Below, in pieces: positions 1 to 64,000 of a stretch of DNA of 64,000 nt. The DNA comes from Branchiostoma floridae (Eukaryota > Chordata > Leptocardii > Amphioxiformes > Branchiostomatidae), in the NCBI RefSeq assembly GCF_000003815.2, contig NC_049986.1, forward strand, positions 20,489,720 through 20,553,719, written 5' to 3'. Both the position numbers and the translations under genes were made by a program. Under the pieces are notes generated by a model that ran no database searches, was not told where the DNA came from, and saw only the letters and a program-made list of their open reading frames with translations. Each line of letters opens with the position of its first letter. The first letter of the stretch is position 1.

Positions 1-2822
1 AGCCAGACATAATAGCGGGCACAGAATCATGGCTCAATGAAAACATATCAAGCAGTGAAATATTCCCTGACAACTACATAGTGCACCGTAAAGACAGACA
101 AACTGGCCCAGGAGGTGGTGTTTTTCAGGCAAACAGGGATGATCTGATTGTCACCCACAGACCAGATCTGGACACAGACTGTGAGATAATCTGGACACAA
201 ACCCAACTTGCAGGAAAGAAACCGCTTATGATTGGTACATACTACAGACCTCCGTCGGACCAGGGCAATAGTCTGGGTGAGCTTGACAACTCTATAAATA
301 AAGTGGGAACTAAGATAAACTCCAACAATGTGATCATTCTTGGAGATTTCAATACCCCCGGTATAAATTGGGATGTCAGCACAACAGATAATGCTCAGAA
401 CTATACAGGACAGGCACAGAAACTACTGCACTTAGTGGATAACCATGGGCTATTCCAAACAGTTCAGGAACCAACCAGAAATGGTAATCTCTTGGACCTA
501 GTCTTAGTTAACAACCCAAACATAATTGAAAAGACCGCAGTAGTTCCGGGAATAAGTGACCATGACATGGTTCTAGTGGACGTGAACTTGGCACCCAAAC
601 AGAACAAAAAACCAAAAAGGAAAGTGTATATTCGCACGAAATCTGACGAGCCGGCTATCAAGAATGACCTTGAGGACTATGCAACAAACTTTAACATGAG
701 AACAAAAGACATGTCAGTGACACAGAAATGGGATGACTTCAAAGGCAAAATGAAGCACACAATGAACAAACATATTCCTAGTAAAATGACATCAAGCAGA
801 TACAACCTGCCCTGGTTTAACAGCAACTTAAGAAGGCACTGTCGGAAGAAACAGCGTCTTTACAATAAAGCTAAGAGAACAGGACAAGAGGAAGACTGGA
901 ATAAATACAAGAAAGTAAAAAAAGGAGTTCAGAAAAGCATAAGAGCAGCACACTCAAAGTACGTGGCAAACATACTGGGAGAAGCTATAACTGACAAACC
1001 TAAAACATTCTGGTCATACATAAAAGGCCTGAGGAGAGACCTTGTCGGGATAGCCACTCTAAAGGTGGGGAGCACCATTATTAGTGACAGTGAGAAAAAA
1101 GCAGAGGCACTCAGTTCACAGTTTAAAAGTGTATTCACAGAAGAAGACACCACAGACATGCCATCTCTTGGGCACCCCTGCACCCCTCCTATGGAACAAA
1201 TAGAAATTTCTATTTATGGTGTAGAGAAAATGCTGCAAGGCCTTAATCCATCCAAAGCATCCGGGCCAGACCAAATACCTCCTTGGTTCCTCAAAATGAC
1301 AGCCAGTGAAATCGCACCTGTTTTAACTAACATTTTCCAACAATCGCTTGACACAGGAGAGATTCCTAAAGACTGGAGAGATGCAAATGTATGCGCCATT
1401 TTCAAAAAGGGAGATAGAGCGGTCCCCAGTAACTACAGACCAGTTTCACTTACCTGTATTTCCTGTAAACTACTTGAACACATTATCCATAGCCATATAA
1501 TGAAACACTTAGAAGGCCACAATGTACTAACGGACTACCAGCATGGTTTCAGAGCAAAGCGATCCACAGAAACACAGCTTATTTTAACAGTACACGACAT
1601 AGCTGGGGCACTGAACAACAAAAGACAAGTGGATCTAGCAATTCTTGATTTTACTAAAGCCTTTGACAAAGTCCCACATAGCAGACTGATATCAAAACTA
1701 GAGCATTATGGAATTCAAGGTACCACACTTAATTGGTTAAAGGCTTTCCTAACGAACAGAGAGCAAACTGTAGTGGTAGAAGGGAAGGCCTCAGCTCCAG
1801 TTAAAGTAGCGTCTGGAGTTCCGCAAGGAACTGTCCTGGGACCATTGCTCTTCCTCTTGTACATAAACGACTTGCCAGACCAGCTCGATTCAAGTGTGAG
1901 GTTGTTCGCAGATGACTGCCTGTTATATGTAGAGCTCTCTACAAAGGAAGATTCACTACTTCTTCAGAAAGATCTGAACACCCTGGAAGAGTGGCAAAGG
2001 AAATGGCTTATGCAGTTCAATCCGGATAAATGTTATATCATGCACATAACAAACAAACGAACCCCAAATATATCCCCCTACCAGTTCTGTGGTCAGACAT
2101 TAGCAACCACAAAAACCCACCCATACCTCGGTGTTACATTAACAACTGGACTGAAGTGGGGTGTCCATGTTAACAAAATAACAACCAAGGCTAAACAGAC
2201 ACTGGGAGTAATCAAACGCAACTTGTGGGCATGCCCAGCCAGGGTAAAATCACTTGCATACACGTCACTGGTAAGACCAAATCTTGAATATGCTGCAACA
2301 GTATGGGATCCGTATACAAAGAAAGACAAAGATAAACTGGAAAGGGTACAGAACCAAGCTGCCAGATTCTGTACAAATAACTACAGCAGAGATGCTAGTG
2401 TTACCAAAATGAAAACAGATCTGCAGTGGACATCACTTGAAGACAGGAGGAAAATGTCCAGACTTTGTATGATGTACAAAATGACCAATAAACTGGTGGA
2501 CGTACCGACTGATAAGTATCTAACACCAGCTCAAAAACGAACTAGAAACAGTCATGCTTTCAAGTACCAGAGTTACCAACCTAGGATTGATGTGTTCAAA
2601 AATTCCTATTTCCCCAGAACTATTGTAGAGTGGAATATGTTATCACCAAGCACAGTAGGGGCGTCTTCTCTGGATAGTTTCAGAGAACACTTGCATATAG
2701 ATGTGCAAAAGTTAGGTGTGATGAGTCGTTCAGTGTAATATAACCAGCTGCTGCCGCGCCGCGTGCCTGCGAAGCTGGTGTGTTACGCCGAAGGGCGGTT
2801 ATACCGGCTATATAGATACAGA
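1..2822 (+). mobile_element. CR1-like non-LTR retrotransposon (LINE), 3' part
   Basis: The element enters from the left edge, so its 5' part is outside the window. It carries one long open frame for an apurinic endonuclease and a reverse transcriptase, followed by a short 3' UTR (about 2739-2822). The 3' UTR has a GC-rich hairpin-forming stretch (ccagctgctgccgcg...) and ends in a GATACA-like short repeat instead of poly(A), as CR1-clade LINEs do. It sits in an intron of the minus-strand GTPase gene, in the opposite orientation. Its 3' end abuts a partial third copy of the 42-bp splice-donor repeat of GTPase exon 11. The same 3' tail recurs alone at about 55381-55440. Confidence 0.85.
3..2738 (+). 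CDS. LINE ORF2: endonuclease/reverse transcriptase (5' incomplete)
   Basis: The frame is open from base 3 to the TAA at 2736-2738, so the first visible Met (base 81) is internal and not the true start. The N-terminal part is an exonuclease-endonuclease-phosphatase fold: TESWL near the left edge, the ILGDFN metal/catalytic motif (about base 342) and the SDHDM histidine motif (about 557). A linker is followed by a reverse transcriptase domain with NYRPVSL, HGFRAKRST, DFTKAFDKVPH, GVPQGTVLGPLLF and the catalytic LFADDCLLY (about 1905). The C-terminal part has the YLGVTL and LEYAATVWDP blocks typical of CR1/jockey-group LINEs. There are no stops or frameshifts, so this copy is young. Codons and motifs match the family; the exact clade is inferred. 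Confidence 0.9.
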   Translation, partial: PDIIAGTESWLNENISSSEIFPDNYIVHRKDRQTGPGGGVFQANRDDLIVTHRPDLDTDCEIIWTQTQLAGKKPLMIGTYYRPPSDQGNSLGELDNSINKVGTKINSNNVIILGDFNTPGINWDVSTTDNAQNYTGQAQKLLHLVDNHGLFQTVQEPTRNGNLLDLVLVNNPNIIEKTAVVPGISDHDMVLVDVNLAPKQNKKPKRKVYIRTKSDEPAIKNDLEDYATNFNMRTKDMSVTQKWDDFKGKMKHTMNKHIPSKMTSSRYNLPWFNSNLRRHCRKKQRLYNKAKRTGQEEDWNKYKKVKKGVQKSIRAAHSKYVANILGEAITDKPKTFWSYIKGLRRDLVGIATLKVGSTIISDSEKKAEALSSQFKSVFTEEDTTDMPSLGHPCTPPMEQIEISIYGVEKMLQGLNPSKASGPDQIPPWFLKMTASEIAPVLTNIFQQSLDTGEIPKDWRDANVCAIFKKGDRAVPSNYRPVSLTCISCKLLEHIIHSHIMKHLEGHNVLTDYQHGFRAKRSTETQLILTVHDIAGALNNKRQVDLAILDFTKAFDKVPHSRLISKLEHYGIQGTTLNWLKAFLTNREQTVVVEGKASAPVKVASGVPQGTVLGPLLFLLYINDLPDQLDSSVRLFADDCLLYVELSTKEDSLLLQKDLNTLEEWQRKWLMQFNPDKCYIMHITNKRTPNISPYQFCGQTLATTKTHPYLGVTLTTGLKWGVHVNKITTKAKQTLGVIKRNLWACPARVKSLAYTSLVRPNLEYAATVWDPYTKKDKDKLERVQNQAARFCTNNYSRDASVTKMKTDLQWTSLEDRRKMSRLCMMYKMTNKLVDVPTDKYLTPAQKRTRNSHAFKYQSYQPRIDVFKNSYFPRTIVEWNMLSPSTVGASSLDSFREHLHIDVQKLGVMSRSV

Positions 2823-2823
2823 C

Positions 2824-2935
2824 ATGATTGGTCCGTTGTGAAACCTCACCTCCAGTTCCTGAGGTATGATTGGTCCATTGTGTAACCTCACCTCCAGTTC
2901 CTGTGGTATGATTGGTCCGTTGTCCCGACCCTTGT
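2824..2935 (-). repeat. 42-bp tandem repeat spanning a splice donor (GTPase exon 11)
   Basis: The motif atgattggtcc recurs at 2824, 2866 and 2908, a period of 42 bp. On the minus strand each full unit contains the end of exon 11 (codons for IIPQELE) followed by GTGAGG, so the splice donor is duplicated: GT lies at 2890-2891 and again at 2848-2849. Because 42 is a multiple of three, either donor leaves the same phase and the longer exon would add 14 residues. The leftmost, partial copy is cut by the LINE 3' end. Confidence 0.8.
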
Positions 2936-5900
2936 ACAGAACTGCCATCTCTCCCTCATAGAACAGCAGACAGTCCTCCTTAGCTGTTCTCTCCAGTTTG
3001 TCAATAAACACATTCCAACGGCTGGGGATCTACAGAAAAAAAGAACAATCAAATATACAAGTCCTGTTTGTACAATGTGTGAAAAATTTAACAGTTAACA
3101 CTTATGGAAAGTATAATTTTTGTTAATTGGAAAATAATTTTCCCAATTGCTGGCATCGCCATGTTTGATTCCACTACTCGTGTACATGTAGAATCTCTCG
3201 CCCGAGGTACCAGCCCACTGCAAGTGATCCGACCTGCGGGAGGGCTGAAATCGAGGGTGATACAGAATACACCATGTTGTATTTTATTTATATCATACCC
3301 ACCTGAGAAAACACATGTTTCGATGAGAAATATGCCAGAAGTTTAGAAATTTGGTGTCCTCAAACAAAAATTGTAACAGAAGCAATTTCAATGTCCGAAT
3401 TACTAGTAGGTATTCAAATTTTGGCAGAGTACGTTAACTTTGAATTATTCGATGGAACTTCTTGGAAGCCTGTGTGATACGGTTTTTATCAACCGGTCTG
3501 GAACACATGTATCCAATGTTATCGCGGCCCAACTATGACATATTAAGCATATTTATAACTCAGTACACTGTCTGTAAGTTACTTACACTGACAGTCACAT
3601 TCCAGGAATGATAGTTTTCTAATCTGCATATACGCAAGGCCACATCAAATGATTAACACCTGAGCTGAAAGATAAATAACGACAGCTGGTGCTGCTCTTC
3701 ACACTCAGTATCACACAGAGAACTTTTCAGACTTGGAGGGTTTTTACCATTTATGGACATTCAGCTCCAAACACAAAAACCAACAACTCTGAATTCTTGT
3801 TCAGAATGTGCACCTATTAGGAAATGTCCCATAACAAAAATCAGCCAAAAGGAATGAAATGACAATCACAGGTAAGGATAAGCCACACCTAGTTTACCCA
3901 GGTAATGACACCTAGGCTACACTGATTTTGCAAAGGTGTGAGGTCTGAGGTCAGGATTATTTCTCCTTGCAATGCAAATGTTGTAAGAAAGATCTGCTTT
4001 TCTAGTTATTATAATCATAATATAATGTTAATTGAAGACCGAGTATAAAGTGCACAAAACAAACACCTTTTTAAGTATTTATTGGTTAGTATACATGATT
4101 GCACAACTGCAGGTCAGGCTCTTGCTTGTGAGCATGTATCATACAGGCAGTTGAACATACAGACATTACCTCCAACCCATCCAACAACTCTAGAACACTG
4201 AAGACACACTTTTAACAAGAAGAGAAGTTTTCTGACTGTAGACTTCAGATCCTCAGGCATCGAAACCCAGGTCAGTCGTTATACTTCTTCTCGGTAAGTC
4301 TTGACCAACATGGCAGAAGTTGTGGGTAATTAAGTCCATTATGAGACAGAAGAAAAAAAAACTATATGGGCAGCTGAAGTCAGACGTTGGTTTCATTTGA
4401 CATGACAAAATGGCGACAAGGAAATGGGCAAAAACAGGCAGAGCACAAGTCTACTGATAAACCTAAGATCACCACTATACAAGGACCACCTCAGTCCTGG
4501 CCAATGTAATAACTATTAATAATTGTAACCTGCAGCTGGCTTTCTGGTGGTCCCTTCGACATTTTTCTTTTTTTTAAGTATTTAAGGTATATCGTCTTTA
4601 TAGACTGTCTAGTACATAGACCAGATTTTAGTGCTTCTATGACTGGCCTTCTTGGACAGTTTTGAGTGTATACAAACATTCTGGTTATGGTCCAAATCCT
4701 CTTCTAGGCAGTCATGTTAAGCATTTTGATGTTACAGGAATGACTCTGGAAGCCATGGAGGTCTTCCTCCCTCAAGCCAATAATATCTCTTAAAATAGTT
4801 GTGATTTCTCCCATTTTCAGTTGAGTAAGATTAGCAACCTTATCATTATGATTTCCCTTTCTCATAAACTGACTCGATGAATACAAACAAATTACATTGC
4901 TTACGACATCTGAAAGTTTCAAACTAAACAAACACTTCTAAGGAAACAGCCTTGTTATGATAAACCTGTCACACTTATATTTCTATCATATAGAGCTGAC
5001 TGACTGACTGACTGAACTAGAAGAAATAAAAAAAAACAATGATAACTGTTACATTCAACTTGACACAAAACCACTACANNNNNNNNNNNNNNNNNNNNNN
5101 NNNNNNNNNNNNNNNNNNNNNNNNNNNNNNNNNNNNNNNNNNNNNNNNNNNNNNNNNNNNNNNNNNNNNNNNNNNNNNCTTCGTTGGCAGCATTGACCAG
5201 AATGTCTAAGAGAGAAGCCAGCTCTGCACCAGTGATGGGTTGATCTAAAGACAAAATACTTAACATGTAAGTAATATCAAAGACACAGGCTGGGGTTGTC
5301 AGACTTGTTGCAAATAAAATATCTTTTTTCTTTAATATTCACAACCACATACTTTACAAGAGCCACTACTGTCTGAGTGTTTCACTAATCGTCTGTCACC
5401 TTCTTCAGGGCAACTATGACTGGTTCATGTTGCACTGCAGGTATACATTTACAATGTAGCAATATGGTCCCAAATTTAAAGCTTTGCCACAGTCATTCAC
5501 AAATCTGATTAACTATTCGACTGAAATATAGGAACCCCGCTTTACCGTTTTTCTCCTTGGGGACCAGTCCTTTCCTGAGCTTGCTGATCAGACTGTCTCT
5601 CTCCTCCCTGTACTCTTCTGTTAGATCTTCTTCTCGTGCCTACAAAAGAAAAAGGACCCATAGTCGTTTTGAGGGATTGATACCTAGTAATCCACTGTGC
5701 CTAGGGCTGTAGGGGGCAGTATTGGAAGAAACAACCTTGAAGTTCCTTCAAGCACATTTCACCTCCCCAACCAAAGTCATGTTCCCGGTTTTATATCTGC
5801 AGACCTGTATATTGAGGAAAGTCATTTAAGGTACCTTTCCCCAAAGACACAATGTTGTAGAAACCTCCACACTCACTACATTATCAAATTATAAGTTTTC

Positions 5901-8900
5901 TTTTGCTTTAGATATACTGTTACCAAATCAGGAACAATTGCTGGTAAAACAATACAGTACACAATGGATATCCTTGCCATATAACATTGATGTATGGTAG
6001 GAACTGTCCCTCTAACACTGAAGCCCGGTACTGCAAGCCCTTGTTCCGTACCTGAGACAGGTCCTGTAGCAGCTCCCTCCTGGTTGCAGGGAGGAACAGG
6101 GTGTGGCAGTCCACGGACTTGAAGACACCTGGGGAAAAATGGAATGAGTAAAAGGTCAAAATAAAGAATTTGTGATAGAATATTTCTTAACATAACAAAA
6201 CAACTTAGAGTTCTACACATACTGCATTATACTTAAACTCATCAATGGCTTGACATGACTTTTTTAGTCATTTTACAAAACTTTGTTGGGGGGCTTCTTC
6301 AAAACAGTTTCATTTTTATAGATATATGAGGACTTTGCCAAAAGACTGTGGCAACTGGATATGATTTTGGAAATGGTCAGATGTTTCACACACCGTACAA
6401 TGTCTTTCGTCAGTGACACTGAGGACTTTGATCAATACAACAGTTACTGTAATTTGCATCTTAAAGTTTGTTCCCATTACCTCCTCCCTCATGACCTCAA
6501 TGAAAAGATGCATGCTTGCAAGCCAATTTGAGCTTCTCATAGACATAAAAAAAGCAAACAAATAAACAAACAAACAGTGAGATCAAAATAGTGTTGTATA
6601 GACCCAGCAGGCTGATCTCATAGTCTTCGTTGTCCCATGCTGACGTGTCCATCAGTTTCCTCAGCCACTCCTGGGGGGAATCGTTATCTCCCAGCAGCTG
6701 GGCAAAATCCTGAACAACCTGGAGAAAAACACACTAAACTTGTTACCTTTAGTAAGAGAAAAATGAAAATTTGTTAAGGCTACATAATTATAAGGTGAGT
6801 AATAAGTATGACTTTCTTACATCGCAACAGTTAAAGTTAATCCAATTTGATTGTGAGCTAAAACATCATAATCTGTTACACTTGACTGTAATTCATCTGC
6901 TGGGAAGTACCAGAACACTTTCCTCTGGAGTTGAGTCCCTCTTTAACTGTTTATATGAAATTAGACTCACCCACAGAAGAGGAGGGAAGCTGAGCAGGTC
7001 ATGGTTGAAGTCATCCGCCCACTTAGACCTGGACATCTGGGACCGCAAGGCAAACAGCTGAAGGGGAAGACATTTAGCAGTTAGTTAAAAAAATGTATTT
7101 CTTTTATGTTCTGATTTGAACAGTGACCACACATGGAATCTAACCAGTCACTCCTAGCTTAATTAGTGCCAGACAAGCAGGATGGTCCAGGGATTATTCC
7201 AGGACCGCTGTCAGAGAGTGGTGACACAAACCCTGCTCTTTCAATCACTACCGTACAATGTATTTCTAAAATCAAAGGATAGTTCTATGTTGAGCATAAA
7301 AACTTTAATATTCAAATATTGCCTGATGTCTGATGGATAAAACTCATGTGGATAAGCGCAAAGCACAACAGTTTACTGTAAAGAGGAGAACAGAAAGTCT
7401 GATATATACAATTATTGAATCAAACCAACGAGGTTGTATAGTCCCACCTGAGTTCTCCTGGCCAATACTTCCAGGTAGTCTATGTCGGCCTGGTCGATGA
7501 TTTTGACAGAGTTGTAGATGAGATAGGAGCTGAGGAGGGTCGACACAGCAAAGATCTTGGCATCGTAGTTCTCTGAGATGTTGTTGGCTGCAAAACCTGG
7601 AGAGGAAGCAAGATTTTTATATTACAGTAGAAGCCGCTTAATTGCACCCCATTTCCTTGTGCATTTCATGCAGTTATCCGAATGGTGCAACAAAGCGAAG
7701 CTAATAAACTGGGTTTGAGGATTTCGAGCAATTAACAGAAGTGTGCAATTATCCGTCGTGCAATTAACTGGTTTATACTGTAGTAATTCTAATCTTCCTG
7801 ACTACTAGGGGACCACAGACTGACCTTCAGTGTCGAGGAAGATGACAGAAAGTTTGTCTCCAGAAGGAAGGGTCATCTCCATAGGCTACAGAGGAATAGT
7901 GAGAAATAAAAGGACTATTAGTATCTATAAAAGACATAAGTTCTTGCAGGCTAAAATGTAGTCTTCTTTTAGGTCCATCTCAAGATTTCCAGAGGTAAAG
8001 AGAGACAGAGAGTAAATGTGTTGCTTTTTGACTGCGCAAGACATATTCCAAGAAAAAACAACACAAGACTGTGTGAGAAATTAAACCGTCAGAACTGAAA
8101 CTTTTGTTCACAAACCCTCCACAGTGACCTTACCTTTCCCCACATCCATATGCCCATGGTGTGTCCCAAACCTTACCTTCCCCCACATCCATATGCCCAT
8201 GGTGTGTCCCAAACCTTACCTTTCCCCACATCCAAATGCCCATGGTGTGTGGCCGTACATAGGGGCCGACCCCAAAGCCGGTGGACTTGCCCATGAGCTG
8301 GTTCATGAGGAAGGACTTCCCTGAGTGGAACTTTCCCACCACAGCAATGGTGGCCACCGCTCCTGATATCCTGTGCAACAACTGGGAGGAAATATAGGTT
8401 AGGCCAATAGAGCAACAAAGTGCTAAAGTTTAACAAAGGCTAAATGGGGTAGGGACATTTCTGAGCAACCTTCGTAATAACCCCTGCTTTGCCTATTGAG
8501 TAAATTGGTCAAACTTGCCAAAGCTCGATGTTTCTGACTTTGGGATAAGAGATGCTGCTACAGTGAGTATACTAGTTCAGTGTCTAAAAGTGGCCAACGG
8601 CCTTGCACTGAGCAAACACATTGAAGAAAAAATGTTCATCTGTGTTAGTCTTCAGCCTGCAAAGCTAGCCATAACAGAGATTTAACAGTTTAACATGGTC
8701 ATTCTGACTTCCGGTGTCTGCGTCTTTGTCACGAGTAATCATGCAAATCTAGAAATAGTGTGAATGTGAACATCCCTCCCTATTGATTACCTTGACATTC
8801 TGCTGTACCAGTACCAGTTTCTTGTGGGTGACGTCAGGCATCACCAGCTGTAGGGGCTGTTCAGGGAAGTCTTGCCAGTGGTCCAAAACCTCTTCATCTT

Positions 8901-10885
8901 CTTTGAGCTCAATTTTTGCTTCTTTACTAGCCACTTTTCCCACCTGTTGGGCTGCCTTGTGTGGAGATGGTGGCTTCTGTACTCCAGACTGGACATTTTG
9001 TGTACCGTGTTCCAAAATCTCTGCATCCTTTTTGCTTTTCACCTCTAGTTTTCTATCAGCTTGCTGTGTGTGTGCCCTAGTTGGGTTACTGGGAGAGTCC
9101 TGTGGTTGAGGTTGGACATGTTGAGTGCTGTGGGGAGGGCCAGATTTGGACTTAGTTGGAGCAGGTCTGACTACAGGGGGGCCATGGACACCTGATCTGT
9201 CTGGAAAATAGAAAAAGCAGGTTTACTTCAGGTCAAGGTAATTAATCTAAGGGACACAACAAATACATTACTAGTATGCAAAAGAAATTAATTAAATTAA
9301 TTATTGATTTGTGTATAATTATGTACCTTAGGCTATCTATATACCCAAAACAATGACAATCCGTCAACTAGTGCTTGAGTTATTTGCCGCTTAACTCTGA
9401 AACAAAATATGCCCCTGTACGTAGTTCCAAAAAAGCCACTTTGGGGCCCAAACTTTAATGTACAGGGCTCGAAATACACTTTTCAGTCAACTTGCACCAG
9501 TGCAAGTTAAGCCAAAGGTAACTTGCACCAAAAGAAACTTACTTGCACAACCCAAAATAGTGAACTGTTAACCCTTTATTCTTCTTCTGAAAATTTGCAA
9601 ATATATGGGGATACATAAAGACCACATGTTTGGATATTTGTTTTCCAAAGCGTATTTTATTTTGGATTTCAAATTGTACAACAAATGTGAATTTAGGCTT
9701 AATTTAAGACAATTCAATGTCTACAACTTGATAAGATCAATAGATTTCTTCTGGACTCTTCGAGTGACTTCCATCACTATTCTTAACCATCGCTAGAACA
9801 ACTCAATACAAACACATATAACTGGAAAATCCAGTTGATCATATCAAAGTCACTAAATTGTATGCAAAATGTATTTACTCATATGCAAATCAAGGTAAGA
9901 CAACACCATAGGAATTATTAGCATTATAGAGATGGAATTGTCTTCAAATTTTGTTTACCTGGATGTCTAACTCAGTTTAGAAATAACAAATTTAGGCTAT
10001 TTTTTTATTCAGTGTTGTTTTCTTTTACCTTTCAATGGCAGACAATATTCTTGGTGTGTGTAAGCTTTTTCTAAAGTCAGGTATTAGTGGATAAAAGTAA
10101 CTTGCACTGGTGCAAGTTTGGTCCAAACTTACTTGCACCACACCAATTTTACATGCACAAACTTGCATATGCATGTGGTATTTCGAGCCCTGATGTATGT
10201 AACCCTTATTACTCTCTGCCCAAAGAGCTGTCTACCACTCAAAAATCATGGCCACAGCATGTACAAAACACAAGATATCAAAAACAGAAGTTCATTGCAG
10301 TATCTTAGAAAGCTGCTAGGGGGCCATTATCGAACTTGACCCCTACCCACCTATCCAATATAATCAGCATCCATCAAAAGGTTATCGAGTTATGCTGTAC
10401 ATTTATAGATGCACAAAGAAAAAAAATGCTCAAAATTAACTTTTTGGCGAAGGTATGAACATTTCAGTTGCAGATTTGATACATTTTGTCACACACAATG
10501 ACATGCAATATATAGAATTAAAAGTAACGTCGACAGAAAAACCAACGAAAACTTCGGACGCAAAATAAACGAAAACAGTGCCAGTGTAACAAACGTTTTC
10601 ATTGCTTTGATTTTGCGTCCAAAGTTGTAAACTGCCTTTTACACGTGTGACGTCACAACAATAAACTTTGAACAGTTAACAATAGTCCTCAATAATTTCG
10701 GGTTTCCCAGGACCTGTAGCCACCCTACCTTCCTCAACGAACGTCTCAGAAAACTCCTTGTGCAGTGCTGAGACTGTCACCCCGCAGAAGACGAGAAAGA
10801 AGAACAAAACCTTCCTCAGCGCAGAGGACACCATCTCGTCTCGTCTGGGCATGTCTTCATTTGGCAGAGTTTCGGGAAAATCCAC
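2892..10885 (-). CDS. Guanylate-binding-protein-like large GTPase with signal peptide (3' end beyond window)
   Basis: A GBP/atlastin-type large GTPase; family members bind and hydrolyse GTP and act on membranes. Exons, in order: 10729-10885, 8791-9200, 8220-8381, 7825-7885, 7448-7596, 6971-7057, 6604-6718, 6052-6128, 5546-5639, 5179(gap)-5244 and 2892-3029. All have consensus GT-AG sites and matching phases. With Met at 10885, the P-loop GKFHSGKS is at residues 205-212, switch I is RPHTMGIWMW (T235), G3 is LDTEG (261-264) and the GBP-type G4 is VVQD (343-346). Then come the helical-domain signatures LTGAELASLLDILVNAANE-like and IPSRWNVFIDKLER. The second in-frame Met (M18) begins a typical signal peptide or anchor (VLFFFLVFCGVTVSA), and about 135 residues rich in Pro, Lys, Glu and Gln separate it from the G domain, unlike vertebrate GBPs. 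Part of exon 10 is lost in the N gap and later exons lie off the left edge. Confidence 0.88.
3032..5078. other. Intron of the GTPase gene, no gene seen
   Basis: This stretch lies between GTPase exons 10 and 11. It is AT-rich, non-coding sequence with no convincing ORF, RNA gene or terminal inverted repeat. It contains a short (ctga)n/(gact)n run near 4995-5015. Confidence 0.5.
5079..5178. other. Assembly gap (100 N)
   Basis: Exactly one hundred Ns, the usual placeholder for a gap of unknown size. It falls inside exon 10 of the GTPase gene, so the coding link between exons 10 and 11 is not visible. Confidence 0.98.
6349..6560. mobile_element. MITE fragment (family of 13921-14166)
   Basis: The segment ggatatgattttggaaatgg, followed by a block ending in cagtgacactga, is shared with the fold-back element at 13921-14166. 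A further block, cctcaatgaaaagatgcat...gccaatttgagct, is shared with about 13150-13195. It lies in a GTPase intron. It is a partial copy, so its boundaries are approximate. Confidence 0.5.
7623..7782. mobile_element. pogo/Tigger-like MITE
   Basis: A 160-bp fold-back with TIRs TA-CAGTAGAAGCCGCTTAA on the left and the complement of CAGTATAAACCAGTTAA on the right, both running into ATTGCAC, with TA at each end. The TA duplication and CAGT termini fit the pogo/Tigger group. There is no coding capacity. It is inserted in a GTPase intron. Confidence 0.7.
8128..8256 (-). repeat. 43-bp tandem triplication spanning the splice donor of GTPase exon 3
   Basis: The string ccttacc recurs at 8128, 8171 and 8214 with nearly identical sequence between, giving three ~43-bp units. 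On the minus strand each unit holds the exon end (CCCATATGCAT.. to GGGGAAAG) plus the donor GTAAGG. Only the 5'-most donor (GT at 8218-8219) keeps the GTPase frame; the other two would add 43 or 86 nt and shift it. Confidence 0.85.
9352..10480. mobile_element. Degenerate repeat element split by a nested insertion
   Basis: The flanks (9352-9462 and 10193-10480) share blocks with the element at 42901-43960. Examples are 'ctaccactcaaaaatcatgg' against 'ctaatacttaaaaatcttga', and the 'cccctacccac...catcaa.aggtt.tc.agttatgctg' block. The 730-bp insertion 9463-10192 interrupts it. It lies in GTPase intron 1. Confidence 0.5.
9463..10192. mobile_element. Non-autonomous hAT-like element with CAGGGCTCGAAATA termini
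   Basis: The terminal inverted repeats are CAGGGCTCGAAATA on the left and TATTTCGAGCCCTG on the right. Subterminal copies of ACTTGCACCAGTGCAAGTT-like palindromes occur at both ends. The CAGGG terminus suggests hAT, but the flanking duplication is only clear for about 5 bp (ATGTA), so the superfamily is tentative. There is no transposase ORF. Confidence 0.65.
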
Positions 10886-11312
10886 TTAACAAATAGGGAG
10901 TCCCATCGTCAGGTATTCCGGCTAAATCCATCTATTTTACACAGGTACTCACATTTGAAACATCTTTTTAAGTCTTAACATTAATATAGATATGTGTTTT
11001 GAGGAACAATGTGTGATTTCTTGAACCGTAGATTCTCAAAAAGTGTTTCTTGTAAATTTAATTTTGTCACCTATTTTGAAATGAACTATTCTTGTACCCT
11101 TTGACCTAGAATTCTCGACATTCCCGCCATCCATGGTGGTACGGTGTTGGGTTGTGTGCTGTCTGATGTTTTGTGCTGTCAGATCGTTTGCATTGTCAAA
11201 CGCCTCAGCAAAGTGTGTTTTACCTGTGGTATACAGTGCACGGCAGTTTCTGTGCGAGTTGAGGCAACCCTCGCTCGGAAATAGGACGACTTTTTCCCGC
11301 CAAGGTTCTACC
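10886..11312. promoter_or_regulatory. Shared divergent promoter region between the GTPase and PHPT1 genes
   Basis: The two start codons (10885 minus, 11313 plus) point away from each other and are only 427 bp apart, so their promoters must lie in this stretch or in upstream non-coding exons. No TATA box or defined factor site can be assigned. This is inferred from gene arrangement only. Confidence 0.45.
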
Positions 11313-14300
11313 ATGTCTGCAGAGGGGGGAGGGGCGGAGGCCAAGTTGGCTGGTAACGTTGAAGTTTTCTTCTGAAATTTGAATGACCGCTTTTCTCTAA
11401 ATTTGATATTGTTGTATAGTTAAGTGCAGCGTAAGTCTTTATTCAACAGAAGGCTAATAAATGTAAGTTTAAGGTACTTATTCTCCAAGCAGATGTTGGG
11501 AGGACCCCGGGTAGGTAGAAAAATCTTCCATCCCAACATCTGCTTGGATATTACGAAGTTCCAGTAATATTTTGTTTCCAGATGTTAGGATGGTAGTCCA
11601 AGCAGAAGTGGTGACGAACTATGTGAACCATACTTTAGATATTAGTGATGATCTTTTTACAGCAATCACTGTTGTTTTGTTATTACATCCTTGGAACTGG
11701 AAATTAACGTTGTAGACAAATAACATTGCTACTAACTGATTTGTTGAATATGCTGGCCCCATTTTATGATCAGCATGTCAACATTGGTACGGCCAATATT
11801 TCTGTAATATGATATAGATAGCATAAACGTTTCTTTTGTCTATACTCCCTGTAGCGATCCCTGATGTTGAGATTGACCCTGACGGCAAGTTCAAGTACAT
11901 CCTGATCCGTTGCCATGGTCCCGGTGATGTCAGTAAGGACATTGTCAGGGGGTTCGCATGGGCAGAGTACCATGGTAGGTATATGCAGTTATGTTAAAAC
12001 TGCATCATTTGAACTGTCATCATGCATTGGTTGCTCAGTACTGCTGGTTTTGATATACTACTTGAAAAACAATTGTAGATGATACATGTATCTACTAGAG
12101 TGTAAATTTTTGCCCGGATTCCAAGGCATTATTTGATCTTTGTTTTCTTTTCTTTGGTATCAGATTATTAAGAGCATTTTGCATGTCTATATGTTAAACA
12201 TTTTATGTAGACTGAACAGCTCATAACCCCAAAATAAATACTTATGTAAGTATCCTGCCTAGGGAACCGTAAATAAACACTTAACGTAACGGTTAACAAA
12301 CAAAGCATATTGTAACAGGCATTATGCCATGGGCGATAAAAAAATAGCCTGGTGTCCAGCTGTATTATAGCTCCCAAGTCTCTTCTGTCCTCCCCACAAA
12401 TATTTGCGGAGAGGACAGAAGAGACTCAGGAGCTATGATACGGCTGGATACCAGGCTAGATACAAAAACCAACCACTGCTGCAATTTTTCTTGTCAACTG
12501 CTGAAGCCGCAGTGTTTAAAACGACTGTAATGTCCCGTTCTCCAGCTGATATCTATGACAGAGTTGCGCCGGGGATTGAGGCTCTAGGGTTTGACTGTGA
12601 ATGTATAGGCGGCGGCAGAATACAGCATAGCAGCAGTCAGAGGACCATCCTAGTGTATGGGTACTCCATGGTATGTTTTATGTCTACTTTGGGGGTGTTT
12701 GTCCCTGTGTCTGTTTGAGATGATAGTTCACCGACCATGAGATGATTTCAAAGTAATTACTGAATTGCAAATGCTTTGCATGTGATTCAAAAAACAGAAG
12801 GAACATTTTTTTTTACAATTCTCCTGAACATTTTGCCAGAAAAACTATAGGGAAAGAGTACAAGTAAGAGTGGGATTTTTTTCGGAAGAGAAAAGTACAG
12901 CAGAAGTTTCATCCTGATCTTGCCTGGGTACCATCTGATATAGTACTGGGTCTGCCTTGATTTTTTCAGGGCAGGTCTGTTAGTAAATGAATGCTACCCA
13001 GGCTGATCCATTTTTAAAAGTTACAAATTCTATAGGCTGGGGGAAAGATAGACAGAAAAAATTCAAATAGCACATCTTTCCTTTTTTACAGTTTCATTAT
13101 ACAGTTACTTTTACACAGTACTACACACTTTGTCTGACCCTTGCTTCTTCCCTCAAGACCTCAATAAAAAAGCAGCTTGCAGGCCAATTTGAGCTTTCAT
13201 GAATAAACAAAGGTTCAAACAAACTGTCAGACTAGGATTGCATTATGTGCTTCTACCAGTCATGTCACACAGACACAGGGACATCCCACCACCCCGTAGT
13301 CTCAGACCTGTAGTTTTCCACAGTGTTTGTAACCGCTTCACTTTCAGACCACATCTACGGGAAGGTGAAGCCTGTGCTAGATGAGCTGCAGATCCAGTCC
13401 CAAGTGCTAGGGGGCGGAAAGATCACCCATGAGAGCGCAGAGAAGAAAATCCATGTCTATGGAAAATCCACTGTATGTCACATGGGGAATAAGTGTTGGA
13501 CAGGGGAAACTTTGGATGGGGAAAACAAAGAATTTATTTGTTTTCCCACTTTCAATGCTTGCCTTGTTTGTACTAATCTTGCTAGATTTGAAAGTGTCTG
13601 TTGAAAGATGCAACTGAGTGTCTCCCAATTTGTGGATTGTACCCTGTACTGCTGCCTATGTCCTGTTTGTTAGTTATTTTGTGTGTTTTCAACAATTTTC
13701 TTGAATAATTTGTGCTGTTTACTAAATCAATAGGCTGTCACAAGTGTTAATTCTTTTAGTTTTGGAACACATTGTTACATAAAACTGGTCTGGCAGGAAT
13801 TGAATTGGTTAAAGCAAGTGTTTTGTAGCTTTGACAATGTTTATGTATAATATAGAGCTGCTTGCACGATTGCAATAATATTATGTAACTTATACCAGAT
13901 TTGCGCCAAATTGCAATCAAGCAAGCAGCTTGATATGATTTTGGGCATGGTCAGACATTTTAGGTAACATCCGGTATCTTTTGACAGTGACACTGAAGAG
14001 ATCTCGTTTCGGAGCAGGTTTTGTATCCTAACTATGAATTGATATGCAAAGGAGAGGAAGACAATCTCTCTTGAACAAGAACTCTTCAGGGCTTGAAGAT
14101 AGATAACAAAAGATAATGGATGTTATCTGAAACATCTGACCATTTCCATGGATATCCAGTTGCTTGAGTAACTGGTATTTGGCGTATCTTATTACACAAG
14201 TTTACTTATTAAACAAGTTTACTATGTCATTTTATTTTTTTCTTCTACAGGGTTTTGGCCAGGCTGACCACTCCATCACTGTGGAGAAACTCAAGAAGAA

Positions 14301-14346
14301 GTTTCCTGACTACTCCAGCATCACCTTCAACAATGAGGGGTACTGA
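11313..14346 (+). CDS. PHPT1: 14 kDa phosphohistidine phosphatase with two alternative third exons
   Basis: PHPT1 (Janus/Ocnus family) removes phosphate from phosphohistidine in proteins and is cytosolic. Exons: 1, 11313-11352; 2, 11855-11974; 3a, 12546-12670 or 3b, 13348-13472; 4, 14251-14346 (TGA). Either choice gives 126 residues, against 125 in human PHPT1. Exon 2 encodes [18 protein letters not shown]...[10 protein letters not shown], whose final His matches the catalytic His53 of the human enzyme, so both forms keep it. Exon 3a encodes DIYDRV...CECIGGGRI...VYGYSM, close to the mammalian sequence. Exon 3b encodes HIYGKV...[11 protein letters not shown]...VYGKST. Exon 4 ends ...[14 protein letters not shown]. 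Exons 3a and 3b are both 125 nt, start in phase 1 and end in phase 0, so using both would break the frame. The family assignment is secure; the splicing behaviour is inferred. Confidence 0.95.
11481..11551. mobile_element. Short fold-back (CTCCAAGCAGATGTTGGGA ends)
   Basis: An inverted repeat of about 20 bp per arm (CCAAGCAGATGTTGGGA and TCCCAACATCTGCTTGG) around a GGGTAGG-containing loop, in PHPT1 intron 1. The termini resemble the CCAAGCAGA ends of the MITE family at 31364, 42483 and 45193. Confidence 0.6.
12345..12458. mobile_element. Fold-back MITE, TAGCCTGG family
   Basis: A 114-bp near-palindrome: TAGCCTGGTGTCCAGCTGTA on the left, complement of GGCTGGATACCAGGCTA on the right, with a GAGGACAGAAGAGACT arm pair inside. 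It lies in PHPT1 intron 2. Related TAGCCTGG-ended elements occur at 12919, 22156 and 39274. Confidence 0.65.
12546..12670 (+). other. PHPT1: PHPT1 alternative exon 3a
   Basis: 125-nt exon with acceptor cag before 12546 and donor GTATGT after 12670. It encodes the canonical-looking version, with the CECIGGG cysteines and the VYGYSM substrate-loop residues. Confidence 0.9.
12919..13005. mobile_element. Small TAGCCTGG-family MITE
   Basis: Short inverted termini (TGCCTGGGTACC on the left, complement in CTACCCAGGC on the right) with a GGTCTGCCTTGA / GGGCAGGTCTG core. It is closely similar in layout to 22156-22244 and lies between PHPT1 exons 3a and 3b. Confidence 0.55.
13348..13472 (+). other. 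PHPT1: PHPT1 alternative exon 3b
   Basis: 125-nt exon with acceptor ttcag before 13348 and donor GTATGT after 13472. It aligns residue for residue with exon 3a (same length and phases, shared GGG[RK]I.H core and VYG) but lacks the cysteines and replaces YSM with KST. Confidence 0.9.
13921..14166. mobile_element. Fold-back MITE in PHPT1 intron 3
   Basis: About 48-bp imperfect inverted arms: AAGCAGCTTGATATGATTTT... on the left, complement of ...ATGGATATCCAGTTGCTT on the right, each running to GGATGTTA/TAACATCC. A separate short hairpin (gctgcttgcacgattgcaat and its complement) lies just upstream at about 13857-13931. Confidence 0.65.
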
Positions 14347-14369
14347 AGACATGAACAGTGTGACAACTT

Positions 14370-14537
14370 CTTAAAGACTGGCTCTGCAGAGTTTCCTTTC
14401 CATACATTCAAGGCTTTAAGAGTATGATTATGCCCAGGATACAAGGCTGATTTGCCAACAATGTTCCAACCTCTTGAAGAATGGCTCTGCAGAGTTTCCA
14501 TTTCTTACATTTAAGGCTTCAAGTCTTGTACTGCCTT
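14370..14537. repeat. ~100-bp tandem repeat in the PHPT1 3' flank, second copy split by the palindrome
   Basis: The block 'actggctctgcagagtttcc..acattcaaggctttaag' (about 14379-14420) recurs as 'aatggctctgcagagtttcc..acatttaaggcttcaag' (about 14478-14524). The next part of copy 1, 'atgcccaggatacaaggctga', reappears only beyond the palindrome at about 17905-17925. The palindrome therefore landed inside copy 2. Confidence 0.7.
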
Positions 14538-17500
14538 CTTAAGAGCGAATGTCTGTAAGGGTCAAACAATGGTGGCACCGGTCAAAAAATAGATTTGGCT
14601 CCTTTTTTGCACAGTGATAGTACTTGGTACACAACCCCTCAAAATAGCTTTCTTTCTTCTCAGAACCCCTCGTTGCCATGGCAACAGGCCAAAGAAGTTT
14701 GGGGGCCGTTTTGCCGGATTTGGGCATGTCAAAAACATGAAAATTGGCCAACTTAAGGGCACTATCACTGAACAATGCTTTAACTAAACAACAAAGGCAG
14801 AATATGCTGATCAGAGCAATGCCTAAACTTGTATAAAATAGCAGTAAAGTTAATCTCCTGTAAATTCTAAGGCCCTGGGCAGCCTGAATACAATACACTG
14901 TTTTCAGGTTGTAAAGAATCTGAAATTTTGCCCAACTTCAAAGCACTGAAAGTCCATAAGTATAAAATATTTTCGCTTGCAATTTACTACAAATAATAAC
15001 CTACTATAGGGCTATTAGATGAATGCTAGCAAAGTTTGGGTTCTTGTTTTGTTGCTATGCAATCGTCCGTCGAAGTGGGTCAAATTTCATGATTTTGATA
15101 ATATGTCATTTTGTGCTCTCTTTAAACAATCATAAGTCCCATACCAAAGTTGCTCTGCAATTAAAATTCACATGGATTATAAACCAATGTATTGTCTATC
15201 AAATGCATGTTTGTAAAGTTCGGGTTCTTGTTTCGTTGCTACGTAATTGTCCTTTAAAGTGGGTCATTTTTTATGATTTTGATAAAATACATTATTTGGC
15301 ATCATCTTCGAACAATCATAACTCACAAGCCAAAATTGTTCTGTAACTAGAATTTACCTGAAATGTAAACCAAGATATTGTTTCTCAAGGTCATGCTTGT
15401 AAAGTTTGGGTTCTTGTTTTGTTGCTAAGCAATTGTCCATTAAATTGGGTCAATTTTCATGATTTTGATGATATATCATTTTGCGCTCTCTTTGAACTGT
15501 CATAAGTTGCAAAGTAAATTTGTTCTGAAATTGAAATTAACAAGGAATACAAACGAATATATTGTCTATCAAATGCTTGTTTGGACAGTTCGAGTTCGGG
15601 TATTCTAACAGTGAATGTACATGTCCCTGAAAGTAGGTCGTATTCCACTGACTTTTCCACAAATCATGTTCTTGACAACAGTGATACACAGTCTTTGTTT
15701 TTATAGAACCGATGTAGCAATGTGCTATCACCATGGAAAAAAAAACATTTGTAGGAATCATATTCTACAGAAAGTCATATTTATGTTTAATGTCAGATTA
15801 ATCCACTCTGAACTTTCAAACATTCTGCTAGTTTTAAAGCTAAGCATGACGTATGACTACAGTCTTGAACATGTTTGCATCCCCACAATATGGCGACTTA
15901 TTTCTACATTGGAACAAATATCTTAAATCTCTGTGCATCTTTCTTTCACAGTAATGTGAAAAACATGTGCATTTTCAACTTCTGCTAACACACTCATTTT
16001 CAGCAAGGACATGAACTTCGGTATTCTTGAATTTTCGCCACATATATGGACTTCGAAAGGCAATCAATTATTGGTGATCGCAAATCAGATTTAGGAATGT
16101 TAGTTCGTACAAGTTCAATTTCCTTGCCACATCGCAAGCTTATATGTGTCTCCCAAAAAGGAAGACGTAGATAAACGTCATTCGTTGCTTCATTTTGATC
16201 TTTACTGTTGATAGACTCGAACAAAGTTAGGTCAAGATGCTGACCTTCATCATCCTCTGCCGTATTTTGACGTTAGCCTGTCAAGCTAATTTCCACACAG
16301 ACAGACTAGCAGACAAACATCAATCGCCGCCAGGAGTTGGCATTTCAGGCAAACTTCAAGAGCAACCTACTAGTACTAGGTTCGTTCTTGCCCTTGAGTA
16401 TGGTCCATTGAATAGCAGAAACTGAAAAACGCATGTTTTCACATAAATGCTACCGTGAAAAGAAAGATGCACAGAGATTTATGATATTCGTTCCAAATAT
16501 GTATATACATTGTATAAGCTAAGTCTTCAAGAGTCATATTGTGGGGATGCAAACATGTTCAAGACTGTTGTCATACGTCATGCTTAGCTTTAAAACTAGC
16601 AGAATGTTTGAAAGTTCAGAGTGGATTAATCTGACATTAAACATAAATATGACTTTCTGTAGAATATGATTCCTACAAATGTTTTTTTTTCCATGGTGAT
16701 AGCACATTGCTACATCGGTTCTATAAAAACAAAGACTGTGTATCACTGTTGTCAAGAACATGATTTGTGGAAAAGTCAGTGGAATACGACCTACTTTCAG
16801 GGACATGTACATTCACTGTTAGAATACCCGAACTCGAACTGTCCAAACAAGCATTTGATAGACAATGTATTCGTTTGTATTCCTTGTTAATTTCAATTTC
16901 AGAACAAATTTACTTTGCAACTTATGACAGTTCAAAGAGAGCGCAAAATGATATATCATCAAAATCATGAAAATTGACCCAATTTAATGGACAATTGCTT
17001 AGCAACAAAACAAGAACCCAAACTTTACAAGCATGACCGTGAGAAACAATATCTTGGTTTACATTTCAGGTAAATTCTAGTTACAGAACAATTTTGGCTT
17101 GTGAGTTATGATTGTTCGAAGATGATGCAAAATAATGTATTTTATCAAAATCATAAAAAATGACCCACTTTAAAGGACAATTACGTAGCAACGAAACAAG
17201 AACCCGAACTTTACAAACATGCATTTGATAGACAATACATTGGTTTATAATCCATGTGAATTTTAATTGCAGAGCAACTTTGGTATGGGACTTATGATTG
17301 TTTAAAGAGAGCACAAAATGACATATTATCAAAATCATGAAATTTGACCCACTTCGACGGACGATTGCATAGCAACAAAACAAGAACCCAAACTTTGCTA
17401 GCATTCATCTAATAGCCCTATAGTAGGTTATTATTTGTAGTAAATTGCAAGCGAAAATATTTTATACTTATGGACTTTCAGTGCTTTGAAGTTGGGCAAA

Positions 17501-17889
17501 ATTTCAGATTCTTTACAACCTGAAAACAGTGTATTGTATTCAGGCTGCCCAGGGCCTTAGAATTTACAGGAGATTAACTTTACTGCTATTTCATACAAGT
17601 TTAGGCATTGCTCTGATCAGCATATTCTGCCTTTGTTGTTTAGTTAAAGCATTGTTCAGTGATAGTGCCCTTAAGTTGGCCAATTTTCATGTTTTTGACA
17701 TGCCCAAATCCGGCAAAACGGCTCCCAAACTTCTTTGGCCTGTTGCCATGGCAACGAGGGGTTCTGAGAAGAAAGAAAGCTATATTGAGGGGTTGTGTAG
17801 CAAGTACTATCACTGTGCAAAAAAGGAGCCAAATCTATTTTTTGACCAGTGCCACCATTGTTTGACCCTTACAGACATTCGCTCTTAAG
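14538..17889. mobile_element. 3.35-kb palindromic Foldback-like element
   Basis: The left arm (14538 to about 15952) and right arm (about 16450-17889) are inverted copies. Paired positions sum to 32427 throughout, so there is no net indel, and only scattered single-base differences are seen. The ends are CTTAAGAGCGAATGTCTG and its complement. Inside each arm an aaagtt[tc]gggttcttg block repeats at 15031, 15215, 15401 and (diverged) 15585, a ~185-bp period. The ~500-bp centre has no recognisable protein. Long inverted repeats made of tandem repeats are the layout of Foldback/Galileo-type elements; the superfamily is inferred. Confidence 0.8.
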
Positions 17890-17929
17890 TGTATGCTTAT
17901 CCTATGCCCAGGACACAAGGCTGAAATGT

Positions 17930-18640
17930 TTATTTGCTCACCTTGAAAAGGCAAGTGAAGGGGCATGTGTAGCAAACACCTCTGTGTGAAGGGAGCTGTT
18001 GTGCAGGCTACAAAACTCCACTGATGTTAAGAAGTTCTGATGAATGATTTTGGTCATGATGAAAAGCTGAGTTTATTTAGTTGTCATTCTCAGAGTCGGT
18101 TTTGTTTATAGCAGTTGCTCATCGTTTTTCTTCAGCAGAAAAGTTTAAGTGATGTTTAACTTGCGTAGCCTCTTCAAGGCCTTCAGTGTCTGCAACAAAT
18201 CTTAAGAACAAGTCTTAAGACAGTAATTATTGTTATGTGTGAAAGTCAGTATACTGTGTGTGGCTGAAGGCTGTACTGCAAAATATGTAGTTTGTGTTGG
18301 TGCTCAAAAGACCTCTAAAATAAATGACAAGCAACAAGCCTTTATGGAAACATTTTTCTGTAACATTGCTTTATTCCCATGAGTAGCATTGATATCTTAG
18401 GAAACTTAATTCTGAATTCTGATGCTTAATTCTTAAGCAAGCTACCCAAATCATTCTTGGCAGGACTCTTAGACAACTGAGTATGTTCCAGTGACACAAT
18501 CTTACGAAAAATTACTAGACCCGTAGGAAGGTAGTTGCAGAGGTAGGAAATGTCGGCCAGGTGTAGGAAATGTTGGCCAAGTTGTGTTCCAACATCATTA
18601 TTTTTATCAGACTCCCTTAATGCACTTGTGTGTGGAGACT
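17930..18640. other. PHPT1 / GH76 intergenic stretch
   Basis: No coding sequence is seen. An AATAAA at about 18319 is a candidate poly(A) signal for PHPT1; if used, the palindrome would lie inside the PHPT1 3' UTR. Confidence 0.35.
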
Positions 18641-19060
18641 CACAGCTGAGGAGTTACCATTGAGACTGCTTCTCATGGGTAAATTTTCGCATCACAGGAA
18701 CATTATTTTCCAATCGTTCTATTGTCTTTTTATATGTGGAAAACCATTGAAAAAAATCAGATGCATTTCTGACTAGTACATTCACAGATGAGGAGGTGAC
18801 CCTATAGCCAGCTTCTCAATGTGAATTTTCTGTAGGTTGTTTCACATGAACATGTTTTTCCTATGATCATACAATTGTCTTGTGTCATGTGCAGACCCCT
18901 TTGAGGCACTGCTATGTAGACTCACAGATGAGAGGGAGCCTTCATAGTTGGCTGTTCAATGTAAATTACCTGCAGGTTATGTCACCTCATCTCCCCATCA
19001 GTGTCATGTGCAGACCCCCTTGATGCACTTTTGAGTCGACTCACAGCAGGTGTAGTAGTT
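18641..19060 (-). repeat. Tandem repeats of the GH76 gene 3' end
   Basis: Units of about 140, 140 and 120 bp start at the motif tcacag[ac][tg]gag near 18641, 18783 and 18922, and lead into the last coding bases of the GH76 gene. On the minus strand the coding end AAGGGGGTCTGCACATGA is found at the true stop (19004) and again, little changed, near 18885-18905. The gene end with its stop codon has therefore been duplicated downstream. Confidence 0.65.
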
Positions 19061-22000
19061 CTGGTACTCGCAGCACGGCTGTCCTGCGGGACAGGGTTTG
19101 TCCTTACAGGTCAGGTGACGAGGCGGGGGGACGGGTGGGTCGTACGTGCACCCCGCCCCACGACAGGTCGCCCCAGGCTCGATGTTAGCTACTAGAAGGT
19201 CAAAAACCTCTGCCTGCACCTGTTGGCATAAAATCAGTCAGCAACTTCCTTTTTGTCAAAACTAAGGCTTGGGATTGTTTGAATACCTTAAGGCTATAAG
19301 TTAAGTGTGACTTTACTTTGATCTTGAGATTGTGATCTCAAACTTGTGAGTTAACATTTTTTTTTAGTTTGTAGGTCAGTTTTAAGTAGAGAAGACACCT
19401 CTTGGCATAAGGAAGTTCAGTTCAGTTCATTGCCACAAAAGGTTGTTCTCGTTCTTGTGACAGAACTCGGTTGGAGGCTGAATGATGCTGTTTTACAGCT
19501 TTAATCGAAAGTGTTAGTACAGATGTACTTTGTGTGTGCTCGGTGCTTAGTAGTGGGCAGCGCAAATAGAGAGATTGAGTCTTGCTCTTTAGTTACTTCA
19601 GAACATTGACCTGCTTTAGATACAACAATACAACTAGATTAATAACAGGGCATATACATAGGAGTGCTACCAATCTTAATATCACAACTGTATTTTATAC
19701 AAGGGAAGATGTGTATTTATCTCTAGAACGTATTGGTAAATCAATGAGGATGCTAGTAAAAGACCTGTACAATATGTCTACTATTGAAGAGTCTACGACT
19801 GTGGCACGTTGCTACACCACCAAGGAAGACTGGATGCTGTAGCCGGGTCATACTAAAGACTCTTCTAATTGGTACATACTTCTTTCTCTGCCAAGAGGAA
19901 GAGTATGGAAGCTGAACACACTTTACTACCGGTGGCATAGCCCCCTGCTGTAGTGACTTGTGTGCGTGGCCCCTAGGTTATGAAATGGAGATGGGTGCCG
20001 GACCAAACGTATCACAATGATGTTTTGGGTAACTTTAGCTTTTGGCTAAAACTCAAGGGAAATAGTATACTATTTACCATCGGATTGGAGACGTTGAAAG
20101 GCCCTCTCCAGTCCAAGGTGAAGACAGGTCCAGTTTTGTTGTTGAGGGAAGGCCCATCCTGGTAGGTGATGTTACAGGACGTCTTCTCAGGCCAGCAGAG
20201 AGCTTTGGCTACCACAGACCTGTGGGGAAACCATATATAATGCTCGTCATAATATTTCATATGATATTTTGCTTCATATGATGAATTTGAGTTATGGTGC
20301 ATTATGCTTGAATTAGAGACAGGAGTGGCAATATGGGCAGTAGACGATGTCGCTGTGACAAATAAGTCATTTCACAGTTCGATGTGTACATGTGTGGCAC
20401 GTTCTAAGTCTCCTGGCATATACTATTAGATAAAGACTATAACAAGACCATGATATATCATTATTACGCTTACAAGTTCATTGAAATGGCAAGCCAAGTA
20501 ATAGCCAAAAACAAATAAATCAATGTACATAGTACTGATCGTATTTTAGCCTTCAACATCGTCGGTAGGCTCGCTTACAGACACTTAAAAAAAATTTTTC
20601 CATGACTCCAATATGTAACATCAATATCAGAAGAACTGACTTGATGTTTCCGTCCAGCCAATCACTGTAGGCCTTCTTGGTGATGTCATCGGATACGTCC
20701 ATGAGATAGCGCAGATAGCGGACAAAGAGACCTGTTTAAGAGTGAAAACAGAATGTCATACAATCAACCAGCGAGTCTGTCTGATATCTTTGTCGTATAG
20801 CGGACAAAAAGGCATGATCAGTAAGGGAGACAGAAAATGATTAGGATAAAGAATAGTTTGATAATCAATATATTTAAGACAATGCCAACATCCTACTGCA
20901 CCAATTTTGGAAGTGTTATCTTCAAATACCGACAAAAAGTCTGATATCTTTGTCTCATAACAAAGGTGCAAAGTGCAGTTGAGGGATATTACTGGGTTTG
21001 CAAGATGTACTGCGTGTATTGTTCAGTCGTGGATGGATTTGTACAAAATGTCATCTTTGTAGATGTGCGATTAACATATTAAGTAGAGCGCAAGGCCACT
21101 ATTTACACAGTCAGTGACTCAACGCGTTCACCTTTGTATCACCTTTGTAAACATACTCATCCTTGTCGCACTCCGGCCAGCATCGCTCTGTGAGAACGCC
21201 GCCCTGTGAGTTGTAGAAGATGGTGGCCTGCGCGACACGATGGGCCAGCTGCAGGTAGCTGGAGTCGTTCAGAATGTGGTACATCTCCACCAGACCCCCC
21301 ACCAGAACCCCGCTGTTAAACGTCTTGTTGAAGTCGCGATTCCCGGTACAGCTGTAGGTGGCTATGTTGGACACCTAAAAAAGACATGCCTAAGAATTAG
21401 TTGATTCTCCAAAACGCAGTGGAAGTTATGTCGGAACATGAAACAGGTGTTTCTTGCTAGTAGACGTACTTTCAAAGCTTAATGATCATTGTGACTTTTG
21501 GCGTGAATCTTGGACTTCGAATCAGATTCTGGGGATGGCAAAACAACGCAAGACCACATTGTAGAATATACAGCTGTAGGTGGCTATGATGGACACCTGG
21601 AAAGTCATGCGTAAGAATTGATTGTTAGTACACGTCTTTCAGGTGGTTTCATGATCATTGCGATTTTTGCCTGCGCCACCCGATGGGCCAGCTGCAGGTA
21701 GCTGGTGTCGTTCAGAATGTGGTACATCTCCACCAGACCCCCCACCAGCACCCCGCTGTTAAACGTCTTGTTGAAGTCGCGATTCCCGGTACAGCTGTAG
21801 GTGGCTATGTTGGACACCTAAAAAGCCATGTGTAGGAATTGTCGGTAAATAAATGTTTGGCGTAAAACGTGGGCTTTAATTCATTGGACAACAATAACGT
21901 CGGACCACATTGTACAGTTTTTCTGAAACATAGTAAGGTTATTGGAATCATAACCTTATGTCTGGAAGGACTTTATAGTGCCACCTGACAAGGATGACTG

Positions 22001-24578
22001 AACTGAACTGGCTGAACCGTATGTGATAATGTTATTGTATGTGTCTCGATAACCTGGGTAGTACGGATACGATTAATCATGTTTACAGACAAAAAAAATC
22101 ACCAAAATGCTTTTATGATCTTTTATCATTCACACTTCATCATAACACTTCAAATTAGCCTGGGTACTATCCAATATTACTACAGGGTCTGCCTTGAAAA
22201 TTTTTGCAAGGAGCCCCGGTAGGAATCGGATGGTACCCAGGCTACTTTATGAGAAGACCTCGGGAAAACATTTTATATGTTGTAACTTTCAATATCTCAT
22301 CTTTATTTTAATCGACTGCCAACGTACCTGGAATGTTTCCGGGTCAATCAGCCCGTTCTGCTGGATGTACTTCCAGGTCATCGTCATGTTCTTCAGGAAG
22401 GACGTGTCGTTGGTGTGTCTGTGGCAAGATTAATAACGTTTCGTTATAACTAAACGTTTCTTCTTCTCTTGATTAATTTCCGATCGTTTTTACATGTAAA
22501 AATGCGGATTGACTTCATTCGTTTGAAATGGTATATTTTTACATCGTCGATTGATCCTTGCATTACATATCTGGGGAAAGACTACCCTTATCTCGCCTGG
22601 TTTCATTCTGCAGTGACTTATTGAAACAGACCTGTACAACTTGGCGCTGAGTACCAGCATCTGTACGTTCGTGATGGTGGTTTTCTTGTCGTAGAACCAG
22701 TAGCCTCCTGCAAACATACATTCACATGTCATCTGTTTCAATGCGCTTGATATTTGAAGTGGAAGCCATAGATATAGAATAGAGGTACCAGCCCAACCGC
22801 GAGAAGGATCACCCAATGGTTGGAGGGTGATCCGAATCGCGGAAAGGCAGGTACCGATGGTGATTGTATTCTTATCATTATATCTCCCCTAAAACAAACA
22901 CACACACACACACGCACACACACATGGTGTTCACGAACAAAAAACTGTAAGATCAAGACCATCAATATCCCAGATATGGCATGACATATGGAACAGTTAA
23001 ACATCGAAACTTTGAAGATACTAGATTCAAGCCAGCCAAGTGTTTCACCTCCACATGTGCCTGTTTGGTCCCAACCGTACTGGTAGTTCCAGTCGTGAAT
23101 CTGCTTCGCCAAGGACAGGAAATCCTCGTCACCAAGAACCTGGGATGGATTTTAAATTCTGGTTAGAGATCTTTACTTCATACAGAATTGCTTGGATTTC
23201 AAACCACAAGGGTATTAGAATGGCGTTTCTAAGAAAGAACGTTTGATAAAAGGAATGTTTGAGAGTATAAAAAATTACGGACCAGAGTTTTTCATGATAA
23301 AGACGTTAAAGTAAAATTGAAAAGTTGGTGATTGCGTTCGACACCTCATATATCCTGAGGTAGCTGAGCGCGAACCACGCCATGTCGTCATAGGAGGGGG
23401 CAGGCGCGTAGGCTAGCAACAGGTCAGACAGCTGACGTAGGGACGACTTCAGGCACGTCTTGTATCTGTATATCAATCAATCAAATAAACAATCAAATGA
23501 TAATACAAACAGATAAACATAATTACAGTTTCAAAAAGTAGTAGTCTAGTCTCGTTGCCTCTTTATGGGAATCCCAGTAAGCTAAACAAGATGGCGTAAA
23601 GGCTAGCTGTAGACCACCATTTTGTTATCTTTTAAACATAAAATAACTTGGTGAGTAGTTAAATGTCTATCAATAGCATCAGGTTGGTAGGTCATGAGAA
23701 ATTAAAGTTCATATAGAACAACTTTCATTTGGCCGGCTCATCAGTACTTTCTCAGCTGCATTCCTCGGGGTCACAACGGTCTCTACTTCTCGTTTTGGTA
23801 GTACTACCCAATTTATATGATATTTCATTGCATGCAAAAAGCACATAGTACTGCTGCTTACCTGGTGTGGTTACCGTAGTGCATGAAGTTCGCGAAGGTC
23901 TCCAGAACCGCACCGTTCTGCCAGAAGCCGTCAAAGCCATTCCATACCTAAAGGTAAACATGTGCTTTAATCATGTTTATATATATATGCCTACATGTAT
24001 AAGTTGTGTAAAGGTAGAAAATGTTACTTGAGTTCACTTTATTTTCTGAGTGCTTTGATTCAATCTATTCGCGGTAGATGTGGACGAGGAAAGGAGGTTT
24101 TTGCCGTGTCGATAAAATTCTATAGCACAAAATCACATTCGTTGTCATGTTTTTGAGTGCCTCTGTGATAATAAAATCACCGCGAGCATTTCACTATTTA
24201 TGTGTTCATATGCACTTAGAATAAGGTTAATAAAGCACCTATAAAAGTTGAAAATTTGTAAAGGAGTGAAAAGTGTTAGGAAAATATACATGTACAATGT
24301 AAACTTATCTCACTCCATCCCCTCCGCTACATTAGGCAGGAGTTGAGGTTCACATTTGGTGCAAGGTCACAAGTCCCCACCTGATAGCTGAAGAGCCCGG
24401 CTATGGGAGACGGGAACCAGTTCCGCTGCAGTGCCAACTGAGTCCGGCAGGCCCACAGCGCCGTGCTGGAGTTACCGAACATTTCCGCCGTGCAGTCTTC
24501 TGGCGTGGGCGCTGATGAGGACGACAACTTCACCAAAATGAGCGCCAGAAAGATCCACAACCCCCTTACAGCCGCCAT
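19004..24578 (-). CDS. Secreted GH76 glycoside hydrolase (alpha-1,6-mannanase family) with cysteine-rich tail
   Basis: Ten exons: 24381-24578, 23862-23947, 23345-23465, 23049-23139, 22632-22707, 22328-22418, 21143-21374, 20641-20731, 20078-20219 and 19004-19219, all GT-AG and in phase; product 447 residues. It opens with a signal peptide (residues ~5-23, LWIFLALILVKLSSSSA). GH76 hallmarks follow: VWNGFDGFWQNGAVLETFANF, the catalytic Asp pair in SYDDMAWFALSYLR (D121-D122), WNYQYGWDQTGTCGGGYWFY, NVQMLVLSAKLYR and FKTFNSGVLVGGL-like motifs. GH76 enzymes cleave alpha-1,6-mannose backbones of fungal and bacterial mannans. The last exon adds a PPVPPP linker and an eight-cysteine tail (C-x4-C-x5-CC-x7-CC-x5-C-x4-C), granulin/knottin-like. 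Many N-glycosylation sequons are present. GH76 is mainly known from fungi and bacteria, so an intron-rich animal copy is notable. Substrate and origin are inferred. Confidence 0.9.
21570..21817 (-). pseudogene. Partial duplicate of GH76 exon 7
   Basis: From 21817 leftward the sequence repeats exon 7 (starting VSNIATYSCTGNRDFNKTF) for about 150 nt with an acceptor, then diverges after RVAQA and has no usable donor. A further ~30-bp fragment of the exon start (agctgtaggtggctatgatgg) sits near 21571. The three exon starts are ~222 bp apart (21349, 21570, 21792). Confidence 0.75.
22156..22244. mobile_element. TAGCCTGG-family MITE
   Basis: TAGCCTGGGTACTATCC on the left and its near complement GGATGGTACCCAGGCTA on the right, 89 bp in all, in a GH76 intron. 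Confidence 0.65.
22890..22925. repeat. (CA)n microsatellite
   Basis: A run of CA dinucleotides with one CG interruption, inside GH76 intron 4. Confidence 0.9.
24069..24195. mobile_element. Degenerate remnant of the TACTGTAAA MITE family
   Basis: Scattered matches (ttcgcggtag at the left, aaaatcaccgcgagcatttcac at the right) to the intact 211-bp copies at 38032 and 51360. The interior is diverged. Confidence 0.35.
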
Positions 24579-25313
24579 GTTTCTGCTGAATGAACTTTGG
24601 AGCGCCTGCTTACTAGTGCCGTTGTTTACGTTTGCAAAATGTCAAAGGTTGTTTGTTCTACTGAAATGGCTCAAGGACGCGTTCGCAGTGGACCACAGTC
24701 TTTCTTTCAGGGCGAGTGGACACCTGATCGCGAATTGTTGTTATCATGATATTTAGCATGGACTAAGTAAGTGTCTTCTATTGGGTTTGTTGTCATTTCT
24801 CAAACGGCACGAAGGTTCCTTTTACGTGCAAATTGAAAGACAAAGACGGGCAATACTGATGACGAAACTCGTAACCTAACCAACCTTGTGGGTTTTATTC
24901 TTAAAAGTCGTCTATATATATATGTATCGCATGAATGTACATGTCGTTACAGACTAAAGATTAATATTGTAATATATATTAAGAAATGTAAAACATCGAC
25001 CGTTCTACATAGATTTCAATATTTTGTAACTAGATGCAAAACTTACTCGAACCAGCAACTTAATGCTATTAATCCGTAACTTCTCGATCTATCTGTAAAT
25101 GATGACTTATCAACTACATTTACACAAAAATATCCTCTAACACAATATAACTTGCCATAAATTTGATAATGAGTGCTAGATTGCGATATCGGAGTAAATC
25201 GAACAATGAGGTATAACGGCATCTCGATCTATCAATAAACATCATAGTGCACACATATTTGCGGCACATCTACCCAGATGTACAGCCTGCGAAGTCCTTA
25301 CTCATCCACGCCC
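24579..25313. other. Intergenic stretch upstream of the GH76 gene
   Basis: Lies between the GH76 start codon and the duplicated 3' end of the fibrinogen-lectin gene. It is AT-rich with no coding signal. It should hold the GH76 promoter, but no element can be assigned. Confidence 0.4.
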
Positions 25314-25459
25314 CCTCTACTCTACCCCCTCCCCTCACGCAGGCGTTATCCTCATGACACTCCCCTTATCTGTATCCGTGCAACGCCCCCCCCCCCCTCA
25401 TGCTATCCTCGGTCCCTCTAGTAGGATTTACTCTATCCCCTCTATCTCTCCCCCTCCCC

Positions 25460-36806
<11,347 letters not shown>

Positions 36807-38031
36807 CTTTTCGAACTGGGAAGCGCGCGGCTATCTGCTGTGGCATCTTGCTCTTCTGTTTTTCCCGGGCAACCGAAGTAAACCGCACCGCACGTCGCGA
36901 CTCAGGGGCGGCCGGGAAAGGCGTTGGCATTTATTGGAGTAAATTTGAGCGGAAGCGGTAGAAAAGAGAGAGATTGTTTTTCAGGAAAATATACGCACTA
37001 TGTGGTCACATTTGTTTGCTTCGTTTGCGTAACAGGAAATGGGGTTGATCATGAACAGTCATTGAATTCAAAGAATACAACCAACTTATCCACATTTACA
37101 CGCTTTGAATTATTTGTCTCTTAACGTGACGTTATGTATGTATATCATCAAATAAAGTTTCCAAACTTCTCGTGTTAAAATAGGTTCACACGTGCGTATA
37201 TATTCAAAACGCGTATGGGTCCGTATAGAATTCTTCCCCTTTACCGGGCTGCACAGGTTGCTGTTAACATCATAGAAATTGGAAAAGTTTAGTCAGATAA
37301 ATGGTCGCAAACCATACTCCCCGGCCAGCTAACTCCTCTGGCATGTTATCTGACTAAATTTGTCTAATTTCTACTATTTTTCCAGCAACCTGCGCAGGAA
37401 AAGTTAGTGAATTAACGTAAATGAGGGGTGGATGAAAAGCTAACTGATACATAAATGCGGCTTGCGCAACTGAAAACCGTAAGGTGTAAGGAAACAATTA
37501 TCATCTACCACATTTATCAACTGATGTTATGAAAAGTCAATCAGAATTTAAATAGCTATAGTAGTGACAAAATCTTGATTCAATGTGTATTTATTATTCT
37601 AGATCTTTTGGCGCTGGGAAAAAGGATGGCATATTCTTCTTAACTGTCCTTTTTTTCGCCTTTTCTTCACCTGATGTACTTTAATAGGTAACGGCATCTG
37701 CCCCCTACATCGCAAATCGTTTCATCAGGTTGGTAAGTTAATCATATTATAAGGTTCTTCAAACGTTCTTCAACGTTTCGGTGTCTTCAGGGTTAGAATG
37801 GCTGCTACTTTTATAGCCAATCACGGTAGGTGGCGCTGCAGCAGCGAGGATGCCGTCCCAAACGTGGCTCAATCCCCCCTCATCTCTGTTCATGACTGGA
37901 GCTGACTTCCACTAGGACAAATGTTGGAAGCGAGTACTGTTTCGGTTTTGCTGGAAGAACCTTACTATATGGGTCCCTACATGCAGTTTGTGTGCGCTGG
38001 CCAGTCGTTTTTTTAAATTTTTATATCGCAC
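36807..38031. other. Intergenic stretch upstream of the FReD lectin
   Basis: Should contain the FReD-lectin promoter. No motif is assignable. It includes the fold-back listed at 37250. Confidence 0.4.
37250..37396. mobile_element. Fold-back sequence with ~45-bp arms
   Basis: GCACAGGTTGCTGTTAACAT...GTTTAGTCAGATAA on the left pairs with TTATCTGACTAAATTTG...CCAGCAACCTGCGCA on the right, around a ccggccagctaactcct loop. It looks like a MITE; no clear target duplication. Confidence 0.55.
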
Positions 38032-38242
38032 TACTGTAAACGCATTTAAGTTCGCGGGGATTTAATTTCAACGGTTAGCGGGAAAAGCACTTTTCGCGGT
38101 GGTTTTAAGTTCGCGGTACTACCATGCAGTGTAGTCTCTTACTGTCATGTTCGCGGTGGTTTTTAATTCGCGGTGAAGCGGCCCCCGCGAAAACCGCGAA
38201 CATAAAACCACCGCGAGCATTTAGTGCATTTGTTGTACAGTA
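38032..38242. mobile_element. TACTGTAAA MITE (TA-flanked), copy 1
   Basis: A 211-bp element with internal 'cgcggtggttttaagttcgcgg' direct repeats and a complementary right half. The ends are TACTGTAAACGCATTTAAG and ...TGTACAGTA. A copy of identical length is at 51360-51570. The TA flank fits a Tc1/mariner-type MITE. Confidence 0.75.
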
Positions 38243-39273
38243 TTTCTCAGGGACAACACAAGCGTTTACTACTAGTAGTTGCAACCATCAGTGATCAACA
38301 CTACAATACTGGATCTACAATTGTCAAATAATTTAGACGTTGACTATATTTTGACAAGCAGTAAAGCAACGGGCTAAGAAAAAGCATTCCATAGCATGTA
38401 GTGACCGACTAGCGGTTTTCTCTCACGGAAATGGGTCATCAGGTTGCATTACATCATTGTCACCTTTGACCCGCGGATGTGCTTGTCCGCCATTTTGATT
38501 GGGCAAGCTGATGGCGCTATTTTTGTTTTCATTCGGAGGAGAAAACTTTTTCATCTCTGCATAATTCGACACCGTAAGAACTAGACACCAACACCGCCTG
38601 ATAGGTAAGACCTTTATGAACTTAACAGTGACTTTGTGTGAGAAAATACAGCACAATACGCGTGTGAGTAATGTTATTTTGTGGAATTCTTGGGGGTGCG
38701 GGGAGGGGTTGGCGGTGGGGGCATCTCTACTAGAAGAAAGAAATGTCTTATTTTTCTTCATCAGATAATTCGGCACTTGGACAGCCCAGCCTCTAGTGAC
38801 TAAGTCAATCAGTACAAACTATGGTCTGACCATACCCGGAACAACAAGTTATGATTAGGGTTAAGGTTTGGGTTGAGTTATAAATAATAATTATAATTAT
38901 AATATAGTTATAATGGTTGAAGTAAAACTTGACCGAAGGAGGCCATACTGTATATGTACAAATGTATAGTGGTTGGGGCTAGACTGTTGGTTGTAGCAAG
39001 GAGGCAAAAACATAAACATTTTAACCTCCTTAGTTGGAGTCAGATGCAGAAGCCAGTAAGAATTTGCTCCTGTGCAATCTACAACACACAACATAGGTTG
39101 AGTTAACAAAATGGTGATTCATGTCAAATGGTTGTTAGACTTAGAGTTCTAAAAGACAGAGGTAAAAAAAATGCACGAGTGTACCAATTGGTAACAAGCT
39201 GAGACAGGTCCGAGAGTGCAGACATGCTACTACAAATGCAGTACCAGTAGTAGTCTGTTCTTGTCTGTAGATA
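38243..39273. other. Intergenic stretch
   Basis: No coding or RNA gene signal. Simple AT-rich runs near 38885-38915. Confidence 0.4.
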
Positions 39274-39500
39274 TAGCCTGGATACCAGTCCCTCGCTCTA
39301 TACTATAGCCCTTTCGCGGTAATATGTCACAAGCCCCAGTCTCTATTTGCACTCAGAGGTAATTGGCACCCGGTTTTTGATAACTATCATGCTGTGCGAG
39401 AGATAATCAGGGCCCGCGTGCTGTGTTTGGCGGCGGGGAAAATCGGTTGCCGGCCGGAAGAGATTAGCGAGTATAGCACAGCGGTTTGGATACCAGGCTA
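39274..39500. mobile_element. TAGCCTGG-family fold-back, 227 bp
   Basis: TAGCCTGGATACCAG on the left and GGATACCAGGCTA on the right. An internal arm pair (ctatactatag / gagtatagcaca) is diverged. Confidence 0.55.
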
Positions 39501-39882
39501 GTCTGTAGACAGTGGGGCACTTTGGTGGCACATGACACAAATTCTCACAAGTCCTATACTCTGTAGTGAGTTTGCCCATGAGGTGTACAGTGTACTGTTA
39601 AGATTGACCTTGCCTACAGACAGTCCTAGCTGAGACTGAGGTCTAAAGATACAGAATTGTTTGACATTCTTTAACCTCTGGCACTTCTTCTTTTTCTGTC
39701 CCTCTATAATAAAAACCCCTACTCACACTGTGTGAGGTATCACTGAGGTGGGAGGGGAGCATCAGGGATTACTACAGGCCTACTAGTAGGGTTGTATTAT
39801 GTTTTTTTTTTTTTTTTTTCTAAAGTTGATGTCATCTGTTCCATTTTCTAATTGTTTCTGTTTGTTTCGATATGTTATAGAC

Positions 39883-42483
39883 ATGGAGGAGCAAAGCTCT
39901 GTCGTCGTGCATCTACTGGACAAAAATGCCCCTGTCATGATTTTGGCCGTGTCTGGTAAAGGTCCAGGGAACGAGAACGACTGCAGAGAGGACCAGATAA
40001 CAGACGTAACATGGCAGCAGGACAAGGATAGGCAGAGTCTATGTGATTCACCACAGCTTAGTAGGAAACATACAGCTAGAAAAGTCTACTGTTGCACTTG
40101 GTGCAACTATTCCACGACAAAGAAAAAATTGATAAAGGTTCATGTTCAAAAACATGACAAGGACAAGCCCTACATCAGGACAGACAGCAGAGAGGACCAG
40201 ACAACAGTCACGGGAAGGCAGCTGGACCAAGAAAGGGAGAGTCCGTGTGAGGAAACCCACAGTGAAGGGTCAGCCCAGCATTATCATGTTTGTGAGGAAT
40301 GTGGGTACAGGACAAGCTGGCTCGCAATCCTTTCTGTACACAGAAGAAAACATACAGGAGAAAACTCTTGTAGTCGTGAAATGTCTGCAGAACTTGACAA
40401 TAACGAGACCAGTAGCAGAACAGAAACAGAATGGCAGCAGGACGAGAACGAGAGGTCCAGGGATGAAACATGCTCGGTGAACTCTGTCCATCCTGGAGAC
40501 AAGTCTCTCTTACATGCTAGGCATCGAGACAAGAATGATTCGCCACGGCCTAGTAAGAAACGTACAGCTAGAAAATTGTACTGTTGCAATCATTGCAGCT
40601 ACTCCACGAGAAATAAGAAATTGATTAAGGTACATGTAAAAGTACATAACAAAGATAAGCCATACATCAGGCCTAGGACAGACAGCAGAGAGGACCAGAC
40701 GACAGACACAGGAAGGCAGAAGGACAATGAAAAGAAAAGTCCATGTGAAGAAACAAACAGTTTAGGCTCTACCCAGTATGGTATAAACAGGACAGAGAGC
40801 AGAGAAGACCAAACAGCAGACACAGGAAGGCAGCAGCAGGACAAGGAAAGGGAGAGTCCATGTGAGGAAACCTACATTGTAGGCCCTACCCAGTTTGAGA
40901 AAAGGACAGACAGCAGAGAAGACCACACAACAGACACAGGAAAGCAGCAGGACATAGACTCTAACAGTAAAGGTGCTACCAAATGTGAACATGTGTGTAG
41001 GGAGTGTGGATACAGAACAAGTCGACTGGCAAACCTTACAGAACACATGAAAAAGCATGCAGGGGAAAACCCTTACAGTCGTGAAATGTCAGAAAAAATT
41101 GACGATAACCAGGCCAGCAGTGGGGAGGACCAGATGTCAGACGTAGAATGGCAGCCCGAAGACGATGGCAGCTCAAGCGATGAACCATGCTTCGTCAACT
41201 CTGTCCAACCTGCAGACAAATCTTTCCTACATGCGTATGAAAGGCATCTAGACGAGAATGATTCACCACGAAACAATACAGCCAAAAATGTTCACTGTTG
41301 CACTCGGTGCAGCTATTCAACGAGGAATAAAAACTATTTGAAGCTACACATGCAAAAACATGCCAAAGACAAGCCTTACAAATGTAACAAGTGTGGATTC
41401 AAAACTGCCCATAGAAGAAGACTGTCTATGCATATGAGGGACAAACATTCAGATAAAAGGCCTCACAAATGTGACCAGTGTGACTATTCCGCATCGAGGA
41501 AAAACACGCTTGACCAACACATGCTCACGCACACCGGTGAGAAACCCCACATGGGTGAAGTATGCGGGTACGTAACGGCACATAAGTCGCGGCTGGTAGT
41601 GCATAAGAGAGGGCACACCGGTGAGAAACCCTACAAATGTGACCAGTGTGACTTTGCCGCGGTGACAAAAACTCGTTTAGATGACCACATGGTTAGACAC
41701 ACTGGCAAGAAATACCTCAAGTGTAAACAGTGTTCATACAAGACTGCCCGTAGGCCTCAGTTGTTGGTGCATATGAGGACACACACAGGCGAAAAACCCT
41801 TCAAGTGTGACTGGTGCGACTATTCTGCTGCGCTGAAAATGACTCTTGATAGGCACGTCGTGGCTAAACATACCAGCGTTAAACCCTTCCAGTGTGACAT
41901 GTGCGACTATGCTGCAGTACAGCGATTCACATTAGTGCAACACAAGGCGAGGGAACACACTCTCACACAGACTGGTGATCAGAGACCCTACAAATGTGAT
42001 CAGTGTGACTTTTGTACTACGGAAAAGAGGTACTTAGACCGACACGTTCTGAAGCACAGTAGTGAAAAACCCTTCATGTGTGATGAGTGCGGATACATGA
42101 CGCGTTACAAATACCAACTCACAGTTCACAAGAGAAAACACTCAGGAGAGAGACGCTACAAGTGTCACCTGTGCGACTATGCTGGTGCTCGGAAATGTAA
42201 TTTAGATCAACACATGGTTAAACACTCTGGTGAGAAACCCTTTGTGTGTGGGGAGTGCGGGTACAGAACAGCTGATAAGTATTACCTCAAGAAACATGAG
42301 GCTAATAAACACAATGTACATAACAAGATTGACTTACACAAGACAAAGAAAAGTGACTCGCAGTTACACAAGGTTGAGACAAACAAGAGCGACTTGCAAA
42401 AGACCAAAAAGGGCAACACACGGGGCTTCCCTACAGCACAGGAAACAATAGAAGCTTGCCAGGTTATTGTACAACCTGATTAA
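39883..42483 (+). CDS. C2H2 zinc-finger protein, 16 fingers
   Basis: Probable nuclear DNA-binding protein. The coding exon starts at ATG 39883 (MEEQSSVVVHLL...), three bases after a splice acceptor (ttatag, AG at 39879-39880), so the upstream poly(T)-rich frame is intronic and a 5' non-coding exon must lie further left. The single coding exon encodes 866 residues. Four isolated fingers in the N-terminal half (~68, 134, 231, 368) alternate between YCCxxCxYST and HVCxECGYRT types. Acidic linkers between them repeat a SREDQTTDTGRQ...SPCEET motif about six times. From ~471 to ~835 there are twelve fingers, mostly tandem with TGEKP-type linkers. Finger 8 (HMGEVCGY) has lost its first cysteine, so it should not bind zinc normally. 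The YKCDQCDY/FxT finger class resembles REST/ZNF-array proteins of invertebrate chordates. Target unknown. Confidence 0.93.
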   Translation: MEEQSSVVVHLLDKNAPVMILAVSGKGPGNENDCREDQITDVTWQQDKDRQSLCDSPQLSRKHTARKVYCCTWCNYSTTKKKLIKVHVQKHDKDKPYIRTDSREDQTTVTGRQLDQERESPCEETHSEGSAQHYHVCEECGYRTSWLAILSVHRRKHTGENSCSREMSAELDNNETSSRTETEWQQDENERSRDETCSVNSVHPGDKSLLHARHRDKNDSPRPSKKRTARKLYCCNHCSYSTRNKKLIKVHVKVHNKDKPYIRPRTDSREDQTTDTGRQKDNEKKSPCEETNSLGSTQYGINRTESREDQTADTGRQQQDKERESPCEETYIVGPTQFEKRTDSREDHTTDTGKQQDIDSNSKGATKCEHVCRECGYRTSRLANLTEHMKKHAGENPYSREMSEKIDDNQASSGEDQMSDVEWQPEDDGSSSDEPCFVNSVQPADKSFLHAYERHLDENDSPRNNTAKNVHCCTRCSYSTRNKNYLKLHMQKHAKDKPYKCNKCGFKTAHRRRLSMHMRDKHSDKRPHKCDQCDYSASRKNTLDQHMLTHTGEKPHMGEVCGYVTAHKSRLVVHKRGHTGEKPYKCDQCDFAAVTKTRLDDHMVRHTGKKYLKCKQCSYKTARRPQLLVHMRTHTGEKPFKCDWCDYSAALKMTLDRHVVAKHTSVKPFQCDMCDYAAVQRFTLVQHKAREHTLTQTGDQRPYKCDQCDFCTTEKRYLDRHVLKHSSEKPFMCDECGYMTRYKYQLTVHKRKHSGERRYKCHLCDYAGARKCNLDQHMVKHSGEKPFVCGECGYRTADKYYLKKHEANKHNVHNKIDLHKTKKSDSQLHKVETNKSDLQKTKKGNTRGFPTAQETIEACQVIVQPD

Positions 42484-42659
42484 TCTCCGAGCAGATCCTA
42501 TGGTAGCATAAGATAGTATCAAAAGCTGGCAGAGGAGTGAAGCCGGTTTACGAGTGTGTTTCGTTACCGGGCAAATGGCAAATGGACACCTCTTGGCTGA
42601 CTACACTCCTTGGCCAGTATGGTCCTATCTTATGCCATTGTAGGATCTGCTTGGAGATT
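42483..42659. mobile_element. CTCCAAGCAGATCC-type MITE, copy B, abutting the zinc-finger stop codon
   Basis: ATCTCCGAGCAGATCCTATG on the left and GTAGGATCTGCTTGGAGAT on the right, with inner arms AGATAGTATCAAAAGCTGGC... and complement. The flanks ACAACCTGATTA and ACAACCGGATGA match at 10 of 12 bases, suggesting a ~12-bp target duplication. The last base of the zinc-finger TAA is the first base of the element. Confidence 0.8.
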
Positions 42660-42900
42660 ACAACCGGATGAGAGCATGTCAGCGTGCATGAGAAATGCTG
42701 ACCCCGGCATCTGGCAGACCATCAGGACAAATTTGTGGCCCCAGAGCCCAGCCGGGGCTTATTTAAATTTCCCTCGCAAAGCTCAGTCGTACAGTAGACA
42801 CATACTGGGACACTTTTCTATTCTGATTTTAATGTGTGACTGAAGGACACACATGTGAAACCTAATGGAAAACATAGCTAACTAGAGTTCGGTGACCTCA

Positions 42901-43960
42901 TACCTCCATGAAAATTTAAAGCTTTCGTAAATTTCATGCAATTGACTAAGACATTAACATAATGTATGCATGGTGTTGTTAATCATTGACTAACGTTCAC
43001 ATGTCACAATTATAAAATTCCCATTATTAATCATAAAGAGGTTTTGCAATTTTTACATAAATTATGCAAATAAGTTCCTCATTACCATATTTGGTATCTG
43101 CTTATATTCAACCTATCATAATTAACATGTGTTACATGTATTGAGGTCCAGTTATTGAAAACAATGGAACTGTACAATTTCCTCATTAATTATACAAATT
43201 CAGTCATCATTTGCATAACATGTATATCATTATGAACATCTTTGCCTAAGCTACCTGCATGCCTAAAATGCAGGCAATCCGTCGTTCCTTTCTGCAGTAA
43301 CCCTTTTTGGAGTGTCTTGTCAAAAACACCACTGCAGTTCCACAATTGAATGTTAGGGGACTGAAACTTGCCCCACTTTGTCATGACGCTAAAAGCTATC
43401 TACCACCCAAATGTCACGACCATATCACGTCCGGGACAAGAGATACATTGAAAAAAACTGCTATGATAGAATATTCTCATTAATTATGCAAATGTACTCC
43501 TATTTTGCATAATTAGTATTTTATCTTGTACAACATTGTCTAAGGTACCTACATACCAAAAATCATGAAAATCCGTTATTCCCTTCTTGAGTTATCCTCG
43601 TCAGAAGTTTTTTTTACAAAAATGCCCCTGCTATCCCAAAACTAGACGCTAGGGGGCCCAAACTTATTTCATTTTTTCCTGAGCACAAGAGCTATCTAAT
43701 ACTTAAAAATCTTGACCATAGCATGTTCAGAACACCGAGATGGCAAAACCGGATGTTGCGCTGCAGTACCAAGGTCACACACCAGGGGGCCCAAAATTGA
43801 CCTTGACCTTCGTCTTCCCAACCCCTACCCACATACCAAATATCATCGTAGTCCATCAAGAGGTTCTCAAGTTATGCTGACCACAATATGCGGACACACA
43901 CACACAGAGACACACACACAGACACACTCAAAACTATACCTCCATTTTTTCATGGAGGTA
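42901..43960. mobile_element. ~1.06-kb non-autonomous element with TACCTCCATGAAAA termini
   Basis: The left end TACCTCCATGAAAA and right end TTTTCATGGAGGTA are perfect inverted copies. The interior has several degenerate 'attaattatgcaaat'-type and 'catcaa.aggtt.tcaagttatgct' segments and a (CA)n/(GACA)n tract at 43893-43930. Related degenerate sequence is at 9352-10480, and part of the inverted family occurs near 46480-46830. There is no transposase. Confidence 0.7.
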
Positions 43961-45192
43961 AATATCCATGACCAACTACTCCACCCACATAAACACAAGG
44001 ACCTGCCAGTCTGCGGTCTGCTATGCTGTCTTCGTAGGAGTGATTGATTACCATGAAACTCATGAGAAACACATTGGAATGACAGTTTGTAATTGGCCAT
44101 AAGGAAAGCTTTCAGATATGTTTCCTCCAAAGCAAACATAAGGAACCCTCTGACTAGGGGGAAAAGGGAAGATGCACACTGGGAGTATCTCCTCTTCTGC
44201 TGGGTGTGTTTCTCCAGTGTTTCCCCAGAGTTTCTACTATATAATTGAACTGAGCTTTGGTATAAGATTAGGGGTATACTTGATGAGTACATCCCTGACA
44301 GGCACCGGTGCAGCAATTGGGACCTAAGCCTAACTGGTACCATTTATTCATGTACCGATCATCTGGCCAACCAATCAACCTGTCTGGAGCAATCAATGGC
44401 CACTTTTAGCTCAGTCTCTTAAGTGATTGTTGAGAACAAATGTGACTGTACATATTTTGATATAGTGTAAGGATATGTTGTTGTTGTCATGAGAATGTGC
44501 ATTGCTGACAAAAAGCCTTCTATTGTTGATATAGTATATGCCTGTATTGTAACTTTCTAAATGAGATTAACTGCCCTCAATTTCTTAAGAATTACATTTC
44601 ACTTCTCTATTTTTTACTATTTCTAGCTTTATCAACATAAAATGTGCATACCATGTCATCTGTCCAAGTTAGGGGACATTTTTATAACCCAAAGAACAAT
44701 TGTTCTTGCAATAGAAAGCAAAAGATCCAGAAAGTATGTTACTGCGTGCGGAGCAATGAATGGTACATACTTAACGATTGAAGTCGGTGGTAATGCTTAG
44801 TTGGCGTATGAGACAGTAAATGTTGATTAGGTCTGGTAATACCCCCTCACATTAGGCAAAAACCGATCGGACGACGAGTCTGCGAGCTCTAAATTTACAT
44901 TACGTGCCATTAAACTCTCCAGCCAGGCTGTTTTGTTGTGTTATTTAAGCCTTACATCCTCACCCCAGTCCTTTGAAAAAAAAAAAACTTTTTTTTTACC
45001 TTTCGGTCCAATTTTTTTTGGAAAAAAAAAAAATCCGAGAAGGAACCAATAAAGATGGTGCGGCCTAATTGATGCGTCATCATCGTTAAATGTTAATCCA
45101 AGGACGTATCTAATTACCTTCACTGGCTCCGAGTTTCGCGCAAAACAACCATTGTCAGGCTTATCGGTTATTCTGACAAATACACAAATGTA
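43961..45192. other. Intergenic stretch
   Basis: No gene seen. Around 44840-44890 there is a half copy (cccctcacattaggcaaaaa..cgatcggacgacga) of the fold-back at 52001-52130. Homopolymer A/T runs lie at 44975-45035. Confidence 0.4.
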
Positions 45193-45351
45193 GTCTCCAA
45201 GCAGACCCTACGGTGCCTGTAAGATCGTATCAAAGCTAGCAAAGGAGTATAGCCCGTTTGACTCCCTTTGGTCGGCTATTTCCCTTTGGCTGGCTATACT
45301 TATTTGCTAGCTTTGATACTATCTTTAAGGCATTGTAGACTGCTTGGAGAC
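45193..45351. mobile_element. CTCCAAGCAGACC-type MITE, copy C, with exact 12-bp flanking repeat
   Basis: GTCTCCAAGCAGACCCTACG on the left and TAGACTGCTTGGAGAC on the right, with inner arms around tatcaaagctagcaaa. Both sides carry the identical 12-mer TACACAAATGTA (45181-45192 and 45352-45363). This length is longer than the target duplication of the common cut-and-paste superfamilies. Confidence 0.85.
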
Positions 45352-45363
45352 TACACAAATGTA

Positions 45364-46157
45364 CTATCTGATTCTGAAGGAAAAAGAAAATTACCAAGGT
45401 CTTCTTTTATTGTAAGAAGGGGAGCAGGACCGGTCAGGTCATAGGTCATGAAAGGGCAAGGCTATGGGGAATGTGGAATGTCCTTGGGCACACTGGTACC
45501 TTTTGTTCAAACGTAAGGCTACAGGAAGTAAATTGTATGGATAACATCAGAGCGCTCAAAAACATATTTTTTTCCTCGGGGATGGTCAGATAGACCAAAA
45601 TTGGCAAAAAATGTTGTGTTGCAGTCTGATAATCATACATGTGCTTGTAGAAGTGACATTAGGGAGGTAGCCATGACTATAGTTTCAGACGTGAAACTAG
45701 TATCACTTTTAGCAAAACTAGCTCACTTCTTTAATACAGGAATAAATAAAATGCTTAGCTTTGTGAGTTGTGATGCCACGTTTTGTCACTTCAAATCTTT
45801 TCATGGTGTCTATTTTTAACATTTAGCCATTTTTTTTACCCCATCTTGTTTTTTTCGCGCTATTTCATTATTTTTGCACTACACGTAGAATGTCACCCAT
45901 AAAATTTATTTGCTGTGGCCTAACATCGTGAGTGCGGCCAGTTGAGTCAGATAATTAAAGGCGAGGCCACACGTCAGGACGCGCGTTCACATCGCATATC
46001 TGCGCGCGCTCCGCTCTCCGAGTATCAGTTGGCGACTGCGACAGTGCGCCTCAGCACGTAGTGACTCCCTTGTCAGTCGAAGAAATCACAGTTTTAGATT
46101 GAGCCGCGGACTTTTGCCACTTTTGAGAACAGCCAGGTGTAGAGTTGGGCGCACAAC
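45364..46157. other. Upstream region of the C-type lectin gene
   Basis: No ORF or RNA gene. A GC-rich stretch at 45960-46060 just before the start codon is a plausible promoter/5' UTR, by position only. Confidence 0.35.
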
Positions 46158-47946
46158 ATGAAGGCTGTCCTCGGGTTCGTCATTGTCATTCTGGTGGCGC
46201 ATGTGTGTTCAGCCACTTCAGGTACGTAGGTAATTTAAACTCACGTTTGATTGCGATTGAGTCTTTTTCTGACACTGTGGTACCATGTAGGCTGGGTGTA
46301 CAATTATTTTTTTATTTCTGTAAATGCTTTTTGTTTTAAGTATTCTAGTCACAAACTAATATGAAATCCCGGCGAACTCTACGAACCGCCAGTGGAAAAC
46401 AACTTAATGGTTACTCGTTAAGGGTGCTACAAACGGAAAGAACAGTTCATTCATGACTTTTACAGTGCTGGGGTGATCAACTCCTATACAAAATAGGAGG
46501 GAATTCGATTAATTAATGAGAATATTTTATCATAGTAGTTGTTTTAATGGATCTCTTGTCCCAAACATGATGTAGTCTTGACATTTGGGAGAAGATAGAT
46601 TTTGACATCAAGACAAGCTGTGACAAGATTGAACCCCATAACATTTGATTTTGGAACTGCAGGAGCATATTTGTCAATATATTCCAATGAGGATAACTGA
46701 AGAAAGAAAGGACAGATTGGCACCATGTTAGGCATGCATGTAACTTAGGCAAAGATGTACAGACGGTATATGCATGTACGCTAATGAGATTTTTTAGCAT
46801 AATTAATGACGATATTGTGTGATTCCATTGTAACCAACCCCCTTCGTAACAAATGGTTTAATCTAACTCTCCCTGTACCGTACGGTACAGGGTGAATGAC
46901 CTGTATCGGTTATACCAGTCCGTCTGGCCAGCATGTGGCCTTGAAACTCCAAGCAGATGTACAGCAAGTTTTATTCCTCAATGGGAAAGGGTTGGATTTT
47001 CATTCACATATTTAAGTTATGTAAAGTTTTTTTAATGATATTTTTTAGACTGTCAACTCCAAAACCCGACCTTCCAGACGGACGATTTTTATGTCTACAA
47101 CGGTATTTGCCATTGGTTCTCCGTGAACATGGCCTGGTCTAACTACACGGGTGCTAGGACGTTCTGCAGCCGTCGCGGCGCCAGGCTTGTTACGATCAAG
47201 GACTCTGCCAAACAGCGGTGGCTTGAGAGTCTCTTTACCACCAACAGCTTGCCGAGAAGGTTTGTTTTCAATATCTAAGAGAGTGAACGCCATGCTCAAT
47301 ACGTTACTTCAAAAGTAAGGGAGTAATTTGACCCTGCATAACTTCTTCAGTGTAGTCGTTTTGAAATTTCCAAATTAATTCCAAATTTCCAAAACCCAAA
47401 ACTTCTTATCATTAAAAAATCGAAAGTAATCATAGTACAATGTCTAACCTTCTTACAACACAAATGTATACACGGATCAAATTTTCAACGACCACTGTCG
47501 GCTTCTTCAGAATCGACAATGACCAATATCTTGCGAACGTAAAGTCTCAAGAGTTTAACAGACACGTAATCTTGCGGATGCGTGACTTCAGCCATCCGTC
47601 AAACGTGCTATGAAGTTTATAACGCCCATCATCTATGTTCAGTGATGGATGGAGCGCCCTGATGAAAATGGTCTCTTACCATTATACCTCTAACAAAGGA
47701 GTAACTGATTCTTTTCATTCTTTTTCCATCGCACATACAGAAACTTTTGGATTGGATTGGACGACCTTGACGAGAAAAATTTCAAGTGGAGCGACGGTTC
47801 GGCTTTCGACGTCGCCAACGACTACAACAACTGGTACAAGCCACTGAAACATCACAAGCTCAGGGACTGCGCTCTGCTCCACCGCGTGGGCAAGAAGTGG
47901 GTTCTGGTCAGCTGCAGGAGACGGTTCCGCTACATCTGTGAAATAC
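46158..47946 (+). CDS. Secreted C-type lectin-domain protein
   Basis: Exons 46158-46221, 47049-47259 and 47741-47946, phases 1, 2 and 1. Exon 1 is a signal peptide (MKAVLGFVIVILVAHVCSA). Exons 2-3 encode one C-type lectin domain: DCQLQNPTF...GICHWFSVNMAWSNYTGARTFCSRRGARLVTIKD..., then the WIGLDDLD...[10 protein letters not shown] block and RDCALLHRVGKKWVLVSC...YICEI. The canonical EPN/QPD and WND calcium motifs are not evident, so sugar binding by the usual route is doubtful. At 47946 the frame is in phase 1 at a GTAAGT donor. I could not find the terminal exon. If the intron were retained, the frame stays open through the 21-bp repeats to a TAA at 48192-48194. It is the inverted paralogue of the CTLD at 54624-56501. 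Confidence 0.85.
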
Positions 47947-48146
47947 GTAAGTTCATCTGTGAAATACGTAAGTTCATTTGTGAAATACGTAAGTTCATCT
48001 GTGAAATACGCAACTTCATCTGTGAAATACGTAAGTTTATCTGTGAAATACGTAGGTTCATCTGTGAAATACGTAGGTTCATCTGTGAAATACGTAAATT
48101 CATCTGTGAAATACGTAAGTTCATCTGTGAAATACGTATTCCTAAG
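47932..48146 (+). repeat. Tenfold 21-bp repeat of a splice donor at the CTLD exon end
   Basis: The unit gtgaaatac|gtaagttcatct repeats at 47937 + 21n for ten copies. Each copy holds the exon end (ICEI) and an intron start: GTAAGT in five copies, GTAGGT in two, and GTAAAT, GTATTC and GCAACT in one each. The period is a multiple of three, so the retained frame reads (ICEIRKF)n. The paralogous exon at 54624 has a single GTGAGT and no repeat. Confidence 0.92.
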
Positions 48147-48264
48147 TGTTCGCGGTCAGATTTGTCTTGGGGAGTCAATTTCGTACGGATTTAACGTAGG
48201 CATTGACAGTACGAAAACCTGACAAACATTTTGCACGATGGTCCTTAAAGAATTATTGCCATTG

Positions 48265-49440
48265 GTGTAATAACAGGCTTATTTTTTAATGAAATGGGAC
48301 GAAATTTAGCCTAAAGGTGAAGACATATATCTTGAAGTATCTAATTTTGTTGTCCAGATAATTATGACTCACTGAGTTAATTGGAAAATGACAACACCGT
48401 TGGAAGCTCACCCTGGGCGACGAGCGGCGCAATTAACATGCAATTGAAAAAATCCCTGACCACATTTTAGCTATTGTATAACTTATAAGAAGAAACTACA
48501 TATACAAAAAATGTATCTGATAAAGCTCTATAAGCTACGAGCTCATTTTCACTTTTGAAATCCAGCGTAGTGGTGGAGTAAGGTATTTGGCTATTTGACC
48601 AAATTCTTGAACTACCTCACTTCATCAGCTGGAACTGTTGGGGGCTCAGAGATAAAAACTAACATGCAATCCATAGACTGAGATATCTATTATTAGGCAC
48701 GTGTGATTTCAGCTTTCTACAGTAATTGTAAGTCGGTCAGATTTAGAGGAACTTAATATCTTCTGACTTCAAGAGGTGTGGTCATTTTACATCTACATCT
48801 ACATTAAACTACCCCAGGGGCAAAGTAGGGGGAGGAGTTGGGGTTCCGGTCTAGGCGGGCAAGCCTCCAGCCTGGCACGAAAGGACCCAACTGTGGGGGC
48901 TGTGGTCACTACCGTGCCAGGCAGGGAGTTCCACTCCGGTATGGGATGGGGAAAGCAACTCAGTCGCTCATATAATATAAAAATATGAACTACAAATGGA
49001 TTTATTTCAATCTTAAGAGGGTATATTCTTTTACCTATGTGCCAAATTTCATCTCATTTGGTCAAAAAACTTTCATTGATTTTTGAAGGACCTTTGCACA
49101 TTAGTTTTCAATACAACTTTTAACTGATACAATCCAAGGATAACGTCATCTTGAATCTTGATAACATTGCTGGTAACATTACAGTTGGATTTTGTATCGC
49201 AGGTTTGACCGTTCGACGGGTGTGACCAGGCCCTTGATTAAGCGATAGAAACTTCAATTCTATAAAAGGCTTACTTTTTCATGAAATGAAACAAAATTCG
49301 GCAAGGTGAAGGCATATATCTTGAATTATCACTACTGACTGAGTTACAGTCAAACCTGTATCAGCGGCCACCTTTGCATAGTGACCACCTGATAACATTG
49401 AGGGTAACATTACATTGGGCACACTGCTGACTTTGGGGTG
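48265..49440. repeat. Degenerate direct repeats
   Basis: The block 'aacaggcttattttttaatgaaatg..acgaaattt.gc.aaaggtgaagacatatatcttgaa' at about 48272-48345 recurs at about 49262-49330. A 'gataacattg..ggtaacattaca.t.gg' block recurs at 49160 and 49392. No coding sequence. Confidence 0.5.
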
Positions 49441-49550
49441 AGTGTGGGGGGGGGGGCTCTTGATTAAGCAATAGCAGAAACTTCAAGGTAGTGCTTGAGA
49501 AATGTTACTATGGCACAAATGCAATTTAAAGTCTGTTCGCACCTGTCACA

Positions 49551-50890
49551 TTAAGATTTTTTAATCTTTGCTGACACCGTCTTTGTATTCATACGCCTTG
49601 ACGTCCTTGGTTTCAACACATTGTCGTTTATCTGCAGCTTAAACACATGGCCTGATCCACTGCCGACGCTGAAGACGACATGCATCGGCTGAGCAGACAG
49701 TTTCTTCCGCGCAAACAACACTTTCTTCATCACCTGCACCAAAGTACTGCGGGCTAAATGTATGCAAATTGCTTGAGTTTGAAGTCTTGTATTTAGTCAT
49801 CAATACACTGGTGTAAGATGAGAGAAAATGCATTTAAAGCAATGTGGCAATGCTTCAATATACAGTTGAGCTTAAAACAAACTCATCTTACTGCTTCCTC
49901 TTTCCAGTCCGACAGGAATGAATAAATGAATGGAATGAATAAAATCAACGAAAAAAATGATGAATGATTGAATGAACGCACTTAATTGCTCGACAATCGT
50001 ACATTTTACAGTGTATGGCAAGGACGTTTTACCAACAATACTACAAGGCTAATTATATATAATAACCTATGCTGCATCTAGAACTAGAAAATATAATCGA
50101 CAGAATGCTTGGTATGTATTAGATATCCTTAAGGATGAACTTAGGTCAATACTACAATAATTGTAATCAGCAATTTATTAGTGTGACGGCTTGATATTCA
50201 TTTGAATATTATTCTATCATTGTAAGCAAAGGTATTTGCTTGCATTCATTAGCGATAAACTCACTTGTCTGACCCTTTACATCAGCGTAGGTGACGATTT
50301 TAGTTACAAAGTAAAAGTTTTCTCCAAACCCAACCAAACTAAACTGTGCGTGCGTTCCCAGGTATTTCATTTGATGGAGGAAATATCTATCTATATATCT
50401 AATTATTGTGCTATTTGCAAAATCAACAAATGCCTGTAAATCAACAAGTCGTAGAATGCCAAAGAAAATTGCAAAGTTAACGAAAACGGTGCGGAGAGTC
50501 TATTGTTCAGCATATCATACTCTCGCTTATTATTCAGACCACTCAGATTTCATAAGGCAACATTTCGCTAACGCTGGCACCGCATCATCATCAGTTTTGA
50601 GTTTGCCAGTGAGAATCATCCATCTGTAATCGAATCTACATCGCCTAAAATGGAAAAATGCAAGTAAAATAGGTCTACTACACAACCAATGAATTCTGTA
50701 TTTAGTTATTGAAATGTTAAACTTAATTGAAGCTTTCAGCTTGGATGTTGAATCACAACCTCATTATTGTATACACATGTAATCGTTTTTGAGCAAGACA
50801 ATACATTTTTACGTGTTGTTGTGCAAATGTGGGAATAAAAGTGAGGTCACAATTCCGTTTGTCCGGGTTGTTTTGTTGTTTTCATGATCA
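49551..50890. repeat. Left arm of a degenerate inverted duplication
   Basis: Reverse-complement matches to 52300-54180: 49620-49870 pairs with 53930-54170 (shared tattgaagcattg, cattttctctca, caagcaatttgcat, tctgctcagccga and gtgtttaagctgca), and 50640-50890 pairs with 52300-52560 (shared gtgacctcacttttattccca and ataactaaata(ctaaata)cagaatt). Roughly 75-80% identical by eye. Confidence 0.75.
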
Positions 50891-51359
50891 AGTGCTTTAG
50901 TATTTCCTGTAACTTGTCATCAAACTAAGGAAGTAAGCAACCAAACCAACCTGGCCTCGGCAACCATTTTTTTGCTCCACTCATTGAGTGGTTGCTGAGA
51001 TCTGTCCATTGGCCAGGTCTCCCAAAATGGCCATTTGGTACCAAACAAAGGGACAGGGTATGACGTACTTTTTCGAAATTTTTGATTCCACTTCTTCATT
51101 ATTTTGCATGATAACCATGTCAGATGCTCAGCTTTATAGAAATTATAACGTGTTTTGTGACTCAAATCTATAGAACTACCAAAAATCGTTAATTACAAGT
51201 CATTAAACGCGGTTTTAATAATCACCAACCACATTCCATGAGTATTTCTCTGACCTAAATCATACAAATACTTTTGAATATATTTGGAGTCATTTTGAAA
51301 TAAAATTAGGCAAATTTATACAATGGTTTGACTGTACGTGAATCGTCATCTGGTAAGAA

Positions 51360-51570
51360 TACTGTAAATGCATTTAAGTTAGCGGGGATTCAATTTCGCG
51401 GTAGCGGGAAAAAGGACCTTTCGCGGTGGATTTAAGTTCGCGGTAACACCATAGACTGCAGTCTAATACCATAGTAGAAAAATGTTCGCGGTGGTCTAAG
51501 TTCGCGGTAAAGTGGTCACCGCGAAAACCGCGAACATTAATCCACCGCGAACATTTCTGCATTTACAGTA
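51360..51570. mobile_element. TACTGTAAA MITE, copy 2
   Basis: A 211-bp element with ends TACTGTAAATGCATTTAAG and CTGCATTTACAGTA, and the same 'ttcgcggtgg..taagttcgcggta' core as 38032-38242. It lies near the centre of the inverted duplication. Confidence 0.8.
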
Positions 51571-52000
51571 TGCTGCCTTTGCACAGGTCTGAAAAATTGT
51601 ATTAATTTAATTCAGGAAAGTACAAATCTGCATAACTTTCTTCATTGGATTGAATATCAACATTTTCCATATGTATGACCCCTTTCTCGTTCTGTTTATA
51701 GCTCTTAATGTAGCGCACTTCATCAAACTGTCACGTTTGCAGAAAACTCACTTGTACGAAAAGCAGAATGGGACGCAATTCTGTAATTATCCGGGTGTAA
51801 TATTCCGGAGCAAAAATGCTAAGATTTAGCCGCAAAACAATGTTTTTCGGTGGATCATAAACTCGAATTCATCTTTTTCATATTTCATTTTGATACGGTG
51901 CAAACTTTCAGATTTGTCAAAAAAACAAGGTTTTGGTCCATTTTGTAGGCACGTTCTAACCCCTAATTGGAAGTAGTCATTCCGTAAATTGATGTCATAA

Positions 52001-52130
52001 TACCCCTGTCACATTATTCAAGATCTTCGGGCGTATCGACGAAAGATCGGCCATATTTATAAGCGAGGCTCGGGCGATTGCCACAGATCGTCGTCCGATC
52101 GATTTTCGCCAAATGTGACAGGGCCTAGGG
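52001..52130. mobile_element. Fold-back MITE, CCCCTGTCACATT ends
   Basis: TACCCCTGTCACATT on the left and AAATGTGACAGGG on the right, with inner cgatc-rich arms (tcgacgaaagatcgg / cgatcgattttcg). Confidence 0.65.
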
Positions 52131-52299
52131 GCATTAGAACGAAGGCGGAATTTTTTAGAAGTGCGGTAACTTCTGCGGTCAGACTTTTAAATCAATGTAT
52201 TATGTAATGGAAAAATATATATTTCTATACTTTACTTTATTCTTTATTTCAGGTTTCTTTATATACATGTGTTTAATCGATCCTTACAGAAAAACAACA

Positions 52300-54180
52300 A
52301 CAACAAAAACAACGCGGACAAAAAGCATTGTGACCTCACTTTTATTCCCATAGTTGCACACCAAGGCATATTTTTTTTGGTCTTGATCATTAAATGTTAG
52401 ATATGAAGAATAGCCAGGCGGAAGTCTCCTATGGCATAAAACTGAATAACTAAATACTAAATACAGAATTGCATGAAATTTTTACTGATGGTGACTAGTA
52501 CCGTGTAGTAGACGTAGTTTACTTAATTTTTAATCCATTTTAGGCTATGCATGTTAATCAATTAATCTTTATTGCGCAACAGATGTATCATGTTGAAATG
52601 ATTATATATGTATTATACCCCCTGGGGGCCTAAGAACTGATATGTTGCGAGCGTTGGCCAAAACAATGTCCTACATTATGAAATCTAAGCGGGGATGGAG
52701 GTTGAACTATTGAATACAGAGAGTATGGTATTTTCGTGTTTTTTTTTTCTTTTTCGCCTTTTTAATAATTAATTGACTTTGTAATTGTCTGGCATCCTAC
52801 ATCATCGGTATCCGTTTTTCGACTTTTTGTGTGCAATTTACGACAGCCATTTTCTCATTTGCAGTTGATTTCTATCATGTTCGATTGTTTTAAACTCGCA
52901 AATTGAAGAGCGCGATGATGCCATCCATATAATTAAACCAACATGGCCTGTATACTGCAAAATACCCTATGTGTGTTTGAGTACCACCGTCGAATCGTGC
53001 AATTAAGATATCTAGACTTATCCGTGCAAATCTGAGTATTGTTCCTTATCCCTGCACGTACTTTAATTGCTAAGAATAATGATATAAACATCTTTCTGAA
53101 GCAAGTGCAATAGGTAGGAAAGCACGCACATAAACAAATCAAGAATTGTGTCGCATTACTCCTAAGTTTATGCTTTCTTTCGTTTGGAAGCTATATCGAA
53201 TGTGGAGAAAAGTTTGTAACAATCAGTCTTAACATGTCACCTATATTACTAGTATTGTGTTGTATTAATGTCACCTATATCAATATATTAATAAGACAAG
53301 TGAGTCCATCGCTAATGACATTAACCAAATAGCTTTACATTGCAGCTGAAATAATAGATGATTACATGAATATAAATCAAGCCACTATGTACTGACTATA
53401 GATCCCTAATTACAATAATAGAATCTGATATTAACCTAAGCTCAACTGATGCGCATATCCAAACATTCTCTATGCATATCTCAGATCTTAGACTTTAACA
53501 CCAATTTGGAAAGACTATGAATATGTGATTATTGTCAATAAGGCACACTTCACTCTATCTGGTACTGTTAGAGTAACACTTAGTGATAGTTTCTACATTC
53601 TACTGTTCTATATTCGTCCAGATACTATGACACTTTCTTTTTACTTCATTCCAAAGCAAGACTAAATGATTTATTAAACCCATATACCATTTTTTTATTA
53701 TATCGGATGCAAAATAGTTTAGCCTTACAGTATATTTTTGGTAAACGGTTGTTGCTATAGATTGTAAATGTACGATTGTCGAGCAATAAAGTGCAATAAT
53801 TGATTAATCAATTAATCGTTCATTTCATTAACTCATACATTCATGTCCAGCCGGACTGGAAAGAATAATTAGTAAGATTCAAGAGCGTGCATACAGGACC
53901 TTCCTTATAATGGTTTTGCTTTAAGCTCAGCTGCATATTGAAGCATTGGTGCCACATTGCTTTTAAGGCATTTTCTCTCAGGTTACATCAGAATATTGAT
54001 GACTATATACAAGACTCTCAACTCAAGCAATTTGCATGTACTTAATAGTCATCAATACACTGGTGCAGGTGATGACGAAAGTGTTGTTTTCGCTGTCGAA
54101 TCTGTCTGCTCAGCCGAGCCTGTCTTCTGCGGCGGCGACAGTGAATCAGGCGATGTGTTTAAGCTGCAAAAGAAAATACA
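52300..54180. repeat. Right arm of the inverted duplication
   Basis: Mirror of 49551-50890. The centre of symmetry is near 51.6 kb, and the two CTLD genes lie outside the arms in opposite orientation, so the duplication probably once covered both lectin loci. A conserved stretch near 54071-54165 (GDDESVVFAVESVCSAE in translation) has its partner near 49741-49650 (GDEESVVCAEETVCSAD). Confidence 0.7.
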
Positions 54181-54224
54181 GTTTTTTTTTCTATTTGCTT
54201 TTTGGACAGACGAGGACGTTGTGG

Positions 54225-54404
54225 CACTGCACTCAAGTTTTGTAACTTATATTAACAATGCCACATACACGGTACAGACAGAAGGAAAGTCGTGTAAAGT
54301 GCCTTTCCCAAGGGCACAACGTCGGGGGCACGGTGGGAATCGAACTCAGAACCCATAGATTCCGAGCCGAACGCTCTACCAGTTACGCCACGCCCGACGC
54401 CACA
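54225..54404 (-). mobile_element. tRNA-derived SINE
   Basis: Read on the minus strand from 54404, the head has a Pol III A box (TGGCGTAACTGG), a B box (AGTTCGATTCC) and complementary ends (GTCGGG / CCCGAC), as in a tRNA. It continues into a GTGCCCTTGGGAAAGGCACT body typical of tRNA-derived SINEs. It is not a functional tRNA because it runs on without a tRNA 3' end and its anticodon arm is imperfect. Confidence 0.65.
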
Positions 54405-54623
54405 GTTTGAGGAAACCAAAGGCACAAGGACATGTAAAAACAAGGACGGTGTCAAAAAAAATCAAGAAAAGTTTAAACTACCAACCATAATTATATTGCA
54501 CTTGTGGTCACAGGAGCTACAGACGAGGGCCTCAAGAAAAGACCCACCCCTGCCGTCTCAGATTGACCAAAATAGCCTTGTCTATAAAGGGTAAACTTAA
54601 GTTCAAACGCCAGAGACACTCAC

Positions 54624-57600
54624 GTATTTCACAGATGAAGTGGAACTGTTTCTTGCACTTGTCCAGAACCCACTTCTTGCCAAGGCGTCTGATAGCAACA
54701 CAGTCCCTGCGCTGGTGACGTCTCGGTGGGTTATCACGGCTGCGCCAGTTGCTGTAGTCGCTTGCGACGTCGAAAGCCGAACCGTCGCTCCACTTGAACT
54801 TATTCTCGTTGCCACGTCCACGGTCGTCCAATCCAATCCAATATTTCCTGTGTATAGAACATACACATACATACATTGTCATTCTCTTATCGAGTTGTAG
54901 CGTTAACAATGTTCTGCTTCCAGTGCGATCTATCGTTCATAGGTCCCTACCAGATAGTCCAGTCTCTGAGTCAATAAATTTGTTTATCGCAAGGTATCGA
55001 CGGCCTCTTCATCCTTTTTTGCTTCTGGGGACCAAAAAAGCAGTTTACCGGATGGTTCGCCATGTCGTGTTACATGTCCAGCAAGACTTAACCGGCGTCG
55101 CCTGACTTTAGTAGAGATAGGTGGAAGAGCCCCACACAGTGTTCTGGTTGCTGCATGTTCTAACCAAGATTTTAGATAGAAATAGATGATAAAAAAAGAA
55201 GGATAAGAATCCGTTACTCCTTCAAGAGCTAAAGTAATCAACCATATTCTCCTCAGAAGCTATTGTAGCCGCCGTTACCGCCAAGTACTGAAGGGGAAAC
55301 ATCATTAGATATATTTTAGAAAATGCATGCAGCGTTATTTGCAAACGTTACGTGTGACAGGTCGTTCCGTGTACATGTCATAGAACCAGCTGCTGCCGCG
55401 CTGCGTCACTGCGAAGCTGGTGATAAAAACCTGTTATAAAACCAATGGCCAATGCTACAAGACACTTTAAATAGTTTACATATAAGTATAGTATAAGTAT
55501 TGTATTGAGATATATCACAATTGTTGTTTTTGTTCTTGATATTATTAACTACATATTTTGATTTATCCATGAGAAGAATTCGTATCTGAAGTTAATTTGA
55601 AACTTGAAGTTTCTAAAGTACTGAACTGTGAAGAATCAACAATGAGGAGTTAAAAAGCTCTCATGCTTTTCCTGCAAGAAACTTAGCATACGAGGGGCGT
55701 TCAATAAGTAATAACTCTGACCCACTTCCAGTTGTCTCATCTAGATGAAATCTGCATGTATAATGATTCATATCTCTATAGTTTATGTTGCAAAAAAGAG
55801 CTCTGAACTAACTGTGGTTTCTGATTTACTGGTGTTTGAACTGAGTTAGGTGTGAAATGGACCAGGTGTGAAATGGGGCCAGTTGAGTGTCGAGCAGTGA
55901 TCCGGTTTTTGAATTTGAAAGGACGCACACCAAAGGAGACTTTTGATGAAATGAAAGAAACTTATGGTGATGATGCCCCATCACATGGCCTTGTAAAACG
56001 CTGGCATCCTGAATTCAAACATGGCCGGAAGTCTGTGGAAACAGCTTCCAGACCTGGTCGTTCTCTTCTGCCATTGATGAGGCATCTGTTGGAGGGCCAA
56101 CCTGGGGTGTCCTACAAAAACGGTGTCCAGAACTGCATCAAACAATGGGAGAAATGCATAACTCTGGGTGGTTCCTATGAAGATAACGACTAATAACTGT
56201 GCCAAGTTTCATTAATCTCCTGCTATGGGAAATGAGTCAGAGTTATTACTTATTGAACGCCCCTCGTACAGATGTCTCTTATAGATACAGTAAACAAACC
56301 TTCCTGGCAGGTTGTTGAAAAAGACATCTCCAAGCCAATGATGCTTGACAGAGTCCTTGATCATAAGAAGCCTGGCGTTGCGACTGTTGCAGAATGTCTC
56401 GGCACCGGCGAAGTTAGCTCTGGTCATGGAGTACCAATGGCAACGGCCGTCGTAGACACCAAATGTGTCCGTCGGGAAGCGAGGGTTTTGTTGATGACAG
56501 CCTAGAAACATCATTAAACGGCTGTTTTAATATTCATAAAAGGGGGAAATGTGTTTCGGGAGGATCTAAGGTCTAAGATCTAAGGTAAAGGGGTGCAATG
56601 AGACTACAACTTAGCCCCCTAACTATTATGCTTATAGAGTCTGGCTTTTGGGGTCTTATACAGTGCATTGTTTGGAAAGCATATATACTAGTTCCATGGC
56701 TCTGGTCTCTTATGGTCGCGACAAGTGGAACCGAGTGGAATAGATCAGTGATACCAGCAGAGAAACGCACATTATAAGCACCCAAATGCCCTATACACTC
56801 CTGAAGCCATACTGACTGACAGACAGGGATTTGGTTCGCAGGGAATGATGGCTGTAACTGTGTTTAGAGTGAAGAAGTGAAAACGCGTGGACGACACAGT
56901 AGCGTACAGAAGAAGAAAAATGTTTCCTTGTTTTCCATGAGAAGCTAAAATTGATATTGACAAAAATTACATTCTTTGCATAAATGATGTCACAACACAA
57001 GATTCTTACTGAGGACTGTACATCCGGTTCCGCTGGATTCTCCATCTCCTCCGTACCCGGCCGGACATGTACAGGTGGCCCCTGTTCCTGGAGCCGCGAT
57101 GTCTTCACAGGTTGCCATGGCAACACACGGGTTGGAAGAGCAGCCATCGATGTCTGGAAAGAAAGGTGTTACGGATGTAGGGACCAGGCCCCGCCACGTA
57201 TGGGGGTCCTGGCCCGTCTGGTTTAGGTTAGCTTAGCATGACAACAAAGACGAATGACAATAAAGAAGCGAAGATGATGAAATAGTTTTTATCCAATAAA
57301 CCATTTCATCATCATCAAAGACGACAGACCCTCTAGTCAGTCAGTTCTAGGATGTAAGCCGTCTTGTCCAGACCTCCTCTCTGGGTCTCTCTGGCTGCTC
57401 TTTAGCTACGCTACACAGACATCTCAAACACGCGTCATTCGGTATCATGCAAACTCACTAAAAGTCCAACATTTTTATGTACATCATTATTGTCGTATTT
57501 CCACAGCAATATGTAAATTTTAGTAATACTAATATATATTCACCTGAACACCCAGTCCCGCTCGATTCTCCATCCCCCTCGTACCCGGCTCCACAGGTAC

Positions 57601-60600
57601 AAGTCGCTCCGGTTCCGGGAGCCGCGACGTCTTCACAGGTCGCCATGGAAACGCACGGGTTGGAAGAGCAGCCGTCGATGTCTGGTAAAAGGTGATACAG
57701 ACATCTTAAACATGTACGGGTTCGTGTGTATTAAAAAAACTGGCTAAAAGTCCAACATTTTTATGTACATCACCATTGCCGTGTGTAGACAGCGATATAC
57801 TTTATAATACAATATTTTCACCTGAACACCCAGTTCCGTCCGACTCTCCATCCCCCACATACCCGGCTCCACAGGTACAAGTTGCTCCGGTTCCGGGAGC
57901 CGCGACGTCTTCACAGATCGCCATGGAAACACACGGGTTGTTCGAGGCAAAGCAGCCATCGATGTCTGTCAACAAAACATGACTGACTTTCCAAAATATA
58001 TGGCCTATGGACCGGCTGAAAAAAAAAGCAATAGGAACAACAACTGCAACATAAAGCGATACTATGAAACAAGATGATTACCTGTACATCCATCGCCGTT
58101 TTTAAGTCCATCCCCTTCATAACCGGTTGGACAACTGCAAGTCGCCCCGGTGCCGGGAGCTGGAACGTCTTCACAGGTCGCCATGGCAACACACGGGTTG
58201 ACAGAGCAGCCGTCGATGTCTGTAAACGAACAAATAAAGTAATGTATTGACTTAAAAATAGACATGCGGCCTGCTTCAGAGCAAATAGATGAACGAGAAA
58301 TCAGAATATTACCTGTACAACCGTCGCCGTTCTCATATCCATCCCCCTCGTAGCCGGTTGGACAGTGACAATTAACCAAGCTTCCGTCACCAAGAGCGTC
58401 GTCACAGGTCGCCATGGAGACACATGGGCTGGGATCACAGGCATCGACGTCAGCATCTATAAAAATGGAGGTCACATTTAAAGCTGTCAATTTTCCATCG
58501 GAAGAAAGAAAAAGTGTCAACAAAATGCGTTATCCTTGTGTATACAGCGATATCAATCTCGAAATTAGAATTCTACCTCCAGGGTAGCATTCGCAACTAA
58601 TGTATCCATCACTATAGTCTAGACAGTCAGCCTCGGAAACACACGGGTTGTTCTTCTCGAAAGTGAGTGAAAGTGTCAACAGCATAGATGGTTCTCTTTT
58701 GTAAATAGTGATATCCCGAAATCAGATTGGTACCTCCAAATGCAAATGCAAATGCAAATGCTGCACATCCATCTCTGTCTAAAAGACCATTGCCCTCGTA
58801 CCAGTTGATCGAGAAAGTGCAAAGGAAAGCACTAAAGATCATCTCTCTGGGTGGCAGGAGAAGTGTTCCGGACTTGTATACACTTATGGAGAGACGCGAA
58901 CTCGCTGCCACTAAACTACTCTAGCGAATGATGAATTCGGATCACCGGGTACCCCCTACATGACATGGTCCCTCCTTTCTGGTCAGAGGTCACTGGGAGG
59001 TCACTGCGAAGTTCAGTCTCTGTCCAAAAAGGTTCAGTTGTTTGTTTGTCAGTTGTTCTAAAGTATAACGCCCGTACCACAACTATATCCGGCCCCTCCT
59101 CAGATGACTGTACCCAGTGGATGTAGCCTTCAACAAAGAAGTCAGCGCATTTATTTCGGCCCGGTCTGAGAGGTTTTCAGGGTCAAAAAACCTAAACAGA
59201 AGTCAGTCGTTATTATCAGCTAAACAGTGTCGGCGGCCAGTTCTGTCCGACAAGCGCTGTTTTTGACGGAGGTGTTCGAAATAGAACATGATGATCGAAC
59301 AGGGGGCGGGGCTTCGGGATCGGTCCATTCGGATCACCCCCTACATGATATGGTCCCTCCTTTCTGGTCAGAGGTCACTGGGAGGTCACTGCAAAGTTCA
59401 GTCTCTGTCCCAAAAGCTGCGCAACTCCTTCCTACACCATTCTATCAGACTATATAACAATAAGTAAGTGTATAAGTGCTTTTATGTCTATGTATTGTTT
59501 ATGTCATGCCCACTGTGTCTAGTTATTGTTATAAATTATAATGTGAATTTACCCCATTCTGTAAGATCAACAATATTCAGGGGTACAGCCGCTCAGGGGT
59601 AACTCTGCAATGTTGATTTAATGAATAAAGATTTGAAGTACCCAGAAGGAAACTTACCGGGCACGAGCAACCCAGCTGTGATATTGGTCAGCACATTGAT
59701 CTCACTACCATTTAATTGTTACTTGTGACTGGAGGGCAACCTAGGTCGACAACGTATTGTGAACGGTCTACGTGTTCGCACATGTATCTCTATGTTCTGT
59801 TTGCCACATTCGTATATGGTTTGGCATGTCGTCTGTACTCAGTTGCAAAATGATGCACGTTCCTTTCTTTTCGTGGTAGCTGTTGTTATAATCAATGTAA
59901 TAAATTAGAAATCACCCCTATATTTTCGGTATTGTGGAACAGGCAATGTGGTATCGATGTTTGGTAACCAGCTTATCTCCAAGCAGATGGGTGAGTTATG
60001 TGAATAGATGTTCGTAGTGTTATGTGTGATGTAACGACAACAGCTGACATCGTTTACCAACTGTTTTGGGCATCCTTACAAGTTTAACATGATGCACGCT
60101 TGGGGACCTTGTCTGTTATCTATTGTGTGTGCTCCCCATTGCGTTATGCTGATGTTGTGGTTGTCTGAACAGGAATTGTTTTGTTGTATATTTGACATCA
60201 ATATGTACGTTTACAGAAATGTTTGGTCCAGTTTAGTATTGGTTTATTTTTTCCCCTTACTTTTGTTAAAGATGTGTTTGTATCTTGTTCAGGCTTTGTT
60301 TTTCTTGTTTGTATGTTTGGAACTGTCAATATTAGCGCGCGGCTTGATAATATTGTCATGTCACAATTATGCAAATTTTTCATGTCTCATATCCTTCGTT
60401 ATCAATATCACGGCATATTAGATATTTGGATAGATCGAGTTGTATCGGATATTTGCGTGACTTGTCGTGTGATAATCAAATAAAGTCTGAACGTTTCTTT
60501 TGCATGTCGTCCGCAGGTGATATTTTTGGGAATTACGACTTGATGCCTTGCGTTCGTCAATATATGAGCCTTTTGTACATTTTAGTGCCTACACTAAACT

Positions 60601-61836
60601 TTGACAAATGTCAGGTAAATAGCAGTACACGGATTTGAGGTGAAAATTAAATACAAACCTTTCTCTTGCTGACAGATTTTCACCGATCGTTTGTTGTTCT
60701 ATTATGTTGTTAGAACTCTTTAACTAGATTTACTCAATCTCATACAGAGAGGAGTGTACTGGTTCTGCTAATAATATTTTTCCTGAATTTTAACACGTAA
60801 TAGCATAAAAGCAACGTGGACCATTAATAATGTAAATAGATCAAAGATGACACCTTAGAAGAACAGATAAACAATAGAACTTAAGAGGTACCTGGACAGG
60901 AAACTCCCGAGTTGCACTCTTGTGTCTCCTCAGCATCTCCATCACACTCCGCCCCGCCGTGCTCTGGTGCGGGATTGGTGCAGCTTCGGTCCCGAGTCTG
61001 CGTACCGACTCCACACGTCACGCTGCAGTCAGACCATGGGCTCCAGTCAGACCAGCCGCCATCAACTACATGGAAAACAAAGTAAGGTTTGTCTGAAACA
61101 AACTAAACAAAATTTTGAGACGACTACGGCAGAGAAAATTCTCCATTTTCATACCAAGGCCTTAAAAAGGCAAGCTGAAATCGCACATGAATGCTATTAT
61201 TAGCAGGTCTATCAACTCACTGTTTTAATTCAGATTTGAGAGGTTTCATCACAATATTCAATAGAACCGAGAGATACCTGGACAGGAAACTCCCGAGTTG
61301 CACGCCTGTGTCTCCCCAGTATCTCCATCACACTCCGCCCCGCCGTCAGCTGGAACCGGATTGGTGCAGCTTCGGTCCCGAGTCTGCGTACCGACTCCAC
61401 ACGTCACGCTGCAGTCAGACCATGGGCTCCAGTCAGACCAGCCGCCATCAACTACATGGAAAACAAAGTAAGGCCAGTCTGAAACAAACTAAAAATAACT
61501 TTTAAGGCGACTACAGCAAAGAAAATTCTCCATTTTCATACAAAGGGCTTAAAAAGGCAAGCTGAAATGACACATGAATATTATTAGCAGGTCTATCATC
61601 ACACTTTTTTTAATGCAGATTTGAGAGGTTTCATCACAATATTCAATAGAACCGAGAGATACCTGGACAGGAAACTCCCGAGTCGCACTCCTGTGTCTCC
61701 TCAGTATCTCCATCACACTCCGCCCCGCCGTCAGCTGGTGCCGGATTGGTGCAGCTTCGGTCCCGAGTCTGCGTACCGACTCCACACGTCACGCTGCAGT
61801 CAGACCATGGGCTCCAGTCAGACCAGCCGCCATCAA
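54624..61836 (-). CDS. Mosaic TSP1x3-EGFx5-CTLD protein (5' and 3' ends not seen)
   Basis: Exons in gene order: TSP1 repeats 61663-61836, 61278-61451, 60892-61065; EGF 58313-58456, 58082-58219, 57822-57965, 57544-57681, 57010-57153; CTLD 56300-56501 and 54624-54847. TSP1 and EGF exons are symmetric (phase 1 to phase 1). TSP1 units read [20 protein letters not shown]...EECDGD; EGF units read [18 protein letters not shown]...[11 protein letters not shown]. The last EGF exon ends in phase 1 (A|) and joins the CTLD exon start (GC|TGT) in frame. The CTLD (CHQQNPRF...[61 protein letters not shown]) parallels the gene at 46158. An extracellular role is expected. No signal peptide is seen, so the 5' end lies right of 61836; the terminal exon after 54624 was not found. 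That all domains belong to one transcript is inferred from phases and the absence of an intervening start or stop. Confidence 0.75.
54984..55241 (-). mobile_element. LINE fragment (reverse transcriptase C-terminal region)
   Basis: The frame reads [18 protein letters not shown]...GKLLFWSP, the R-R-x-R-L-x-x-A-G-H-V-x-R-H block found near the end of several invertebrate LINE ORF2 proteins. It lies in the intron between the two CTLD exons. Confidence 0.6.
55381..55440 (+). mobile_element. Solo 3' tail of the CR1-like LINE
   Basis: The block ccagctgctgccgcgctgcg..ctgcgaagctggtg matches the 3' UTR of the LINE at 2744-2785. It is heavily 5'-truncated, as expected for LINE insertions. Confidence 0.7.
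55689..56268 (+). mobile_element. mariner element, internally deleted
   Basis: TA-flanked inverted termini TACGAGGGGCGTTCAATAAG on the left and CTTATTGAACGCCCCTCGTA on the right. The ORF 55852-56193 encodes the mariner transposase N-terminal helix-turn-helix region ([38 protein letters not shown]). It then jumps to what looks like the transposase C-terminus ([16 protein letters not shown]), so the DDE catalytic core is missing. It ends ~31 bp from the donor of the CTLD exon at 56300. Confidence 0.88.
56502..57009. other. Intron between EGF and CTLD exons
   Basis: No element or exon recognised beyond the splice sites. Confidence 0.5.
58577..58812 (-). pseudogene. Two broken EGF exons
   Basis: 58577-58654 keeps an EGF second half ([25 protein letters not shown]) and a good donor, but its start and acceptor are replaced. 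58733-58812 keeps [13 protein letters not shown] followed by four AAATGC hexamers (58738-58761) directly before a donor GTACC, and its upstream half is replaced by LINE sequence. Neither can be a complete EGF exon as it stands. Confidence 0.6.
58806..59033 (+). mobile_element. LINE 3' fragment 1 (RT C-terminus plus 3' UTR)
   Basis: Encodes [20 protein letters not shown]...[14 protein letters not shown], the end of a LINE reverse transcriptase ORF, stopping at 58921-58923. A 3' UTR follows whose 'ccctacatga.atggtccctc' block recurs at 59328. Confidence 0.65.
59328..59640 (+). mobile_element. LINE 3' fragment 2 (3' UTR)
   Basis: Starts with the same 'ttcggatcac...ccctacatgatatggtccc...ggtcactgggaggtcactgc' block as 58932-59020 and runs to a terminal AATAAAGATTTGAAGTA. 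It is a second 3' end of the same LINE family. Confidence 0.6.
59641..60891. other. Stretch between EGF and TSP1 exons
   Basis: No exon recognised. A CTCCAAGCAGATGGG sequence near 59976 resembles an end of the CCAAGCAGA MITE family, without a partner. Confidence 0.4.
60892..61836 (-). repeat. ~386-bp tandem array, each unit one TSP1 exon plus intron
   Basis: TSP1 exon starts are at 61836, 61451 and 61065 (spacing 385 and 386 bp). Exons are nearly identical and the adjoining intron blocks (e.g. gagaggtttcatcacaatat, aaccgagagatacctggaca) are shared, so whole exon-intron units were duplicated recently. Confidence 0.9.
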
Positions 61837-62344
61837 CTACATGGAAAACAAAGTAAGGTTTGTCTGAAACAAACTAAAAACAAGCGTTCGCAGAACTCAA
61901 CCTTCGTGAAATGGGTTATGGTGCGGTGGTGCAGGGTTTATTTGTAGACGTGTCATTGGCTAGCTTAACAGTGTTTATGTTGTTGGAATTATACATGGAT
62001 TTTGATGTGTTTGGTGAGGTGCGCCGAAAAAAAGGATTTAGGCAGTAGGCTGTATTTTAAAAGTATTCTATCATCCATCCTTTCTTGTCTGTGCACATGA
62101 CACAAACTGTCCCTGTCCATTAATTTCCATGGACAAAGAAAATACCTTTCATGGTCTTTTAAAGATAAAGACTTATATTGACTGGGCTAAAATCGACGGT
62201 TGCATCAAAATATCAATAAGATAACACATAAAACAATAACGTTGACCACATCAACGCCGTCATTGGTGAGATCCACATAAATGATCTTCACATCCCCAGC
62301 GAACACCTTCAAAATGTGATGGCTGGTGTCGTCACGGAATGCTC

Positions 62345-62960
62345 CTCCTCAGGTACATAAAAGTATAACTTCCATTTTGGGCTTGCGACTTGGAACTCAT
62401 GGACCTTTTCAGATGACCCCTTGTCTCTTACCCAATCGTTTAGATAACCTATCGGTACAACTGACATGAATCTGCTAACTAGCACTTGCGACCTACCCTA
62501 GATTAAATTGCAGAGAAATCAAGACATCAAAGTATAACTATCCTGGATAGTATCCATCCGGGCTTGCGACTTGTTACTCATGGAACTTTTGACATGACCC
62601 AGTGCGTGTCTCTCACCTAATAGTTCTCGCTACATATCAGTACAAATGACGCGCTTATGTTAATTACCACTTGTGACCTATATACTCTACATTACATCGC
62701 TGGGAAAACAAGACATAAACGTATAACTTCCATTTTGGGCTTGCGACTTGAAACTTATTGAAATTCTGACATGACCCCGTGTCTCTTGCCCAAACGTTCT
62801 CGCCACATATCAGTACAAATGGCGGGATTATGCTACTGGCACTTGTGACCCACCTTTAATTAATCGCTGGGAAATCCAGACATGAAAGTACAAATAATAT
62901 ATATGGGCTTGCGCCTTGCAACTCATGGAACTTTTTAGATGATCCCGTGTCCCTTACATA
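62345..62960. repeat. ~180-bp degenerate tandem repeats, four copies
   Basis: The block 'gacat.aa.gtataacttccattttgggcttgcgacttg.aactcatgga' recurs near 62352, 62522, 62710 and 62880, followed each time by 'gatgacccc.tgtctctt'. Non-coding. Confidence 0.7.
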
Positions 62961-64000
62961 TGATCAGGAAAGGCGACAATCTTCGAAGGGAAAAATTTAC
63001 CGCAAGGAAAGCCAATTTTTTTAATTTTCAGCGGATTTCTTTGGATATAGGAATGTTCAGAGGTCTCATAACTTTGACAAATTCTAGATAAAGTTCACCA
63101 ACACGTTGCAAATGGACATAAAAACCAAATGGTGAGTTGATAAAATTTCAACTTTGAGATGTACATCGCATGTATTTGTCCAAGTATTGACTTTTCCGGG
63201 TAGAGTGGTTAATTTCCAACCATTTAGCCAGGTTATGGGAGCCCTACTGACGACCATGACAAGCCGCGCGTCGCCCGGTGAAATCAGTCCAGCTGGCCCA
63301 AGTCCTGCCTTGGCGGGAACGCTTTATCCGCCCGCACGGGGTTTGTCAGTCAATAGGACTATACGCCTCGCGACACCTTTTTCTGTCCAGGATAACATAC
63401 AGGATGCATAATTTCTTCCTTGGAAGAGAGACCAAATGCTTATCCAGCAAGAAATTTGTCCGATTTCAGCAGGTAGGATAACAAATCCACCACCGGAAGC
63501 AAATATATCAATGGTTGCAACAATGATGATGTAACATGCAGTCCACTACATTGTGTATCCCATATGTCTAATGTACAATCCCTATAAACACTCTCATCAA
63601 TGACTACAAGTTACTGTGAAAAACAAACCCTGCTTTGTTCAACAATGTATTGTACCGGTAGTAACTGTTACATGTACAACCCTTTTAAAACGTATAATAT
63701 AGGCCCCTGTAAACAATATCATCATTGCCCTTATTCATTGCCCTTAATCTACAGATTATCAAATCTTATAGGACACGTTTACACCCCATCACGTATAATG
63801 TACTGTCCCTGTAGTACCATTGTCTTGTAATCGTCTGGTATATATAAGTCGTGCTGTCCTCTATTGCGCAACTATGACCTTTGGGGTCACTTCCTGTGGG
63901 GACGGGGCCATGCAAAACTCCAACCCACGCAGAATGACGTAACTCCTAAATATAAACCACTATTGCGTAATCGCCACACTTAGCACACTAAACACTATTT
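62961..64000. other. Right-end stretch without recognised features
   Basis: No exon, RNA gene or terminal repeat that I can support. Upstream exons of the TSP1/EGF/CTLD gene are expected beyond the window. Confidence 0.4.

What the first reader, a model, noticed from the sequence alone, without database searches (positions are those of the whole stretch)
12546..13472. PHPT1 carries frame-enforced, equal-length alternative third exons
Exons 3a and 3b are both 125 nt, start in phase 1, end in phase 0, have good splice sites and encode alignable halves of the PHPT1 fold. Including both, or neither, breaks the frame (125 is not a multiple of 3), so the gene structure itself enforces mutual exclusion. 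Both keep the catalytic His from exon 2. 3b swaps the YSM loop for KST and loses the CEC cysteines, so it could change substrate choice or redox sensitivity. I know of no described lancelet PHPT1 isoform pair.
Basis: partly seen in the sequence, partly recalled or inferred. Interest (0 to 1): 0.85.

Follow-up and report, generated by a model that had tools for sequence, protein, structure and literature searches.

The report
Two swappable third exons in PHPT1
A small animal enzyme gene (phosphohistidine phosphatase, PHPT1) carries two related but well diverged versions of its third coding exon, only one of which can be used per message if a whole protein is to result, so the gene probably makes two enzymes that differ around the active site.

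Summary
PHPT1 (Pfam Ocnus) has exons 1, 2, 3a, 3b and 4. Exons 3a (12546-12670) and 3b (13348-13472) are both 125 nt, in the same phase and homologous (16 of 42 residues identical). Either one gives an open 126-residue PHPT1; both or neither give an early stop. 3b does not look like a decaying relic: it is open, exon-like in composition, and nearer to human PHPT1 than neutral drift usually leaves it. The 3b donor is weaker than 3a's. New: a strong stem (core 12700-12724 with 13259-13283) inside the 677-nt intron between 3a and 3b, a candidate switch element. The cassette lies between catalytic His53 and residue 96; 3b has Asp54, Lys78, Lys93, Thr95 and keeps Ser94. No transcript or second-species evidence could be reached; lancelet origin was not tested. 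Best reading: mutually exclusive exons from an old tandem exon duplication, a new member of a known kind.

The parts
11313..11352 (+). PHPT1 exon 1 (coding part), start codon to donor GTAACG
   Evidence: joins in frame to exon 2
11855..11974 (+). PHPT1 exon 2; carries the residues aligned to human Lys21, Arg45 and catalytic His53; ends one base into codon 54
12546..12670 (+). Alternative exon 3a, 125 nt; residues 54-95 (ADIYD...CECIGGGRI...YGYSM)
   Evidence: 25 of 42 residues identical to human PHPT1
12700..12724 (+). 5' arm (core) of the intronic stem, starting 30 nt after the last base of exon 3a
   Evidence: 22 of 24 positions (12700-12723) complementary to 13260-13283; extended duplex 12682-12725 / 13258-13302
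13259..13283 (+). 3' arm (core) of the intronic stem, 64 nt upstream of exon 3b; about 534 nt lie between the arms
13348..13472 (+). Alternative exon 3b, 125 nt; residues 54-95 (DHIYG...SQVLGGGKI...YGKST)
   Evidence: 19 of 42 residues identical to human, 16 of 42 to 3a
14251..14346 (+). PHPT1 exon 4, coding part to the stop codon; residues 96-126

Best explanation
An old tandem duplication of exon 3 of an animal PHPT1 gene has become a pair of mutually exclusive exons. Exons 1, 2 and 4 are common; one of 3a or 3b is spliced in, giving two full-length 126-residue Janus/Ocnus-family proteins. The cassette runs from directly after catalytic His53 to residue 95, so the swap keeps the catalytic base, Lys21 and the exon-4 residues but replaces residues 54-95, including the Tyr93-Ser94-Met95 substrate stretch. 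Isoform b keeps Ser94 but has Asp54, Lys78, Lys93, Thr95 and no cysteine in the cassette: probably still a phosphatase, with changed substrate preference. The choice is probably made at splicing, with the strong stem in the 3a-3b intron as a candidate element and the weaker 3b donor making 3a the default; the frame only makes wrong products useless. Shown: gene anatomy, homology, both open forms, the frame consequences, the stem as a sequence fact, signs of constraint on 3b. Inferred: that both isoforms are made, the role of the stem, the change of substrate.
For: Anatomy and frame. Both isoforms match PF05005, each exon-3 peptide on its own as well, and PHPT1 chains in the PDB. 3b is the only non-self candidate among 70 with a score above zero, and its BLOSUM score to human (93) exceeds that to 3a (81). 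Codon-position differences 14/17/28 of 59; NG86 dN 0.56, dS 2.59; LWL85 0.56, 1.29. Neutral decay from 3a leaves an open exon with at least 19 of 42 human residues in 0.01% of 20,000 runs at 60 substitutions; from a human-like ancestor proxy in 0.11% of 10,000 at 60 and in none at 80. 3b GC is 0.516 and GC3 0.667; 0 of 1651 overlapping 125-nt intron windows reach that GC. A54D, R78K, Y93K and M95T made singly in 3a cost 0.6, 1.2, 1.9 and 0.6 bits in the Ocnus profile, less than S94A (2.6). Stem: 22 of 24 against at most 19 in 300 shuffles; duplex 12682-12725/13258-13302 at -55.3 kcal/mol against -30.5 +/- 2.6 in 60 shuffles and reached by 1 of 155 other tiles of the window. Precedent: mutually exclusive IIIb/IIIc exons in amphioxus Fgfr (PMC5703972, passages).
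Against: No transcript evidence and no second species. 3b donor weaker; 3b scores lower than 3a in Pfam. dS is saturated and methods disagree (YN00 failed, ML gave dS 25). The third-position excess alone is modest (P = 0.019). In the ancestor-proxy test a young neutral 3b is not excluded (50.7% of runs at 20 substitutions, 20% at 30); 3b differs from the proxy by a mean of 36 nt, about what 45 neutral substitutions give, where the figure lies between 4.4% and 0.8%, though the proxy is itself built partly from 3b. CEC to SQV costs 4.4 bits. The stem hides no splice site and no competing partner for its arms stands out; it may be a transposon trace. Inverted repeats of the same quality with any loop occur in 7 of 186 tiles, with a loop of 200 nt or more in 1 of 186.
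Confidence: 0.78

Rival explanations
1. 3b is an unused relic of an exon duplication that happens still to be open.
For: Weaker 3b donor; lower Pfam score than 3a (44.0 vs 54.3 bits); a young neutral copy is not excluded (20% of runs at 30 substitutions, 0.8-4.4% at the matched divergence of about 45).
Against: 3b differs from 3a at 26 of 42 residues and 59 of 125 nt yet is open, keeps both splice sites and its exact length, has exon-like GC and 19 of 42 human residues; neutral runs from 3a give an open exon that human-like in 0.2% at 45 substitutions and none at 75 or more. The 300-nt flanks of the two exons show no significant remaining similarity (P 0.58 and 0.08), which suggests an old event.
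Confidence: 0.09
2. 3b is used mainly as a poison exon: including both 3a and 3b gives an early stop and turns the gene down by NMD.
For: Double inclusion stops after 6 residues of 3b, about 100 nt before the last junction. The stem brings the 3a donor near the 3b acceptor, which could favour joining them.
Against: A poison exon needs no conserved protein sequence, but 3b keeps family residues in the right frame.
Confidence: 0.08
3. Assembly error or collapsed paralogue: 3b belongs to another PHPT1 copy.
For: The window has a 100-base run of N at 5079-5178; the whole-genome search for other Ocnus genes did not complete.
Against: No N between exons 1 and 4; no second copy of exons 1, 2 or 4 in the window by tblastn; 3b sits in the right orientation, phase and place.
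Confidence: 0.03
4. About the stem only: 12700-12724 / 13259-13283 is the terminal inverted repeat of a decayed transposon and has no role in splicing. (Compatible with the best explanation for the exons.)
For: Snapbacks are common nearby: 12345-12458 in intron 2, 12922-12934/12991-13003 inside this same intron (12 of 13), and a large inverted repeat beginning about 1.3 kb downstream.
Against: No other copy of the 24-nt arm at up to 4 mismatches in the window; the loop is not itself an inverted repeat (score 21; shuffles mean 18.4, max 26); no target-site duplication seen by eye at the two ends (sequence).
Confidence: 0.4

Closest known systems
Human PHPT1 (14 kDa phosphohistidine phosphatase; PDB 2AI6, 2OZW, 2OZX, 2NMM, 2HW4), Pfam PF05005 Janus/Ocnus
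   Same: Family profile, catalytic His53, Lys21, Arg45, Ser94, GGG and VYG motifs.
   Different: An alternative human PHPT1 transcript is mentioned in PMC5249009 (passages), but no homologous pair of third exons appeared in the listings I saw. Isoform b has Asp54, Lys78, Lys93, Thr95 and no cassette cysteines.
FGFR IIIb/IIIc mutually exclusive exons, including amphioxus Fgfr (PMC5703972, passages)
   Same: Homologous exons that swap part of a binding site, used in a mutually exclusive way. Recalled, not found in the papers seen: in mammalian FGFR2 a stem inside the IIIb-IIIc intron (IAS2-ISAR) helps the choice, the same layout as here.
   Different: Receptor ectodomain, Esrp-regulated; no regulator is known here.
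Docking-site/selector mutually exclusive exons (Dscam, 14-3-3 zeta, Mhc, MRP1; introduction of PMC6071210, read)
   Same: Long-range intronic RNA pairing next to tandem exons.
   Different: One strong stem; no competing partner of its arms stands out.
Predicted mutually exclusive exons by the WebScipio criteria (PMC3228551, passages)
   Same: Meets the stated criteria: length, splice pattern, frame, homology.
   Different: Nothing in kind; the gene is not reported in the searches made.

Membership tests
PHPT1 / Janus-Ocnus family | Profile match over the whole domain | tested here: met
   PF05005 positions 1-107 of 108; isoform a 138.4 and b 128.0 bits, cut-off 23
PHPT1 / Janus-Ocnus family | Catalytic His53 and Lys21 (human numbering) | tested here: met
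   Both in exon 2, shared by both isoforms
PHPT1 / Janus-Ocnus family | Phosphate/substrate residues Ala54, Arg78, Tyr93, Ser94, Met95 (roles from PMC4817053, passages) | tested here: inconclusive
   Isoform a keeps all five. Isoform b keeps Ser94 only; its other four residues, put singly into 3a, cost 0.6 to 1.9 bits in the profile
PHPT1 / Janus-Ocnus family | Phosphohistidine phosphatase activity | not testable with these tools
   Needs protein and assay
Mutually exclusive exons by tandem duplication | Adjacent, similar length, same frame, compatible splice sites, homologous (criteria of PMC3228551, passages) | tested here: met
[quoted passage not shown]
   No RNA data held
Exclusion because the intron between is too short, or by U2/U12 mismatch | Very short intron, or a U12-type site | tested here: not met
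   Intron 677 nt; donors GTAGGT/GTATGT/GTATGT and acceptors CAG of 3a and 3b are U2-type by eye
Docking/selector competing RNA structures | One site with two or more competing partners beside the exons | tested here: inconclusive
   Best partners of the two arms in introns 2 and 4: -28.6, -28.3, -20.9, -25.8 kcal/mol against -46.9 for the stem; strongest cross-intron duplex elsewhere -33.3 (12425-12462 with 12916-12951), with no control of its own
Clean-up of wrong splice products by NMD | Double inclusion and double skipping both give a stop well before the last junction (50-55 nt rule recalled) | tested here: inconclusive
   Met for double inclusion; not for skipping, whose stop is in exon 4, unless a 3' UTR intron exists (not tested)

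The most novel reading that the evidence does not exclude
A phosphohistidine phosphatase with a swappable active-site wall: one gene makes a canonical enzyme with Met95 and a second form (Asp54, Lys78, Lys93, Thr95, cysteine-free cassette) with a different labile-phosphate substrate, and an RNA stem bridging the intron between the two exons sets the choice. 3a and 3b (16 of 42 identical) are further apart than either is from human (25 and 19 of 42), so the exon pair may be older than chordates and lost in vertebrates.
Probability: 0.2. Interest if true: 0.7.

Novelty: new member of a known kind. Interest (0 to 1): 0.45.

Why it matters
PHPT1 is one of few known protein phosphohistidine phosphatases in animals (general knowledge), and what sets its substrate choice is open. 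A natural pair of isoforms that share the catalytic base and differ only in residues 54-95 would be a ready-made swap experiment: same enzyme, two versions of part of the active site. It would also add a small enzyme to the genes diversified by frame-locked exon pairs.

Tried and rejected
Relatives that would date the exon pair: none confirmed among 214 pattern matches in viral contigs or 128 in prokaryote contigs. The search of the window's own assembly for Ocnus genes was sent ten times and never answered, so other paralogues, haplotypes and further copies of the stem arms in the genome stay untested. Literature (open-licence papers only): 'phosphohistidine phosphatase' + amphioxus 0 papers; 'mutually exclusive exons' + amphioxus 8, all listed, of which I looked at passages of one; any 3 of PHPT1, alternative splicing, isoform, exon 28,130, of which 15 were listed; 'phosphohistidine phosphatase' + 'mutually exclusive' 6, all listed, judged from titles and abstract openings; any 2 of PHPT1, Branchiostoma, lancelet, exon duplication, tandem exon 675, of which 12 were listed. 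None of the listings showed this pair. The FGFR2 stem could not be found in text (listings; passages) and is recalled.

Rejected: exclusion by a short intron or by U12 sites. Not found: significant similarity of the introns flanking the two exons; a competing partner for the stem arms. Weak lead only: TGCATG (Rbfox-like, recalled) at 12180 and 12777, on both sides of 3a; with 22 on the + strand of the 64 kb about 0.4 would be expected in these two introns. Rfam: 0 matches at gathering cut-off; tRNA: 0.

Full report
What is there. The gene lies on the + strand at 11313-14346. Exons 3a and 3b are both 125 nt and both take the single base left over from exon 2. Either one gives an open frame of 126 residues. 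Using both stops after six residues of 3b; using neither stops five residues after His53, in exon 4.

It is PHPT1. Both spliced proteins match Pfam Ocnus far above the cut-off (138.4 and 128.0 bits against 23), and so does each exon-3 peptide alone (54.3 and 44.0). The PDB matches at E up to 0.001 are three distinct sequences, all named 14 kDa phosphohistidine phosphatase; that they are human is recalled, and stated for 2OZX in PMC4817053.

Is it chance? No. In the whole window there are 70 open AG-125nt-GT candidates on the two strands (36 + 34). Against 3a, 3a itself scores 223, 3b scores 81 and the next best -18. tblastn of both isoforms finds no convincing second copy of the other exons in the window.

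Is 3b alive? The evidence is indirect but points one way. 3a and 3b share 16 of 42 residues; 3a shares 25 of 42 with human and 3b 19 of 42. The nucleotide differences fall 14, 17 and 28 on codon positions 1, 2 and 3 (P = 0.019 for the third-position excess). NG86 gives dN 0.56 and dS 2.59, LWL85 0.56 and 1.29; YN00 failed and the ML estimate (dS 25) is not usable, so dS is saturated and these are rough. At five sites 3b has the human residue where 3a does not, and at eleven the reverse. When 3a is mutated without selection, an open exon with at least 19 human residues is left in 3.9% of 20,000 runs at 30 substitutions, 0.2% at 45, 0.01% at 60 and none at 75 or more. Starting from a more human-like ancestor proxy (mean 30 of 42 human residues), the figure is 50.7% of 10,000 at 20, 20% at 30, 4.4% at 40, 0.8% at 50, 0.1% at 60 and none at 80. 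3b differs from that proxy by a mean of 36 nt, about what 45 neutral substitutions give, so at matched divergence this hardest version of the test leaves a few per cent at most; the proxy is built partly from 3b itself, which favours the relic. Indels, which neutral decay would also bring, were not simulated, and 3b has kept exactly 125 nt. No significant likeness is left in the flanking introns (P 0.58 upstream, 0.08 downstream), which suggests an old duplication. 3b is exon-like in composition: GC 0.516 and GC3 0.667, where none of 1651 overlapping 125-nt windows in the three introns reaches that GC (maximum 0.488).

What the swap changes. By the alignment, the boundary between exons 2 and 3 falls one base after the codon of catalytic His53 and the boundary between exons 3 and 4 directly after residue 95. 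In human PHPT1 the site is said to lie between the alpha1-beta4 and beta5-alpha2 loops; Tyr93 and Met95 are among the residues important for substrate binding; the backbone NH of His53, Ala54 and Ala96 and the OH of Ser94 hold phosphate; Lys21 and Arg78 help (PMC4817053, passages). The cassette therefore carries a large share of the pocket (inference). 3a keeps Ala54, Arg78, Tyr93, Ser94 and Met95. 3b has Asp54, Lys78, Lys93, Ser94 and Thr95. Charged residues go from 3 K+R against 5 D+E in 3a to 6 against 5 in 3b, and the cassette's two cysteines and one methionine are gone. Read through the Ocnus profile, single changes A54D, R78K, Y93K and M95T in 3a cost 0.6, 1.2, 1.9 and 0.6 bits, S94A 2.6, and the triple CEC to SQV 4.4; L89H and the QRTIL-to-EKKIH change towards 3b and human raise the score by 1.3 and 2.8; the whole 3b piece scores 63.1 against 74.5 for 3a. 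So the single changes in the pocket are of a kind that the family tolerates, and a working variant looks more likely than a broken one.

How one exon is chosen. The frame does not choose; it makes the two mistakes unproductive. NMD of transcripts with both exons is one described contribution to mutual exclusion (PMC6071210, introduction). Here it would fit double inclusion but not skipping, because the skip stop lies in the last coding exon. A short intron or mixed U2/U12 sites, also named there, do not apply: the intron is 677 nt with U2-type sites. What stands out is a stem inside that intron: the core 12700-12724, starting 30 nt after the last base of 3a, pairs with 13259-13283, ending 64 nt before 3b. 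At 22 of 24 core positions the arms are complementary, against at most 19 in 300 shuffles. In the folded 2276-nt region between exons 2 and 4 its pairs have probability 0.93 to 1.0, apart from the two mismatched positions. The extended duplex 12682-12725 / 13258-13302 has -55.3 kcal/mol against -30.5 +/- 2.6 in 60 shuffles of the intron; among 155 other 677-nt tiles of the window (mean -32.6, sd 5.7) one is stronger, at 55601, and the same measure gives -29.5 and -35.5 for introns 2 and 4. By the inverted-repeat measure 1 of 186 tiles has a match as good with a loop of 200 nt or more, lying in the large inverted repeat next door, and 7 of 186 with any loop; those tiles did not happen to hold this stem whole. 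The stem would bring the 3a donor near the 3b acceptor while covering no splice site. I found no strong competing partner for its arms, so the Dscam-type docking model has no support here; the layout recalls the stem in the FGFR2 IIIb-IIIc intron (from memory). A transposon trace remains a serious rival for the stem. The 3b donor has T at -1 and scores well below 3a's, so 3a is the likely default.

Verdict. Mutually exclusive third exons made by an old tandem duplication, confidence 0.78 that both isoforms are real products. Amphioxus already has a described event of this kind in Fgfr (PMC5703972, passages). I found no report for PHPT1 in the searches, which cover open-licence papers only and of which 14 and 51 were seen only in part. 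It is a new member of a known kind; the part worth testing is the natural swap of part of the active site in a phosphohistidine phosphatase.

Noticed in passing
14538-15987 and 16413-17889: A large inverted repeat, about 1.45 kb per arm and 96.6% identical, starting about 190 bp after the PHPT1 stop codon, with ~186-bp tandem units in the left arm. It looks like a recent foldback transposon or palindrome.
   Followed up: partly
12345-12458: A 57-bp-armed snapback with no loop in intron 2 (88% complementary); probably a small transposon.
   Followed up: partly
14354-14420 and 14457-14523: 67-nt tandem duplication (84% identical) just after the PHPT1 stop codon, in the likely 3' UTR.
   Followed up: no
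12180 and 12777: TGCATG (Rbfox-like, recalled) on both sides of exon 3a; about 0.4 expected in the two introns from 22 in the window.
   Followed up: partly
10676-10885, minus strand: Open frame with a Met followed by a hydrophobic stretch (VLFFFLVFCGVTVSA), perhaps the first exon of a head-to-head neighbour of PHPT1.
   Followed up: no
39790-42480: 897-residue open frame with many C2H2 zinc fingers.
   Followed up: no
tile starting at 55601: The one 677-nt tile of 155 with a stronger long-range RNA duplex (-67.0 kcal/mol) than the PHPT1 intron.
   Followed up: no
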